From Kordia antarctica (GTDB taxonomy: Bacteria; Bacteroidota; Bacteroidia; Flavobacteriales; Flavobacteriaceae): DNA of 64,000 bases. Of this stretch, positions 1-64,000 are shown piece by piece. The stretch spans positions 2,013,501-2,077,500 of the forward strand of contig NZ_CP019288.1 of the NCBI RefSeq assembly GCF_009901525.1. Direction: 5' to 3'. Each line of letters opens with the position of its first letter. Positions within the stretch are counted from its first letter, which is position 1. The translations under genes were made by a program, and so were the position numbers. The notes beneath the pieces were generated by a model that saw only the letters and a list, made by a program, of their open reading frames with translations, did not search any database and was not told the DNA's origin.

Positions 1-3000
1 TCACCTGGCTGAAGGTCTAAGAATGTTCCATCTACTTGCCAATCTCCATCATCTAATTGATATTCGTAACTACCTGATCCGCCACTTGCTGTTGCAACCA
101 CATTGTGCGTATCTGCAAAAGCTGGTGTGGTCACTTGTATGTCTAAAATACTTGGCGACGAAGATGCCTCGTACGTTACACTATCATCAAAAGTACAATT
201 GGTTGCATTGTTTCCGTCGGTTACAATTACGCTGTACGTTCCTGCCATATCAACCGTAACTGTTGCGTTTGTCGATGTTCCGTTTGGTGTTGTCCACTGA
301 TACGTATATCCTGCGCCAAAGTCTGAACCAATAGTTCTGATGTCTGTTGCTATTCCTGTATCTGCATTTACACACAGAATATCATCTGCTGGCAAGCTAA
401 ATACTGGCAATGGATTTACTTGTAACATCACGATTACTGGATCTGATAAACAACCAGTAATGGTTTGACGAACTCTCGCAAATAATGTTTGCGGATTTGA
501 GGTGTTTGTATAACTCGTTGCATTTGCAATTGCGTTGATATCTGCATCGGCATCTGCCATGTTTTCATAATACGCTACTGCCATGTCCATTTGCCCGTTT
601 ATGATAGTTGCATCAAGCGTTGTTAAATCAAATACGGCGGTATTTTGATCTGCCTGATCTGTTGCGCAAAGTTCATACGTTGGTGGCGCAGTTGCTGTTG
701 GAATTGGTTCTACACTGAGTTCCAAACTTGCAATGTTGTTGGTATTTACACATCCTGTTGTATCGTTTACTACTCTAATAAATACCGTTTGTGGATCGGT
801 TGTGTTTTCAAATCCGTTGGCTAATGCGCCTGTTCCAGCTAAAGCATCTGCCACAGTTGGATGATACGTTACTGTAAAGTCTGCTACATCTTGCGGAGTT
901 GTTAATAAATCTAGCGAAGCTGTGACAACATCCCAATCAAATTGACCTACATTGTCATTGTCATATTCACAAAATACATAGGTAAAAGCAATATCTGTTA
1001 GCACAGGAAGTGGATTTACCACAACTGGTAATTCTACAATTTTATAACATGGAAGCATGTTGCTATCAATCTGAATGTCGCTTTCTACTCGCACATAGAT
1101 AATGACTTGTCCGTTTGCATTGGCGTTTGCCATGTCAACGTTATACATCGTTGGATCAATAATTGGATTGATATCATCATCTGCGTCCATTTGTGTAGTA
1201 TGATAACTTACGCTCACATTACTTTCATTGTCTACAATTTCATCTTCTGATTGAGTTAAATCGAAAATCAGCATTCCGTTAGTTGCATCTCCATCGCTGT
1301 CGTCATCACACGCTTCTAAGATTGTTGGCGTTGTGTTTGGTGTTGGAATTGGAAGTACACGAAGTGTCATGGTAATATCTGTAGTACATCCTGCTGGATT
1401 AGTTGCTTGAATGTAAATCACTTGCGGATTCGTTACGTTTTGATACGCTGTTGGATCAACAATTGGAGTATCACTGTTTAAGTCTGCTTGATTTGCGTAA
1501 TAAGTCAATGTTAAACTCGTATTTCCACCTGTGATTTCGATGTATTTTTCAGTAAGATCGAAGGTTGAAATTTCATCACTTTCATCGCCACTTTCGAGGT
1601 CATCACAAAGTGAAAATGCTGTTGGTTGCACAAGTACTGGCGGACCAACTACAATGATATCAAAGTCTTCAATTGCGTAACAATCCGTTGCGTTATCTTC
1701 TAATCGCACCCAAATTGTTTGTTGATTGATTGTAGTATTTGTATAGTTTGTAAGATTTACAATTGGTGAAACATCATCAATCGCATCTTGTTCAGTTTCG
1801 TGATAGCTTAGCGTGAAGTTTCCTGGCGTTTGTGTTCCGTAGATTTCTGTTTGCGTTTCAGTCAAATCAAACATTGCAAAACCATCTAAACTGTTTGCAT
1901 CATCACATTCTTCTAAGTCTGTAATATTTAATGGCAATACCGGAATTGGAATTACATTTAATTGCAATGGAGTTACCGTGAAACAGCCAGTAACGGTATT
2001 TGTAGCAAGCACATAAATCGTTTGACTGTCCATGACAATGTTTGTATATGGACTCGGTAAAACGTTTAAGTTATTGTTCGCGTCAGCTTCTGTTTCATGA
2101 AAAGTATATACAACATCTGGCTCGTTGTTGATAATATCACTGATTAGCGCATCTAAATCAAAAGCAGTAAAACCGTCATTGTCATCATCACAGGTTTCTG
2201 CGTCAAGCATTCCACTTGGATTTAATGTTGGACTTGGCAGTGGATTTACTCTAAGATCGAAAGTAATTGTGTTTTCACAGCCTGTAGTATCGTTCGTTGC
2301 TTTTACAAAAATGGTTTGTACACCAATTTCTGTATTGCTATACATTGTTGGAGTTGCGATTGGTGTATCACTTGTCAAATCAGCCATGTTTGCATAGTAT
2401 TGCAAGCTGATTCCTGGAACGTTGTTTAGTAATTGTTCTGCTAATGAAGTTAAATCAAAAACTTCAATTCCGTTGTTTAAAGAAATCGCATCACACGTTT
2501 CTAATCCTGCAAGTTGCGTCAGTACTGGAAGCTGGTTTACAATCAGTGTTAAGTTCGTAATACTGAAACAATCTGTTGCCATATCTTCCACACGAACCCA
2601 AATCACTTGTGGACTTGGCGGAATGTTGCTGTAAGCGTTTGTATTGTTGATTTCTCCTGTGTTTGTTCCCGCAATAGCGTTTGCTTGCGTATTGTAATAC
2701 CGAACTGTATGCGTTGTTGGATCTTCTCCGTTTAGAATGTCTGTTTCACTTTGCGTGAGATCGAACTGAGCAATATCATCTGCGGAAGCGTCATCACATT
2801 CTGCTAAACTTACCGCATCTAACCCAGCAATTTCTGGAGAATCATGCACGATTAAAGCAAGTGGAACTACATTGAAACAACCTGTAATTACATTTTCCAC
2901 ACGAACATAAATTGTTTGATTGTATGCGTTGATATTTGTATATGTATCAGCAAGTGGATTCACATCATTGTCTGCATCTTCTGGAGTTTCGTGGTAAGTA

Positions 3001-6000
3001 ACTGTTACCTGACCTGGAATGACGCCGCCTGTAACTTCACTTTCTGTACTTCGAATGTTAAAGATTCCGAAACCATCGTTGTCTGTGTCGCAGTATTCTA
3101 AAGGTGTTGCTGGAAAAACCGCAGGCGTATCATTGATGTTTACGGTAAGTTGTGTGGTATTATGACAACCAGTATTTATATCTTCTACACGAACAAAAAC
3201 CGTATATGTAGTTGGTGTAGCTGTATTTTCATAAGGCATTACAAGCGCATTGACATCGCCATCTGCATCGCCTTGCGTTAAGTGATAGGATACATTTAAG
3301 TCTGGATTAGAAGCTGTAATTTCATCATTTTTAACTGATAAATCTGTTGGTGCTACTCCGTCTGCTGTTTCATCGTCACATACATCTAGCGGCGTTGGAA
3401 CATCAAAAACAGGAAGTGGTCGTACTAGCAATTGAAAGCTTCCTACTTGCACACATCCAAGTGAGTTTGTTGCACGAACCCAAATAAAATCTTCATGAGT
3501 ACCATTTACATTGGTAACAGCACCCATATTTGTATCTGCGTCTATTTCTGTCAAATGATACGTAATGGTTAAGCCAACTTGTCCGTTTTCCACAGTAGTG
3601 GTATGCATCGTTAAATCAAACATTTCCATCATGTCACCTGGATTGTTAAAATCACACGCAATCATTGGTGGAATGTTATCTAGGTTTGGAAGTGGATCTA
3701 CAATAAGTGTTACTTCTACAACATCAAAACAACCTGTTATATTATCTTCTACACGTGCATAAATAATTTGTAATGAAGGAGTTGTTGTTGTGTATAAACC
3801 TACTATTTCTGTTCCTGCAACGCCAGCTTGCGCTACTGTCTCATCTTCGTAATACGTTACCGTAGCAGTTCCTGCCAAAGCACCTAATATTTCAGCATCT
3901 TTGGTTGACAAGTCAAAAGTTCCAAGTCCATTGGTATCATTTCCGTCAGAATCATCACATACGCTATACGGTGTTGGTGTGTTAGCCGTGATACTTGGAT
4001 TTACTTGTAAATCTAAAGTAGACGTGTTTACACAACCTGTAACTGTATTTACGATACGAATATGCACCGTTTGCATAAACGCAGTTGTATTGGTATACGG
4101 AGAAGTAAGTGCTGTTCCGACTCCAGTTTGTGCTTCGCCTGGCGTTTCGTAATAAGTAATTGCCATTGCGTCCGTAGAAGTTTGTCCCGCTAGGATTTCT
4201 GCATCAGCATCTGTTAATGTAAAAGGAAAGAAACCATCAGTATCATCATCACATTCTTGCAACATCGTTGGCGTTACTGCAACTGGCAATGGATTGACCG
4301 CCAACGTAAAACTTGTCGTGGCGAAACAATCGTTTCCTACTTCTGTGCTTTCAATTCGAACAAAGATTACTTCTGAATCGCTTCCTGCATACGTTGTAGG
4401 CAATGGATTCATATCATCGTTAGCATCAGTTTGACTGGAATGAAAAGTAATATTGAAATCGGCAGGATTTTGTGTATCTAATATTGAAGGTTCTTGTAAT
4501 GTAAAGTCAAAATCTTCAAAAGTATCTCCATTATCATCACAAGCTGCAATGTTTGAAGGCTGATTCGCGATAGGCTGTGTATTGAGTTGAATGTCAAATT
4601 GAGTTGTATCATTACAATTTGTATTGTCATTATTTTCTATCCTCACATATATTGTTTGAGGATTTGTAGTGTTTGTAAATGCTATTGGTAATGGACTTAC
4701 ATTGTTCAGCGCATCATCCATTGATGCATGATAGGTTATTGTAAACTGAGTAGGATCTTGTGTCCCCAATACTTGAACATCATAGTCAGTAAGTGTAAAG
4801 TTTGCGACATCATCATTCGTATCATCATCACATATAATTACATCTGCAACAGGGTTTGCAACAGCTAACGTGTATACTTCTAAGTCAAAATTTGTAGTTG
4901 CAAAACACATTCCTGATGAATCTTCTATTCTCACAAATACAGTTTCAGGATTTCCTGCGTTCGTGTATAGTGTTGGCAATGGATTTATGTCCATTTCTGC
5001 ATCGTCAAGTGTATTGTAGTATGAGATATTGAACATTGTTGAATCTTGCGTAAGTAACACATCATTATTCACTAACGACAAGTCGAATTCAACATTCGTA
5101 ACACCATCTGGAGCACATTCTAGCAGGTTATTGGGTTGATTTGCAATAGGCACAGGAGCATATTCTATGACAACACTGTCATCTATACTACAGTTTGTAG
5201 AAACTGCAACATTTACCGAATATATAGCTGATGTTGTGATATCTAGTGTTGGCCCTGTTTCTCCTACAAGTTCAACAGTATCCATAAACCATGTATATGT
5301 TGCTGTAGTTACAGGCGATTCTGCATTTAAAGTGATTGTTTCTCCTTCACAAACTGGGTTTCCTGCTGTGATTAATCTATCTAAACCTAAATCTAAAGCT
5401 CCAATATCAAAACTTCCTCCTTCAAGAAATACTGCGGAGTCAAATGAAGAATCTATATAGTCAGATATTACTAATTTTATGGTGTATGTTTCTCCTGGAA
5501 TTACCTCAGATTGGGCTACTAAAGAAACGGTTTGCCCATCAAATTCAGTCGATCCATTATTACTTCCAGCTGTATCGTAATATTCTGGAAAGGCAAATTG
5601 TCCAAGTCCAGGACCACAAGTAAACGTATGAATGTTTGTTATACTTGCTGGAATATTTGAGTTTGGAAGTAATGCAATATTTTTTCCTCCTAAATCTAAG
5701 TTAAGTTCAGCTGTTGCTGGATTTGCATCGTGATCGTAAAGGTTAGAATTTGAAATTCCAGGACCACTTAATATAAACGCAAATGTATCGGCAAAATCAC
5801 ACGGATAATTTGCACTAGTTGTGTATTCTTCTGATGCTAATATATACCTAAAACTAATTCGATCCGATAAAGGAACAAATTCAAATTCAATAGCAGTAGC
5901 ATTAAAAACATTACTACCACCACCAATAAGTACTTGTAAATCCGGATCACCTGCCCAACTTGTTCCCCCAAAACTTAAGTTTGCACCGCTATTGTCAGCA

Positions 6001-6302
6001 ATAGGAAGTAAACTAGAACTACTTAATATGATTCCTTCTGAGAATGGAAAAGCTGCAGTTCCTGAATTGAAATAACCATAACTCTCAAAACCCAAGTTAG
6101 CACCATTTTGTTCGCCTGCTAAATTATCTGCTCCACTATGGTTTGTTACTCTAATATTTCCAGGCTCATTTCCACAAACATCCTGAAATAAAACGCCTAC
6201 GACTAACTGCTCAGGAGTGTACGTATTGTCTACGGTAATTGACTGCGAGTATGCTTGCAGCCCTATAAATAACAGTAAAATAAGTAGTATTTTAGCCCTC
6301 AT
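1..6302 (-). CDS. Giant T9SS-type adhesin A with choice-of-anchor L head (3' end beyond window)
   Basis: The frame is open from an ATG at 6302 to the left edge, about 2100 residues, and its phase at position 5 still matches the paralogues, so I see no net frameshift. A signal peptide ends near LQAYSQ. Residues about 60-270 look like a choice-of-anchor L domain (NLSFGGTSWAGDPDL, then ILASEEYT and DTFAFILSGPG). An Ig-like segment follows at about 315-385, then roughly 16 repeats of about 100 residues, each with a CDDxxxDGxxxFDL start and a TGCF or TDCF near its end. The last visible residues (TFLDLQPG) match the paralogues just before their type B sorting domain, which here lies outside the window. 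The likely role is surface attachment after T9SS export (inference). It lies 190 bp downstream of adhesin B; the 3' two thirds are nearly identical to adhesin C. Confidence 0.9.
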   Translation of the reverse strand, partial: MRAKILLILLLFIGLQAYSQSITVDNTYTPEQLVVGVLFQDVCGNEPGNIRVTNHSGADNLAGEQNGANLGFESYGYFNSGTAAFPFSEGIILSSSSLLPIADNSGANLSFGGTSWAGDPDLQVLIGGGSNVFNATAIEFEFVPLSDRISFRYILASEEYTTSANYPCDFADTFAFILSGPGISNSNLYDHDANPATAELNLDLGGKNIALLPNSNIPASITNIHTFTCGPGLGQFAFPEYYDTAGSNNGSTEFDGQTVSLVAQSEVIPGETYTIKLVISDYIDSSFDSAVFLEGGSFDIGALDLGLDRLITAGNPVCEGETITLNAESPVTTATYTWFMDTVELVGETGPTLDITTSAIYSVNVAVSTNCSIDDSVVIEYAPVPIANQPNNLLECAPDGVTNVEFDLSLVNNDVLLTQDSTMFNISYYNTLDDAEMDINPLPTLYTNAGNPETVFVRIEDSSGMCFATTNFDLEVYTLAVANPVADVIICDDDTNDDVANFTLTDYDVQVLGTQDPTQFTITYHASMDDALNNVSPLPIAFTNTTNPQTIYVRIENNDNTNCNDTTQFDIQLNTQPIANQPSNIAACDDNGDTFEDFDFTLQEPSILDTQNPADFNITFHSSQTDANDDMNPLPTTYAGSDSEVIFVRIESTEVGNDCFATTSFTLAVNPLPVAVTPTMLQECDDDTDGFFPFTLTDADAEILAGQTSTDAMAITYYETPGEAQTGVGTALTSPYTNTTAFMQTVHIRIVNTVTGCVNTSTLDLQVNPSITANTPTPYSVCDDSDGNDTNGLGTFDLSTKDAEILGALAGTATVTYYEDETVAQAGVAGTEIVGLYTTTTPSLQIIYARVEDNITGCFDVVEVTLIVDPLPNLDNIPPMIACDFNNPGDMMEMFDLTMHTTTVENGQVGLTITYHLTEIDADTNMGAVTNVNGTHEDFIWVRATNSLGCVQVGSFQLLVRPLPVFDVPTPLDVCDDETADGVAPTDLSVKNDEITASNPDLNVSYHLTQGDADGDVNALVMPYENTATPTTYTVFVRVEDINTGCHNTTQLTVNINDTPAVFPATPLEYCDTDNDGFGIFNIRSTESEVTGGVIPGQVTVTYHETPEDADNDVNPLADTYTNINAYNQTIYVRVENVITGCFNVVPLALIVHDSPEIAGLDAVSLAECDDASADDIAQFDLTQSETDILNGEDPTTHTVRYYNTQANAIAGTNTGEINNTNAYSNIPPSPQVIWVRVEDMATDCFSITNLTLIVNQLPVLTQLAGLETCDAISLNNGIEVFDLTSLAEQLLNNVPGISLQYYANMADLTSDTPIATPTMYSNTEIGVQTIFVKATNDTTGCENTITFDLRVNPLPSPTLNPSGMLDAETCDDDNDGFTAFDLDALISDIINNEPDVVYTFHETEADANNNLNVLPSPYTNIVMDSQTIYVLATNTVTGCFTVTPLQLNVIPIPVLPLNITDLEECDDANSLDGFAMFDLTETQTEIYGTQTPGNFTLSYHETEQDAIDDVSPIVNLTNYTNTTINQQTIWVRLEDNATDCYAIEDFDIIVVGPPVLVQPTAFSLCDDLESGDESDEISTFDLTEKYIEITGGNTSLTLTYYANQADLNSDTPIVDPTAYQNVTNPQVIYIQATNPAGCTTDITMTLRVLPIPTPNTTPTILEACDDDSDGDATNGMLIFDLTQSEDEIVDNESNVSVSYHTTQMDADDDINPIIDPTMYNVDMANANANGQVIIYVRVESDIQIDSNMLPCYKIVELPVVVNPLPVLTDIAFTYVFCEYDNDNVGQFDWDVVTASLDLLTTPQDVADFTVTYHPTVADALAGTGALANGFENTTDPQTVFIRVVNDTTGCVNTNNIASLELSVEPIPTATAPPTYELCATDQADQNTAVFDLTTLDATIINGQMDMAVAYYENMADADADINAIANATSYTNTSNPQTLFARVRQTITGCLSDPVIVMLQVNPLPVFSLPADDILCVNADTGIATDIRTIGSDFGAGYTYQWTTPNGTSTNATVTVDMAGTYSVIVTDGNNATNCTFDDSVTYEASSSPSILDIQVTTPAFADTHNVVATASGGSGSYEYQLDDGDWQVDGTFLDLQPG

Positions 6303-6492
6303 AAAGTGTGGTTTATGGTTAGTTCTTAGGTATAATTGTGTCAAATATATTAATAAGGATATTAATCTTGTGTTTTTTAACAGAAAACATAAGAGAACTC
6401 CTCTTTATTGTTGCTGAATTTTATAATATTTTTACAAAAAACTGAAGAATTTTATATCTTTCGGTTTTTGTATTTCTAAGTTGTTTAATAAT

Positions 6493-9400
6493 TTACCTCT
6501 TCAAACTAAAATGATTAATAAATTCTTTTAGCGTTCCACTAAATGGATCTACATATTCTACTTTAAACCAATAATCCGCTGATGGCATTGGCGTTCCGTT
6601 GTAGGTTCCGTCCCAACCTTGTCCTGCTGGACTTATTTGTTTGAGAAGTTTTCCATATCTGTCAAAGATGTAAATTCGTGCACCTGGCTGATTACGAAGT
6701 CCGATAATATTCCATGTCGGATGGTATTCATCTCCGTTTGGAGTGAAGAATTGCATAAAGTCGATTAACTCAAAAGTTCTTACAAGTTCTCCACAACCGT
6801 TGGTGTCTCTAACAGTTACGGTATGTTCACCTGGCTGAAGGTCTAAGAATGTTCCATCTACTTGCCAATCTCCATCATCCAACTGATATTCGTAACTTCC
6901 TGAACCGCCACTTGCGGTTGCTACTACATTATGCGTATCTGCAAAAGCTGGTGTTGTAACTTGTATGTCTAAAATACTTGGCGACGATGATGCTTGATAA
7001 CTTACACTATCATCAAAAGTACAATTGGTTGCATTGTTTCCATCGGTCACAATTACGCTATACGTTCCTGCTTGATCTACGGTAACGGTTGCGTTTGTCG
7101 ATGTTCCACTTGGTGTTGTCCACTGATAGGTGAATCCTGCGCCAAAGTCTGAACCAATAGTTCTGATGTCTGTTGCGATTCCTGTATCTGCATTGACACA
7201 CAGAATATCATCTGCTGGCAAGCTAAATACTGGCAATGGATTTACTTGTAACATCACGATTACTGGATCTGATAAACAACCAGTAATGGTTTGACGAACT
7301 CTCGCAAATAATGTTTGCGGGTTTGAAGTGTTTGTATAACTCGTTGCATTTGCAATTGCGTTGCTGTCTGCATCGGCATCTGCCATGTTTTCATAATACG
7401 CTACTGCCATGTCCATTTGCCCGTTTATGATTGTAGCATCAAGCGAAGTTAAATCAAATACGGCTGTATCTTGATCTGCCTGATCTGTCGCACATAATTC
7501 ATACGTTGGTGGCGCAGTTGCTGTCGGAATTGGTTCTACACTGAGTTCCAAACTTGCAATGTTATTGGTGTTTACACAACCTGTGGTATCGTTTACTACT
7601 CGGATAAATACCGTTTGTGGATCGGTTGTGTTTTCAAATCCGTTGGCTAAAGCCGCTGTTCCAGCTAATGCATCTGTCACAGTTGGATGATAGGTTACTG
7701 TAAAATCAGCTACATCTTGTGGAGTTGTTAGTAAATCTAGCGAAGCTGTCACAACATCCCAATCAAATTGACCTACATTATCATTGTCATATTCACAAAA
7801 TACATAGGTAAAAGCAATATCTGTTAGCACTGGAAGTGGATTTACCACAACTGGTAATTCTACCACTTTATAACATGGAAGCATGTTGCTATCAATCTGA
7901 ATATCACTTTCTACTCGCACATAGATAATGACTTGTCCGTTTGCATTGGCTGTTGCCATGTCCACATTGTACATCATTGGATTAGCAATTGGATTGATGT
8001 CATCATTCGCATCTTCAACCGTTGTGTGGTAACTTACGCTCACATTACTTTCATTGTCTACAATTTCATCTTCTGATTGAGTTAAATCGAAAATAAGCAT
8101 TCCGTTAGTTGCATCTCCATCGCTGTCGTCATCACACGCTTCTAAGATTGTTGGCGTTGTGTTTGGTGTTGGAATTGGAAGTACACGAAGTGTCATTGTA
8201 ATATCTGTGGTACATCCTGCGGCGTTTGTTGCACGGATATAAATCACTTGCGGATTCACAACGTTTTGATACGCTGTTGGATCTGTTATTGGCGTATTAC
8301 TGTTTAAGTCTGCTTGGTTTGCGTAATAGGTAAGTGTTAAACTCGTATTTCCACCTGTGATTTCAATATATTTTTCAGTAAGATCGAAGGTTGAAATTTC
8401 ATCACTTTCATCGCCGCTTAACTCATCATCACAAAGTGAAAATGCTGTTGGTTGCACAAGTACTGGAGGACCAACTACAATGATATCGAAGTCTTCAATG
8501 GCGTAACAATCCGTTGCATTGTCTTCTAATCGTACCCAAATTGTTTGTTGATTGATTGTGGTATTTGTGTAATTGGTAAGATTTACAATTGGCGAAACAT
8601 CATCAATGGCATCTTGTTCAGTTTCGTGATAGCTTAGCGTGAAGTTCCCTGGCGTTTGTGTTCCGTAGATTTCTGTTTGAGTTTCGGTAAGATCGAACAT
8701 TGCAAAACCATCTAAATTGTCTGCATCGTCACATTCTTCTAAGTCTGTAATATTTAATGGCAATACTGGAATTGGAATGACATTTAATTGCAATGGAGTT
8801 ACCGTGAAACAGCCAGTAACGGTATTAGTCGCCAAGACATAAATCGTTTGACTATCCATGACAATGTTTGTATATGGACTCGGTAAAACGTTTAAGTTAT
8901 TGTTCGCGTCAGCTTCTGTTTCATGAAAAGTGTACACCACATCTGGTTCGTTGTTGATAATGTCATTGATTAATGCATCTAAATCAAAAGCAGTAAAACC
9001 ATCATTGTCATCATCACACGTTTCTGCGTCTAGCATTCCACTTGGATTTAGTGTTGGACTTGGTAATGGATTCACTCTAAGATCAAAAGTAATTGTGTTT
9101 TCACAGCCTGTAGTGTCGTTCGTTGCTTTTACAAAAATGGTTTGTACGCCAATTTCTGTATTGCTATACATTGTTGGGTCGGCTATTGGTGTATCGCTTG
9201 TCAAGTCAGCCATGTTTGCATAGTATTGCAAGCTGATTCCTGGAACGTTGTTTAGTAATTGTTCTGCTAATGAAGTTAAATCAAAAACTTCAATTCCGTT
9301 GTTTAAAGAAATCGCATCACACGTTTCTAATCCTGCGAGTTGCGTCAGTACAGGAAGTTCGTTTACAATTAAAGTCAAATTCGTAATACTGAAACAATCT

Positions 9401-12400
9401 GTTGCCATATCTTCCACACGAACCCAAATGATTTGTGGACTTGGTGGAATGTTGCTGTAAGCATTTGTATTGTTAATTTCTCCTGCGACAGTTCCCGCAA
9501 TAGCGTTTGCTTGGGTATTGTAATAGCGAACTGTATGCGTTGTTGGATCTTCTCCGTTTAGAATGTCTGTTTCACTTTGGGTGAGATCGAACTGCGCAAT
9601 ATCATCTGCGGAAGCGTCATCACATTCTGAAAGACTTACCGCGTCTAACCCAGCAATTTCTGGAGAATCATGCACGATTAAAGCAAGTGGAACTACATTG
9701 AAACATCCCGTAAGGACATTCTCTACACGCACATAAATCGTTTGATTGTAAGCGTTGATATTGGTGTACGTATCTGGTAATGAGTTTACATTGTTGTCTG
9801 CATCTTCTGGTGTTTCGTGGTAGGTGACAGCAATGTCCATTTGCATTCCGCCAGTAATTTCATTTTCAGAATCTCTAATATTGAAAATTCCGAAGCCGTC
9901 GTTGTCTGTGTCGCAGTATTCTAAAGGCGTTGCAGGAAAAACTGTTGGCGCATCTGTAACTGAGAGGTTTAAGGTCGTAGTTTCGTAACAGCCTGAGTTT
10001 CCAGTTTCAACGCGCACAAATACCGTTTGCGGATTACTCGTGTTTGTGTATGGAACAGCCAATGGATTCGTGTCATTTTCGGCGTCAGCCAAAGTCAAAT
10101 AATATTGAACAGAAAATCCAGGTTGATTGTTTACAATTTCAGCACTTCTTACATTTAAATCAATTGCCGTAAAACCATCTGAAGTTTCATCGTCACAGAC
10201 AATTAAATCACTAGGCATATTTACAACCGGAGGATTATCAAATAATAAATCAAAAGAAGTTGTAGCACTACACGTGTTTCCAGTTTCTGTACTTTCGATT
10301 CGAACAAACATTGTTTCTCCATTTGAACCATTATACATAGTAGCCAACGGATTTACATCATTGCTAGCATCCATTTGATTGGCATGAAAAGTAATGTTCA
10401 AATCGGCAGGATTTTGTGTATCAAGTATTGTGGATTCTTGCGTAGACAAGTCGAAAATTTCCATTCCGTTATTATCAAAGTCGCATGCAAACATATCATC
10501 TGGTTGATTTGCAATTGGCTGATTATTCACACAGATTTCAAAATTTGTAGTGTCGTAACATGTTGTGTTTGAATTGTTTTCAACTCGAACAAATATTTGC
10601 TCACATTGCGCTGTGTTTGTATATGGAAAAGTTAATGCGTTTATGTCAGCATCAGCATTTGTTTGACTTACATGATAGGTTACCATAAACATTGTGGGAT
10701 CTTGCGTTCCTAAAACCGTAGCGTCTAAAGTTGTGAAATCAAACATTTCTATTCCATCATTTGAAGCATCATCACAAACAGAAAAATCAGCAATTGTATT
10801 TGCTATTGGTGACGCTTCAAAGAGTATTTGAAAAGACGTAATTGCAAAACAATCATTGTTAGTTAGTGTACTTTCGATTCGAACAAAAATTGTTTCCCCA
10901 TTATTTCCCGTGTACATTGTTGGCAACGGATTTATATCATTGGTAGCATCTGTATTGCTTGCATGAAATGTGATGTTGAAATCGGCAGCATTTTGTGCTC
11001 CAAGTATGTCTGAAAGTTGTGTTGTAAAGTCATATTCTTCCGTTCCATTTCCATCTGAATCGCAAGAATTCATATCATTTGGTTGGTTCGCAATTGGTTG
11101 ATAGTTTACACAGATTTCAAAATTTGTAGTGTCGTAACATGTTGTGTTTGAATTGTTTTCTATTCGAACAAATATTTGCTCGCATTGCGCGGTATTCGTA
11201 TACGGAAAAGTTAACGCGTTTATGCCAGCATCAGCATTTGTTTGGCTTAAATGATACGTTACCGTAAACATTGTGGGATCTTGCGTTCCTAAAACCGTTG
11301 CATCTAAGGTTGTAAAATCAAACATTTCTGTTCCATCATTTGAAATGTCATCACAGACAGAAAAATCAGCAATTGTATTTGCTATTGGTGACGCTTCAAA
11401 GAGTATTTGAAAAGACGTAATTGCAAAACAATCATTGTTAGTTAGTGTACTTTCGATTCGAACAAAAATCGTTTCTCCATTAGTTCCCGTATACATTGTT
11501 GGCAACGGATTCATATCATTGGTAGCATCTGTATTATTTGCATGAAAAGTGATGTTGAAATCGGCAGCATTTTGTGTTCCGAGTATGTCTGAAAGTTGTG
11601 TTGTAAAGTCGTAATCTTCCGTTCCATTTCCATCTGAATCGCAAGAATTCATGTCATTTGGTTGGTTCGCAATTGGCTGATTGTTTATACATATTTCAAA
11701 ATTTGTAGTGTCGTAACATGTTGTGTTTGAATTGTTTTCAACTCGAACAAATATTTGCTCACATTGCGCTGTGTTTGTATATGGAAAAGTTAATGCGTTT
11801 ATGTCAGCATCAGCATTTGTTTGACTTACATGATAGGTTACCGTAAACATTGTGGGATCTTGTGTTCCTAAAACCGTTGCGTCTAAAGTTGTAAAATCAA
11901 ACATTTCTATTCCATCATTTGAAGCATCATCACAAACAGAAAAATCAGCAATTGTATTTGCCGTAGGTATTGGATTGACTGTAATAGTGAAACTTTCCTG
12001 TATGATTTCGGCACAACTATTCGCAATGTTTACTGTGTATGTCGTTGTTGTAGTAGGTGTAAATGTTGGATTTGGAATTATTGGATTACTAACTCCTGTA
12101 ACTGGAATCCAAGTGTATGACGTAGCGCCTGTAATTGTAGCATCGATTGTGTTAACAGTTTCGCCTTCGCAGATTGATTGATCGTCAAGAGATAATATAT
12201 TTGCAAAAGAAACATAATCAAAACAAACACGTTGTAAATTTGTTGAGCCGCCAGTAGATCCTGTAAATCCGAAGAATGCATTTGTATTTCCAGAAAAAAG
12301 AGTATTTACAATATCTCCTGAATAGGAAAGGCGTAGTGCACAATCAAAATATACATCTATGGTAGTTGTTAAAGCTGTCCATTCTATTCGAATGATATGT

Positions 12401-12912
12401 TCTGCGCCATCTTCAATATTTCCTGATGTCGCTGAAGCTTGAATTGGTCCTGCTAAGTTTGTTCCTAAATTATGATTATTATTACCGTTGCTTACAATAG
12501 CAAGATGATCCAAAAACGGATCGCCTAAATCATTGTTTTGCCAAGTATCAAATTCGACAGCTAATGAGTTATTAATACCTTCGTAGCCCATTCCTCCACC
12601 AGGATTCCCAATTTCGGGTGTTGCTGTATTTTTTAGAATGAATGTAATTCCGTCTGCTCCATTTGCATCATTTGTACCGAAAAAACCTCTGAATTCAATG
12701 ATGAAATCATTCGTCATATCAATTGGTGCACCATACCAAACGGCTCCAGACTGAAAGTTTACATTTTCTGTAATTTCAAAGCAATCACCTCCAATATCAT
12801 TTGCACTTCCAATCAAAGTTGGCATTAGTTGTGCATTTAGTTGAAAGCAAAATAGGGCAAAGAATATTGATATAAAATTACTTGTCCTATTTATGTTTTT
12901 TGTTAAAATCAT
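6493..12912 (-). CDS. Giant T9SS adhesin B: L-type lectin head, repeat stalk, type B sorting domain
   Basis: This 2139-residue secreted protein has a signal peptide ending near FQLNAQ. Residues about 28-245 resemble a bacterial L-type lectin domain (ADGITFILKN, SLAVEFDTWQN, DHLAIVSNGNN, then IRIEWTALTTTIDVYFD), suggesting carbohydrate binding. An Ig-like segment with SICEGETV follows. About 16 repeats of CDDxxxDGxxxFDL type fill residues 315-1930; two Cys per repeat suggest a disulfide each, and the Asp clusters suggest calcium binding (inference). Near residue 2051 a gliding-motility-associated type B C-terminal domain begins (FFTPNGDEYHPTWN, RIYIFDRYGKLLKQI, GWDGTYNG), which directs export and attachment by T9SS. 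It starts 33 bp after adhesin C, so co-transcription is likely. It contains a 579-bp internal tandem duplication. Confidence 0.95.
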   Translation of the reverse strand: MILTKNINRTSNFISIFFALFCFQLNAQLMPTLIGSANDIGGDCFEITENVNFQSGAVWYGAPIDMTNDFIIEFRGFFGTNDANGADGITFILKNTATPEIGNPGGGMGYEGINNSLAVEFDTWQNNDLGDPFLDHLAIVSNGNNNHNLGTNLAGPIQASATSGNIEDGAEHIIRIEWTALTTTIDVYFDCALRLSYSGDIVNTLFSGNTNAFFGFTGSTGGSTNLQRVCFDYVSFANILSLDDQSICEGETVNTIDATITGATSYTWIPVTGVSNPIIPNPTFTPTTTTTYTVNIANSCAEIIQESFTITVNPIPTANTIADFSVCDDASNDGIEMFDFTTLDATVLGTQDPTMFTVTYHVSQTNADADINALTFPYTNTAQCEQIFVRVENNSNTTCYDTTNFEICINNQPIANQPNDMNSCDSDGNGTEDYDFTTQLSDILGTQNAADFNITFHANNTDATNDMNPLPTMYTGTNGETIFVRIESTLTNNDCFAITSFQILFEASPIANTIADFSVCDDISNDGTEMFDFTTLDATVLGTQDPTMFTVTYHLSQTNADAGINALTFPYTNTAQCEQIFVRIENNSNTTCYDTTNFEICVNYQPIANQPNDMNSCDSDGNGTEEYDFTTQLSDILGAQNAADFNITFHASNTDATNDINPLPTMYTGNNGETIFVRIESTLTNNDCFAITSFQILFEASPIANTIADFSVCDDASNDGIEMFDFTTLDATVLGTQDPTMFMVTYHVSQTNADADINALTFPYTNTAQCEQIFVRVENNSNTTCYDTTNFEICVNNQPIANQPDDMFACDFDNNGMEIFDLSTQESTILDTQNPADLNITFHANQMDASNDVNPLATMYNGSNGETMFVRIESTETGNTCSATTSFDLLFDNPPVVNMPSDLIVCDDETSDGFTAIDLNVRSAEIVNNQPGFSVQYYLTLADAENDTNPLAVPYTNTSNPQTVFVRVETGNSGCYETTTLNLSVTDAPTVFPATPLEYCDTDNDGFGIFNIRDSENEITGGMQMDIAVTYHETPEDADNNVNSLPDTYTNINAYNQTIYVRVENVLTGCFNVVPLALIVHDSPEIAGLDAVSLSECDDASADDIAQFDLTQSETDILNGEDPTTHTVRYYNTQANAIAGTVAGEINNTNAYSNIPPSPQIIWVRVEDMATDCFSITNLTLIVNELPVLTQLAGLETCDAISLNNGIEVFDLTSLAEQLLNNVPGISLQYYANMADLTSDTPIADPTMYSNTEIGVQTIFVKATNDTTGCENTITFDLRVNPLPSPTLNPSGMLDAETCDDDNDGFTAFDLDALINDIINNEPDVVYTFHETEADANNNLNVLPSPYTNIVMDSQTIYVLATNTVTGCFTVTPLQLNVIPIPVLPLNITDLEECDDADNLDGFAMFDLTETQTEIYGTQTPGNFTLSYHETEQDAIDDVSPIVNLTNYTNTTINQQTIWVRLEDNATDCYAIEDFDIIVVGPPVLVQPTAFSLCDDELSGDESDEISTFDLTEKYIEITGGNTSLTLTYYANQADLNSNTPITDPTAYQNVVNPQVIYIRATNAAGCTTDITMTLRVLPIPTPNTTPTILEACDDDSDGDATNGMLIFDLTQSEDEIVDNESNVSVSYHTTVEDANDDINPIANPMMYNVDMATANANGQVIIYVRVESDIQIDSNMLPCYKVVELPVVVNPLPVLTDIAFTYVFCEYDNDNVGQFDWDVVTASLDLLTTPQDVADFTVTYHPTVTDALAGTAALANGFENTTDPQTVFIRVVNDTTGCVNTNNIASLELSVEPIPTATAPPTYELCATDQADQDTAVFDLTSLDATIINGQMDMAVAYYENMADADADSNAIANATSYTNTSNPQTLFARVRQTITGCLSDPVIVMLQVNPLPVFSLPADDILCVNADTGIATDIRTIGSDFGAGFTYQWTTPSGTSTNATVTVDQAGTYSVIVTDGNNATNCTFDDSVSYQASSSPSILDIQVTTPAFADTHNVVATASGGSGSYEYQLDDGDWQVDGTFLDLQPGEHTVTVRDTNGCGELVRTFELIDFMQFFTPNGDEYHPTWNIIGLRNQPGARIYIFDRYGKLLKQISPAGQGWDGTYNGTPMPSADYWFKVEYVDPFSGTLKEFINHFSLKR
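10200..11950 (-). repeat. 579-bp tandem duplication inside adhesin B
   Basis: The segment gaaaaatcagcaattgtatt recurs at 10781, 11360 and 11939, exactly 579 bp apart. The unit encodes 193 residues, that is two stalk domains (FSVCDDxSNDG type followed by MNSCDSDGNGTE type). Two copies are nearly identical and a third at the low-coordinate end has diverged (MFACDFDNNG). The period is a multiple of three, so copy number can change without breaking the frame. Outer limits are approximate. Confidence 0.8.
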
Positions 12913-12945
12913 TGTCTTACGATTATATAAAACAAATATGCTAAA

Positions 12946-15900
12946 TTATCTCTTCAATGTAAAATGATTGATGAATTCTTTTGGCGAACCATCAAACGGA
13001 TCTACATATTCTACTTTGAACCAATAATCAGCTGATGGCATTGGTGTTCCGTTGTACGTTCCGTCCCAACCTTGTCCTGCTGGACTTATTTGCTTGAGAA
13101 GTTTTCCATATCTGTCAAAGATGTAAATCCTCGCACCTGGTTGATTTCTGAGTCCAATTATATTCCATGTCGGATGGTATTCATCTCCGTTTGGTGTAAA
13201 GAATTGCATAAAGTCGATTAGCTCGAATGTTCTTACAAGTTCGCCACAACCGTTATTGTCTCTAACTGTTACGGTATGTTCGCCTGGTTGTAAGTCTAGG
13301 AATGTTCCATCTAGTTGCCAATCGCCGTCATCTAATTGATATTCGTAACTACCTGATCCGCCACTAGCGGTTGCAACAACATTGTGTGTATCTGCAAAAG
13401 CTGGTGTGGTAACTTGTATGTCTAGTATACTTGGTGCTGATGACGCCTGATACGTTACACTATCATCAAAAGTACAATTGGTTGCGTTGTTTCCGTCAGT
13501 TACAATTACGCTATACGTTCCTGCTTGATCTACAGTAACTGTTGCGTTTGCGGAAGTCCCACTTGGTGTTGTCCACTGATACGTGAATCCTGCGCCAAAG
13601 TCTGAACCTATTGTTCTGATTTCTGTTGCCAATCCTGTAGTTGCATCTACACACAGAATATCATCTGCTGGCAAGCTAAATACTGGTAATGGATTTACTT
13701 GTAACATTACTAGTATTGGATCGGATAAACAACCAGTAATCGTTTGTCTCACTCTCGCAAATAGTGTTTGCGGATTTGAAGTGTTTGTATAACTCGTTGC
13801 ATTTGCAATTGCATTGATATCTGCGTCTGCATCTACCATATTTTCATAATACGCTACTGCCATGTCCATTTGCCCGTTTATGATTGTAGCATCAAGCGAA
13901 GTTAAATCAAATACGGCGGTATCTTGATCTGCCTGATCTGTTGCACAAAGTTCATAGGTTGGTGGCGCAGTTGCCGTTGGAATTGGTTCTACACTGAGCT
14001 CCAAACTTGCAATGTTATTGGTGTTTACACATCCTGTAGTTGTATTTACTACGCGAATGAAAACCGTTTGTGGATCGGTTGTGTTTTCAAATCCGTTGGC
14101 TAATGCGCCTGTTCCAGCTAAAGCATCTGCCACAGTTGGATGATAGGTTACTGTAAAGTCTGCTACATCTTGCGGAGTTGTTAATAAATCTAGCGAAGCT
14201 GTAACAACATCCCAATCAAATTGACCTACATTATCATTGTCATATTCACAAAATACATAGGTAAAAGCAATATCTGTTAGCACTGGAAGTGGATTTACCA
14301 CAACTGGTAATTCTACCACTTTATAACATGGAAGCATGTTGCTATCAATCTGAATATCACTTTCTACTCGCACATAGATAATGACTTGTCCGTTTGCATT
14401 GGCTGTTGCCATGTCCACATTGTACATCATTGGATTAGCAATTGGATTGATGTCATCATTCGCATCTTCAACCGTTGTGTGGTAACTTACGCTCACATTA
14501 CTTTCATTGTCTACAATTTCATCTTCTGATTGAGTTAAATCGAAAATAAGCATTCCGTTAGTTGCATCTCCATCGCTGTCGTCATCACACGCTTCTAAGA
14601 TTGTTGGCGTTGTGTTTGGCGTTGGAATTGGAAGTACACGAAGTGTCATGGTAATATCTGTGGTACATCCTGCCGAATTGGCTGCTTGAATGTAAATCAC
14701 TTGCGGATTCGTTACGTTTTGATACGCTGTTGGATCTGCAATTGGTGTATCACTGTTTAAGTCTGCTTGATTTGCATAATAGGTAAGAGTTAAACTCGTA
14801 TTACCACCTGTGATTTCGATGTATTTTTCAGTAAGATCGAAGGTTGAAATTTCATCACTTTCATCGCCGCTTAATTCATCATCACACAATGAAAAAGCTG
14901 TTGGTTGTACAAGTACTGGAGGACCAACTACAATGATATCAAAACTTTCAATTGCGTAACAATCCGTTGCATTGTCTTCTAATCGTACCCAAATGGTTTG
15001 TTGATTGACTACTGTGTTTGTATAGTTTGTAAGGTTTACAATTGGTGAAACATCATCAATGGCATCTTGTTCAGTTTCGTGATAGCTTAGCGTGAAGTTT
15101 CCTGGCGTTTGTGTTCCGTAGATTTCTGTTTGAGTTTCGGTAAGATCGAACATTGCAAAACCATCTAAACTGTTTGCATCATCACATTCTTCTAAGTCTG
15201 TAATATTTAATGGCAATACCGGAATTGGAATTACATTTAATTGCAATGGAGTTACCGTGAAACAGCCAGTAACGGTATTAGTCGCCAAGACATAAATCGT
15301 TTGACTATCCATGACAATGTTTGTATATGGACTCGGTAAAACGTTTAAGTTATTGTTCGCGTCAGCTTCTGTTTCATGAAAAGTGTACACCACATCTGGT
15401 TCGTTGTTGATAATGTCATTGATTAATGCATCTAAATCAAAAGCAGTAAAACCATCATTGTCATCATCACACGTTTCTGCGTCTAGCATTCCACTTGGAT
15501 TTAGTGTTGGACTTGGCAGTGGATTTACTCTAAGATCAAAAGTAATTGTGTTTTCACAGCCTGTAGTATCGTTCGTCGCTTTTACAAAAATGGTTTGTAC
15601 GCCAATTTCTGTATTGCTATACATGGTTGGCGTAGCAATTGGCGCATCGTTGGTTAAATCAGCCATGTTTGCATAGTATTGCAAGCTGATTCCAGGAACG
15701 TTGTTGAGTAATTGTTCTGCTAATGAAGTTAAATCAAAAACTTCAATTCCGTTGTTTAAAGAAATCGCATCACACGTTTCTAATCCTGCAAGTTGCGTCA
15801 GTACTGGAAGCTCGTTTACAATCAGTGTTAGATTTGTAATACTAAAACAATCTGTCGCCATATCTTCCACACGAACCCAAATGATTTGTGGACTTGGTGG

Positions 15901-18900
15901 AATGTTGCTGTAAGCGTTTGTGTTGTTAATTTCTCCTGCGACAGTTCCCGCAATAGCGTTTGCTTGGGTATTATAATAGCGAACCGTATGCGTTGTTGGA
16001 TCTTCTCCATTTAGAATGTCTGTTTCACTTTGGGTGAGGTCGAACTGCGCAATATCATCTGCGGAAGCGTCATCACATTCTGATAAACTTACCGCGTCTA
16101 ACCCAGCAATTTCTGGAGAATCATGCACGATTAAAGCAAGTGGAACTACATTGAAACAACCTGTAATTACATTTTCTACACGAACATAAATTGTTTGATT
16201 GTATGCGTTGATATTTGTATATGTATCAGCAAGTGGATTCACATCATTGTCTGCATCTTCTGGAGTTTCGTGGTAAGTAACTGTTACCTGACCTGGAATG
16301 ACGCCGCCTGTAACTTCACTTTCTGTACTTCGAATGTTAAAGATTCCGAAACCATCGTTGTCTGTGTCGCAGTATTCTAAAGGTGTTGCTGGAAAAACCG
16401 CAGGCGTATCATTGATGTTTACGGTAAGTTGTGTGGTATTATGACAACCAGTATTGATATCTTCTACACGAACAAAAACAGTATATGTAGTTGGTGTAGC
16501 TGTATTTTCATAAGGCATTACAAGCGCATTGACATCGCCATCTGCATCGCCTTGCGTTAAGTGATAGGATACATTTAAGTCTGGATTAGAAGCTGTAATT
16601 TCATCATTTTTAACCGTCAAATCTGTTGGTGCTATTCCGTCTGCTGTTTCATCGTCACACGCTTCTAACGTAGTAGGTGTTACTACTACTGGCAACGGCG
16701 GAACTTGCAATTCAAAGTTTCCTACTTGCACACATCCAAGTGGATTTACCGCGCGAACCCAAATAAGTTGCCCGTCTGTACCATTTACATTGGTAACAGC
16801 ACCCATATTTGTATCTGCGTCTATTTCTGTCAAATGATACGTAATGGTTAAGCCAACTTGTCCGTTTTCCACAGTAGTGGTATGCATCGTTAAATCAAAC
16901 ATTTCCATCATGTCGCCTGGATTGTTAAAATCACACGCAATCATTGGTGGAATGTTATCTAGGTTTGGAAGTGGATCTACAATAAGTGTTACTTCTACAA
17001 CATCAAAACAACCTGTTATATTATCTTCTACACGTGCATAAATAATTTGTAATGAAGGTGTTGTTGTTGTGTATAAACCTACTATTTCTGTTCCTGCAAC
17101 GCCAGCTTGCGCTACTGTCTCATCTTCATAATAGGTTACCGTAGCAGTTCCTGCCAAAGCTCCTAATATTTCAGCATCTTTGGTTGACAAGTCAAAAGTT
17201 CCAAGTCCATTGGTATCATTTCCGTCAGAATCATCACATACGCTATACGGTGTTGGTGTGTTAGCCGTGATACTTGGATTTACTTGCAAGTCTAAAGTAG
17301 AAGTATTGGCACAACCTGTAACCGTATTTACGATACGAATATGCACCGTTTGCATGTTTATCGTTGTATTGGTATACGGAGAAGCAAGTGCTGTTCCGAC
17401 TCCAGTTTGTGCTTCGCCTGGCGTTTCGTAATAGGTAATTGCCATTGCATCCGTAGAAGTTTGTCCCGCTAGGATTTCTGCATCAGCATCTGTTAATGTA
17501 AAAGGAGCAAATCCGTCGCCATCATCATCACATTCTTGTAACATTGTTGGTATTACCGGAATTGGTAATGGATTGACAGTTATTTGGAAACTCGTTGTTG
17601 CAGCACATATATTTGTTGCATCGGAACTTGTAACGCTTACATATATTGTTTCTGTTGGATTCGTATTTGTATACGTTGTTGGTAATGGATTTGTGTTTGT
17701 ATCTGCATCTGCTTGTGTAGCATGGAAGTTTACATCTATCAGCAAAGGATCTTGTGCTCCACTGATTGCTGGAATTTGCATTGTGAAATCAAATGTTTCA
17801 GTTCCGTCATTAGAAGCATCATCACACACAATCATATCTGCGGGTTGCGCAGCAGTTGGTTGATAATCTACACAGATTTCGAAATTCGTAGTATCAAAAC
17901 ATGTAGCATTTGTAGTGTTTGCTATACGTACATAAATTTGTTCACAAGGATTTGTATTTGAGTATGGAACTGCTAAAGGGTTTGCTCCTGAATCAGCATC
18001 TGCTTGTGAAGCGTGATATGTAATTGTATATAAGGCAGCATTTTGTGTTCCTAATACTGCAGTTTCTTGTGCTACAAAGTCAAATATTGCTGTTCCGTCA
18101 TTAGTATCATCATCACAAACGGTAATATCCGCAACCACATTTGCTATTGGCAACACGTCAACTACTACGTTAAATTGCGTTGTAGACACACAACTTGTTG
18201 CATTATTTTGTACTCTCACTACAATTAGGTCCGAAGGACTCATATTCGGGTACATTGAAGGTAAAGGATTTGCATTTGCGTTTGCGTCTGCAGTACTTCC
18301 GTGATAACTTATGGTAAAGTCAGCAGGATTTTGCGCTCCTAATATAGTGGGAAGTTGTGAATCTAAATCAAATGTTTCTACGCCATCATTAGAAGCATCA
18401 TCACAAACAACCATATCTGGTGCTGTAGTTAGTGTTGGCTCAGGATTTAAGATTAAGTCAAAAGATGTTACCGCAAAACAGGTAGCACTGTTGTTATCTT
18501 GAACTCTGATATAAATATCATCAATTGGTGCTGTTGTATTTGTATGTAAACATGGAAGTGGATTCAGGTTTGCATCTGCATCAGCTTGTGTATCATGATA
18601 TGAAACCGTATAGTCAGCAGGATCTTGTGTTCCTAATGCTAAAGCAGATTGCGAACATAAGTCAAATTCTTCTAAACCATCATTTCCAATGTCACATGCT
18701 ACTAAATCTGGCACTACATTCGCCGTTGTATTTCCTATGTTTAATGTGAACGATTCTGTTTGAAAACAATCAACAGCAGTTGTTCCTGTGTAAGATATTC
18801 TTATAAAAATAACTTCTCCATTAGTTCCCGAATATGCTTGTGCTTGTGCAAGTGTTAAAGCTCCTGTTCCTGCATCTGCATCCGCTTGCGATAGATGATA

Positions 18901-20559
18901 GGTAACTTCCATATCAGTAGTATCTGCAATTGGTGCTAATACTTGTGCTGTATTTACAGTTAAATCAAATATTTCTGTAGCATTGTTAGAACATACAGAT
19001 AAGTTTGAAGCTGGTGCATTGTTAATTTCTAGAGCTACATCAATACAAACTGTTTCTGTGTATGTACATCCTAAATCATCTACTGCTTCATATGTGTAAC
19101 AGTGTTGCCCTGGCGTTGTTGGTTGCACTGTAATTACGTTTCCTGTTGTATCTGTAATAGATGCATCTGGTAGCCACATTTCTGAATCAATTACAGGTGT
19201 AAATGATTCATCTGCTGGTAAAATAGAAGGATCAAAATCTAATCCCCAACTAAAAATATAGCCGTTATCAATACCTATATTATCTGTAACTCTTATTGTC
19301 CAACTTCCATTTAATGGACTTCCAATAAGATCATCAAAACCATTTCCATCTATTGGCAAATATGTTCCTGGCTGCCATGAATTTCCTGGAGGATTTGATC
19401 CTGCAGTAACTGTAGGTGCGCCTGCGGCAAGTACTTGAGTTCCTGCTAATGAAAAACAATAATCTGCTCCTACTCCTGGAGCTGTACCATTATCATCATT
19501 AGCACCACCAAAATAAGTTCCACTACCCGATTGTAAAAATAAATCTGCTTCTTGCCCATTTGGACTTATAATAATAATATCTAAATCTCCAGAGTATGAA
19601 TGCTCAATGTTTAAACATATTCGAAATAATTCAGCTCCTGCTGTTAACGTTTGTCCTGAATCAAAACAATCTACCACAACTGATGTTTCATACGAAACTC
19701 CGTTTCCATCTGGTAAAAAAGTCTGTCCACTTACTGGAGGTGTACATTGTACAATATATGGTGTCGGTGTTACGACTCCTGAAATTGTTGTATTATCACC
19801 AAAACAAATAAAATCATCCGTTGCTTGAGTTCCAGCAAAACTTGGTGTTGTCGAAACTCGTACTATTTGATTTATAAGGTTATCATTGGTACAATTGTTT
19901 GTATCTGTAATATTTAAGTTTACAATGTATGCTCCTGCATCTGGATATGTGTGTGTTACTACTTGTCCCATTTCAGATGTACCATCGCCAAAATCCCATT
20001 GATATTGTGCGCCTGTACCATCTGATGTAAAAGTACCACTTCCGTTAAAAGTAACGGAATCTCCTTGACATAGTTCAATGATATCATTTGTGTCTGCCGC
20101 AGGAATTGAAGAATCTATTTGTGAATTAATTGTTTGACAAGGCGTCACACATGAAATATCTGCCGCCCAACCAATGTTTACACCTGCTGCATCCGAAATA
20201 AATTCTATAGTAATACAACCTGAAGTGTTTGAATTTGTTGCAATTACAGTTCCCGGACTTACTGTTCCAGTAAATGCTCCAAATTGCGGTGCCGTGGTAT
20301 CATCGCCGTCGTAGATATTCATGAAGTCACTCATGTCTTGCAATCCAAATGATGTAAATACCAATTGAACCTTATCTCCTGCATTATCAGGACATATGGT
20401 CATTACAAAGTTTTCGTCGTTTGAATATTGTCCTGCGCCGCCGCCGCCAGTATCTAAAAATGTACCTTGACATATATTAAAGGTACCATTTTCAATGATG
20501 ACATTTTGTGCGAAACAAAATAGTGGTGCTATAAGAAGTAAGAGAACTAATTTTTTCAT
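12946..20559 (-). CDS. Giant T9SS adhesin C: CUB, PKD and P-domain head, repeat stalk, type B sorting domain
   Basis: This 2537-residue protein has a signal peptide ending at FCFAQ. Residues about 20-135 resemble a CUB domain (DFMNIYDGDDTTAPQFG, CITIEFISDA). A PKD domain follows (YQWDFGDGTSEMG, VTHTYPDAGAYIVNL), then a proprotein convertase P-domain at about 275-460 (HSYSGDLDIIIISPNG, GSWTIRVTDNIG). About 18 stalk repeats with a CDDxxxDG start continue to about residue 2330. A SprB-like segment (TASGGSGSYEYQLDDG) and a type B sorting domain (FFTPNGDEYHPTWN) end the protein. The head lacks a protease domain, so the P-domain is probably a binding module. The gene starts 9 bp after a small secreted-protein gene and is followed after 33 bp by adhesin B. 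Confidence 0.95.
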   Translation of the reverse strand: MKKLVLLLLIAPLFCFAQNVIIENGTFNICQGTFLDTGGGGAGQYSNDENFVMTICPDNAGDKVQLVFTSFGLQDMSDFMNIYDGDDTTAPQFGAFTGTVSPGTVIATNSNTSGCITIEFISDAAGVNIGWAADISCVTPCQTINSQIDSSIPAADTNDIIELCQGDSVTFNGSGTFTSDGTGAQYQWDFGDGTSEMGQVVTHTYPDAGAYIVNLNITDTNNCTNDNLINQIVRVSTTPSFAGTQATDDFICFGDNTTISGVVTPTPYIVQCTPPVSGQTFLPDGNGVSYETSVVVDCFDSGQTLTAGAELFRICLNIEHSYSGDLDIIIISPNGQEADLFLQSGSGTYFGGANDDNGTAPGVGADYCFSLAGTQVLAAGAPTVTAGSNPPGNSWQPGTYLPIDGNGFDDLIGSPLNGSWTIRVTDNIGIDNGYIFSWGLDFDPSILPADESFTPVIDSEMWLPDASITDTTGNVITVQPTTPGQHCYTYEAVDDLGCTYTETVCIDVALEINNAPASNLSVCSNNATEIFDLTVNTAQVLAPIADTTDMEVTYHLSQADADAGTGALTLAQAQAYSGTNGEVIFIRISYTGTTAVDCFQTESFTLNIGNTTANVVPDLVACDIGNDGLEEFDLCSQSALALGTQDPADYTVSYHDTQADADANLNPLPCLHTNTTAPIDDIYIRVQDNNSATCFAVTSFDLILNPEPTLTTAPDMVVCDDASNDGVETFDLDSQLPTILGAQNPADFTISYHGSTADANANANPLPSMYPNMSPSDLIVVRVQNNATSCVSTTQFNVVVDVLPIANVVADITVCDDDTNDGTAIFDFVAQETAVLGTQNAALYTITYHASQADADSGANPLAVPYSNTNPCEQIYVRIANTTNATCFDTTNFEICVDYQPTAAQPADMIVCDDASNDGTETFDFTMQIPAISGAQDPLLIDVNFHATQADADTNTNPLPTTYTNTNPTETIYVSVTSSDATNICAATTSFQITVNPLPIPVIPTMLQECDDDGDGFAPFTLTDADAEILAGQTSTDAMAITYYETPGEAQTGVGTALASPYTNTTINMQTVHIRIVNTVTGCANTSTLDLQVNPSITANTPTPYSVCDDSDGNDTNGLGTFDLSTKDAEILGALAGTATVTYYEDETVAQAGVAGTEIVGLYTTTTPSLQIIYARVEDNITGCFDVVEVTLIVDPLPNLDNIPPMIACDFNNPGDMMEMFDLTMHTTTVENGQVGLTITYHLTEIDADTNMGAVTNVNGTDGQLIWVRAVNPLGCVQVGNFELQVPPLPVVVTPTTLEACDDETADGIAPTDLTVKNDEITASNPDLNVSYHLTQGDADGDVNALVMPYENTATPTTYTVFVRVEDINTGCHNTTQLTVNINDTPAVFPATPLEYCDTDNDGFGIFNIRSTESEVTGGVIPGQVTVTYHETPEDADNDVNPLADTYTNINAYNQTIYVRVENVITGCFNVVPLALIVHDSPEIAGLDAVSLSECDDASADDIAQFDLTQSETDILNGEDPTTHTVRYYNTQANAIAGTVAGEINNTNAYSNIPPSPQIIWVRVEDMATDCFSITNLTLIVNELPVLTQLAGLETCDAISLNNGIEVFDLTSLAEQLLNNVPGISLQYYANMADLTNDAPIATPTMYSNTEIGVQTIFVKATNDTTGCENTITFDLRVNPLPSPTLNPSGMLDAETCDDDNDGFTAFDLDALINDIINNEPDVVYTFHETEADANNNLNVLPSPYTNIVMDSQTIYVLATNTVTGCFTVTPLQLNVIPIPVLPLNITDLEECDDANSLDGFAMFDLTETQTEIYGTQTPGNFTLSYHETEQDAIDDVSPIVNLTNYTNTVVNQQTIWVRLEDNATDCYAIESFDIIVVGPPVLVQPTAFSLCDDELSGDESDEISTFDLTEKYIEITGGNTSLTLTYYANQADLNSDTPIADPTAYQNVTNPQVIYIQAANSAGCTTDITMTLRVLPIPTPNTTPTILEACDDDSDGDATNGMLIFDLTQSEDEIVDNESNVSVSYHTTVEDANDDINPIANPMMYNVDMATANANGQVIIYVRVESDIQIDSNMLPCYKVVELPVVVNPLPVLTDIAFTYVFCEYDNDNVGQFDWDVVTASLDLLTTPQDVADFTVTYHPTVADALAGTGALANGFENTTDPQTVFIRVVNTTTGCVNTNNIASLELSVEPIPTATAPPTYELCATDQADQDTAVFDLTSLDATIINGQMDMAVAYYENMVDADADINAIANATSYTNTSNPQTLFARVRQTITGCLSDPILVMLQVNPLPVFSLPADDILCVDATTGLATEIRTIGSDFGAGFTYQWTTPSGTSANATVTVDQAGTYSVIVTDGNNATNCTFDDSVTYQASSAPSILDIQVTTPAFADTHNVVATASGGSGSYEYQLDDGDWQLDGTFLDLQPGEHTVTVRDNNGCGELVRTFELIDFMQFFTPNGDEYHPTWNIIGLRNQPGARIYIFDRYGKLLKQISPAGQGWDGTYNGTPMPSADYWFKVEYVDPFDGSPKEFINHFTLKR
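13280..17500 (-). repeat. Long near-identical block shared by adhesins C and A
   Basis: Positions 1 to about 4220 and 13280 to about 17500 align at a constant offset of 13279 bp. Opposite-strand translations are identical over at least 2916-3101/16195-16380 and 3565-3762/16844-17041, meaning even silent sites agree. Beyond about 4220 the two copies diverge quickly. Adhesin B shares the part nearer the C-terminus at a constant offset of 6826 bp from A. This points to recent duplication or ongoing gene conversion. The outer limit is approximate. Confidence 0.85.
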
Positions 20560-20568
20560 CTCTATGTT

Positions 20569-21003
20569 TTAGTTTTGAAGTTTAGGTTGTGGTTGTATGA
20601 TCAAAATATAGTCTGTATTATCAATTTGATAAATTCTAACAGAAGCTATATCAAAAAATGCTAACTTATATTTTAAAGGATTGAAATTGTTAATGTTAAA
20701 AGCAGCATCGTGTCGCAATGCACTATTATATGTGTTTAACATTCCTTGATCTGTAATTTTTGGAACTTTTTTTCCTTGAATTTCGGACTGTTTTACGATT
20801 TTCATTCGTTGAAGAATTAACTTTTTGAAAGCCTCGTAAAGATTTTTATTGGAAAAGATTACTTTCTGAGCCTGATCGCCATACACTTCGTTGATAAAAG
20901 TATCGACTTGCTGCTCTTTAAAATTGTAGTGATCATTCTTAGTTTGTGCATTTATACACAATCCTAAAAATAAGAACGTCATACATACATAGATTTTACG
21001 CAT
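20569..21003 (-). CDS. Small secreted protein at the head of the adhesin operon
   Basis: This 144-residue protein begins with a clear signal peptide (FLFLGLCINAQ) and has no other motif I recognise. The mature part is about 125 residues, with a basic helical middle (NLYEAFKKLILQRMKIV) and a C-terminal strand-rich part (VRIYQIDNTDYILIIQPQP). Its stop is 9 bp before adhesin C starts, so it is almost certainly the first gene of the same transcript. It could assist export or folding of the adhesins, but that rests on position only. It has no sorting domain. Confidence 0.8.
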   Translation of the reverse strand: MRKIYVCMTFLFLGLCINAQTKNDHYNFKEQQVDTFINEVYGDQAQKVIFSNKNLYEAFKKLILQRMKIVKQSEIQGKKVPKITDQGMLNTYNSALRHDAAFNINNFNPLKYKLAFFDIASVRIYQIDNTDYILIIQPQPKLQN

Positions 21004-21363
21004 AATTGTAATGATTGAATTCTAACGTTATTAATTTAAAATGAAGTGGTTACGATATTGGTAAAAACACTCCATCTTCTTTACATTATATATAACAACA
21101 ACACCTATGAAAACCCGACATTGTGTTAAAAAATTTATTTTGAGTTGCGGGAAATTAAGAAAATTTTATGATATATATAATTCTTTAACACATTTATTTA
21201 CGGCACGTTCCGCCAAATCATATTCAATAATTAATTATCTTTGTTGTCTTGTTAAATTTTGAAAAAAAATGTGCAATGAACCTTTCATATTGCAAAGTTT
21301 CAAATCTTATATATTATTGATTACTTGTACTACATTTTTTATACGTAAAGAAATACTGAATAG
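21004..21363. promoter_or_regulatory. Divergent intergenic region between the adhesin operon and folE
   Basis: This 360-bp AT-rich stretch separates the start of the minus-strand adhesin operon from folE. TATCTTTG at 21236-21243 fits the Bacteroidota -7 box TAnnTTTG for plus-strand transcription, giving folE a 5' leader of roughly 115 nt. I did not find a convincing matched -33 TTG or a clear promoter for the adhesin side. No ORF or structured RNA is evident. Confidence 0.4.
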
Positions 21364-22044
21364 ATGAAAATAGATAAAGCGCTTGAAGAAGAAATACAAG
21401 CCATAGGAGACGATCATATCATGACTTCTTACGATACTCCATTACGCAAAGACGCTTTTGATTTGAGTGACAAAGAAAAAATAGTGAGCATCAAAAAAGA
21501 TGTAGCGCATATTATGCAAACACTAGGCTTAGACATGACTGACGACAGCCTCAAAGGAACGCCAAACAGAGTTGCTAAAATGTTTGTAGAAGAAATTTTT
21601 GGCGGATTGCGTCCAGATAAAAAACCAAAAGCATCCACTTTTGAGAATAAATATAAGTACAATGAAATGTTGGTGGAGAAAAACATTACCGTCTACTCTA
21701 CTTGTGAACACCATTTGCTTCCAATTGTAGGAAGAGCACACATTGGATATATTTCAAAAGGTACTGTTGTAGGACTCTCTAAAATGAATCGTGTGGTTGA
21801 CTATTTCGCAAAACGTCCGCAAGTACAAGAACGTTTAACGATTCAAATAGTAAGAGAATTGCAAAAAGTACTTGGAACAGAAGATGTTGCTTGTGTAATT
21901 GATGCAAAACATTTGTGTGTAAACTCACGAGGAATCAGAGATATAGAAAGCAGCACAGTAACTGCTGAATTTGGTGGAAAATTTAAAAATGAGAAAACGC
22001 GCTTAGAATTCCTAGATTATATTAAATTAGATACCAAATTTTAA
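21364..22044 (+). CDS. folE: GTP cyclohydrolase I
   Basis: This 226-residue enzyme converts GTP to 7,8-dihydroneopterin triphosphate, the first step toward folate and tetrahydropterins. The signature region is intact: [19 protein letters not shown] carries the zinc-binding Cys (about residue 114) and the two His, and [18 protein letters not shown] with QERLT follows. A later [12 protein letters not shown] supplies the second zinc Cys. Length is normal for the family. It is the first gene of a plus-strand run and is followed after 25 bp by cysS, so co-transcription is plausible although the functions are unrelated. Confidence 0.97.
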
Positions 22045-22069
22045 TCAACCAAATTTTTCATCAATAACC

Positions 22070-23554
22070 ATGAAATTATATCAAGAACAAGAACTAAAAA
22101 TATACAATTCCCTCACAAACCAAAAAGAAGTTTTTAAACCTATTAATGAAGGTCATGTCGGAATGTATGTGTGCGGCCCCACAGTTTACAGCAATGTTCA
22201 CTTAGGAAACGTACGTACGTTTATGTCTTTTGATATGATTTTTAGATATCTAACACATTTAGGCTATAAAGTACGCTATGTACGAAATATTACAGATGTT
22301 GGACATTTAGAGAATGATGCAGACGAAGGCGAAGACAGAATTGCTAAAAAAGCACGTTTGGAAGAACTGGAACCTATGGAAATTGTGCAACGCTATACCG
22401 TTGACTTTCATGAAATTCTACAAAAATTTAATTTCCACCCGCCAAGTATTGAACCAACTGCAACAGGACACATTATTCAGCAAATCGAAATTGTAAAAAC
22501 GATTCTTGAAAAAGGATATGCTTACGAAGTAAATGGTTCTGTCTATTTTGACGTATTAAAGTTTAATGAAACTCACGAATACGGTAAACTTAGCAATCGA
22601 AAAGTAGAAGACTTAGTTCACAATACAAGAGCTTTAGATGGTCAGAGTGATAAAAAAAATCCACAAGATTTTGCACTCTGGAAAAAAGCAGAAGAAAAAC
22701 ACATCATGCATTGGCCTTCTCCTTGGAGTGAAGGTTTTCCGGGTTGGCACTTGGAATGTACTGCAATGAGTACAAAATATTTAGGCGATAAATTTGATAT
22801 TCACGGTGGCGGAATGGACTTGAAATTTCCACATCACGAATGTGAAATTGCTCAAAATGAAGCTTCAAAAGGAACTTCGCCTGTAAATTACTGGATGCAC
22901 GCAAATATGTTGACGCTGAATGGTAAGAAAATGGCGAAATCTACTGGAAATAATATTCTTCCTGGAGAAATTTTCTCTGGAAAGAATAAGAACTTAACCA
23001 AAGGATTTGCCGCAAGTGTGGCTCGTTTTTTTATGATGCAAGCCAATTATAGAAGTATTCTTGATTTTAGTAATGATGCTTTATTGGCTTCCGAAAAAGG
23101 ATTCAACAAGTTAATGGAAGCTATAAAAACGCTATACGGTTTGAAACCTGTTGGCGACAAAACTACTTTTAATTTATCAGTTTGGAAACGTGGTTGCTAT
23201 GACGCATTAAATGACGATTTTAATACACCGATTTTAATTGCCGATTTGTTTGAAGCAGTACGGTTTATCAATCTGTTGAAAGATGGAAAAGAAACTATTT
23301 TAGCAGAAGATTTAGCTTCTCTAAAAGAAAGCATGCATGCGTTTGTGTTTGATATCTTAGGATTAGAGCAACAAAGCGGTTCCGATGATGATGGCGATGC
23401 ACTTTCTGGCGTTGTAGAATTGTTAATCAATTTGCGAAACGAAGCACGCGCTAACAAAGATTTTGCTACTTCAGACAAAATTCGTGATGAACTATTAGCA
23501 TTAGGAATTCAACTGAAAGATGGAAAAGATGGCACTTCTTTTTCAGTTGAATAA
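22070..23554 (+). CDS. cysS: Cysteinyl-tRNA synthetase
   Basis: This 494-residue class I synthetase charges tRNA-Cys. The N-terminal [16 protein letters not shown] contains the HIGH-type motif (HLGN) and the first zinc Cys; [10 protein letters not shown] and HHECEIAQ supply the remaining zinc ligands, and KMAKSTGN is the KMSKS-type loop. The C-terminal helical anticodon-binding part ends with [18 protein letters not shown], typical of the family. Length is usual. It lies between folE and a small membrane-protein gene with short spacers. Confidence 0.98.
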
Positions 23555-23578
23555 CAACTAATTTAAACACAAAAATAC

Positions 23579-23848
23579 ATGAGTGACATTGGTATTGTTG
23601 CACTAATTGTTGGTGGAATTATCGTTTTGATAAATATTGTCATTCAATTTTCCAATCTGGTAGGAATTATACAATACGCCTTTGCTACAAATTCATTATC
23701 CAATTATTGGAAGTATTTTTTCAAAGGAAATTTTAGTGCTCGCGCGTTGATTTCTTCGTTAATCGGATTGGTAATTGCAATTTTTATTTTCTTCCTCATT
23801 GCGCCTTTTGTTTTATACAGAAAGTACATCCTGAAAAGAAACGCATAA
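23579..23848 (+). CDS. Small two-helix membrane protein
   Basis: This 89-residue protein has two strongly hydrophobic stretches, at about residues 5-27 and 58-80, separated by a polar loop with YWKYFFKGNFS, and a basic C-terminus (YRKYILKRNA). I do not recognise a named family. It starts 24 bp after cysS and ends 19 bp before yidD, so it is probably in the same transcript and located in the inner membrane. No catalytic residues are apparent. Confidence 0.65.
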   Translation: MSDIGIVALIVGGIIVLINIVIQFSNLVGIIQYAFATNSLSNYWKYFFKGNFSARALISSLIGLVIAIFIFFLIAPFVLYRKYILKRNA

Positions 23849-23867
23849 CACCTCAAACTAAATTATT

Positions 23868-24113
23868 ATTAAAAAGATCCTTATATATCCTTTTCTATTA
23901 ATCATCCGTTTTTACCAAGCGGCAATTTCTCCGTTTACACCTTCGGTATGTCGGTATACGCCAACATGTTCACATTACACCGCAGAAGCATTACAGAAAC
24001 ACGGGTTATTTCGCGGTGGAAAATTAGCCATAAAACGTATTTTTAGTTGCAATCCTTTCGGCGGAAGCGGATACGATCCTGTGCCAGACAAGCTTCATAA
24101 AAAGAAGAATTAA
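23868..24113 (+). CDS. yidD: Membrane protein insertion efficiency factor YidD (non-ATG start)
   Basis: The translation reads [16 protein letters not shown], then [18 protein letters not shown], then [15 protein letters not shown], which is diagnostic for the YidD family with its conserved Cys residues. The protein is about 81 residues, normal for the family. There is no ATG: a TAA at 23859-23861 is followed directly by three ATT codons (23862, 23865, 23868), so initiation must use ATT or another rare codon; I chose the last because MKKILIYPF then resembles family N-termini. YidD is a membrane-associated helper of YidC-dependent insertion. Start choice is uncertain, the gene itself is not. 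Confidence 0.9.
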
Positions 24114-24166
24114 ATTTCCAATCAGACACCAAATTCAAAGAATTGATCAAGGGTTATATACTAAAT

Positions 24167-24199
24167 TTGGAATCTCGTTATGCAACGAGATTAGTCCAA
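24167..24199. repeat. Strong bulged hairpin downstream of yidD
   Basis: TTGGA-ATCTCGTT (24167-24179) pairs with AACGAGAT (24184-24191) and TCCAA (24195-24199), with loop ATGC and a 3-nt bulge TAG, giving 13 base pairs. It is not followed by a T tract, so it is not a standard terminator. It may be an RNA structure or a decayed palindromic element in the 235-bp gap between yidD and lgt. Confidence 0.5.
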
Positions 24200-24223
24200 T
24201 CAACAACTTTGAATACGTCTTAG

Positions 24224-24250
24224 ATACTGAATCAAGTTCAGCACAAGCTT
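24224..24250 (+). repeat. Short dispersed repeat, copy 1
   Basis: Atactgaatcaagttcagca followed by CA is 22 nt long and recurs exactly at 26084-26105; the match extends to 27 nt with one mismatch. The core CTGAA-TCAAG-TTCAG is itself an inverted repeat. Confidence 0.7.
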
Positions 24251-24299
24251 TTCAAAATTGAGTTTCACTAAAATAACATTCCTTTACGATTTGCTTTCG

Positions 24300-24328
24300 T
24301 TGATTTTCGTTTCGTTTCCCTATATTTA
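24300..24328 (+). promoter_or_regulatory. Candidate promoter for lgt
   Basis: TTG at 24300-24302 and TATATTTA at 24321-24328 are separated by 18 nt, close to the Bacteroidota TTG/TAnnTTTG arrangement. The lgt start codon follows 20 nt later, giving a short leader. Confidence 0.4.
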
Positions 24329-24348
24329 CACCTTATAAACAACTCCAT

Positions 24349-25215
24349 ATGCACTTTTTAAGTATCCCTTGGAATCCTAGTGAAGTTTTATTTAGCTTGG
24401 GTCCAATTCAAATTAGATATTACAGCTTAATGTTCATCATTGCATTCAGTTTAGGATATTACATCTTGAAAAAAATGTATGAACATGCTAATGTTAAGTT
24501 AGAATATTTGGATTCATTGTTCATGTATTCCGTAATTGCAACCTTACTTGGCGCACGTTTAGGCGCTGTTATCTTTTATGATTGGCATTATTACCAAGAT
24601 CATTTAATAGAAATTTTACTCCCAATAAAAGAAGATCCGAATGCAGCTTTATTTGGGTTTATTAATGGCTATAAATTTACAGGATTTGCAGGTTTGGCAA
24701 GTCATGGAGGAGCCATCGGAGTTATTTTCGCCATGTATTTACACAGACGAAAACATCAATATAAAAGCTTATTATGGATTTTAGATAGAATTGTAGTTCC
24801 TGTAGCCATTGGCGGCGCTTTTGTACGCTTAGGAAACTTCTTTAATTCTGAAATTGTCGGAACGTATACAAACTCTGATTTTGGTGTAATTTTTAAAGCG
24901 AATGGAGATACATTACCTCGTCATCCTGCACAATTATATGAAGCAATTTGCTACGTGATTCTGTTTGTTATTTTATGGTTTTTATATTGGAAAACCGATA
25001 AGAAAGAAAAACCAGGCTATCTTTTTGGATTGTTTTTAGTGCTGTTATGGACAATACGTTTCTTTGTAGAGTTTGTGAAGAAAGCGCAAGTTGATACACG
25101 TGAAGACTGGTTGTTAAGTACAGGACAATGGTTGAGTATTCCATTTGTAATTGTTGGACTTTACTTTATGCTTAGAAAAACGAACAATACAACTCCAGAA
25201 ACTGCCAAGTCATGA
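24349..25215 (+). CDS. lgt: Prolipoprotein diacylglyceryl transferase
   Basis: Lgt transfers diacylglycerol from phosphatidylglycerol to the lipobox Cys of prolipoproteins in the inner membrane. The 288-residue protein is polytopic (about seven hydrophobic segments). The conserved ASHGGAIGVIFAMYLHRRK and VRLGNFFNSEIVGT motifs are present, as is RHPAQLYEA. Length is typical. Its last codon overlaps the next gene by ATGA, so translation is coupled to a lipoprotein gene that is itself an Lgt substrate. Confidence 0.97.
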   Translation: MHFLSIPWNPSEVLFSLGPIQIRYYSLMFIIAFSLGYYILKKMYEHANVKLEYLDSLFMYSVIATLLGARLGAVIFYDWHYYQDHLIEILLPIKEDPNAALFGFINGYKFTGFAGLASHGGAIGVIFAMYLHRRKHQYKSLLWILDRIVVPVAIGGAFVRLGNFFNSEIVGTYTNSDFGVIFKANGDTLPRHPAQLYEAICYVILFVILWFLYWKTDKKEKPGYLFGLFLVLLWTIRFFVEFVKKAQVDTREDWLLSTGQWLSIPFVIVGLYFMLRKTNNTTPETAKS

Positions 25216-25688
25216 GAAAATTTTTGATCCTTCTTTGTTTCACAATTGCGTTTGTTTCTTGTGATTCAAATCAAAATAAAAAAATAAAAACGGTTGAAAT
25301 TACGTTTCAAAAAGAAGGTCGATTGACACTTTCTAAAGCTAGTGGAAAAGATATTATTACACTTGACGTTGAACTTGCAGAAACCGATTATGAACGCGAA
25401 ACAGGCTTAATGCATCGTGCTTCGATGAAAGATACGCAAGGAATGCTTTTTATATTTCCGACCGAGTTTCCTAGAAGTTTTTTTATGAAGAATACGCTGA
25501 TTCCTTTAGATATTATTTATTTAGATGCGAAGATGAAGATTGTAAGTTTTCAAGAGAATGCAATACCTTTAGACGAAACCGGATTGCCTTCTGAAATTCC
25601 TGCCATGTACGTATTAGAAGTGAATGCAGGTTTGGCTGAGAAATGGTTGCTAGAAATTGGTGATGGCATTACACTTTTAAAAAATTAA
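25212..25688 (+). CDS. DUF192 family lipoprotein
   Basis: The 158-residue product has a lipoprotein signal with the lipid-accepting Cys at residue 17 (FTIAFVSC). The rest is a DUF192 domain: ERETGLMHRASM, GMLFIFP, RSFFMKNTLIPLDIIYLD and YVLEVNAG are typical. The function of DUF192 proteins is not established. The start overlaps the lgt stop by 4 bp. The next small ORF continues in the same frame directly after the stop codon. Confidence 0.93.
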   Translation: MRKFLILLCFTIAFVSCDSNQNKKIKTVEITFQKEGRLTLSKASGKDIITLDVELAETDYERETGLMHRASMKDTQGMLFIFPTEFPRSFFMKNTLIPLDIIYLDAKMKIVSFQENAIPLDETGLPSEIPAMYVLEVNAGLAEKWLLEIGDGITLLKN

Positions 25689-25757
25689 ACTATACTTCTG
25701 AAAGTACTTAATATATTTTTTGGCATTGCGTTAGCACTTGGTATTCCGTTTTTTGGC

Positions 25758-25943
25758 ATGCTGATTACTTCAACATTCAATCATGTTCTGCCAGTAGTAG
25801 TTTCTTTAATCGCTGTTCCTATTATTGCCATTTATCTTACCCGAATTCCTAAGTATAAAATTATTGGAACTGGCATGCTCATTGGGCTAATTCCGTTGAG
25901 TATTCTCGTAGTTACAATTATTACATTGAGTAGACTTCATTAA
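25758..25943 (+). CDS. Small hydrophobic membrane protein, start uncertain
   Basis: From the ATG there are 61 residues with two hydrophobic helices. The same frame is open upstream to the TAA that ends the DUF192 gene at 25688, and the upstream part is also hydrophobic (LKVLNIFFGIALALGIPFFG), so the real start may be a non-ATG codon such as ATA at 25692 or CTG at 25698, giving about 84 residues and three helices. I recognise no family. It is probably the last gene of the lgt transcript. Confidence 0.5.
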   Translation: MLITSTFNHVLPVVVSLIAVPIIAIYLTRIPKYKIIGTGMLIGLIPLSILVVTIITLSRLH

Positions 25944-25975
25944 TAAAAAAATACAAGTTCATTTCTTTTTAACAT

Positions 25976-26283
25976 GAGTTCGACATAAGTTTACTCAAAT
26001 AAAATTCTGAACACATTTTCGCAATAAGTAATAAGTATGTCATTTTCATATCATTATTTTCGTTTTCTTTGCTCGCACAAAGAATACTGAATCAAGTTCA
26101 GCACAGGCTTCAACAAAAGAAAGTGCGCTTTTCCAGAGGTATTTTTAGTTTTTCTTTTAGGGAAAAACTAAAACCGCATGAATTTTTCTAAATTTTCTCC
26201 AAGGATTCGAAAATTCTTAACGAAAAACCCCTGCTATACTGCGGAAAAGACAAAAAAACACCCTGAAATTTTAGATCGAACTC
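25976..26283 (+). mobile_element. MITE-like dispersed element, copy 1 (308 bp, carries a 32-bp insertion)
   Basis: This non-coding segment matches 47731-48006 in inverted orientation over its whole length. It is bounded by inverted ends GAGTTCGA (25976-25983) and TCGAACTC (26276-26283). It contains a perfect 12-bp stem TTTTAGTTTTTC/GAAAAACTAAAA. Relative to the other copy it carries 32 extra bases (26085-26116) including the short repeat at 26084. It ends 40 bp before a small peptide gene. No transposase is present, so movement would need one encoded elsewhere. Confidence 0.7.
26084..26110 (+). repeat. Short dispersed repeat, copy 2, nested in the MITE-like element
   Basis: The 22-nt exact match to 24224-24245 sits inside a 32-bp segment absent from the second MITE-like copy, so it looks like an insertion into the element right beside its internal palindrome. 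Confidence 0.7.
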
Positions 26284-26323
26284 AGGTTTTTAGTATATTT
26301 AGAAAACTTAAATTCACAATTAT

Positions 26324-26464
26324 ATGAGCATTTTCCATTATTTATCTTCGGCAGTATTAAAGAAAATAAAAAAGAATCCAGTTTCTGATTCTTCAAAAAT
26401 ACTCGGAGGCGCAACAAATTCTGAAGCTGAACAAAATCATGTAGATTCATATTACCACTCATAA
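26324..26464 (+). CDS. 46-residue GG-containing peptide, candidate RiPP precursor
   Basis: The peptide has an amphipathic basic N-terminus (LSSAVLKKIKKNP), then SDSSKILGGATNSE and a polar C-terminus ending VDSYYHS. The GG at residues 28-29 resembles a double-glycine leader cleavage site; that would leave a 17-residue core rich in Ser, Thr, Asn, His and Tyr with no Cys. Its stop lies 3 nt before the start of a glycosyltransferase gene, which implies translational coupling. I recognise no family. The reading as a modified peptide is inference from size, GG and position; a short upstream leader ORF is the alternative. Confidence 0.5.
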   Translation: MSIFHYLSSAVLKKIKKNPVSDSSKILGGATNSEAEQNHVDSYYHS

Positions 26465-26467
26465 TTT

Positions 26468-27328
26468 TTGTTCTTATCCGTTTGTATACTCACTAAAAAC
26501 GAAGCGTCTAATATAAAATCTTGTCTAGATTCTGTAAAAGAAATCGCAGACGAAATTATTATATTGGACTCTTTTTCTACGGATGATACAATAGCTATTG
26601 CTGAAAATTACACTTCAAAAATTTATTTTAAAGAATGGATTGATGATTTCTCTTTTTCAAGAAATTTCGCAATATCGAAAGCTAATGGCGATTGGATCTT
26701 AATTATTGATGCTGATGAAAGGTTTGTATTTGAAACTAATTTCATAGCTAGATTAAAAGCTACAAAAACCAACGCTTTTTCTATTATTAGAAAAGAGATG
26801 TACAGACAGCAACATGACTTGAAACAAGTAAAATATCCTGTTACCATCATCCGATTGTTTAAACGAGAAACGAATGCTACGTTTGAATATCCAATTCATG
26901 AAAGATTAGACGATTTTTTTACGAAAGAAGGAATCCAAGTTGCATTAAATCAAGATTGTTATTTAGAACATCACATTAGTTTAGACATTGAACATGTTCA
27001 CTCAAAACAAGAGAACTATTTAGCATTGATAGCTAATTATCTACAGAAAAATCCAACTGATGATTGGTTAACGTATCAAAAAATTAAAACTTTAAAGTAC
27101 TTCAAGAAAAACGAACAGGTTTTTGATCTGATTAAAACGTTTAAAACCAAAAATCTAAAAATTAGAACTGCCACAACCATTATATTAAGTCAACTATATA
27201 TGGAAAGTGGAAAATTAGACGATGCAATCAGCACATTAAGAAGTTTGCCAAAACCTAATAATAGTACGATAGTACATATGCTATTGGGAGATTGTTACTT
27301 TAAAAAAAAAAGCCTCTTCACGCTTTAA
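26468..27328 (+). CDS. Family 2 glycosyltransferase, SunS-like layout, tail separated by a frame change
   Basis: The ORF starts at TTG 3 nt after the peptide gene. The catalytic GT-A part is intact: LSVCILTKNEASNIKSCLDS, EIIILDSFSTDDT, FKEWIDDFSFSRNFAI and the metal-binding DWILIIDADERF. A PIHERLDDFF segment follows, then helical TPR-like repeats from about residue 190. The order (GT2 then TPR) and the wording of these motifs resemble SunS, the S-glycosyltransferase of sublancin, as well as many Bacteroidota GT2-TPR enzymes. The frame ends at 27328 shortly after a run of ten A (27302-27311). The continuation lies in the -1 frame (next feature); the intact protein would be about 391 residues. 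This may be a frameshifted gene, a slippage-expressed gene or a homopolymer error. Confidence 0.85.
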   Translation: MFLSVCILTKNEASNIKSCLDSVKEIADEIIILDSFSTDDTIAIAENYTSKIYFKEWIDDFSFSRNFAISKANGDWILIIDADERFVFETNFIARLKATKTNAFSIIRKEMYRQQHDLKQVKYPVTIIRLFKRETNATFEYPIHERLDDFFTKEGIQVALNQDCYLEHHISLDIEHVHSKQENYLALIANYLQKNPTDDWLTYQKIKTLKYFKKNEQVFDLIKTFKTKNLKIRTATTIILSQLYMESGKLDDAISTLRSLPKPNNSTIVHMLLGDCYFKKKSLFTL

Positions 27329-27642
27329 AATATTATCTCAGATTAAAAACTTCAAGCAAATCTATTGACTTTGAGCAAGCAATGTATATCCTTAGCTACT
27401 GCGAAAAAGAGGACAAAGTATACAAAATTGCAAGTGTTTTATACACTCTGAAATCATACTTTTTATGTATTCTTTATTTAGATGTAAACAAAAAATACTT
27501 ACAAGCAGATTCACTACTATTATATGCTTTGATTTTCTTAAAAAAGGATGATAAAAAGCAAGCTTTGAAGTTTATAAGAAAAGCTAGAGAAAAGGATCAA
27601 TATTGGAAAAAATTGATTGAATTAGAGAATCTATATACATAA
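27304..27642 (+). pseudogene. TPR-like C-terminal part of the glycosyltransferase in the -1 frame
   Basis: This frame opens only inside the A10 run (TAA at 27301-27303 precedes it) and continues the helical repeat pattern: PLHALKYYLRLKTSSK, EQAMYILSYCEKEDK, SLLLYALIFLKKDDKKQAL and KFIRKAREKDQYW. Joined across the run, GDCYFKKKK and PLHALKYYLRL form a normal TPR helix pair. An internal ATG at 27382 could start a separate 86-residue product, but the sequence upstream of it is clearly part of the same domain. Confidence 0.75.
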
Positions 27643-27672
27643 ATAGTTTCTGAAAGTATTCAACATCCAAAA

Positions 27673-29922
27673 TTAAAAAGGATAGCCAATTGCAAAATTA
27701 AAAATTCCGTTACTAGCATCAAATGTATATTTTGTAGTTTCATTTTGTACAGGCGCATGCACTGGCGCTGCCCAATCTAACCTCACAACAAAACCTTGAA
27801 TATCTACACGCACACCTAAACCAGCACCAATGGCAAGTTCATTTATAAAGTTTGACGTAAACTTTCCGCCTGGCAATTCTGAATTTTCATTGCGCAACCA
27901 TACATTACCTGCATCTACAAAAAGTGCGCCTTTGAAATACGCATATAACGGAAAACGATACTCTACATTTGCTTCTAATTTTATATCTCCAGAACGATCA
28001 AAGTAAGAATTCGTGTCTGTACTTTCTGGCGCATACGTTCCTGGACCAATAGATCGTGTTCTAAACGCACGAATACTGTATGGACCGCCTGAGAAAAATT
28101 GTCTAGAAAATGGCAGCACTTCCGAATTCCCATAGGCATATCCAAAACCTCCAGATAGTCTGGTGACTAAAGTTTGCTCATTCCCTAAGTTAAAGTAAAA
28201 ACGTGCGTCTGCATCAATTTTTGCATATTGCGCAAACTCTACACCTAAGATGGTTTTTTTGCCTGAATCATTTTTTGAACTGAATAAACTTAAAGAGTTT
28301 CCAGCGATATCTATGTTTGAACTAAAGTAAAAAGGATTTTTTTTGTTTACATTACTTAATTCATTATACGTGAAATTATATGTTAATCCAGAAATTAATT
28401 GTTGTTCAAAACTGTTTTTTAGAAAAGGGTTATCATTTAAAATAGTTTCAAACTCGGGCGTAGTATTTGTCAATTTTATAAAATTCGTACTAATTGGGTT
28501 TATGGTATGATATGTAGAAGCGTTTGCATTCCATTGGTATCCAAAACTCGTATTGAAACTACTTAAACTGTATAGTTTGCTTCGGTTCAAATATTCAATG
28601 CCTGCACTAATTCTGGTTTTAGGAATATTATATTTAAACTGACCAGACACATCCATTGGGAATAGTAATCTAGGAAAAACAAGATCTGCCGTTAAACCTA
28701 GTTGTGTACTGCTCAAACCTGTATTGTTTGCTTTCCCACCTAATTGCGCTTCATACCCAAATTTCCCTGTTATTTTTAATACTTCTCCACCTTTAAAAAG
28801 ATTTCTATCGGTATAACTCAATGCTAATGCTGGTCCACTAAAGCCATTAGATTTGGCATTTGCTTGCAATTCTGCACTTAATGCGCGTTTATTTAAAGGT
28901 GATAAATACACACTGGTGTTTAAATAGCCAATGGTATCATTTTCTGAAATAGGTTTTTCTTCGAACTGAACATTTACAAACTTGTACGTGCCAATGGAAG
29001 ATAATCGCCTGCTGGTGGCTTTAAATTTCTTTGGGTCATAGAACTGTCCTTTTTCAAAGAGCACAAATGGACGCAATCGTTCTGGTTTAAAAAACAGCGT
29101 ATCTTGTATAAAATTTACACCTGCAATAGTTGTCGTATCTGCTTGTTGGTAATTGTTAGTTACAGTTGTATTTGGATATACATTTATGGTATTTAATTTG
29201 TACGCTACCAATGCTTTTTTGGGAACATTCTTTTTTAAGCGCAGATATAAATCAAAACGTTTGTTTTTGTATTGATTCGTATCAATTTCAAAAATTAAAA
29301 AGTCGGCATTAAAGTTATAATACCCTTGTGATTTAAGATTGAAATCTATTCGTTCACGTTCAATTTTAAACTTTGCCAGATTAAAACGTTCTCCTTTTTT
29401 AATGAAAGATTCGGGTAAGGTTTTTTGTATTTCCTTGTGAATAGAAAGCGTATCAGTTTCTAATTGATACGTTTCCATGACATAAGGTTGCTTGAGTTCT
29501 ATAGTATAAATAACTTCACTTTTTTTGCTTCCCTTTTTAATTTCAGAAGTTACTTTACTGTAGAAGAAACCTAAGTTTTCTAGTCTATTGAGAATAAAAT
29601 TCTCCGTTTTTTTTATGTCTACATCAGATTGATATACAGGATCTTCTCCTAGTTTTTTATTTATGAATCGGTAGATGAATCCTGGGTTACCGTTTTCCAC
29701 TTTATAGTGTGCTAATAAACCTAACTTTGAGGTATTTGGTTGCGGTCTCAATATAGCTTGAAGCTCCTCTTCTATGATTTTTTGATCTTTTATTTTTTCT
29801 TCGGAATCAATTTTGAAAGTCGCACCTTTGTATAACGTTTCATTTTCTGGTATAAAACGTTTTACACTACAAGAATATAGTATAACTGCAAAAAATAACA
29901 GTATAAAATAGTTTAGTTTCAT
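27673..29922 (-). CDS. tamL: TamL, BamA/TamA-like outer-membrane assembly lipoprotein
   Basis: This 749-residue protein has a lipoprotein signal with Cys at residue 18 (AVILYSC), which distinguishes Bacteroidota TamL from TamA. POTRA-like regions occupy about residues 40-320, and the remainder is an Omp85 barrel with GGPYSIRAFRTRSIG near residue 612 (the conserved barrel lid motif region) and a C-terminal aromatic residue (FAIGYPF). It works with TamB in outer-membrane or envelope biogenesis. Its start overlaps the tamB stop by 4 bp, so the two are one operon. It converges with the glycosyltransferase gene across a 30-bp gap. Confidence 0.93.
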   Translation of the reverse strand: MKLNYFILLFFAVILYSCSVKRFIPENETLYKGATFKIDSEEKIKDQKIIEEELQAILRPQPNTSKLGLLAHYKVENGNPGFIYRFINKKLGEDPVYQSDVDIKKTENFILNRLENLGFFYSKVTSEIKKGSKKSEVIYTIELKQPYVMETYQLETDTLSIHKEIQKTLPESFIKKGERFNLAKFKIERERIDFNLKSQGYYNFNADFLIFEIDTNQYKNKRFDLYLRLKKNVPKKALVAYKLNTINVYPNTTVTNNYQQADTTTIAGVNFIQDTLFFKPERLRPFVLFEKGQFYDPKKFKATSRRLSSIGTYKFVNVQFEEKPISENDTIGYLNTSVYLSPLNKRALSAELQANAKSNGFSGPALALSYTDRNLFKGGEVLKITGKFGYEAQLGGKANNTGLSSTQLGLTADLVFPRLLFPMDVSGQFKYNIPKTRISAGIEYLNRSKLYSLSSFNTSFGYQWNANASTYHTINPISTNFIKLTNTTPEFETILNDNPFLKNSFEQQLISGLTYNFTYNELSNVNKKNPFYFSSNIDIAGNSLSLFSSKNDSGKKTILGVEFAQYAKIDADARFYFNLGNEQTLVTRLSGGFGYAYGNSEVLPFSRQFFSGGPYSIRAFRTRSIGPGTYAPESTDTNSYFDRSGDIKLEANVEYRFPLYAYFKGALFVDAGNVWLRNENSELPGGKFTSNFINELAIGAGLGVRVDIQGFVVRLDWAAPVHAPVQNETTKYTFDASNGIFNFAIGYPF

Positions 29923-32900
29923 TGTTTCGATGTGTCTTTTTTAGTCTTTTCTGCTTCTTTTGTTTTTGCAACTTCTTCTTTGACTTTTTTCGCAAAAAGC
30001 TCTTCAAATTTATTGAATTCTTGATTGAATATTAAAGAAATTCCTGTGAGTATAATTTGTCCATCAATAACATTTTCAAAATCATTTTTACGATACGCTT
30101 TCAATCGCCATCTTCCATTATCATCAAAAAGATATTGAATGTTTACAGTTCCAACCAAAGGCGTAGTTTGTCCTGCATTTTGCGAATTTTCTTGAATATC
30201 AACGCCACTTCCAACTTCTACAATCAGTTTATCATTGAGCAATCGTTTTCTAGCATTTACATCTAATTGTGTTTTATTAGATGGTGCATTTCCTTGGTAA
30301 TCTGTATAACTATTTAAACCAAAATCCAGTTCAATTCCTGAATTTCCTAGTAATTTATTTGAAAAATTATTCAGTTGGTTGGAGAGTACATTATTTGCAT
30401 TGTCTCTCGCAATTGACAATGAGCCACCAGAACTTCCATCGTTTGTAGCAGAAGGAAAAAATTGATTTAATACTAATAACGAAAATACTTGTTTGTTAAG
30501 TTCGTCTTCTTGTGTATTGAGTTGTTGAACTTGCGCATAAACTGCGCCACCAAGTTCTCCTTGATTATCTTTTGGAATATCAAGATTAAAGGAAATTTCA
30601 GGTTTTAGCAATTGCCCTTTTAAATTAAGATACACTAGAAACGGAAGTTTTTGGCGATATTTACTCGTAATATTAGCACTTTCGCTTGTAAGTTTGGTTG
30701 CCATTAGGCCAGATGCAGCAGCTTCTATTTTATAAATAGCTCTAATATCCATGTCAGCTTCTAACGGATTTCCACGCCAAATAATACTACTACCTTGCGC
30801 AATATCAAAATGTCTTTTTACTAAATTATAGAGACTTACTTCGTAATGTCCACTATCTACTTCGTATTTTCCAGAGAGTGACATATCGCCATTTTCAGAA
30901 ATACCAAACTTAAAGTTTCCAGTTCCAGATACTTTTAAATTATCGCCAGAACGCTCATCCACAATAATATTAAAAACAGCTTTTTTTGAAACGGTCAATT
31001 GTGCATCTATATCATATCCTCTTAATACTGCCGTTGATGACACATCATCTTTTTGATTTGTTAGAATATCATCTGGATTTTTTTTATTTACAAAAATGAC
31101 AATGCCTTCTTTCTCAACAAGATTCACTTCATCTTCAGGAATGACATACGTAAAATCTGAAGTTTTATTTACCATTAAACTACCACGTACTTTAGGAAGT
31201 TTCAATGTGCCATTTATAGAAACATCTGCATCGAGATTGACTTTTCCGTAGAACAAATCATTAGCTTCTTTTGTGGAGTTTAGTACTTCAATATTTTTAG
31301 CTTTTAGCGTTAATGCAAATGATGAATTTGATAGGTTTTTTGTAGAAATTTTTCCATCTAAAACAAAAGGATTTTGATTGATGTCCAACATCGTAAATTT
31401 ATCAAAATAAATACCTGCTTCATCTAGTTTTATAGATTCTTTTGGAAGTGTAAAAGATGCATTAAACGCATTAATTGTTAAACCAGCGTCATTAAATTTT
31501 AAAGCACCTAAAAGTTTTGGTTCATTTGTGGAGCCAGTTAGTTTGACGTTCCCTGAAAGATTCCCAGATGTTTTTGACAAATACTTTCCTGCAAATTGGT
31601 CTAATGCTTTTAGTTCGAAATTTTTTAAATCGATATCAAAATTAAGTATTGCATCATCTTCATTCGCTATATAATCACCAATAATGGCTACGTTTAAATT
31701 GTCTCCTAAGATTGCTAAATTAAGATCGTATTTAGAAGCATCTACTGATTTCGCATCAAGGTTCAACCTACCGAGTGGCACTTCCACAACTTCCAAATTA
31801 GTTATATTGGCATTGGCTGTTATTCCAGTATCTCCAAAAGGATATTCTACTACAATTTCTCCATTTAGTTTCCCTGAAGCTAGTATTTTTTCTTGATTAA
31901 ATAAACTGGTAATGGTACTTAATTCAAAATTTTTAAAATTAAAACCTACATGTTCAATGGTTTTTCCAGGCAACGTATTGCTAACGGTAATTTGTTGCTC
32001 GTTTTGGCTCAACTTAAAATCTTTGAATCCTAAATAATTTGTAGTATACGTAATCTTATTATCTGAAAGAATAGACCAGTTTTGTTTGTTAAGAATGAAC
32101 CCTTTTGGATTGATATGAAAGCTTATACTATCTTTTTGTTTGGTAATTTCAGAAGCAATTTGAATCAAGGTTTCGTCAGCGTCTTTCGCAATAAAATCCG
32201 TGTATACTATTTGATCTTTCACGTTTCCTTTTAGACTTATTTTTTGAATTGCCAGCGCTCCAGTTTTTAACGAACCAAGTTTGAAATCGAAATCTAACGT
32301 TTCCTTTTCTGCATTTAGTGAAAAATTAAGACTATCAATAATATTTCCGTTATAGGTTATTTTTGACGCAGTTGCATTCGCGATAAGCGAGTTGTTTTCA
32401 GCATTAAAATCTACAGTAATCGCTATCGGATTTAAAGATTCTAATTTGGGTAAGAATAAGTCTTTAAGAATAGGAGCTTGTTTTACCGTAGCATTAAATT
32501 TCATAGTAATATTTGATGCAACATCAGTTTCGGTAGTTGTAACATCATCCTTAAAATACGTATTAAATTGCTTTTGTAGTTCCGCAATAAGATTTACCAC
32601 ATCGGTGTTTGAAACCAACGAAGCATTTACAGGATTACTTTCAATCTCAAAAGCAGTCGTTTTGTCTGTAAGTTTTGCATAAACAATAATATCGCCCAAT
32701 AAATAAGGTCTATTGTTCCGAACAGAAATTGCATCTTTGATAATTCCGCTAAATGCTAGGTTACTTGTTGAATTACCTACAATATCTGCTTCCAGCTTAA
32801 ATTTTGCACGTACATCTTCTTCGGCAAGTCCAAGTGTTTGAAAGTTGACACCTTTTAAATTTAAAATCGTTTGAATTTTGGAAGCAACCGTATCTAACTG

Positions 32901-34925
32901 AATCAAGTTTACCATTTCAAAATCTAAATTTTCATCTTTGAAGTTTAGGTTCAGATTTCCATTACCATTCGTAATTTTTCCATCTAGTTGCAGTTTTGAA
33001 AAATCGTAGTTATTATAGGATAGTTTTTTAAAATCGGTCTTCAATGTTGCATCTAACGTATTGAGACTGTTTCCTTCGCCATTTATTGTAGTTGTAAATG
33101 AATAGACGCCTAGTTTTTCATTTTTAAGAATTTTGCCAAGTGCTAAATTATCAACAGCAACACTTCCATTAAAAGCAATGGCTTTCTTGTTTTTAAAATT
33201 CCCTTTTATAACAACAGTTCCATCGGAAGTTTTAAGTGTCGCATTCGTTTTAAAATTGGTTAAATTTCCATTAACACTACCTTTTAACTGAAATGTTTCG
33301 GGAACTTCAATAGTCAGTATTTCAGGATCAATAAATGTAAAGGCGTCTTTTTTGTTTGATGTGATATTGAAGTTCTTAAAGTCTAGATGTAATGTATTAA
33401 TATCTAGTGTATTTTTAACGCTTCCTTGGATATTCATCTTTGTATTCGTTCCCCAATTTAATGTCGTTTTAGGTATATTTAGGTTGCTTAAAGTACCATT
33501 TAGCTTTAGCGAACCTATTATTTGCTTCTTTGAAAGTTTCGTTATATAGTTATTATTTTTTAGTTCAGGTAGGAAGAAAAAAGCATCTTTTGGGTTTACA
33601 CTCAAACTCGGAATCGTTGCAGATAATCGACTTAAATCTGGATCTTTAATAAAAGTATTTATTGAGTTATAATTGACAGAAACATTACCAGAAATACTAT
33701 TATTATTTGTGCGAACAGAAAGATTTTTTAAGATTGTTGACGTGTTATTTAATGCTAACTGCGCACCAAAATTTTTCAATTGAAATCCACTTCGATCTGT
33801 AAACGAAATATTTTCTAAAGATGCGCTTGCGTTTCCTGGTTTGTATTCAAATGAATTGGCTTTGAAGTTGAAATCTTCCAATTGAATATTTTCTGCGTTA
33901 AAGACGTTTCTAACGGAAGTTGTATTTCCAGTTTTTGCTGTAATTTCAGTATTCAATAGTTCAATATCGTTAGCCATTATTGTCCAATTTGGCCATTCAA
34001 AATTTGCAGGTTTTACAACAGTTGTTCCAACAATAGGATTTGATTGTTCAAATGTGATAATTGAATTTTTTAGATTGAAATTAGTTAGGTTGACCGTTTG
34101 TGTTTCCAAATCGAATACAGGTATTTTCGAGATTAATTCATCTATCGAAAGATTCATATCTAGGTATTCAGGAACCGAATTATAGGAGATTTGCGTATTT
34201 TTTACATCAAGATTTTGGATAGCTATAAATGGCAACTTGATTACTTCTGCAGTAGGATCGACAGGAAATGGTTTCGTTTGTCGGTATTTTATAACGCCAT
34301 CTTTCAACTGAACACTATTGATGTCAAAATGCATTTGTTCCAAATCGATCGAATTAGTTTCAAGTTTTGCAGTATTTAATTTTACCGCACTTTCAATTCC
34401 TAAAATGGCATCAGTATACGTTAGTTCGATGTTTTTGAAATTTAGCTTTCCTAGTGTAATTTTTAATGCTTCTCCAGATGTTTGAGCAATAGAATCTTTC
34501 GTGGTGAACGTATCAATTAGAAAATCATAATTAAATTTTGAAATACTATCTTTTCTGTAAATATTCGCTTTTAATCCGTCCGATTCCAACGATTTTAAAT
34601 TAAATCCATTGCCTTTTATAAGTGGCATTAAAGCGATGGAAGCTTCTAAGCTTTTAGAATATACGAGCGTATCTCCTTTTTTATCTTCTAAATAGAGATC
34701 TTCAATTATTAAGTTACCAGAAAAAGTAAGATAGAGTTTTTTAATTTCTACTTTCGTATTGGTTTTGTTTGATATGTAATTAGTTACTTTAGTTACAATA
34801 ATGCTTTGTCCCCAAGGACTTCTTATGAATAGTATAAGCGCAATAAAAAGGATAAAAAGAGTTAGAATTGTTCTTTTTACGATTTTCCAAAACAACGCTT
34901 TTTTTGTTTTTTTTTGCTGCTCCAT
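29919..34925 (-). CDS. tamB: TamB-type translocation and assembly module protein
   Basis: This 1668-residue protein has one N-terminal membrane anchor (ILTLFILFIALILFI) and a very long periplasmic part of repeated beta-strand segments of AsmA/TamB character. The C-terminal 350 residues match the TamB (DUF490) domain: GTGNFKFGISENGDMSLSG, YLNLKGQLLKPEISFNLDIP, then NNFSNKLLGNSGIELDFGLN. It is thought to bridge inner and outer membranes as a lipid or substrate conduit. It is translationally coupled to tamL downstream. Length is within the range for Bacteroidota. Confidence 0.94.
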   Translation of the reverse strand: MEQQKKTKKALFWKIVKRTILTLFILFIALILFIRSPWGQSIIVTKVTNYISNKTNTKVEIKKLYLTFSGNLIIEDLYLEDKKGDTLVYSKSLEASIALMPLIKGNGFNLKSLESDGLKANIYRKDSISKFNYDFLIDTFTTKDSIAQTSGEALKITLGKLNFKNIELTYTDAILGIESAVKLNTAKLETNSIDLEQMHFDINSVQLKDGVIKYRQTKPFPVDPTAEVIKLPFIAIQNLDVKNTQISYNSVPEYLDMNLSIDELISKIPVFDLETQTVNLTNFNLKNSIITFEQSNPIVGTTVVKPANFEWPNWTIMANDIELLNTEITAKTGNTTSVRNVFNAENIQLEDFNFKANSFEYKPGNASASLENISFTDRSGFQLKNFGAQLALNNTSTILKNLSVRTNNNSISGNVSVNYNSINTFIKDPDLSRLSATIPSLSVNPKDAFFFLPELKNNNYITKLSKKQIIGSLKLNGTLSNLNIPKTTLNWGTNTKMNIQGSVKNTLDINTLHLDFKNFNITSNKKDAFTFIDPEILTIEVPETFQLKGSVNGNLTNFKTNATLKTSDGTVVIKGNFKNKKAIAFNGSVAVDNLALGKILKNEKLGVYSFTTTINGEGNSLNTLDATLKTDFKKLSYNNYDFSKLQLDGKITNGNGNLNLNFKDENLDFEMVNLIQLDTVASKIQTILNLKGVNFQTLGLAEEDVRAKFKLEADIVGNSTSNLAFSGIIKDAISVRNNRPYLLGDIIVYAKLTDKTTAFEIESNPVNASLVSNTDVVNLIAELQKQFNTYFKDDVTTTETDVASNITMKFNATVKQAPILKDLFLPKLESLNPIAITVDFNAENNSLIANATASKITYNGNIIDSLNFSLNAEKETLDFDFKLGSLKTGALAIQKISLKGNVKDQIVYTDFIAKDADETLIQIASEITKQKDSISFHINPKGFILNKQNWSILSDNKITYTTNYLGFKDFKLSQNEQQITVSNTLPGKTIEHVGFNFKNFELSTITSLFNQEKILASGKLNGEIVVEYPFGDTGITANANITNLEVVEVPLGRLNLDAKSVDASKYDLNLAILGDNLNVAIIGDYIANEDDAILNFDIDLKNFELKALDQFAGKYLSKTSGNLSGNVKLTGSTNEPKLLGALKFNDAGLTINAFNASFTLPKESIKLDEAGIYFDKFTMLDINQNPFVLDGKISTKNLSNSSFALTLKAKNIEVLNSTKEANDLFYGKVNLDADVSINGTLKLPKVRGSLMVNKTSDFTYVIPEDEVNLVEKEGIVIFVNKKNPDDILTNQKDDVSSTAVLRGYDIDAQLTVSKKAVFNIIVDERSGDNLKVSGTGNFKFGISENGDMSLSGKYEVDSGHYEVSLYNLVKRHFDIAQGSSIIWRGNPLEADMDIRAIYKIEAAASGLMATKLTSESANITSKYRQKLPFLVYLNLKGQLLKPEISFNLDIPKDNQGELGGAVYAQVQQLNTQEDELNKQVFSLLVLNQFFPSATNDGSSGGSLSIARDNANNVLSNQLNNFSNKLLGNSGIELDFGLNSYTDYQGNAPSNKTQLDVNARKRLLNDKLIVEVGSGVDIQENSQNAGQTTPLVGTVNIQYLFDDNGRWRLKAYRKNDFENVIDGQIILTGISLIFNQEFNKFEELFAKKVKEEVAKTKEAEKTKKDTSKQ

Positions 34926-35180
34926 TAATATGTTATAAAATAAATAGCATTCGTTTTTTGGTTCGATTTAATTTCATCAAAAACAACTATCTTAAAACTT
35001 AATCAGTCCACTATTACAAGTAAAGATAATTCTCTGCAAAAATAACACAAAACATTCTTAAACTTTGGAATCATATGTATCAACATTTCTTTCTAGACTA
35101 AAATAAATTCTACGGTTTTACCTTATCAACCTTTAGAGTTTGATTTTTAACTTTAGTACTAACTTAAAATTTACAATAGT

Positions 35181-35336
35181 ATGAAAACTAAAAACTTAAA
35201 CAATTTATCATTAAACAAAAAATCAATTGCAACCTTTACACTAACTGGCGGAAGAGCGCAACCAATAACAAATGTGACAAATATTACTTGTGTTGGAATT
35301 TGCGAAAATTCTAAAATTATATGCGATCAAGAATGA
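35181..35336 (+). CDS. Class I lanthipeptide-like precursor peptide 1
   Basis: The 51-residue peptide begins with KNLNNLSLNKKSIATF, which matches the Bacteroidota class I lanthipeptide-type leader pattern (L-x-L-x-K-x-x-I-x-x-F/L). TGGRAQP follows, with a GG that could be a cleavage site. The presumed core has five Thr/Ser and three Cys (TCVGIC and IIC), so Thr-Cys or Ser-Cys thioethers are possible. The gene has a TAACTTTA box at 35148-35155 and its own terminator at 35371. No LanB, LanC, peptidase or ABC exporter lies in the window. It shares a C-x3-C-E-xn-C core with the peptide at 52665-52832. Confidence 0.75.
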   Translation: MKTKNLNNLSLNKKSIATFTLTGGRAQPITNVTNITCVGICENSKIICDQE

Positions 35337-35370
35337 TCAATACATAGATTTTATTTTTATTTATGAAATG

Positions 35371-35406
35371 AAAAAGCGTCACTCAAATAAATGAGTGACG
35401 CTTTTT
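35371..35406. terminator. Bidirectional terminator between precursor peptide 1 and secDF
   Basis: The 15-bp perfect stem aaaaagcgtcactca/tgagtgacgcttttt has a 6-nt loop (35386-35391). T-rich ends on both strands suit the convergent genes on either side. Confidence 0.9.
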
Positions 35407-35439
35407 GTATATAATTGAATTTATATAATACCGAGATTA

Positions 35440-38400
35440 TTAATCTTCAACTTCTACTAATCCTTTGTTGATGTCACCTTTTTTGATAGTATCAAACATT
35501 ACTGGTGTTGCAATGAACATAGATGAATATGTACCTACAATTACACCTACGATTAATGCAAACATGAATCCTCTAATAGATTCTCCACCGAAAATAAAGA
35601 TTGCTAATAATACAACCAATGTAGTTAATGACGTATTCAACGTTCTACTTAACGTACTGTTTAAGGCTGCATTTACAACTTTACGTAATTTCCAGTCTGG
35701 ACGTTCGTTCATAAACTCACGAATTCTATCAAATACAACTACGGTATCATTCAGCGAGTATCCAATTACGGTCAGGATGGCGGCAATGAATGCTTGGTTA
35801 ATTTCCATTGTAAATGGCACATATTTCCACGCAATTGAGAAGATACCTAATACAATTAATACATCATGGAATACCGCAATTACAGCTCCTAATGAGAATT
35901 GCCATCTGCGGAAACGTAATAAGATGTACAAGAATACAACTACTAACGAACCTAATACTGCCCAGAATGAATCTCTTTTGATATCATCGGCAATTGTTGG
36001 TCCAACTTTTACTGATTGCATGATTCCTATTTGCTTATCTTCTGCTCCATCAACGAATCTGTCGTACGTCATGTCTGCAGGTAAGAATTTATTTAATCCT
36101 TTTAATAACATCTTCTTGATTTCATCATCAACTTCAGTTCCTGTTTCATCAACTTTATATTTCGTTGTAATTTTTAACTGATTGTCTCCACCAAATGTTT
36201 TTACTTCTGGAGAGTTTTCAGCACCAAATTCAACTGTCAATTCTTTCTTTACATCTTGCGAGCTTACATTTTCTGCAAAACGTACTTGATATGAACGCCC
36301 TCCAACAAAGTCAACACCTTGATTTAATCCGCTTCCAAAAGTGATCGATCCTAAACCAATTAAGATAACAATTCCTGAAATAACATATGCAATTTTACGC
36401 TTCTTTAAAAATTCAACGGTATTGTTTCTGAATAAGTTTTTCGTTGCTCCTGTAGAGAAATCTAAATTATTTCCTTTAGCAACATACCAATCAACTAATA
36501 AACGAGTGATAAAGATTGCAGTAAATAATGAAGTTCCAATACCTATTAATAAGGTAGTTGCGAAACCTTTTATTGGTCCTGTTCCGAATAAGAATAAGAT
36601 CAATGCTGTTAATCCTGTGGTAATGTTTGCATCAAAAATTGAAGACATTGCACCTTTCCAGCTAAACGCATGCGTAATTGATTCTTGCAGCGTTCTACCT
36701 TTGGCTAGTTCTTCTCTAACTCTTTCAAATAAAAGTACGTTTGCATCCACGGACATACCAATGGTTAATACAATACCAGCAATTCCAGGTAACGTTAATA
36801 CCGCTCCTAAGTTTGCTAATACTCCAAATATTAATAAGATGTTGAATGCTAATGCTACATCTGCAAAAAGACCTGCTTTTCCGTAATAGAATACCATCCA
36901 AATTAATACTAATATTAAAGCAATCATGAACGACATTAAACCACTATCAATAGCTTCTTGTCCTAATGATGGACCAACTACTTCCGATTGTAAAATATCT
37001 GCCGTTGCTGGTAATTTACCTGCTCTTAGTACGTTTGCTAAATCCTGCGCTTCTTCAACCGTAAAATTACCTGAGATTTCAGAGTTTCCACCAGAAATTT
37101 TTCCAGTAGTTACGCTTGGAGCAGAATATACAATGTTGTCTAAAACAATAGCAATATTACCTCGTTCATTGTGTACTTTTTCTGTTAGTTTTTCCCATTG
37201 TTTTGCACCAATACCGTTCATTTGCATGTTTACGTTTGGTCTACCATTACTTGCGTATGATTGTGCTGCATCATCAATTACATCACCTTTCATTTGCGGC
37301 TCTACACCTTTTCCTTTACGTTCACCTGCTAATGCGTAGATACTAAATCTATTTGTTAACGGATCTGGTTGTTTTCCAATAGCAAATCGTACGTAACGTA
37401 ATTCTGCTGGTGTTACTTGCTTTAAAATATCGTTTGATAATAATGCCATTACTTCCGCACTATCTTCTTCTTTTACGGTAGCTATGATTCCACCACCATT
37501 ATTTACAAGTTGAATTTTGTCAAATAATGGGTTTACTACGCTTAATGTATCTTCTGTTGAAGTTAACAACGCTTCTTGCTCGTCACTTTCAGCATCGTCA
37601 GTATCTTCATCTCCTTCTTGCGCGTCGTCAGCTTTTTGTACATCTGTTGAAGCATATGCAGGAAGTTCTTTTAACTTCTCGTTTGCCGTAGCTATGAACG
37701 ATGCAAGCTTTGCATTGTCGTTGTAAGTTGTCCAGAATTCAAGTTGTGCTGTTGTTTGTACTAACTTTTCAATACGAATTACATCTTTCGCACCTGGCAA
37801 TTCAATTAAAATACGTCCAGAAGTTCCTAAACGCTGAATGTTTGGTTGTGTAACTCCAAATTGGTCAATACGTTTGTTTAATACTTCTTTCGCAGAAATA
37901 ATTGACTGATCAATTTTCTTTCTAATTACATTTTGCACCACACGGTCGGAGGTTTCCATTCCATCTTCCAAATCTTGCTCTAATGCTTGCGTAAAAAATA
38001 AATCTGGATTTGCTAATGTTAATCCTTCTGGCTTCAATTCGTCAAACGCTCTAAAGAAAGACTCTACGTAATCTTCTTGTGCTTCCGCTTGTAATACATC
38101 AGCTCTTGCCAACGCTTTAACAAACGTTTCATTTTCTTTATTACTTACCAATCCTGCTAAGATATCTTTTACAGAAATTTGAAGAATTACGTTGATTCCA
38201 CCTTTAAGGTCTAATCCTTTGTTTAATTCTTTTTCCTTTGCTTCGCTGTATGAAAACGTAGTAAATCCGTAATTGATCGGCTCATTTTGATCAATAGAAT
38301 CTAAATATCGCTTTTCAATAAGCTCTCTTTTATCTGTGTTCTCTTTAGAGTCTGCCACATCACCTGCTGGTCTTGGCAATTGTGAAACCGCGTAGACTTT

Positions 38401-38505
38401 TGCGTCGTTTTCAATTTTATTCGTGACAAACGTAAACGATAATTGATAAATACTTACCAATCCGAATAAAATCGCAAATAATTTTACTAATCCTTTATTT
38501 TGCAT
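35440..38505 (-). CDS. secDF: Protein translocase subunit SecDF (fused)
   Basis: This 1021-residue protein joins SecD and SecF, the usual Bacteroidota arrangement. The SecD half has an N-terminal helix, KGGINVILQI, the periplasmic P1 region (VLNKRIDQFGVTQPNI, GNIAIVLDNIVYSAPSV) and membrane helices with GMSVDANVLLFERVREE. The SecF half begins near residue 700 and shows GVDFVGGRSYQV and GYSLNDTVVVFDRIRE. It uses the proton-motive force to assist Sec export. An acidic insertion (DAQEGDEDTDDAESDEQEA) lies in the P1 region. Two smaller genes upstream carry SecD-like segments. Confidence 0.96.
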   Translation of the reverse strand: MQNKGLVKLFAILFGLVSIYQLSFTFVTNKIENDAKVYAVSQLPRPAGDVADSKENTDKRELIEKRYLDSIDQNEPINYGFTTFSYSEAKEKELNKGLDLKGGINVILQISVKDILAGLVSNKENETFVKALARADVLQAEAQEDYVESFFRAFDELKPEGLTLANPDLFFTQALEQDLEDGMETSDRVVQNVIRKKIDQSIISAKEVLNKRIDQFGVTQPNIQRLGTSGRILIELPGAKDVIRIEKLVQTTAQLEFWTTYNDNAKLASFIATANEKLKELPAYASTDVQKADDAQEGDEDTDDAESDEQEALLTSTEDTLSVVNPLFDKIQLVNNGGGIIATVKEEDSAEVMALLSNDILKQVTPAELRYVRFAIGKQPDPLTNRFSIYALAGERKGKGVEPQMKGDVIDDAAQSYASNGRPNVNMQMNGIGAKQWEKLTEKVHNERGNIAIVLDNIVYSAPSVTTGKISGGNSEISGNFTVEEAQDLANVLRAGKLPATADILQSEVVGPSLGQEAIDSGLMSFMIALILVLIWMVFYYGKAGLFADVALAFNILLIFGVLANLGAVLTLPGIAGIVLTIGMSVDANVLLFERVREELAKGRTLQESITHAFSWKGAMSSIFDANITTGLTALILFLFGTGPIKGFATTLLIGIGTSLFTAIFITRLLVDWYVAKGNNLDFSTGATKNLFRNNTVEFLKKRKIAYVISGIVILIGLGSITFGSGLNQGVDFVGGRSYQVRFAENVSSQDVKKELTVEFGAENSPEVKTFGGDNQLKITTKYKVDETGTEVDDEIKKMLLKGLNKFLPADMTYDRFVDGAEDKQIGIMQSVKVGPTIADDIKRDSFWAVLGSLVVVFLYILLRFRRWQFSLGAVIAVFHDVLIVLGIFSIAWKYVPFTMEINQAFIAAILTVIGYSLNDTVVVFDRIREFMNERPDWKLRKVVNAALNSTLSRTLNTSLTTLVVLLAIFIFGGESIRGFMFALIVGVIVGTYSSMFIATPVMFDTIKKGDINKGLVEVED

Positions 38506-38728
38506 TATTCAATATTTTTTGGTCAAATTTTTAAAACGTGCAAATATATAATTTACCGCTTGATTTGACAATTATTTTTATGTGATTTGATTGTAATATG
38601 AATAGCTTTCGTAATCATACCGAAAAGCCATATGTTGCCTGCTTTAAACCGTGATTTTTTTCTCGATTTAAAACATTTTTTCGGGAAGATGCTTTCGTAA
38701 ATGTATTGTAAACTAAAATTCCAATGAT

Positions 38729-39355
38729 TTATGAATGCATTGCAGCAAAAGGTCCTGCGCGAACATCTGGAATTTCGTATGAAGTGTTTTCTATGTGAAT
38801 AGCCGTATAACTAGATTCCGTATACGCTAACGCAATAGTGATATTAATTTCTCCTGTGTGGAACGAATTTGCATTGGCAAACGGATTCGGATTTGGAGAT
38901 TTGTCGGAGTCTTTTTGTAATGATAGAATGTATTTTCCGTGAGTTCCTACATACGGATTGAAATCTGTTTGCAACTCATAAACAGCTATTTTATAGCTAT
39001 CTGCATTTTCGTACTCGTGAAACTGTAGTGCGTTTTTACTTGGGATTTCTTGCGATTTGCTATTTGAGGCAAATCCTTCTTCGGAAAGAATTTTCTTGAT
39101 TTCAGTAATCTTTTCAGTACTGAAATAGGCAATTTTAAGTGTTCCGCCTTGTTGTTTAACTTGAATGTTTTCAACACCTAACGCTTCTAATTGCTTTTTG
39201 ATTGCCAAAATCACTTCTTCAGTTTCCTCAAAAAGAGCTGCTTGGTCTGTAAATTGAAGCTCAATCTGCTGATTTGGCGCAGGTATTTGCTTCTGGTAGA
39301 AACCAAGTAACGTGATAAAGATTATTAAAGCACTAAAATACTTTTTTGCAATCAT
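38729..39355 (-). CDS. Exported protein with a SecD P1-like segment
   Basis: The 208-residue protein has one N-terminal hydrophobic helix (YFSALIIFITLLGFY). Residues about 48-95 read AIKKQLEALGVENIQV and TLKIAYFSTEKITEIKKIL, which line up with the SecD P1 base in the adjacent secDF (VLNKRIDQFGVTQPNI, ILIELPGAKDVIRIEKLV). The C-terminal half is not recognisable. It is 223 bp from secDF and 93 bp from a second SecD-like gene, all on the minus strand. A role in assisting or tuning SecDF is only inference. Confidence 0.7.
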   Translation of the reverse strand: MIAKKYFSALIIFITLLGFYQKQIPAPNQQIELQFTDQAALFEETEEVILAIKKQLEALGVENIQVKQQGGTLKIAYFSTEKITEIKKILSEEGFASNSKSQEIPSKNALQFHEYENADSYKIAVYELQTDFNPYVGTHGKYILSLQKDSDKSPNPNPFANANSFHTGEINITIALAYTESSYTAIHIENTSYEIPDVRAGPFAAMHS

Positions 39356-39448
39356 GCGTCAAATATAAAAATAAAGACTACAACTGTGTAGCGTTTCGGG
39401 AATTAATTTTGTTTTAAGGTGTTGAATAGTATTGTACTAGTTTTGAAT

Positions 39449-40408
39449 TTATTTCGATTGAGATGTTTCTTTCAAAGCTCCCATTTTGATAATTTTTAGT
39501 TTCGGAAGTTCTCCTGAACCAATAATACTTGCCATCATGGTAGCCTCATCTCTTGTGAAATTTCCTGATACTTGAGACCTTCCACCTGAAATTTTCCCAT
39601 TACTTACACTTGGTGCTGAATATACAACATTATCAATAACAATGGCTATATTTCCTCCTTCTCGATATACTTCATCGGTTAATTGTTCCCAAATAAGAGC
39701 GCCTTCCTTATTCATTAGCAAATCAATTACATACCTGTTTTCAGTATAGCCAGTAACTGCTTTTGATTGTGTTATGTAACTTCCATCTAATGGAGCTTCA
39801 TTCGTTGAACTTACAAATACTGCGTATAGAGGCAATCTACCTTGCTGATATTCATCTGGTTTTCCAAATGAGAATTTTATTTTTCCTCCAAGAGATTTGA
39901 TAAAAACAGGTTCTTTGTCAATTAATAATTCCTCAACACGTGCTTTATTTTCTTTGGTTACGTATGCCAAATAAAAATCTCCAGAGTTGAAATTGATAAT
40001 GTCTAAAATATTTTCAATATTCGTTTTTTCAGATATTTCAGAAGTGCTCTCAGCTATTGTATCCATTTTTTGAAAATGATCAATAATGAGGTTTTTCTCT
40101 TGACATACTTTAAAAAACTCTAGCTTTCCAGTAGTTTGAAAACTTTGCCAAGTCAGTATTGAATCAGCTCCTTTTTCATAATTTGCAATTATATTTTTCT
40201 GCGTTGTTGTAATTTCAATATTTCTAGCACCTAAAGATTGTAATCGTTTTTGAATTACGAGTTTCGCATTTTCTTTTTGATTTTCATCAAAGTTATCTTC
40301 CAAAATTTCAAATTGAATTTGCGCTTTTGATCCAGAAAATAATCCATCACAAGCTATTAAACAAAATATTGAAAAAAGCACACAACTTAGTAAGTATCTC
40401 TTTTTCAT
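39449..40408 (-). CDS. SecD P1-domain lipoprotein without membrane helices
   Basis: I chose the internal ATG at 40408 over the ATG at 40435 because it gives a proper lipoprotein signal (FCLIAC, Cys at residue 20); the product is 319 residues. The mature part follows the SecD periplasmic region: VIQKRLQSLGARNIEI, GKLEFFKV, then GNIAIVIDNVVYSAPSV, GKISGGRSQVSGNFT and ASIIGSGELP, matching secDF nearly word for word (GNIAIVLDNIVYSAPSV, GKISGGNSEISGNFT, VLRAGKLP). The SecD membrane domain is absent. It may act as a detached substrate-binding head anchored by lipid. It sits between secDF relatives and a DUF4412 gene. Confidence 0.9.
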   Translation of the reverse strand: MKKRYLLSCVLFSIFCLIACDGLFSGSKAQIQFEILEDNFDENQKENAKLVIQKRLQSLGARNIEITTTQKNIIANYEKGADSILTWQSFQTTGKLEFFKVCQEKNLIIDHFQKMDTIAESTSEISEKTNIENILDIINFNSGDFYLAYVTKENKARVEELLIDKEPVFIKSLGGKIKFSFGKPDEYQQGRLPLYAVFVSSTNEAPLDGSYITQSKAVTGYTENRYVIDLLMNKEGALIWEQLTDEVYREGGNIAIVIDNVVYSAPSVSNGKISGGRSQVSGNFTRDEATMMASIIGSGELPKLKIIKMGALKETSQSK

Positions 40409-40431
40409 AAGAATATATAGTTTTTTAAACA

Positions 40432-40463
40432 ACAAAGGCTACAATTCTCATTATAGCCTTTGT
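40432..40463 (-). terminator. Terminator-like hairpin after the DUF4412 gene
   Basis: The 10-bp stem acaaaggcta (40432-40441) and tagcctttgt (40454-40463) lies just past the DUF4412 stop. The T tract is weak. Confidence 0.55.
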
Positions 40464-40483
40464 AAATATAAGATATTTATATG

Positions 40484-41137
40484 TTATTGTTCTTTCATGT
40501 TTTTGTAACCTTCTGGCGGCGTAGTATCAAATAAATCTTTAGAAACTTTTTCTTTTTCAATTTTAGTTACTTCTGTTGTGATCAGCATGTCCATTCCCAT
40601 TTGGTTCATTTTGATAATCGTATATAAAGGAAATCCTTTCATTTTATCTCCTAACGCAGTAGCTTGCTGTGATACTACCGGAATTGCTTCCGTAGTATAA
40701 ATTTCCATTTCCATCTTCACTCCGTCTTTATTAATCGTGACCTTATATTGCTTGCACTCGTATCCTAAAACCGTTTTTGTTTTATCGCCTTCAACAACCG
40801 TAATATTTTTTAGATCCTCTTCATTTACAAGATTTTTTTGCAATGTGTACATTTTACCAAGCGCAGGATTATCCATCAACATTAACATTTCGTTTTTGTC
40901 AGCGTTGATAATCGTTGTAATATCACCTGACATTGGGTTTGTCAATTCTGATCTTGAACTTTTTCCATTAAAGAACGTAATGGTTTCCATTTTCCCCATC
41001 ATTTCCAATTGAGCCTGCATTTGCTCATTGTCTGTAGTCATGGTTTGCTTTGACGTAATTTTCCCTTCTGTGATTTTTTCTTGAGCAAAAGCCATTACAC
41101 TGAATGCTAACGTTAGAAATAGAACTATTTTTTTCAT
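40484..41137 (-). CDS. Secreted DUF4412-like protein
   Basis: The 217-residue protein has a signal peptide ending VMAFAQ. The mature part contains SSRSELTNPMSGDITTIINAD, LGYECKQYKVTI and MEIYTTEAIP, the pattern of DUF4412 periplasmic proteins of unknown function. It is rich in Met (QMQAQLEMMGKME, MNQMGMDMLI), which could reflect metal contact, but that is speculation. It is flanked by hairpin terminators and so probably forms a single-gene transcript. Confidence 0.8.
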   Translation of the reverse strand: MKKIVLFLTLAFSVMAFAQEKITEGKITSKQTMTTDNEQMQAQLEMMGKMETITFFNGKSSRSELTNPMSGDITTIINADKNEMLMLMDNPALGKMYTLQKNLVNEEDLKNITVVEGDKTKTVLGYECKQYKVTINKDGVKMEMEIYTTEAIPVVSQQATALGDKMKGFPLYTIIKMNQMGMDMLITTEVTKIEKEKVSKDLFDTTPPEGYKNMKEQ

Positions 41138-41164
41138 GATTTTTGTTTTTAATTTGGTTGTAAA

Positions 41165-41196
41165 AAAACCTCAAAGCTATATAGCGATGAGGTTTT
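41165..41196 (-). terminator. Terminator of mdh
   Basis: Aaaacctca (41165-41173) pairs with tgaggtttt (41188-41196), with an inner gct-atat-agc stem. It lies 29 bp after the mdh stop. Confidence 0.7.
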
Positions 41197-41224
41197 AAAT
41201 GTGTTTATTTTGAACTTATAATTT

Positions 41225-42151
41225 TTATAATTCTAACAATCCGTTTGTTTTCTTTACACCTTCAGCACTTTCTGCCATATGTGCTTTTTCGGCATCGCTT
41301 AATTTGATTTCAACAATACTTTCTATTCCGTTTTTCCCTAAAATTACAGGAACTCCGATACATAAATCGTTTAATCCGTATTCTCCTTCTAATAAAACAG
41401 AACAAGGAAACATTTTCTTTTGATCGCAAGCAATTGCCTGTACCAATCCAGAAACTGCTGCTCCTGGCGCATACCAAGCTGAAGTTCCTAATAATTTGGT
41501 AAGAGTTGCTCCACCAACTTTGGTATCTTCTTTTACTTGGTTTAAACGGTCTTCTGATAAAAATTCAGAAACTTTTACACTGTTACGAGTTGCGTGTGCC
41601 GTTAAAGGAACCATTCCTTTGTCGCTGTGTCCACCAATTACCATTCCGTCTACATCAGAAATTGGTGCTTCTAATGCTTCTGCTAATCTGTATTTGAAAC
41701 GAGCACTATCTAAAGCGCCGCCCATTCCAATAATTCTACTTTTTGGCAATCCTGTAGTTTTGTGTACCAAATATGTCATTGTATCCATTGGATTACTTAC
41801 TACAATGATAATTGTATTTGGAGAATGCTCAATTAAACTTGAAGAAACTGTTTTTACAATTCCTGCGTTGATTCCGATTAATTCTTCACGTGTCATTCCC
41901 GGTTTACGAGGAATTCCTGAAGTAATTACACAAATATTACTTCCAGCTGTTTTAGAATAGTCATTTGTACTTCCCGTAATTTTAGTATCAAAACCATTTA
42001 ATGAAGCTGTTTGCATCAAATCCATAGCTTTTCCTTCTGCATATCCTTCTTTGATATCTAATAAAACGACTTCCGAAGCAAAGTTTTTAATGGCAATATA
42101 TTCTGCACAACTAGCACCTACGGCTCCTGCTCCTACAACTGTAACTTTCAT
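41225..42151 (-). CDS. mdh: Malate dehydrogenase (LDH-like type)
   Basis: The 308-residue NAD-dependent enzyme interconverts malate and oxaloacetate in the TCA cycle. The Rossmann start is VVGAGAVGASCAEYIA, and VVLLDIKEG carries the Asp that favours NAD. The active-site loop is SGIPRKPGMTREEL with the substrate Arg residues, and GGHSDKGMVPLTAHA contains the catalytic His. Length and order are standard for the Bacteroidota enzyme. It has its own terminator downstream. Confidence 0.97.
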   Translation of the reverse strand: MKVTVVGAGAVGASCAEYIAIKNFASEVVLLDIKEGYAEGKAMDLMQTASLNGFDTKITGSTNDYSKTAGSNICVITSGIPRKPGMTREELIGINAGIVKTVSSSLIEHSPNTIIIVVSNPMDTMTYLVHKTTGLPKSRIIGMGGALDSARFKYRLAEALEAPISDVDGMVIGGHSDKGMVPLTAHATRNSVKVSEFLSEDRLNQVKEDTKVGGATLTKLLGTSAWYAPGAAVSGLVQAIACDQKKMFPCSVLLEGEYGLNDLCIGVPVILGKNGIESIVEIKLSDAEKAHMAESAEGVKKTNGLLEL

Positions 42152-42239
42152 ATTTTTTGGTTTTTTAATGTATTGTTTCTAAGCGGCAAAAGTACGAATT
42201 AATCTCCTTTTAATGAAATTAGTAAGGCTTAAAATATTC

Positions 42240-43253
42240 TTAAAATGAAAAGTTCAATCCAAGACTTGCACTGTCAAACTCACCAAGAGAATAATCAGCA
42301 TTTATACTAAAAAAACCTAGTTTTAGATTTGCGCCAATTGTACCACGAACTCCTGAAATATCTTGTTCTATGGAGAATGGATTTGTGATAGTTTCTGAGA
42401 ATAATACACCATCTGTTACGGTATATGTTCCTAATAAGTCTGTGGTTGAGTCGCCTTTTAAGTATCCTAAACCTCCGTAGAAGTTGATGATTTTGAATTT
42501 TGTCCCAACAATTAACTGAAATAGAAAGGTATTTACTTCCGTTGCTACTTGCTGATTGTTTCCATTAACATTACTAGATTCAGTAAAATCATAATTTGCA
42601 TCTAAATGTGTATACGCAATCAGACCAGAAATAGCGACTGGAATTGCTTTTTCGGCTGGCAACCATGAAGTAAATTCTTGTTGAATTCCAAAACCATACG
42701 TACTTAAATCAACATCTTCTGAATCTACTTTTGGAAAGAAACGTGCTTTGACTTGTGTTCCTTTAAATGGTGAGAAACTAGCTTGAACATAAGCTGTTGG
42801 TATAATGTCTACATTTTCTGAACCGATTCCTGTTGGTAATGTAATTTCAACTTCTTGACTCCCAAAAACTGGATCATCATAGGTAACTATTACCGTAACA
42901 TCAGGTTCATTGTGACCTAAAGCTGTTGCAACCGTTTTTGACGGACTGTTGTCTGGAAATCGAATATTTTCATAATCTGCAACGTTCAGTTGAAATTCTT
43001 TTTTCTCATCTTTTATAAGAGATATATTTCCAACTATTGAAATTTCAAAACCGAAACGTTTTGGTGCCTTTGCACTATTAAACCAACCTGTGTTAATTCC
43101 GTAAGCCAAACCTTCTGATGCCGGCGCAATGTAATCTGTCGTAAATCTTTTTGCATCATCAATACCTGCAGCAAGTAATTCGTTAATATTTTCTTGGGCA
43201 TTTACATGTGATATTGCTAAAAAAGCAATGAATAGGAGTTGTAATTTTTTCAT
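42240..43253 (-). CDS. Outer-membrane protein, DUF6588-like
   Basis: This 337-residue protein has a signal peptide ending SHVNAQ. The following DDAKRFTTDYIAPASEGLAYG and GWFNSAKAPKRFGFEIS are features I associate with DUF6588 proteins. Later strands (FKIINFYGGLGYLKG, GANLKLGFFSINADYSLG) and the C-terminal Phe suggest a beta-barrel in the outer membrane. The substrate is unknown. The family assignment is from memory and less certain than the location. Confidence 0.75.
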   Translation of the reverse strand: MKKLQLLFIAFLAISHVNAQENINELLAAGIDDAKRFTTDYIAPASEGLAYGINTGWFNSAKAPKRFGFEISIVGNISLIKDEKKEFQLNVADYENIRFPDNSPSKTVATALGHNEPDVTVIVTYDDPVFGSQEVEITLPTGIGSENVDIIPTAYVQASFSPFKGTQVKARFFPKVDSEDVDLSTYGFGIQQEFTSWLPAEKAIPVAISGLIAYTHLDANYDFTESSNVNGNNQQVATEVNTFLFQLIVGTKFKIINFYGGLGYLKGDSTTDLLGTYTVTDGVLFSETITNPFSIEQDISGVRGTIGANLKLGFFSINADYSLGEFDSASLGLNFSF

Positions 43254-43348
43254 AATTCGTTAGGTTAAATTTAAAGCGATAAAAATAATGAATACGTACT
43301 ACAATACATACAGGAAATTGCCCCTTTTTTACATTTTTAAAGAAAAAG

Positions 43349-43384
43349 AAAGGCAACTACATACTTAAATACGTAATTGCCTTT
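43349..43384 (-). terminator. Minus-strand terminator beside the gyrB ghost
   Basis: Left arm 43349-43363 and right arm 43370-43384 pair over 15 positions. Two positions mispair on the plus strand but form G-U pairs on the minus strand, so the hairpin is tuned for minus-strand RNA, and a T-rich tract follows in that direction. No intact minus-strand gene now ends here; only the gyrB ghost at 43412 does. Confidence 0.75.
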
Positions 43385-43411
43385 GATATGGTTTTCTAAA
43401 AAAAATATTAT

Positions 43412-43453
43412 TTACGCATCAATACGTGCAAACACTGCATTTTTCTCAATAAA
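43412..43453 (-). pseudogene. Ghost of the gyrB 3' end (13 codons plus stop)
   Basis: The minus-strand translation is FIEKNAVFARIDA followed by TAA. The intact gyrB at 44311 ends [13 protein letters not shown]. The two 42-bp segments differ at 5 positions, two of them in synonymous changes (GAG/GAA, GTG/GTC), so both have a coding history. Homology stops at the 5' side of this block. A terminator oriented for minus-strand transcription lies 27 bp beyond the stop. Confidence 0.85.
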
Positions 43454-43487
43454 TATTATTCGTATCTTTATGTAAAAATTTTGCGAC

Positions 43488-44228
43488 ATGAAAAAAATTA
43501 CTTTATTAATATGTGCATTCATTTGTTTTTCTTTTGGATTTGCACAACAAGATTTAATTGGAGGCGGAAACATGTGGACATTACATTATATGGTAATTGA
43601 CGGGAATACTATTAATGTGACACAACCGCATCCATCAAACCAAGGTTACCATCCAGGAATTCAGTTCGTTGAATCATCACCTAATAATTATGATTTTTAT
43701 GCGAACGGAGGTGATATCAATTATGCTTTCAATTCATCATCATCACTTACCATCAATCCAGATACATTTATAGTTCAAGATTTAGCTGTAAGCCTAGGAT
43801 TATGTTTTTTCTATTGTACACTCGAAGCTCAATACTTAGATACTATAATTGTTGGAAATTATAATTCGCCAAGAACCTTTGATTATGAGATTATTGATGA
43901 AGGTAATGGTAATAAAACATTAATAATTGACACGCCTGAAGGAAATAGAGCTGTACATGGAAACTATATACTTTCACTTGAAAAGTTTCGTAAAAAAAGC
44001 ATTGTGATGTATCCCAATCCCGTAAAAAAGAAATTATATTTTAATTTCAAAGGGTTTTCGGTAGAAAAAATAGAAATACTCTCATTAGTAGGTTCAACTA
44101 TTTTTGAAACAAAAATTTCACATCAAGAAAATTCCTTAGACGTATCATTTTTGTCACCTGGAATTTATTTTATAAAAACTATTTATAAAGATGGAGACAC
44201 GCATATTTCTCGATTAATCAAAGAATGA
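43488..44228 (+). CDS. T9SS cargo protein with type A sorting domain
   Basis: This 246-residue protein has a signal peptide ending FGFAQ. The N-terminal part (GGNMWTLHYMVIDGNTINV, HPGIQFVESSPNNYDFYANG) looks like a small beta-rich domain with two Cys in LGLCFFYCTLEAQ. The last 75 residues are a type A sorting domain: MYPNPVKKKLYFNFKG, VEKIEILSLVGSTIFE and LSPGIYFIKTIYKDG. A TATCTTTA box lies at 43463-43470. It sits in the roughly 860-bp segment between the gyrB ghost and gyrB, so it is likely to have arrived with that segment. Confidence 0.88.
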   Translation: MKKITLLICAFICFSFGFAQQDLIGGGNMWTLHYMVIDGNTINVTQPHPSNQGYHPGIQFVESSPNNYDFYANGGDINYAFNSSSSLTINPDTFIVQDLAVSLGLCFFYCTLEAQYLDTIIVGNYNSPRTFDYEIIDEGNGNKTLIIDTPEGNRAVHGNYILSLEKFRKKSIVMYPNPVKKKLYFNFKGFSVEKIEILSLVGSTIFETKISHQENSLDVSFLSPGIYFIKTIYKDGDTHISRLIKE

Positions 44229-44258
44229 TTCGTTTTTTTTAGCATCACTTTAATGCAC

Positions 44259-44290
44259 AAAAAAATGCCCCATAAAAGAGGCATTTTTTT
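44259..44290. terminator. Terminator between the T9SS cargo gene and gyrB
   Basis: Aaaaaaatgcc (44259-44269) pairs with ggcattttttt (44280-44290). T tracts on both strands let it serve both convergent genes. Confidence 0.85.
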
Positions 44291-44310
44291 GTTTTTATGA
44301 AATATGATTA

Positions 44311-46637
<2,327 letters not shown>

Positions 46638-47651
46638 ATGAAAACAAAATTACTATTGCTTGCATCACTATTCGGTTATGCTTGCTTTTCTCAAACGATT
46701 TCAACATTTACGAGTGATCCAAATTCTGATTTTACCATCGTTAATCCTACTATGCCAGTTGATCAAACACCAACAGGCGCTAATGCCGTTTGGGATTTTA
46801 GTGGACCAACTCCTTCCGGAACAAATATTGATACGTATGCAGCTCCAACTGCTGGTCAATTAACTACGTATCCTGGCACAACACAAGTTTTATCTATTAC
46901 ATCACAAGGTGGAACGCCAACGGTAAGTGAATTTTTCTTGAAAGAAGATGGAAGCGGAACTTCTATCACAGGAGTTTCACAAGGAGATATTACGTTAAAT
47001 TACAGTGGCACAAATGCTTTTATTGGATTGTTTCCATTAAGTTTTGGAGCAAATAATTCGGGAGCTGTTTCAGGTACATTTTCATATCAAGGTACCAACG
47101 GAACTTTTACAGGAACTTTAACCGCAACCGTTGATGCGTATGGAACATTAACTATGAACGACCTTCTTTGTTGTGGAGGCTATACTGGAAATGTAACACG
47201 TTTGCGTATTGACCAAAACTTAAATTTTAGTGTCCCACCATTTAATAATATAGGAACGTTGACACAAACAACATATTACTATTATGATAATACTGCCGAT
47301 AATTTAGCATACAGATATAATAATGCACATATTGTTTCTGCGCTTTTAGGCGTTGATGAAACCACAGAAACCTATGAACGTAATACAGCCATCACACTTT
47401 CTAGAAATACGATTGAAGCTTCTCGTTTTAAGTTATATCCGAATCCTACTAAAGATTTTATAAGGATTGATTCAGAAGACAATCAAGTTATAAAAACAGT
47501 GAAAATTGTAGATATTCAAGGAAGAACTGTTTTTACTACAAATCAACATACAGAAAATATTTCAGTAAGCAATTTACAAAAAGGAATGTATTTTATGACG
47601 CTTGAAACGGAAGCTGGACAATCTGCAACCAAAAAATTTATCAAGCAATAA
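46638..47651 (+). CDS. T9SS cargo protein with type A sorting domain
   Basis: The 337-residue protein has a signal peptide ending FGYACFSQ. The N-terminal 240 residues form a beta-rich domain of unknown role (ANAVWDFSGPTPSG, FFLKEDGSGTSITGVS). The C-terminal 80 residues are a type A sorting domain: RFKLYPNPTKDFIRIDS, VKIVDIQGRTVFTTN and LQKGMYFMTLETEAG. Export across the outer membrane by T9SS and surface attachment or release are expected. A strong terminator follows. Confidence 0.92.
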   Translation: MKTKLLLLASLFGYACFSQTISTFTSDPNSDFTIVNPTMPVDQTPTGANAVWDFSGPTPSGTNIDTYAAPTAGQLTTYPGTTQVLSITSQGGTPTVSEFFLKEDGSGTSITGVSQGDITLNYSGTNAFIGLFPLSFGANNSGAVSGTFSYQGTNGTFTGTLTATVDAYGTLTMNDLLCCGGYTGNVTRLRIDQNLNFSVPPFNNIGTLTQTTYYYYDNTADNLAYRYNNAHIVSALLGVDETTETYERNTAITLSRNTIEASRFKLYPNPTKDFIRIDSEDNQVIKTVKIVDIQGRTVFTTNQHTENISVSNLQKGMYFMTLETEAGQSATKKFIKQ

Positions 47652-47669
47652 CGAAGTATTTTTATATAA

Positions 47670-47711
47670 AAAAACGCTCAATATTTATTATAATAGATGT
47701 TGAGCGTTTTT
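47670..47711 (+). terminator. Terminator after the 337-residue T9SS cargo gene
   Basis: Aaaaacgctcaa (47670-47681) pairs with ttgagcgttttt (47700-47711), 12 bp, followed by T-rich sequence. Confidence 0.85.
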
Positions 47712-47730
47712 AGTTTATTAGTTTAACGCT

Positions 47731-48006
47731 AGTTCGATATAAAAACTAGGAGTGTGTTTTTTGTCTTTTCCGCAGTATAGCAGGGATTTTTCGTTAAAAA
47801 TTTTTGAATCCTTGGAGAAAATTTAGAAAAATTCATGCGGTTTTAGTTTTTCCCAAAAAGAAAAACTAAAAATACCTCTGGAAAAGCGCACTTTCTTTTC
47901 TTTGTGCGCACAAAGAAAACGAAACTAAAAATATGACAATCAGATACTTATTACTTCTTTTTAAAATATGTTCAAAATTTTATTTGAGTAGATTTATATT
48001 GAACTC
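47731..48006 (-). mobile_element. MITE-like dispersed element, copy 2 (276 bp)
   Basis: This is the inverted, uninterrupted counterpart of 25976-26283. Its ends are agttcgatataaa (47731) and tttatattgaact (ending 48005), an imperfect terminal inverted repeat of about 12 bp. It carries a perfect 24-bp palindrome at 47896-47919 (centre tgtgcgcaca) and the same 12-bp TTTTAGTTTTTC hairpin. It fills the gap between two convergent genes. No ORF is present. Confidence 0.75.
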
Positions 48007-48017
48007 ACATTAGTTTA

Positions 48018-48647
48018 TTAAAAAACATATGAAATTTTGGGGACAAGTGCCAAACCACCAATATTTTCCCGTACTGCGCCTTCTACTTTGTACGGAGCAT
48101 AATTTACACTAACTCCTATGACAAATTTATTTCCTTCGCTAAATTTATATTGATATTCCAATCCTGGACTGAATAAAACTGCGCTTACGGTTTCGTATTT
48201 TTCTTCGCCTTCGTCTCCGCTGTAAAATGGATTTCGGGCATCAGTAGTAATTGCAGAAACACCTAAACCTAGTTTTAATTCAAGGTTTCCTTTTGCTGTT
48301 GTGTGCAAACTTTTTTTGAAATTTACCGTAAAATTAAGCATCATTGTACTTTTTGCTTGAATTGTGTCAATTGTTCTTCGATACAAAAAATCATCTTTCT
48401 GATTTGGCACAACTACTTGCAACGTTAAGCTAATCGCTCTTTTTCTGCGCAACGGAAAGTTTCCGCTAATTTCTAAAAATGGAGCTGTGCCAAAGTAATT
48501 ACTTAATTGTCCTTGTGGCATAAAAATTCCGCCGCCAATGGCAAATGTTGCATTGTCAAACGAATCAAAAATAGAGGAATCGTTTTGCGCTGTTGCGAAA
48601 CTAAGACTTAAAAATACTGTTACGAGAATTGAAATTACATGTTTCAT
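48018..48647 (-). CDS. Outer-membrane beta-barrel protein of unknown function
   Basis: The 209-residue protein has a signal peptide ending SFATAQ and alternating strand pattern: FAIGGGIFMPQGQLSNYFG, LEISGNFPLRRKRAISLTL, LELKLGLGVSAITTDA, YQYKFSEGNKFVIGVSVNY, ending LVPKISYVF with the C-terminal Phe typical of barrels. It is of the small 8-strand type in size. No specific family is recognised. It converges with the MITE-like copy 2. Confidence 0.75.
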   Translation of the reverse strand: MKHVISILVTVFLSLSFATAQNDSSIFDSFDNATFAIGGGIFMPQGQLSNYFGTAPFLEISGNFPLRRKRAISLTLQVVVPNQKDDFLYRRTIDTIQAKSTMMLNFTVNFKKSLHTTAKGNLELKLGLGVSAITTDARNPFYSGDEGEEKYETVSAVLFSPGLEYQYKFSEGNKFVIGVSVNYAPYKVEGAVRENIGGLALVPKISYVF

Positions 48648-48806
48648 AGTGAATACGTTTTAAATTCAATTCAAAAGTATTGTGATTTACACAGAATAAA
48701 TGACTGTAATCACGAATGAAAATTTTATTTTTTGTGATTTTCGCAAATTAAATATAATGTTAATAATGGAATACTATTTGATGATTAGATGCACAAACCA
48801 TTTATT

Positions 48807-49580
48807 ATGAAAAAATCACTTCTACTTCTCGTATTAATTTTTGGACTTCAAAAAGCTGGCGCTGATTGTATGGGAAGCGGTATGACTTTTTATCCTTTAG
48901 AGAAAGAAATTAATCGCAATTCAATGTTTATTATTGAAGGATATGCAATGAGCAAAAAAACCATTAAATCCTTTCATAACAGAAAAGTATATTTACAAAG
49001 TGGAACTGGCGAACTTGTAGAATTGAAGCTTCAAGAAATTTTATACAGTTCTTTTAGTTTAGCACAAGCTATTTTTATTCCTTCAAAAACATTGCAACCA
49101 AACACGAAGTATTCTTTGAAATATGAAAATCAGACGGATAGCGAAACCATTGAACTTCAGCATCGCTTTTATGGAGGCAAAAAACCTTTATATTGGATCA
49201 CTACGAATCAAAAATATAGCACAAAACTAAGAACTTCAATTACTACAACGTACAAAGAATCAATTGTAGAACAATATGGTTGCGGTCCAGCAGTATATGC
49301 TGTGTTTGATGTTAAAAATGATCCAAATAAGCAAGCTTGGTATAAAACTGAATTATTAGACGTTTCTACGAATACTACAAAAGTTTATTATATTAAATCC
49401 AATAACAATAAACTTAGTGTCGGTCACGGAATGTGTTCCGGAGCTTTTAGTTTTAGCCGAAAGGGAGATTATAAAGTTCGTTTTACGCCTGTAAATTCTG
49501 ATGGAAAAACTTCTAAAGCTACAGATTGGATTCCATTTAAAAGTCCATTTATGGAATCTATAAATAAAAATGGCTTTTAA
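48807..49580 (+). CDS. Secreted protein of unknown function
   Basis: I chose the ATG at 48807 rather than 48789 because MKKSLLLLVLIFGLQKAGA is a clean signal peptide; the product is 257 residues. The mature part starts DCMGSGMTFYP and appears Ig-like (FIIEGYAMSKKTIKSFHNR, LQPNTKYSLKYENQTDSE). Three further Cys occur in EQYGCGPAVYAVFD and GHGMCSGAFSFS. No family is recognised. It converges with the epimerase gene, 7 bp apart. Confidence 0.7.
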   Translation: MKKSLLLLVLIFGLQKAGADCMGSGMTFYPLEKEINRNSMFIIEGYAMSKKTIKSFHNRKVYLQSGTGELVELKLQEILYSSFSLAQAIFIPSKTLQPNTKYSLKYENQTDSETIELQHRFYGGKKPLYWITTNQKYSTKLRTSITTTYKESIVEQYGCGPAVYAVFDVKNDPNKQAWYKTELLDVSTNTTKVYYIKSNNNKLSVGHGMCSGAFSFSRKGDYKVRFTPVNSDGKTSKATDWIPFKSPFMESINKNGF

Positions 49581-49587
49581 CCCTTAT

Positions 49588-50610
49588 TTATAGTTGAAGT
49601 GCTGCTCCTGAACCATTTCCGTCAGCAAATAAAATTTTACCATTATTGAACGTAACTCCTTTTGCAATATCGCTTTGTAATAACAGCGCGCCATCTGCGT
49701 CAATGTAATCTAACAACGATGCAAGTTGCGCCAAATTTGAAATTCCTATAGAAGATTCTGTCATGCAACCTACCATGATTTTGAGTTGTTTCGCTTTCGC
49801 GATTTGAATCATTTGCAATGCAGACGTAATTCCGCCACATTTCATCAACTTGATATTGATTCCGTGAAAAACTTCTGCACATTTTGAAACATCTTCTAAC
49901 TTTAAACAACTTTCGTCGGCAATAATTGGCAATACACTTTTCTCTTTCAAAATTTTCATGCCGTTCCAATTGTCAGCTTTTAGTGGTTGCTCTATAAACT
50001 CTACATTTAATTCTTTAAGAATCTTTGCATTTTCTAGAGTTTCGTCTACTGTCCAAGCACAATTGGCATCAACTCTAAAAACTGAATCCGTAATTTTACG
50101 AAGTTCCCGTATAATTTCAAGATCGTTTTTTGTGCCTAGTTTTATTTTATAGATTGGCCAAGGCGTTTCTTCAATCTTTGATTTCATGACGTCAATCGAA
50201 TCGATTCCAATGGTAAAATTCGTTTTCGGCAGATTTTCATCATTCTCACTCCAAAACCTACGCAATGGTTTTTGTTGTTGTTTTGCGTACAAATCCCAAT
50301 ATGCAGTATCAATCGCGCACAATGCAAAATAATTATCTTCTAATTTTGGTTGTAATCGTTTCCAGAGTTCGGCAGGATGTAAATTTTCTTCAATATCATT
50401 AAATATATACTTTACACTTTCTGCGGAAGCCTTCAAACTTTCAATCGTACTATTGTAATATGGATTCACCGTTGATTCTCCATATCCAACAAAATTTCCA
50501 TCAGAAATAGAAACCACCACCGTTTTTTGAATCGTAACCGTATACCGAGAAATGGTAAACGGATTTTTCAGCGGAAGCTCAAAACTTTGTACAGTCAGTT
50601 GTAATTTCAT
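49588..50610 (-). CDS. Dipeptide epimerase (L-Ala-D/L-Glu type), enolase superfamily
   Basis: This 340-residue enzyme fits the muconate-lactonising subgroup of the enolase superfamily. The base pair lysine motif is YKIKLGT, metal ligands are in RVDANCAW, FIEQPL and IADESC, and the second catalytic Lys is in NIKLMKCGG. The N-terminal capping domain is present (GYGESTVNPYYNSTIE). Such enzymes in this group commonly epimerise Ala-Glu dipeptides from peptidoglycan turnover, but exact substrate cannot be read from sequence. It is transcribed after asnB but a terminator separates them. Confidence 0.88.
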   Translation of the reverse strand: MKLQLTVQSFELPLKNPFTISRYTVTIQKTVVVSISDGNFVGYGESTVNPYYNSTIESLKASAESVKYIFNDIEENLHPAELWKRLQPKLEDNYFALCAIDTAYWDLYAKQQQKPLRRFWSENDENLPKTNFTIGIDSIDVMKSKIEETPWPIYKIKLGTKNDLEIIRELRKITDSVFRVDANCAWTVDETLENAKILKELNVEFIEQPLKADNWNGMKILKEKSVLPIIADESCLKLEDVSKCAEVFHGINIKLMKCGGITSALQMIQIAKAKQLKIMVGCMTESSIGISNLAQLASLLDYIDADGALLLQSDIAKGVTFNNGKILFADGNGSGAALQL

Positions 50611-50651
50611 GTTTTAAAGATACAGATTTCATAATTATTTATAAGACAGAA

Positions 50652-50682
50652 AAAAGCGCCATAGTAAATATATGACGCTTTT
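50652..50682 (-). terminator. Terminator of asnB
   Basis: Aaaagcgccata (50652-50663) pairs with tatgacgctttt (50671-50682); one position is G-U only on the minus strand, so the hairpin suits asnB. Confidence 0.7.
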
Positions 50683-50778
50683 CTTTATTCGAAATTATTT
50701 GTTTTAATAATGTAACTTAAATGTTTCAATCATTCAATTTTTGAATCTTTGAATCCTTGAATCCTTGAACCTTAAACT

Positions 50779-52443
50779 CTAATACGCCTCATCATGCACA
50801 CTTGCAACTGCTCTACCAGAAGGATCATTCATGTTTTTGAAAGATTCATCCCATTCCAAAGCTGTTACCGAACTACACGCTACTGAAGGAACCGATGGAA
50901 CCGTTAAAGCAGCAGTTTCCGATGGAAAATGTTCTTCAAAAATAGTACGATAGTAATATTCTTCTTTGGCTCTTGGTGTTTGAACTGGAAATCTGTACGC
51001 AGCGTTTGCCAATTGTTCGTCTGATACTTCGCTATTTACTAATTCTTTTAGTGTGTCAATCCAGTTGTAACCAACGCCATCACTGAATTGTTCTTTTTGT
51101 CGCCACGCAACACTTTCTGGTAAATATGATTCAAATGCTTTACGCAAAACCCACTTTTCCATGCGTTCACCGTTGATCATTTTATCTTGCGGATTGATGC
51201 GCATGGCAACATCCATAAATTCTTTGTCAAGGAAAGGCACACGGCCTTCAATTCCCCAAGCGGCTAACGATTTGTTGGCACGCAAACAATCGTATTGATA
51301 CAATTTTTCAAGTTTACGAACGGTTTCTTTGTGTAATTCTTCTGCGCTTGGTGCTTTGTGGAAATATAAATATCCTCCGAAAATTTCGTCTGCACCTTCA
51401 CCAGATAAGACCATTTTAATTCCCATCGATTTGATAACTCTTGCCAATAAATACATTGGAGTTGACGCACGAATTGTCGTAATATCATAGGTTTCTAAAT
51501 GATAAATAACATCTTTAATTGCGTCTAAACCTTCTTGAATGGTAAATTTCACTTCGTGATGAACCGTTCCAATATGATCTGCAACTTTTTGGGCAGCAGC
51601 CAAATCTGGAGAACCATCTAATCCAATGGAGAATGAATGTAATTGTGGCCACCAAGCTTCACTTGTATCGTCGGTTTCTATACGTTTTTGCGCATATTTT
51701 TTCGCCACAGCAGAAGTAATGGAAGAATCCAATCCGCCAGAAAGTAACACTCCATAGGGCACATCTGACATTAATTGTCTGTGAATTGACGCTTCTAAGG
51801 CATCACGCAATTCGTCAATACTTGTTTGGTTATCTTTTACAGCTTCATAGTCCATCCAATCGCGTTGGTACCATTGTTTTAATTCTCCTTCTTTACTATC
51901 TAAATAGTGTCCTGGAGGAAATACTTCTATTTTACTACAAACACCTTCTAATGCTTTTAACTCAGAAGCAACGTAAAATGTTCCGTTTTTGTCCCAACCT
52001 ATATATAATGGAATAATTCCCATGTGATCTCTGGCAACTAAGTACGAATCTTGTTGTACATCGTAAATTGCAAATCCGAAGATTCCGTTGAGTTCGTCCA
52101 AGAATGTATTTCCTTTTTCTTTATATAATGCTAGAATGACTTCACAATCGGATTGCGTTTGAAATTTATAAGTGTCTTTAAATTGCTTACGTAATTCTCT
52201 ATGATTGTATATTTCACCATTTGCAGCCAATATTAATTGCTTGTCTTCGCTGAATAATGGTTGTTTTCCAGAAGCTGGATCTACAATTGCCAAACGTTCA
52301 TGCGATAAGATTGCATTATCATTACTATAAATTCCGCTCCAATCCGGTCCACGATGACGAATTTTTTTCGACATTTCTAAAAGTTGAGGTCGTAATACTT
52401 CTGCTTTTTCTTTTAGATCAAAAGCGCATACAATTCCACACAT
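50779..52443 (-). CDS. asnB: Asparagine synthase B (glutamine-hydrolysing)
   Basis: This 554-residue enzyme makes asparagine from aspartate, ATP and glutamine. The N-terminal glutaminase has the nucleophile Cys2 (MCGIVCAFD), KIRHRGPDWSGIY and LAANGEIYNHRELR. The synthetase half has the PPi-loop GVLLSGGLDSSITS and KMVLSGEGADEIFGGYLYF. Length equals the usual AsnB. It stands alone between a lanthipeptide-like gene and the epimerase gene on the same strand. Confidence 0.97.
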   Translation of the reverse strand: MCGIVCAFDLKEKAEVLRPQLLEMSKKIRHRGPDWSGIYSNDNAILSHERLAIVDPASGKQPLFSEDKQLILAANGEIYNHRELRKQFKDTYKFQTQSDCEVILALYKEKGNTFLDELNGIFGFAIYDVQQDSYLVARDHMGIIPLYIGWDKNGTFYVASELKALEGVCSKIEVFPPGHYLDSKEGELKQWYQRDWMDYEAVKDNQTSIDELRDALEASIHRQLMSDVPYGVLLSGGLDSSITSAVAKKYAQKRIETDDTSEAWWPQLHSFSIGLDGSPDLAAAQKVADHIGTVHHEVKFTIQEGLDAIKDVIYHLETYDITTIRASTPMYLLARVIKSMGIKMVLSGEGADEIFGGYLYFHKAPSAEELHKETVRKLEKLYQYDCLRANKSLAAWGIEGRVPFLDKEFMDVAMRINPQDKMINGERMEKWVLRKAFESYLPESVAWRQKEQFSDGVGYNWIDTLKELVNSEVSDEQLANAAYRFPVQTPRAKEEYYYRTIFEEHFPSETAALTVPSVPSVACSSVTALEWDESFKNMNDPSGRAVASVHDEAY

Positions 52444-52664
52444 AGTTTTAATTTTTTCTGTTATAATTACAATGCAAATATGAACTTAAACTTTCAATTT
52501 AAAAACATGTTGTTGATTTATACTTACACATTATAACTAAAAAAGATAACTTTAATAACATTCTTAACTTTTTTATTAAAAAAAGGCTTACAAACTTTCA
52601 ACCTATAAAAAAAGAGTTTATTCTTTATGATTCACTTCAGATTATATCACTACTAAAGTATGTA

Positions 52665-52832
52665 TTATTTGGCTCCCCAAGAACATTCGAGATTTTCACG
52701 TGTTTCGCAAACATCTACACAAGATTCACCAGTTTCATTTTTGATTCCACCATTAATTGTTTGACGATTTACAAAGCTTACAATAGTTGCTCTTTTTAGG
52801 CGTAATACGTTTTTTAAGGATTGTTTTTTCAT
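52665..52832 (-). CDS. Class I lanthipeptide-like precursor peptide 2
   Basis: The 55-residue peptide starts KKQSLKNVLRLKRATIVSF, the same leader pattern as the peptide at 35181 (LNNLSLNKKSIATF). RQTINGG gives a possible GG cleavage site, and the remaining core contains ETGESCVDVCETREN and LECSWGAK. Three Cys are spaced C-x3-C-x7-C against C-x3-C-x6-C in peptide 1, with Glu directly after the second Cys in both. Ser/Thr donors for thioether rings are present. No modification or export gene is adjacent; the window contains none. Confidence 0.72.
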   Translation of the reverse strand: MKKQSLKNVLRLKRATIVSFVNRQTINGGIKNETGESCVDVCETRENLECSWGAK

Positions 52833-53027
52833 AATTTTAGTTTTTGTGAATTTTTTAAGTTTCCTAATATTTTAAATTTACGGCAATTATTTAGGAAAGA
52901 AATACGGCTTCACCTTACTTATTTCCATGCAAACTTCTTGTTCGTACGCAACTTTAACATCTCAAACGAAAGTTTAACATTATGCTAAGAATAACTTTTA
53001 GTAAATTTATATCGAAAAATAAGCACC

Positions 53028-53567
53028 ATGAAAAAGCGATTTTTAGCTACAGGACTTCTTATAGTCACTTTATTACTCAGTATCAATGTTTCTGCTCAGA
53101 AATTTAGTGATATTGACAAAAGCCCACACGACATTAGTTATTTTAAAGCGATGCGAAATGCGCCGCCCGTAATTAAAGTTTTGTACGGAAGACCTCAAAA
53201 GAAAGGAAGAACTGTTTTTGGAAACTTGGTTCCTTATGATAAAATTTGGCGAACAGGTGCAAATGAAGCAACCGAAATTACTTTTTTCAAAGATGTAAAA
53301 CTAGGAGAAAAAGAAATTAAAGCCGGAACCTATACATTGTTAACAATTCCAGGTAAAAAATCTTGGACAATTATTTTAAATTCAGACACGGACGTTTGGG
53401 GATCTTATTATTATGATAAAGATAAAGATGTTGCCCGCATTGACGTTCCTGTTAATAATACTGATGCGATAGAATATTTTTCTATTGCATTCACAAAAGA
53501 AACTGATGGTGCCAACATGATATTAGCATGGGACAATATTATGGTTGCTGTACCGTTTAGTTTTTAA
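53028..53567 (+). CDS. DUF2911 family secreted protein
   Basis: The 179-residue protein has a signal peptide ending NVSAQ. The rest fits DUF2911: PVIKVLYGRPQKKGRTVFG, LVPYDKIWRTGANEATEI, KAGTYTLLTIPGKKSWTII and LNSDTDVWGSYYYDKDKDV. The biochemical role of this Bacteroidota-rich family is unknown; it is predicted to be periplasmic. It is monocistronic with a strong terminator. Confidence 0.92.
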   Translation: MKKRFLATGLLIVTLLLSINVSAQKFSDIDKSPHDISYFKAMRNAPPVIKVLYGRPQKKGRTVFGNLVPYDKIWRTGANEATEITFFKDVKLGEKEIKAGTYTLLTIPGKKSWTIILNSDTDVWGSYYYDKDKDVARIDVPVNNTDAIEYFSIAFTKETDGANMILAWDNIMVAVPFSF

Positions 53568-53601
53568 TTATTCTTTATTTATTGTTATTATTGGTTATTT
53601 G

Positions 53602-53634
53602 AAAAACTCAGAAGTTATATACTTCTGAGTTTTT
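53602..53634. terminator. Terminator after the DUF2911 gene
   Basis: A perfect 14-bp stem aaaaactcagaagt/acttctgagttttt with loop tatat, followed by further T. Confidence 0.9.
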
Positions 53635-53653
53635 TGTTTTATGAGGAGTTTAT

Positions 53654-53780
53654 TTGAAACGTCTTTGCGAGAATTTTGGAAAAATTTGCGGCAATCTGCT
53701 CCTCAATAAACAGATTACTTCACTAGCGTTCGTAATGACGCTCTGTACGTTAAATGATACACAGCTTTTATCTAAAAGCG
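53654..53780. repeat. Probable dispersed intergenic repeat
   Basis: The stretch containing gtctttgcgagaattttgg, gcggcaatctgctcctc and cgttcgtaatgacgctctg resembles the non-coding repeats with 'gcaatctg...taatgacg' wording that are scattered in many flavobacterial genomes. Only one copy is in this window, so the repeat status comes from memory. The plus-strand frame of 145 codons over it overlaps the amidohydrolase and is not a gene. Confidence 0.4.
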
Positions 53781-53874
53781 CATCAGCGCGATCTAATATC
53801 TACATTTCGACTCCGCTCAATGCTCCTATTTTTGAAAATCTAAGCAGTCTAATAAGTCCAACTATCCAAGAAGT

Positions 53875-55506
53875 CTATTTCACCTTTTTTCCAGCCAAAT
53901 ACGTTTCCTCAACAGTTGTACTCAAAATTTCATCTTCAGGAATTTCCATAATGTTTTTGTCTAAAATGATGAAATCTGCGAATTTACCAACTTCAATGCT
54001 CCCTTTTTCGTTTTCTTCGAAGTTACTATATGCTGCCCAAATGGTCATTCCTTTGAGAGTTTCTTCACGCGAAAGCGCATTTTCTATTTGATAACCATCT
54101 TTTGGATAGTACTCTGAGTCTTTTCTAGCGACAGCGGCATAAAACGTTTTAAATGTACTTACATATTCTACAGGAAAGTCAGTTCCTAAAGCAATTTTAC
54201 CAGATAGATTCAGAAGTTTTTTATACGCATATGCACCTTTTACACGTTCATTTCCTAAACGTTCGCCTGCCCAATACATATCACTTGTTGCGTGCGTTGG
54301 TTGCACTGACGGAATGATGTTTTTATTTGTGAATAGATCAAAATCTGTTTCATCAATAACTTGTGCGTGTTCTACTTTCCAACGACGATTTGTTTGTCCT
54401 TTTAGCGCATTTGCATAGGTTTTTAAGACTTGATAGTTTGCAGAATCGCCAATCGCATGCGTATTCATTTGATACTCAGTTTTAGCAATTTTTATAGCTA
54501 GTTTTTCCAATTCTTCTGGACTAATTACCATAGCCCCAAAATGATTTTCCTTGTCGGAATAGGATTCTTTTAAGACTGCGCCACGAGAACCTAATGCGCC
54601 ATCGCCATATACTTTGAACGAACGCACATTTAAATAATCCGTTTTGTATGGCTTTTTGTCAATGTAATGTGCAACGTTTTCTGGCGTATTGCTAATCATT
54701 GCATATACACGCATGTGAAGCGCATCCGCTTTTTGCAAACTGTCTATTAGATTGATGGTGTTTTTGTTTAATCCTGCGTCGTTTACGGTTGTTAAACCAT
54801 ATGAGAAACATTCCTTTTCAGCATCTTGCAATGCTTGAATTTGCTGCATGCGATTTGGTTGCGGAATGATTTTATCTATCAGATCCATTGGATTGTCGAT
54901 GATAATTCCTGTGAGTTTTCCGTTTAATAATTGAATTTCTCCACCAAAAATTTTTGTTTTCGAAGTAATTCCTGCCATATCCAACGCTTTTTGATTTACT
55001 AAATATGCATGTCCATCAACACGTGTCAGCGCAACTGGTGTGTTTGGAAATAGTTTATCTAAACGTTCTTTTGTTGGAAACTCTTTCACTTCCCAATCGT
55101 TTTGATCCCAACCTCTTCCTGTGATAAATGGCGCATTTTTTTCTTTTTGAAACGCTTCAAGTTTTGTTATGATTTCGTCAAAACTTTTAGTTCCAACCAA
55201 ATTGACACTTTGTTTATTTAAACCCAATCCGTAAAAGTGACAATGCGCATCGATGAATCCTGGCAATACAGCTTTTCCATTCGCATCTAGTGTTTCTGTT
55301 GCTTGGTATTTTTCTTGAATTTCTTCAGAAGTTCCAACCGCTACAAATTTCCCATCTTTTATTGCGAATGCTTCTGCATTTGAAAATTCAGTATCTACTG
55401 TATAGATTTTTGCATTGGAAACAATTAAATCTACTTGTTCTTTTTCTTTATCAGAACAGGAAATTGTGATTATTGATAATAGTATGAGTAGTAATGTTTT
55501 GTTCAT
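53875..55506 (-). CDS. Amidohydrolase-family lipoprotein (YtcJ-like)
   Basis: The 543-residue protein has a lipoprotein signal with Cys at residue 17 (IITISC). The composite amidohydrolase fold is indicated by VLPGFIDAHCHFYGLG (metal-binding HxH), TGRGWDQNDWE, NTHAIGDSANYQVL and VEHAQVIDETDF, and the end ADFIILDKNIMEIP is typical of YtcJ-like enzymes. It would hydrolyse an amide or similar bond in the periplasm; substrate is unknown. It stands alone. Confidence 0.9.
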   Translation of the reverse strand: MNKTLLLILLSIITISCSDKEKEQVDLIVSNAKIYTVDTEFSNAEAFAIKDGKFVAVGTSEEIQEKYQATETLDANGKAVLPGFIDAHCHFYGLGLNKQSVNLVGTKSFDEIITKLEAFQKEKNAPFITGRGWDQNDWEVKEFPTKERLDKLFPNTPVALTRVDGHAYLVNQKALDMAGITSKTKIFGGEIQLLNGKLTGIIIDNPMDLIDKIIPQPNRMQQIQALQDAEKECFSYGLTTVNDAGLNKNTINLIDSLQKADALHMRVYAMISNTPENVAHYIDKKPYKTDYLNVRSFKVYGDGALGSRGAVLKESYSDKENHFGAMVISPEELEKLAIKIAKTEYQMNTHAIGDSANYQVLKTYANALKGQTNRRWKVEHAQVIDETDFDLFTNKNIIPSVQPTHATSDMYWAGERLGNERVKGAYAYKKLLNLSGKIALGTDFPVEYVSTFKTFYAAVARKDSEYYPKDGYQIENALSREETLKGMTIWAAYSNFEENEKGSIEVGKFADFIILDKNIMEIPEDEILSTTVEETYLAGKKVK

Positions 55507-55713
55507 TTGGTTATTTTTTATGTTGGTTAAACATATTCAGTTTTAAAAAAGTAGTTCTATAAATTCATTAATTTTAAATAAGTCAATTTTGAGCTGATAA
55601 TTTTCATTTTATTTGCTCGCAGAAAGAAAACAGAGCCATCAGAGAATCCGTAAGATTTTAAATGTACACACAGAACAATCTATTAAATTTACTAATCTTC
55701 TTGTGCTTAGCTT

Positions 55714-56469
55714 TTATTTCCGCTTAATTGTTACCCAAGATTTGTCAAATCCGATCGTTTCGAGTATTTTTTCCTTGTTTAGTTTTTCGGGTTGCTTAAT
55801 ATTAAGAATTAAAGTTTGTTCAGGTACACCTTCGTGAATTGTAAATTGAGAACCATGTGGTTGCCAAGTAAACCTTTTAGTTTTTGTTCCTTTCTCGAAG
55901 CCTTCAAGATTACCTCTTAGATTCCAAATAAAATCGTAAAAATCTGAATCGTATCTAATAGTATCAAATTCGAACACAGCAACTTGAGAAAGGTCATTGG
56001 ATTTAACAAGGACAACAGTTCTTAAATTTTTAAATTTCTCTCTAATTGCAGAAACGCGTTCATTCCAAATTTCCAAAACTTGCTCTCCAATTAAGTTTGG
56101 ATTAGCAGAAGTATCAATTGTTGCTCCATAAGAATAAACAGGTGAATTGCGCCCAGAAATCAAACGTATTTTTTTTAAATCTTTGAAATCTTTAACATTA
56201 GATTTTACAGTTTTCGCTCCCCAAGCAGTATTTCCCATTACAACATCATCTAAGCCAACATTAGATGGTTTCCAATCTGCTCCAATACATATGGCAAATA
56301 TTTGTTCCCATTCAGAACCTTCTAAATCTGCTCTTCCTTTACTTGCTAACAAGTAAACAATTTCTTGTCCAAGTGTATATGGAAATTCAGAGCTAAATTG
56401 ATTTAATGGATAAGCTGCAACTGACTTGTTTACAGTTCTTAATTTAGGTGATTGACGTTTTTTTGACAT
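55714..56469 (-). CDS. Probable type II restriction endonuclease partner of the cytosine methyltransferase
   Basis: This 251-residue protein starts at the last base of the methyltransferase gene (TAATG overlap), the standard layout for a restriction-modification pair. I do not recognise a specific family. VGLDDVVMGNTAWGAKTVK could hold a PD-(D/E)xK-like core, though the usual Glu before the Lys is replaced by Ala here, so the active site is not certain. RFTWQPHGSQFTIHE near residue 200 may be a DNA-contact segment. Function is inferred from position. Confidence 0.65.
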   Translation of the reverse strand: MSKKRQSPKLRTVNKSVAAYPLNQFSSEFPYTLGQEIVYLLASKGRADLEGSEWEQIFAICIGADWKPSNVGLDDVVMGNTAWGAKTVKSNVKDFKDLKKIRLISGRNSPVYSYGATIDTSANPNLIGEQVLEIWNERVSAIREKFKNLRTVVLVKSNDLSQVAVFEFDTIRYDSDFYDFIWNLRGNLEGFEKGTKTKRFTWQPHGSQFTIHEGVPEQTLILNIKQPEKLNKEKILETIGFDKSWVTIKRK

Positions 56470-57449
56470 TAACTTGCATTAAGTTGTAAATCATATTCTT
56501 TTAAAACCTCAGTTTGATCAAGGCTAGCATCTACATATGGCAGTAATTTATCAATTACTGCTTTAATCATGTTTACTGGAACAGCATTTCCAGCTTGTTT
56601 CTTTGCTTGTGCATCACTAACTATAATTTTATATTTATCAGGAAAACCTTGAAGCCTAAACATTTCCCTTGGTGTCAATCGTCTTTCTCCATTAACTAAT
56701 AAATAATTATGAGAAGCTCCAGAACGAAGAGCACAAGAATATGGATAGGAACAAATATTACCAGATTTGTTCTCATGCCAAATAGAAGGATAGTAAGATG
56801 ATTTATGTTTTTCTAGTCTTTTATTTCTAATATGTTCTGAAGCGAAATATTTATCATCAATCTTTTTTTCTAAAATTTTAGCCAATGATTTATAAGGCTT
56901 TTCTGGATTTGGAAAAGTAAACATAATTGGTTCTTTGTGTCCAACGATAACAACACGTTCACGTTTTTGTGGCAATCCATAATCTAAAGCATTTAAGACG
57001 CTATATTGAACATGGTAATCTAAATCTTTTAGAGATTGAACTATTACCTTTAATGTTTTACCTTTATCATGTCCAACAAGTTGCTTTACATTTTCTAAAA
57101 CAAAAGCTTTTGGTTGTTTCTCTTTTAGAATACGGGCAATATCAAAAAAAAGAGTTCCTCTAGTATCATTCATTCCTTTCATTTGTCCAATTATACTAAA
57201 AGGTTGGCACGGAAATCCTGCAAAAAGAATATCATGATTTGGAATGCTTTTTTCATCAATTTTTGTGATATCTCCAGAAGGTCTTTCTCCAAAATTTGCT
57301 TCGTAACTATCTTGTGCATATTTATCAATGTCAGACGAAAATACGCATTCAGATTTCACATCATTTTCTTTACAAGCTTTTTCAAAAGCTACTCTAAAAC
57401 CTCCAATTCCACAGAAGAGATCTATGAATTTTAATTTTTCTTGATACAT
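56469..57449 (-). CDS. DNA (cytosine-5) methyltransferase, type II
   Basis: All main C5-methyltransferase motifs are present in the 326 residues: I (FIDLFCGIGGFRVAFE), IV with catalytic Cys (FAGFPCQPFSIIGQ), VI (FVLENVKQL), VIII (GLPQKRERVVIVG), IX (RRLTPREMFRLQGFPD) and X (QAGNAVPVNMI). The target-recognition region (about residues 190-255) has no motif from which I can read a recognition site. It would protect the host from the downstream partner enzyme with which it overlaps by one base. Base composition is like its neighbours. Confidence 0.95.
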   Translation of the reverse strand: MYQEKLKFIDLFCGIGGFRVAFEKACKENDVKSECVFSSDIDKYAQDSYEANFGERPSGDITKIDEKSIPNHDILFAGFPCQPFSIIGQMKGMNDTRGTLFFDIARILKEKQPKAFVLENVKQLVGHDKGKTLKVIVQSLKDLDYHVQYSVLNALDYGLPQKRERVVIVGHKEPIMFTFPNPEKPYKSLAKILEKKIDDKYFASEHIRNKRLEKHKSSYYPSIWHENKSGNICSYPYSCALRSGASHNYLLVNGERRLTPREMFRLQGFPDKYKIIVSDAQAKKQAGNAVPVNMIKAVIDKLLPYVDASLDQTEVLKEYDLQLNAS

Positions 57450-57593
57450 CTTTCAAAGATAACATTCTATTTTAAAATTTTTAGTTTTACGAAAAAATTT
57501 AATGAACAAAGAGATGTTAATCAAATTAAACCAAATAATCTTTTAAATGTTTCATTAGATTGTTTTTTACTTCGTAAAGAAAATTCACAAAAA

Positions 57594-57623
57594 AAAAGCG
57601 TTCAAAATGAATTGAACGCTTTT
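57594..57623. terminator. Terminator of the barrel-protein gene
   Basis: Aaaagcgttcaa (57594-57605) pairs perfectly with ttgaacgctttt (57612-57623), 27 bp after the minus-strand stop at 57650. Confidence 0.88.
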
Positions 57624-57649
57624 CGTATGTTTTGTATGTTTTCTTTTTT

Positions 57650-59389
57650 TTAGAAATCGAACTTATACGTTGCTCCTGCCATGATTTGAAATTGTTGTAC
57701 AGGAAAGTTTGCCCAACGTTGATAGTCTTGATTTGCAATGTTGTTTGCTTTTACAAACGCTGATAGTCTGTCATTGAAACGATACCCAACATGAGCATTT
57801 ACATCAAAGAAACTGTCTAACGCAATTATTGTTCCTTCTATATCAACAAGTGGATCGGTAAATTTATCCTTACGTTCGCCAATGTAAAAGATATTTGCAC
57901 CTGCAAACCATTTTTCCGTGATTTGATAATCTGCAAAAATGGAAGCTTCTAAGTCTGGTAAGTTCCAAGCTTCTTCTTGCTGATCTGTGCTGTAATTGAA
58001 ATATTCTGCTTTGACTCCAAATTTGAAATTGCTTGTAATATCTACATTCAATTCTCCAAACACAGATATTGTACTTACATCATCATACACAACATTAAAC
58101 GAGTTTCCGTATGTGTAACCATTGTCTGGACTCGGATTGAATTCGTTTAGTTTGAATAACGATTTGTTGTTTTCTGAAATGTACGAACCTCTAAGATTGT
58201 AACTTACGTTAGATGTTAATTTTCCTTTAATTCCTAAGTATCCGTTGTATTGTTGGTCTGTTGGGGCAATTGCTAATGTTGGCGACACGAAATAGTTTGT
58301 CTGTACAAAGTCGTAATACGAATTTTGCTTTAAATCTCCTTCCAATCCCGCGTAAGCGATAATGTTATCTCCATTTAATCTGTATTGTGCCGTAATTCTT
58401 GGATAGACAAAGATGTCGTTCGTACTGTTTTCTGCATCTAAACCATAGTAAATTGCTGCGCCTAAATTCACTGTCAAATCATCTCTTAAAATTACCAAAC
58501 TCGGCGAGATTCCTGCTTTTAGAATGCTATAATCAATACTTCCTGTTCCGAAATAATTATTTTTGAATGTTCCACCAACATAATCTACATCAACGATGGT
58601 TTTGATGAGTTCGCCAGCAATTTCTACTTCAAATTCTGGTTGTAAAATCAATCGATTTTCTCCTGAACTAGCTGCATCAAACATTCTTCTGTATTGCACT
58701 TTTCCTCCGTTAAAGAACGAATCGTCCATTTTTACATCGCCACCTAAGTATATATTGTGATACGTTTGTTGTTCGTCAATCGTACCAATTTGTGATGGCG
58801 TTAGAAATCCTTCTGGCAAACCATACCAATTATAAACTTGATGCTGATAACCCGCTTTTGCTTTCCATGATAAGTCTCGACTGCGATTTATATATGCCAA
58901 ATCTAGTTTTGTATCAAAGAATTTATCATCCAATTCTACACCGTCAATTCCGCCTTGCGACGAATGATGACGCAACGAAATATCAAACGTTTCATCTCTG
59001 CTAATTGCTCTACTTGTGTAAAAATCGAGCGCGGCTGTGTTGTAGTTTCCTAAACCGAGCGAAATATATGTATTGTATAATTTTTCACGTTTCGCTTTCT
59101 TTAAACCTTCTGCTTTTCCTTTTGCTGGTGTAAATGTTGACGCAACTGGAAACGAAAATATAGCATATTTGATTTCCTTTTTTGTTGCCGTTTCCTTGTC
59201 GTTCAACGAAGGTGTTTGCTTTATTTTGAAAGCATCAGAGACAGAAGGCGTATACGGTTTTACAACGTTTACAACTTCCGTTCCAATCGTTTCCTTGTCT
59301 TTGTCTTTATCCTTGTCTTGAGCACTCGCCAAATTAGCCATAAAGAATATCGCTACTATAAAACTTGATTTTAATAGTTGGTTTCGCAT
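57650..59389 (-). CDS. TonB-dependent-receptor-like beta-barrel protein lacking a plug
   Basis: I chose the ATG at 59389 (12 codons inside the longest frame) because it starts a clean signal peptide ending NLASAQ; 579 residues. A DKDKDKDK stretch follows, then VVNVVKPYTPSVSDAFKIKQ, reminiscent of the linker before a receptor barrel. The rest is alternating strands (ISLRHHSSQGGIDG, FNYSTDQQEEAWNLPDLEAS, VGYRFNDRLSAFVKANNIAN) ending TYKFDF. The N-terminal plug of TonB receptors is missing, so it is more likely an outer-membrane barrel working with the adjacent TPR protein. It starts 51 bp after that gene ends. Confidence 0.85.
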   Translation of the reverse strand: MRNQLLKSSFIVAIFFMANLASAQDKDKDKDKETIGTEVVNVVKPYTPSVSDAFKIKQTPSLNDKETATKKEIKYAIFSFPVASTFTPAKGKAEGLKKAKREKLYNTYISLGLGNYNTAALDFYTSRAISRDETFDISLRHHSSQGGIDGVELDDKFFDTKLDLAYINRSRDLSWKAKAGYQHQVYNWYGLPEGFLTPSQIGTIDEQQTYHNIYLGGDVKMDDSFFNGGKVQYRRMFDAASSGENRLILQPEFEVEIAGELIKTIVDVDYVGGTFKNNYFGTGSIDYSILKAGISPSLVILRDDLTVNLGAAIYYGLDAENSTNDIFVYPRITAQYRLNGDNIIAYAGLEGDLKQNSYYDFVQTNYFVSPTLAIAPTDQQYNGYLGIKGKLTSNVSYNLRGSYISENNKSLFKLNEFNPSPDNGYTYGNSFNVVYDDVSTISVFGELNVDITSNFKFGVKAEYFNYSTDQQEEAWNLPDLEASIFADYQITEKWFAGANIFYIGERKDKFTDPLVDIEGTIIALDSFFDVNAHVGYRFNDRLSAFVKANNIANQDYQRWANFPVQQFQIMAGATYKFDF

Positions 59390-59440
59390 ATGTTGCTTGC
59401 TTTGTATGTTTGTGTTTGATTTCAAATTGTCGCTTTGGTA

Positions 59441-62400
59441 TTAGTTTCCATCTTCTGTTTTGGTTGGTGTTACCGATGAATTACGCTTTGCTTCAGCAGT
59501 TTTTATTTTTGCCAATTCTGCTTCCGCTTTCGCAACTTCGTCTGGATATTTTGTGAAGTTTTTAATCACACTTTCCAAAATGTACGTTGCTTGGAACGAA
59601 TCTTTTAGCGCATAGAAATTTTTAGCCATAACAATTAATCCTTTTGCGCCAAATTGTTTGTAGCTCGAATAGTCTTTGACTAATTTCTGCACAACTTTGT
59701 TTGAACCTTCATAATCGTTTTCTTTGTTTTTGAAATACGCATCGTAATACAATGCTTCTGCCGCTAATTTTCCTGTTGCAATTTTTTGCACTTCTGCATA
59801 CGCTGCTTTTGCTTTGTCTTCATTGTTTGTTTCAATTGCCGAACGCGCAATAATTACATGTGCATCACTTTTAATTCGATTGTCTACTTTGTCATTTGCC
59901 AATACTTTTTCAGCATAGTTTACTGCAGCTGCATATTTCTTTAATTCGTAATTCGCTTTCATTAAGTTTGATTGCGCAAAGGTTACGTTTTGCGGAAAAT
60001 CAGCACTTTCTTCCAATCGTTTTAATACAGGAATTGCTTTGACGTAATTGTCTGTTTCTAGTAATACTTGCGCCAATCGAGCCAATGCTTGTTCTGTATA
60101 TTCGTTACGTTCGTTTTGTAAAACATATTCGTAATACGGAATAGTTTTTTGCGTTTCTCCTTTGCTGAAGTATGATTGTGCTAAGTAGAAATTTGCTTTG
60201 ATTGAACTTAAGCCATTTGGAAATTGCTGAATGTACTTTTCAAATCCTTCAATAGCTTTATTTGTATTGTTTTGGATGAATTGTTTTTCGGCAGATTCAT
60301 ACGTAGCTTTATCCAATTCGGCATCTGTAACATCTACAAAGTCAAGATTTTTTACCCAATTTGCATACACTTCTACTTGTCCTAATTCGATATAAATCAA
60401 TTTTGCAGTTGCAACCGCTTGAATCGCTTCTTCCGTATTTGGAAATTTCGCTACAACCGATCTGAATTTCGTCAACGCAACTTGATTTTTTCCTTCATTA
60501 TAATTGATTAATCCTTGTTTCAACATCGTTTTTGAAACGTACGAACTTTTAGGATACTCAGCAATCATTTGTGCATACGCGTCTAATCCTTTTGCTGTGT
60601 TTTCTGCGTTGATATAGGTATTTCCTAATTCGTATAAAGCATCATCACGCAACGATGAATTTGTATATTTCTTTGTGAAATTGTCTAATTCACTAATTTT
60701 TGTGTTTGTTTTTCCTGTAAATCCATAACTAATTGCTTTTTGAAAATATGCATAATCTTCATCAACGCCTTTCATTGCAATTGCTTTGTCATACGCTTTA
60801 ATGGCGTCTGCATATTCACTCGTTACAAAATGACTATCTCCTAAACGTAAATAACTATCATTCACGCGTCCTTTATCGTCAGCGTTGTTTGTAACGAATT
60901 TTTCAAAACTAGCAATTGCATTCGCGTATTCTTTTTGTTTAAAATATGTATACGCCAAGTTATAATCAATAGTTTGTGCTTCTTCTGTGTCAGTAATATT
61001 CGCGTTTGCAAACGATTTAAAACCTTCCAAAGCGACATCATAATTATCTAATGTGTAATTTGTTTCCGCTTTCCAAAAAGTTGCTCGCGCAGTATATTCC
61101 GAAGATTCGTTTTCTTTCAGTGATTTTTCAAAATAACTTAATGCTTCTTGATATTTACTATCGTTAAACAATTCGATAGCTCTGTAAAACGCTACTTTTT
61201 GGTAGGTTGCTTTGTCGCTGTATTTTTTGCTCGCTTCTAATAAATTTAAAGCTGCTTCATAATCTTTAGACGTAATATATGAACTCACCAATAATTCTTC
61301 CAATTCTGCTTGATGTTCCGTTTCCGGATATTTCTTTAAATAAGATGTTAAAACAGAAGGTACACTTTCGTAAGGATTCCCGATTTCATAACTCAATCGT
61401 GCATAATTTAATCCTGCATCTTCTTGAATCTTTAAATCAAAATCCATTTGAGAAGCATTTCGAAAGGCATTTAATGCTTCCTGCTTTTTGTCTGTATGTA
61501 AGTAACATTCACCTAAGTGATAATATGCATTTTGCGCTACAAAATTACTTCCATCTACAATTTTATTGAATTGACTTATAGCGTTTTCATATTCCTGTTG
61601 TTTGTAATACGCATATCCCAATTGATAGAAATCGGTGTTATTCCAACGTCCTTTTTTTCCTTTATATGCTTTTAAATGTGGAATTGCTTCTGCATATTTT
61701 TCTAGATTGAAATAACTTTCTCCTATGATTTTATTAAGTTCCGAAATTTCTTTTCGGTCTGCATTTGGCAATTCTTTTTCAGATAAATCAATTGCTTTTT
61801 GAAAATTCCCAAGCTTAAAATTCATGTCTGCTTTAAAATACGATAGCTTTTCATTGTATTCGTCTTCTTCAGAAACACCTTCAAAATATTCGTTGGCTTG
61901 TTTGTAATCATCTTCTTGATACGCAATATATCCTGTATAATATTTTGCTTGCGAACCGTATTTTGGCGAATCTAATAATTTTTGAAAATATGTTTTCGCC
62001 TGATCGTACTTTTTAGAAGTAAAATACGCGTATCCTTTTTTGAAATTGTATTCTTCCCGTTGCGAATTGGTCAAACTGCTTTCACCTGATTTGTCATACC
62101 ATTTCAACGCGCGCGCATACTTTCCATTCTCAAAATAATAATTGGCAACGTCAATATAAGCAGAATTCCGCTTGGTACTTGTTGGATATTTTTCTACAAA
62201 ATCTTCCATCATTTTGTCTGCGCCAAGTTGATTCAATCGGACGGCACAATTGGCAATATAATAGACACAATTTGCTTCAGTTTCATAATCGGAAGTTCCG
62301 CCTTTCACTCTGTCAAAAAGTGCTTGCGAAGCTTGATATTGTTTACTATTGTACAAATGTAGTGCTTCGTTATAATCCTTTAAATCGTGTGTATACACTT

Positions 62401-62476
62401 TGGTTTTTTGTGCATAAGAGAGATTAAAACATAATAGCACGAAACATAGAATAAATTGAAGATTTTTTTTGCTCAT
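59441..62476 (-). CDS. Large TPR protein, periplasmic
   Basis: The ATG at 62476 is preferred over 62545 because KKNLQFILCFVLLCFNLSYAQ is then a signal peptide; 1011 residues. Nearly the entire mature protein is tetratricopeptide repeats, for example YKQANEYFEGVSEEDEYNEK, NAYYHLGECYLHTDKKQEAL and VNDSYLRLGDSHFVTSEYA. It should be a protein-interaction scaffold in the periplasm. It is not clearly SprE/PorW. It is followed by the beta-barrel protein gene in the same direction, so the two probably act together. Confidence 0.9.
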   Translation of the reverse strand: MSKKNLQFILCFVLLCFNLSYAQKTKVYTHDLKDYNEALHLYNSKQYQASQALFDRVKGGTSDYETEANCVYYIANCAVRLNQLGADKMMEDFVEKYPTSTKRNSAYIDVANYYFENGKYARALKWYDKSGESSLTNSQREEYNFKKGYAYFTSKKYDQAKTYFQKLLDSPKYGSQAKYYTGYIAYQEDDYKQANEYFEGVSEEDEYNEKLSYFKADMNFKLGNFQKAIDLSEKELPNADRKEISELNKIIGESYFNLEKYAEAIPHLKAYKGKKGRWNNTDFYQLGYAYYKQQEYENAISQFNKIVDGSNFVAQNAYYHLGECYLHTDKKQEALNAFRNASQMDFDLKIQEDAGLNYARLSYEIGNPYESVPSVLTSYLKKYPETEHQAELEELLVSSYITSKDYEAALNLLEASKKYSDKATYQKVAFYRAIELFNDSKYQEALSYFEKSLKENESSEYTARATFWKAETNYTLDNYDVALEGFKSFANANITDTEEAQTIDYNLAYTYFKQKEYANAIASFEKFVTNNADDKGRVNDSYLRLGDSHFVTSEYADAIKAYDKAIAMKGVDEDYAYFQKAISYGFTGKTNTKISELDNFTKKYTNSSLRDDALYELGNTYINAENTAKGLDAYAQMIAEYPKSSYVSKTMLKQGLINYNEGKNQVALTKFRSVVAKFPNTEEAIQAVATAKLIYIELGQVEVYANWVKNLDFVDVTDAELDKATYESAEKQFIQNNTNKAIEGFEKYIQQFPNGLSSIKANFYLAQSYFSKGETQKTIPYYEYVLQNERNEYTEQALARLAQVLLETDNYVKAIPVLKRLEESADFPQNVTFAQSNLMKANYELKKYAAAVNYAEKVLANDKVDNRIKSDAHVIIARSAIETNNEDKAKAAYAEVQKIATGKLAAEALYYDAYFKNKENDYEGSNKVVQKLVKDYSSYKQFGAKGLIVMAKNFYALKDSFQATYILESVIKNFTKYPDEVAKAEAELAKIKTAEAKRNSSVTPTKTEDGN

Positions 62477-62857
62477 GAATCTTGTTGTTTTATGAGTTTT
62501 GCAATGAATTGCGATTGTATTTTTATTCCTTACAAACTTACGCAAAAATATGTGTTTCGCTAACTTTCTAAGCTAGCATTTATCGTAAGAAATACATTTT
62601 ACACATAGAGATAACGTGTCTTTTTGTGGATAATTATACCAATGTAGTTTAAATACTAATTTCAACGGTTTATTTAGTATTTTCTTAACAATTCTTAAAG
62701 ACAAAAAATCTTACCAATTGTAATGATGTGAATCATTTTCGCTTCCTTTTTTTATCAGAAATTTTAAATATCTTCTTTTCTTCACTTTAGTTTTTTGTAT
62801 TGCAGTTTAATTGTTTACTTTGTGTATTCGATTTAAAATCACACACAATTCAAATTC
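62477..62857. promoter_or_regulatory. Divergent promoter region for the TPR gene and ftsE
   Basis: This AT-rich gap has a candidate plus-strand promoter for ftsE: TTG at 62795-62797 and TTACTTTG at 62815-62822, spaced 17 nt, one mismatch from TAnnTTTG. I see no gene or stable RNA. Confidence 0.4.
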
Positions 62858-63538
62858 ATGGAGCAAATTCTCAACCTTAGAGGCGTTTCTATTTTTCAAC
62901 GTGAAAATCTTATTCTTTCAGAAGTCAATCTTACGATAAATAAAGGCGATTTTGTATACCTTATCGGGAAAACTGGTTCGGGAAAAAGTAGTTTTATGAA
63001 AACTTTGTATGGCGATTTGCCACTTACAAATGGCGAAGGAAGTATTGTAGATTTTAATTTGAAAACCCTAAAAGAGAAAGAGATTCCTTTTTTACGCAGA
63101 AAACTTGGCATTGTTTTTCAAGATTTCCAATTGTTACAAGATCGTACAGTTGCTGATAATTTACTATTTGTATTGAAAGCGACTGGCTGGAAAGACAAAG
63201 AAAAAATGCAGGCAAAGATTGATGAGGTTTTGGATAAAGTTGACATGAAAACGAAAAATTTCAAATTTCCGTATCAACTTTCTGGTGGCGAACAACAACG
63301 AATTGCAATTGCGCGCGCACTTTTAAATGATCCTGAACTGATTCTTGCTGATGAACCAACTGGAAATTTAGATCCGCAAACCAGTATTGAGGTTATGCAA
63401 GTATTGCAAGAAATTAATAAAAACGGACGTACTATTTTAATGGCGACACATGATTATGCGTTGCTTCTAAAATATCCTTCCAAAACTTTAAAATGCGACG
63501 AAGGGAAAGTCTTTGAAGTTGTTCAAAAAAATGCCTAA
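62858..63538 (+). CDS. ftsE: FtsE-like cell-division ABC transporter ATP-binding protein
   Basis: The 226-residue ATPase has Walker A GKTGSGKSS (residues 37-45), a Q-loop in VFQDFQLLQDRT, signature QLSGGEQQRIAIARALL and Walker B LILADEPTGNLDP with a switch His in LMATHDYALL. Length and wording are those of FtsE, which with FtsX controls peptidoglycan hydrolases at division. No ftsX lies directly downstream in the visible part. It starts after a 381-bp divergent gap. Confidence 0.9.
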   Translation: MEQILNLRGVSIFQRENLILSEVNLTINKGDFVYLIGKTGSGKSSFMKTLYGDLPLTNGEGSIVDFNLKTLKEKEIPFLRRKLGIVFQDFQLLQDRTVADNLLFVLKATGWKDKEKMQAKIDEVLDKVDMKTKNFKFPYQLSGGEQQRIAIARALLNDPELILADEPTGNLDPQTSIEVMQVLQEINKNGRTILMATHDYALLLKYPSKTLKCDEGKVFEVVQKNA

Positions 63539-63640
63539 TTCGTTTAAAATTCAACTAAAAACTGTACATTACAAACCCGATGAATAAGATATATATGTTG
63601 AATTTTCATCTCCCGAAACCGTTTTAATTGCAACCAACTA

Positions 63641-64000
63641 ATGCTTTCAATTCTCATTCCGACATACGATTACGATATTTCCACTTTGGTGGAAGAAATA
63701 CATTCGCAGTTACTGAAAACGGAAGCTGTTTTTGAAATTTTGTGTTTGGACGATCATTCAACCAACTTGGAAACCGTCAAACAAAATGAACGTATCAATT
63801 CTTTTTCGAATGCTTCTTATACTGTATTACCAGAAAATATCGGTCGCAGCCGAATTCGAAATTTATTAGCACAAAAAGCAAGTTATAATTGGTTATTATT
63901 TTTAGATGCAGATGTGATTCCTGTAAAAAAAGATTTCATCACAAAATATATAGAAGCAATTTCGGATGAAAAAGAAGTGATTTATGGTGGAATTTTATAT
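63641..64000 (+). CDS. Family 2 glycosyltransferase, N-terminal 120 residues (cut by window)
   Basis: The frame opens at ATG 63641 with MLSILIPTYDYDISTLVEEI, then EILCLDDHSTNLETV, GRSRIRNLLAQKASYNWLLF and LDADVIPVKKDFI, which contains the DxD-type metal motif. It follows ftsE after 102 bp on the same strand and probably belongs to the same transcript. The acceptor is unknown. It runs off the right edge. Confidence 0.92.
   Translation, partial: MLSILIPTYDYDISTLVEEIHSQLLKTEAVFEILCLDDHSTNLETVKQNERINSFSNASYTVLPENIGRSRIRNLLAQKASYNWLLFLDADVIPVKKDFITKYIEAISDEKEVIYGGILY

Follow-up and report, generated by a model that had tools for sequence, protein, structure and literature searches.

A short peptide gene ending in Tyr-His-Ser precedes one clade of GT2-TPR glycosyltransferases in Kordia and a few other Bacteroidota: a candidate peptide-glycosylation cassette

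Does a 46-codon open reading frame that ends just before a glycosyltransferase (GT) gene of Kordia antarctica encode the substrate of that enzyme? The question arises from a stretch of 64,000 nt, hereafter the window, in the 5.5 Mb genome of this species. The original prediction, made from the letters of the window, described a peptide with a GG pair next to a SunS-like glycosyltransferase and proposed the peptide as the acceptor of the sugar. We compared the window with related genomes, solved structures and known systems, and asked which parts of this proposal hold and what is conserved in the peptide.

The peptide gene occupies positions 26324-26464 of the forward strand, and the ORF listing contains it with the predicted 46 codons. 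Its product, MSIFHYLSSAVLKKIKKNPVSDSSKILGGATNSEAEQNHVDSYYHS, has a basic, amphipathic N-terminus, an ILGGA motif and an acidic tail ending in SYYHS; the codons of the C-terminal Tyr-His-Ser lie at 26453-26461 on the same strand. Other details of the prediction are equally accurate: the GG pair stands at residues 28-29 of the translation, the 17-residue tail contains no Cys, and 3 nt lie between the stop codon and a TTG at 26468. Of 60 relatives searched, four genomes, all of them Kordia, contain the peptide, and the orthologues in the three other Kordia genomes are 60-62% identical to the window peptide. Among the four Kordia peptides 24 positions are invariant, the GG and some near the N-terminus being part of this set; all four carry a leader-type [IVL]GGA motif, and their N-termini are charged and amphipathic, not membrane-spanning. 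dN is lower than dS in all six pairs, with ratios of 0.14-0.36 (dN 0.04-0.28, dS 0.24-1.53). Given the identity of the orthologues and the excess of dS over dN, the Kordia peptide is under purifying selection and is more than a chance ORF.

The GT gene is broken in the window. The frame that opens at the TTG (26468-27328, forward strand) encodes 286 aa with the GT2 domain, its DAD motif and the start of a helical/TPR part, and the sequence elements quoted in the original prediction (EIIILDSFSTDDT, WIDDFSFSRN and IDAD) are all present in its translation. The predicted order of GT2 followed by TPR is supported in its first half by a Glycos_transf_2 match of 68.3 bits, above the Pfam cut-off, whereas the TPR matches of this frame remain below theirs. 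What had been taken for a single gene reaching 27642 stops at 27328, and the remainder is open in another frame: counted from its first ATG (27382-27642, forward strand), this piece encodes 86 aa of the C-terminal part. K. jejudonensis, K. periserrulae and Kordia sp. TARA_039 have intact orthologues of 391-394 aa, which in each case follow an orthologue of the peptide; the first piece of the window GT is 61-65% identical to these intact GTs, and the second is 72-74% identical to their C-termini. The frame breaks at a run of ten A (27302-27311). The GT gene of K. jejudonensis has a long A-run at the same site with its frame open; the homopolymer at the break site is therefore not peculiar to one species. 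The break may stem from a sequencing error, from phase variation or from a recent loss. Because of the broken GT frame, the window pair itself is probably off, phase-variable or affected by sequencing error.

Within the genus, 4 of 11 genomes have both the peptide and a close GT (E below 1e-160). The remaining seven Kordia genomes contain only distant GT2 matches of about 61-74 bits, and no credible peptide was found in them. Weak peptide matches were not counted: one in G001 (E 0.34, with two internal stops), one in G009 (E 0.0128, profile positions 8-30) and those in 12 further genomes of the family (E 0.014-0.047). All of them miss the C-terminal motif, since none extends past profile position 35 of 45. 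In a GT-alignment scan of the contigs of 206 relatives, for which exact short motifs were required, the non-Kordia carriers rank directly after Kordia among the best 80 (79 loci). These carriers are Flavobacterium saliperosum, Chryseosolibacter histidini and the MAG Chryseobacterium sp. 36-9, with GT identities of 43%, 30% and 53%, respectively. The GT match of the MAG is interrupted by a contig end. Each has a peptide ORF of 40-46 aa upstream: MITYLITLVSCLFGTQSDDVATETQSNGVEVNYNVDQTEVDAFYHS in F. saliperosum, MYFLISLLISVFGLSDAGQADQADKGVVVQQEKPGSFYHS in C. histidini and MLNLFTFIIALLFGNNDNSNHVSADTTNVVIHQNEIDSFYHS in the Chryseobacterium MAG, lying 10, 67 and 15 nt from the first GT start. A search with the GT only in the family of C. 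histidini matched 2 of 128 genomes, C. histidini and a second genome, G1138. The peptide of G1138, MAYIFYLIASVAGLFGGDAEGTKANSDNTEEAAAFYHS, has 38 aa when the inner ATG is taken as its start (the mechanical ORF listing gives 48 aa from a TTG), and its stop overlaps the GTG start of the GT by one base.

All eight close GTs are thus directly preceded by an ORF of 38-46 aa that ends in [FY]-Y-H-S. The motif was noticed on seven carriers; the eighth (L152, in G1138), found by GT similarity alone, conforms to it. Conservation of the peptide directly before homologous GTs had been set in advance as a test of the prediction, and it extends over Flavobacteriaceae, Weeksellaceae and Chryseotaleaceae (families according to the tree labels). 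At GT-alignment thresholds of 1e-40 to 1e-50, which would miss more diverged members, the cassette is rare in the sampled Bacteroidota. In one sample, a GT match was obtained in 2 of 397 genomes of the family, both Kordia. The genus of F. saliperosum yielded one match in 249 genomes, F. saliperosum itself, and the genus and family of the Chryseobacterium MAG yielded one in 23 and one in 246, each time the MAG. A sample of the phylum gave 18 matches in 395, of which the 17 other than the window genome belong to other GT lineages. Carriage on plasmids, phages or viruses was considered and rejected: with the F. saliperosum GT as query, no plasmid matched at 1e-25 and the four matching phage records cover at most 37% of the query, and the 17 viral-contig loci found with the GT alignment are distant (at most 43% identity over part of the query).

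Across the eight peptides it is the extreme C-terminus that is conserved. Their alignment has four invariant positions, Met1, Tyr(-3), His(-2) and Ser(-1). The GG pair, expected from the window to be the common feature, occurs in five of the eight and is ruled out as a defining one; as it is missing from three peptides and the YHS end is present in all, the conserved element is the C-terminal end. The codons of the motif vary by species (TAT/TAC, CAT/CAC and TCA/TCG/TCT), and both TAA and TAG are used as stops. With such codon differences, it is the protein sequence that has been kept, not the DNA. The window and the gathered loci, which were chosen for their GT neighbourhoods, contain 13,178 different ORFs with a length of 25 aa or more, where ORFs that agree in their last 25 residues count once. 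YHS is the C-terminus of 10 of them and [FY]YHS that of 8, and these 8 are exactly the ones that precede this GT clade. At the 79 loci from the best 80 of 206 relatives, an [FY]YHS ORF is present upstream in the 6 closest and in 0 of the 73 others. This comparison took in ORFs of 25-150 aa with a stop between -90 and +60 nt relative to the start of the match, a point that can differ from the real start of the GT.

Other properties of the peptides are shared more loosely. The first 12 residues are hydrophobic or amphipathic in all eight (Kyte-Doolittle mean 0.84-2.44). Cys is absent from seven, and the single Cys of the F. saliperosum peptide lies in its hydrophobic N-terminus. The hydroxyl residues common to the eight are Tyr(-3) and Ser(-1) only; Ser(-5) is found in six. 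In seven of the eight pairs the first GT start is a TTG or GTG that overlaps the peptide stop or lies within 15 nt of it, which suggests that translation of the GT is coupled to that of the peptide.

The enzymes that follow these peptides form a lineage of their own. In a tree of 70 of the 238 GT-like ORFs found, the eight GTs make up one clade (100/100), and their label requires a single change, a value as low as this being reached in 0 of 500 shuffles. The sister lineage comprises 14 Bacteroidota GT2-TPR rows, 11 of them 750-790 aa long, and no YHS-ending ORF (20-150 aa, from -150 to +90 nt) was found upstream of the sister-lineage ORFs examined. Eight residues that are invariant in the clade, as judged from six full-length GTs with the window and Chryseobacterium fragments left out, set it off from the sister lineage: R108, K119, P124 and Y141 in the GT2 half, and Y185, W201, K321 and W384 in the C-terminal half. 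They are present in 0-8% of 13 sister ORFs. Among 33 more distant ORFs, R108 occurs in 55%, P124 in 30%, K119 in 15% and the other five in 0-9%. Clade-specific residues in both halves of the enzyme are as expected of a clade that would have its own partner.

Searched against solved structures, the GT profile is closest to GmaR (22ao, 4.8e-37, profile positions 2-196), with SunS (6.6e-28 and 1.3e-27) and 7msk (7.2e-22) behind it. When the F. saliperosum GT, modelled with AlphaFold2 (mean pLDDT 93.2, pTM 0.87), is compared by Foldseek, ranks 1-6 are SunS/ThuS, with a probability of 1.00; the best entries, 7msn, 7msp and 7msk, have E values of 7e-17 to 7e-16 and TM scores by query of 0.54-0.58. 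Superposition over 293-294 columns gives an rmsd of 4.0 for the shorter 7msp SunS chains and of 13.5-15.2 for longer SunS/ThuS chains. This indicates that the GT half fits and that the helical half is placed differently. In NCBIfam the best match is TIGR04195 (SunS), at 77.8 bits for the first frame of the window and at 76.8, 86.1, 71.2 and 71.1 bits for the others scored. The predicted likeness to SunS is therefore borne out in the fold of the GT half and in sequence resemblance to GmaR and SunS, but does not amount to family membership, as 71-86 bits lie far below the curated cut-off of 350.

The pair has no obvious companions in Kordia. In all four genomes it lies behind the same two genes, which encode a protein of 287-293 aa that we take to be Lgt and a protein of 158 aa that is DUF192 in the window (Pfam). 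The Kordia neighbours, read by eye and mostly unscanned, are apparently housekeeping genes, and no exporter, immunity or oxidoreductase/thiol-disulfide gene was recognised beside the pair. A saccharide-assembly cluster would have spoken against the original prediction, and none was noticed among the ORFs listed around the pairs, mostly by reading by eye; similarly, no flagellar gene was recognised by eye among the listed neighbours, most of which are unscanned against families. The MITE-like element described upstream of the peptide is real: it has imperfect inverted ends at 25971-25988 and 26271-26288 and an 80% copy at 47731-48007 of the window. A lanthipeptide-like peptide of 53 aa behind the GT of K. 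periserrulae and Kordia sp. TARA_039 was considered as a third part of the cassette and rejected. Its homologue in the window (35181-35336) adjoins a SecDF-like gene, 7.5 kb away, which identifies it as a neighbour of SecDF. An RNA element and a defence system were likewise discarded: Rfam yields no match in the window at its gathering scores, and of five proteins compared with PADLOC four gave none and one a weak hit of 21 bits. Between 25600 and 27800 there are 11 promoter-like sites, against a shuffle mean of 10.8, and 0 terminator-like sites.

The original prediction had pointed to a C39 exporter as a further check. C39 matches at 1e-5, partial ones included, occur in 13 of 15 genomes (the eight carriers and the seven other Kordia), and none of them is near a pair: the distance is 124 kb in G1138 and at least 688 kb in the window genome, and elsewhere the matches are on other contigs. 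No match at this threshold was found in F. saliperosum and C. histidini, whose peptides have no GG. The Chryseobacterium MAG has one C39 match although its peptide also lacks GG. Downstream of the pair, G1138 encodes a peptide of 58-74 aa, an MvdD-like ATP-grasp protein (59.1 bits), a ClpP-like protein, MauE, AhpC/TSA and, 3.5 kb past the GT, an ABC transporter lacking C39; these genes are a RiPP-type cluster of their own.

Two lineages have a second GT-like gene directly before the peptide, with listed lengths of 318 aa for F. saliperosum and 330 aa for the Chryseobacterium MAG. The two proteins are 37% identical over 323 columns (E 1.6e-58). Their GT-like label comes from marginal scores: the F. 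saliperosum protein falls just below the Pfam cut-offs of PF03407 (21.2 of 22) and PF01501 (18.5 of 24.3), and the Chryseobacterium homologue has no Pfam match at 0.1. Structure prediction for the F. saliperosum protein from a two-row alignment reached a mean pLDDT of 50.3. The presence of such a gene beside the pair in two lineages counts for glycosylation of the peptide. In the MAG, a response regulator (Response_reg, GerE) comes first, followed by the GT-like gene, the peptide, the GT2-TPR gene and a TPR-HisKA_3 kinase; the regulator overlaps or abuts the GT-like gene, and 5 nt separate the GT2 stop from the kinase gene. Since the GT2 gene is split over two contig ends, the order is inferred across the gap between them.

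We propose that the peptide and its GT form a two-gene cassette in which the dedicated enzyme glycosylates the peptide, a reading that the comparison of sequences makes on balance probable. The GT probably decorates the peptide, because the same last residues recur in a tiny gene before the GT in every carrier; moreover, the nearest solved relatives, GmaR, SunS and ThuS, have proteins or peptides as substrates. With its SunS/ThuS-like build, the GT2-TPR enzyme would recognise the extreme C-terminus of the peptide and O-glycosylate it. Recognition of this end by the GT is suggested by the strictly C-terminal position of the motif and by the biology of TPR domains, and it may proceed via the TPR groove, in the way Hop reads free C-termini; the available portion of one source describes Hop as binding the C-terminal carboxylate of Hsp70/90 (PMC3314626). 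Tyr(-3), Ser(-1) or a nearby residue is the most likely predicted site, as these two are the sole hydroxyl residues common to the eight peptides and the tails contain no Cys; Ser(-5) or a Ser/Thr of the linker would be alternatives. A weak GT start (TTG, or GTG overlapping the peptide stop) just behind the peptide would keep the substrate in excess over the enzyme. In Kordia, the GG would enable a C39 exporter whose gene lies elsewhere to remove the leader; where a lineage has no GG, the hydrophobic N-terminus would more likely be kept and serve as a signal or membrane anchor. The second GT-like gene of F. saliperosum and of the Chryseobacterium MAG may add a further sugar.

Several observations count against this reading. 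The acceptor residue is fixed no further than the Tyr and Ser of the motif, the SunS-family scores are low, and the longer SunS/ThuS chains superpose poorly. The Kordia pair has no recognised exporter, immunity or oxidoreductase gene beside it, and two carriers have no C39 match. GT2-TPR proteins occur widely, and saccharides may be the substrates of many of them. R108 and P124 are also found in more distant GTs, the window GT is broken, and a C-terminal motif immediately before a stop also fits an arrest or leader peptide. In the latter case, FYHS would stall the ribosome at the stop, stalling or coupling would set the expression of the GT, and the peptide would have no later function. The position of the motif exactly at the stop in all eight, the variation of the N-terminus between lineages and the closeness of the first GT start (overlapping the stop or at most 15 nt behind it in seven of eight) are what such an ORF would show. 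However, the same closeness leaves little intergenic room for a regulatory hairpin in seven of the eight, C. histidini having 67 nt, and the stop codon varies. The whole Kordia peptide is conserved, with its 24 invariant positions, and the ORF is found with one GT clade only. We therefore regard a regulatory leader as very unlikely. Somewhat less improbable, though still unlikely, is a partner subunit that is inserted in the membrane by its N-terminus and binds the GT with its YHS tail, so that the enzyme is anchored or activated for a different target, for example a surface protein or a saccharide. The invariant tail and the hydrophobic or amphipathic N-termini of all eight peptides would suit this role, and TPR domains can bind C-terminal peptides, as stated in the available part of PMC3314626; yet the closest solved GTs act on proteins or peptides, and the leader-type [IVL]GGA and charged, non-spanning N-termini of Kordia do not suggest a membrane subunit.

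Glycosylation of the peptide by its GT thus remains our preferred reading, and it has a special case, in which the cells would secrete the glycosylated product as a signal. The regulator and TPR-HisKA_3 kinase that flank the GT-like, peptide and GT2 genes of the Chryseobacterium MAG point in this direction, since this gene order is like that of peptide quorum-sensing operons. They represent one of five lineages, at a locus whose join is inferred, and the pairs of Kordia, F. saliperosum and C. histidini have no recognised kinase or regulator of this type next to them, so that a signalling role is decidedly unlikely. A wider generalization is tentative and, with its three parts taken jointly, doubtful: the pairs would represent a new class of Bacteroidota glycopeptides, in which a C-terminal [FY]YHS-COOH is read as a free end and glycosylated by a dedicated TPR-bearing GT2; the N-terminal half would be exchangeable, being either a GG leader for C39 export or a hydrophobic anchor; and in at least one lineage the product would be a signal for the adjoining TPR histidine kinase and response regulator.

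If the peptide is indeed the acceptor, peptide glycosylation of the SunS/GmaR kind would extend from Cys-rich bacteriocins of Bacillota and flagellin to Cys-free peptides of Bacteroidota. The recognition element would then be a very short C-terminal tag, which could provide a compact tag for glycosylation. More members can be sought by a simple sequence rule, an [FY]YHS-stop directly before a GT2-TPR gene; gene callers may overlook the peptide because of its length of only 38-46 residues.

In the accessible parts of the open-licence literature on glycocins, SunS/ThuS, Kordia RiPPs and FYHS, including PMC9576775 and PMC10734526, we found nothing on this cassette. It resembles the SunS and ThuS systems of sublancin and thurandacin in its GT2 enzyme with a helical, though differently placed, C-terminal part and in the small putative precursor beside it, a peptide ORF being present next to the GT in all eight carriers. 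It differs from them in having no Cys-rich core with disulfides, its conserved motif being the C-terminal YHS, in the lack of a recognised exporter, thiol-disulfide or immunity gene by the Kordia pair, and in the absence of the combination of a GG leader and a C39 ABC exporter in the cluster. With no Cys core, scores far below the SunS-family cut-off and no C39 exporter nearby, the cassette is by definition not a glycocin. Glycocin clusters beyond Firmicutes have reportedly been described by Singh and Rao in 2021. In the portions available of the following sources, glycocins are described as carrying sugars on Ser, Thr or Cys, the experimentally identified ones being from Bacillota (PMC9576775, PMC8620827); their precursors may lack GG (PMC12457901, PMC12139839), as that of thermoglycocin does (PMC12457901), and the leader is dispensable for the glycocin GTs tested (PMC12139839). 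O-linked glycocins such as enterocin F4-9 are similar in being small peptides with O-linked sugars, which are predicted here; enterocin F4-9 carries O-linked GlcNAc on Ser37 and Thr46, added by EnfC, and differs in being a bacteriocin from Bacillota that has an ABC transporter and an immunity gene of its own (available part of PMC8620827). The sister lineage of this GT consists of Bacteroidota GT2-TPR proteins, mostly of 750-790 aa, and is set apart by the length of its members (about twice as long in 11 of 14 rows) and by having no YHS-ending ORF upstream of the ORFs examined. GmaR is the best sequence match of the GT profile among solved structures and differs in that here a private peptide of 38-46 aa is encoded before the enzyme. 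GmaR is the O-GlcNAc transferase of Listeria flagellin and places the sugar on Ser/Thr of a protein. It is also the antirepressor of MogR, through which it controls flagellar genes, as given in the accessible section of PMC9638930. Set beside these systems, the pairing appears to be a variant on the known peptide-glycosylating GTs, and we hold with moderate confidence that the peptide is the acceptor.

The clade of eight peptide-linked glycosyltransferases, each preceded directly by an ORF ending in [FY]YHS, has as its sister group Bacteroidota GT2-TPR proteins of mostly 750-790 aa. Proteins mostly in this size range are encoded in the retrieved loci L126, L127, L130-L132, L134-L137, L013, L016 and L017; that of L137 measures 842 aa as far as the sequence stretch reaches, ending at its edge. 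These long proteins may comprise two tandem GT2-TPR units, since their whole-protein scores far exceed the single-match scores. In Lachnospiraceae loci, including L014, L021, L032, L060 and L073, several paralogous GT2 genes of ~350-400 aa are lined up per locus.

In G1138, a genome carrying both the peptide and the glycosyltransferase, a RiPP-type cluster lies behind the glycosyltransferase (locus L174, 4228-9225). It comprises a peptide of 58-74 aa with the C-terminal end GYHPGTDSGAWC, an MvdD-like ATP-grasp, a ClpP-like protein, MauE, AhpC/TSA and an ABC transporter.

A MITE-like element occupies window positions 25971-26288, upstream of the 46-aa peptide; its 18-nt ends are imperfect inverted repeats of each other. 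A second copy, 80% identical, lies ~21 kb away on the opposite strand (47731-48007), and a 27-nt fragment is found at 24224-24250. Large repetitive protein genes occupy the minus strand of positions 1-20559, one of them encoding 2537 aa (12946-20559); their repeats are spaced ~6.5-6.8 kb apart, with some stretches reaching 96-100% identity.

Three Kordia genomes encode a class-I-lanthipeptide-like peptide of 51-53 aa (window 35181-35336; in K. periserrulae and Kordia sp. TARA_039, the loci L007, 7251-7412, and L008, 7252-7413), directly adjoining a gene that we take to be SecDF-like. The window copy shares 51% identity with the other two. Against the model NF038153, two copies score 17.5 and 18.1 bits and the TARA_039 copy 12.9, all below the cut-off of 22.
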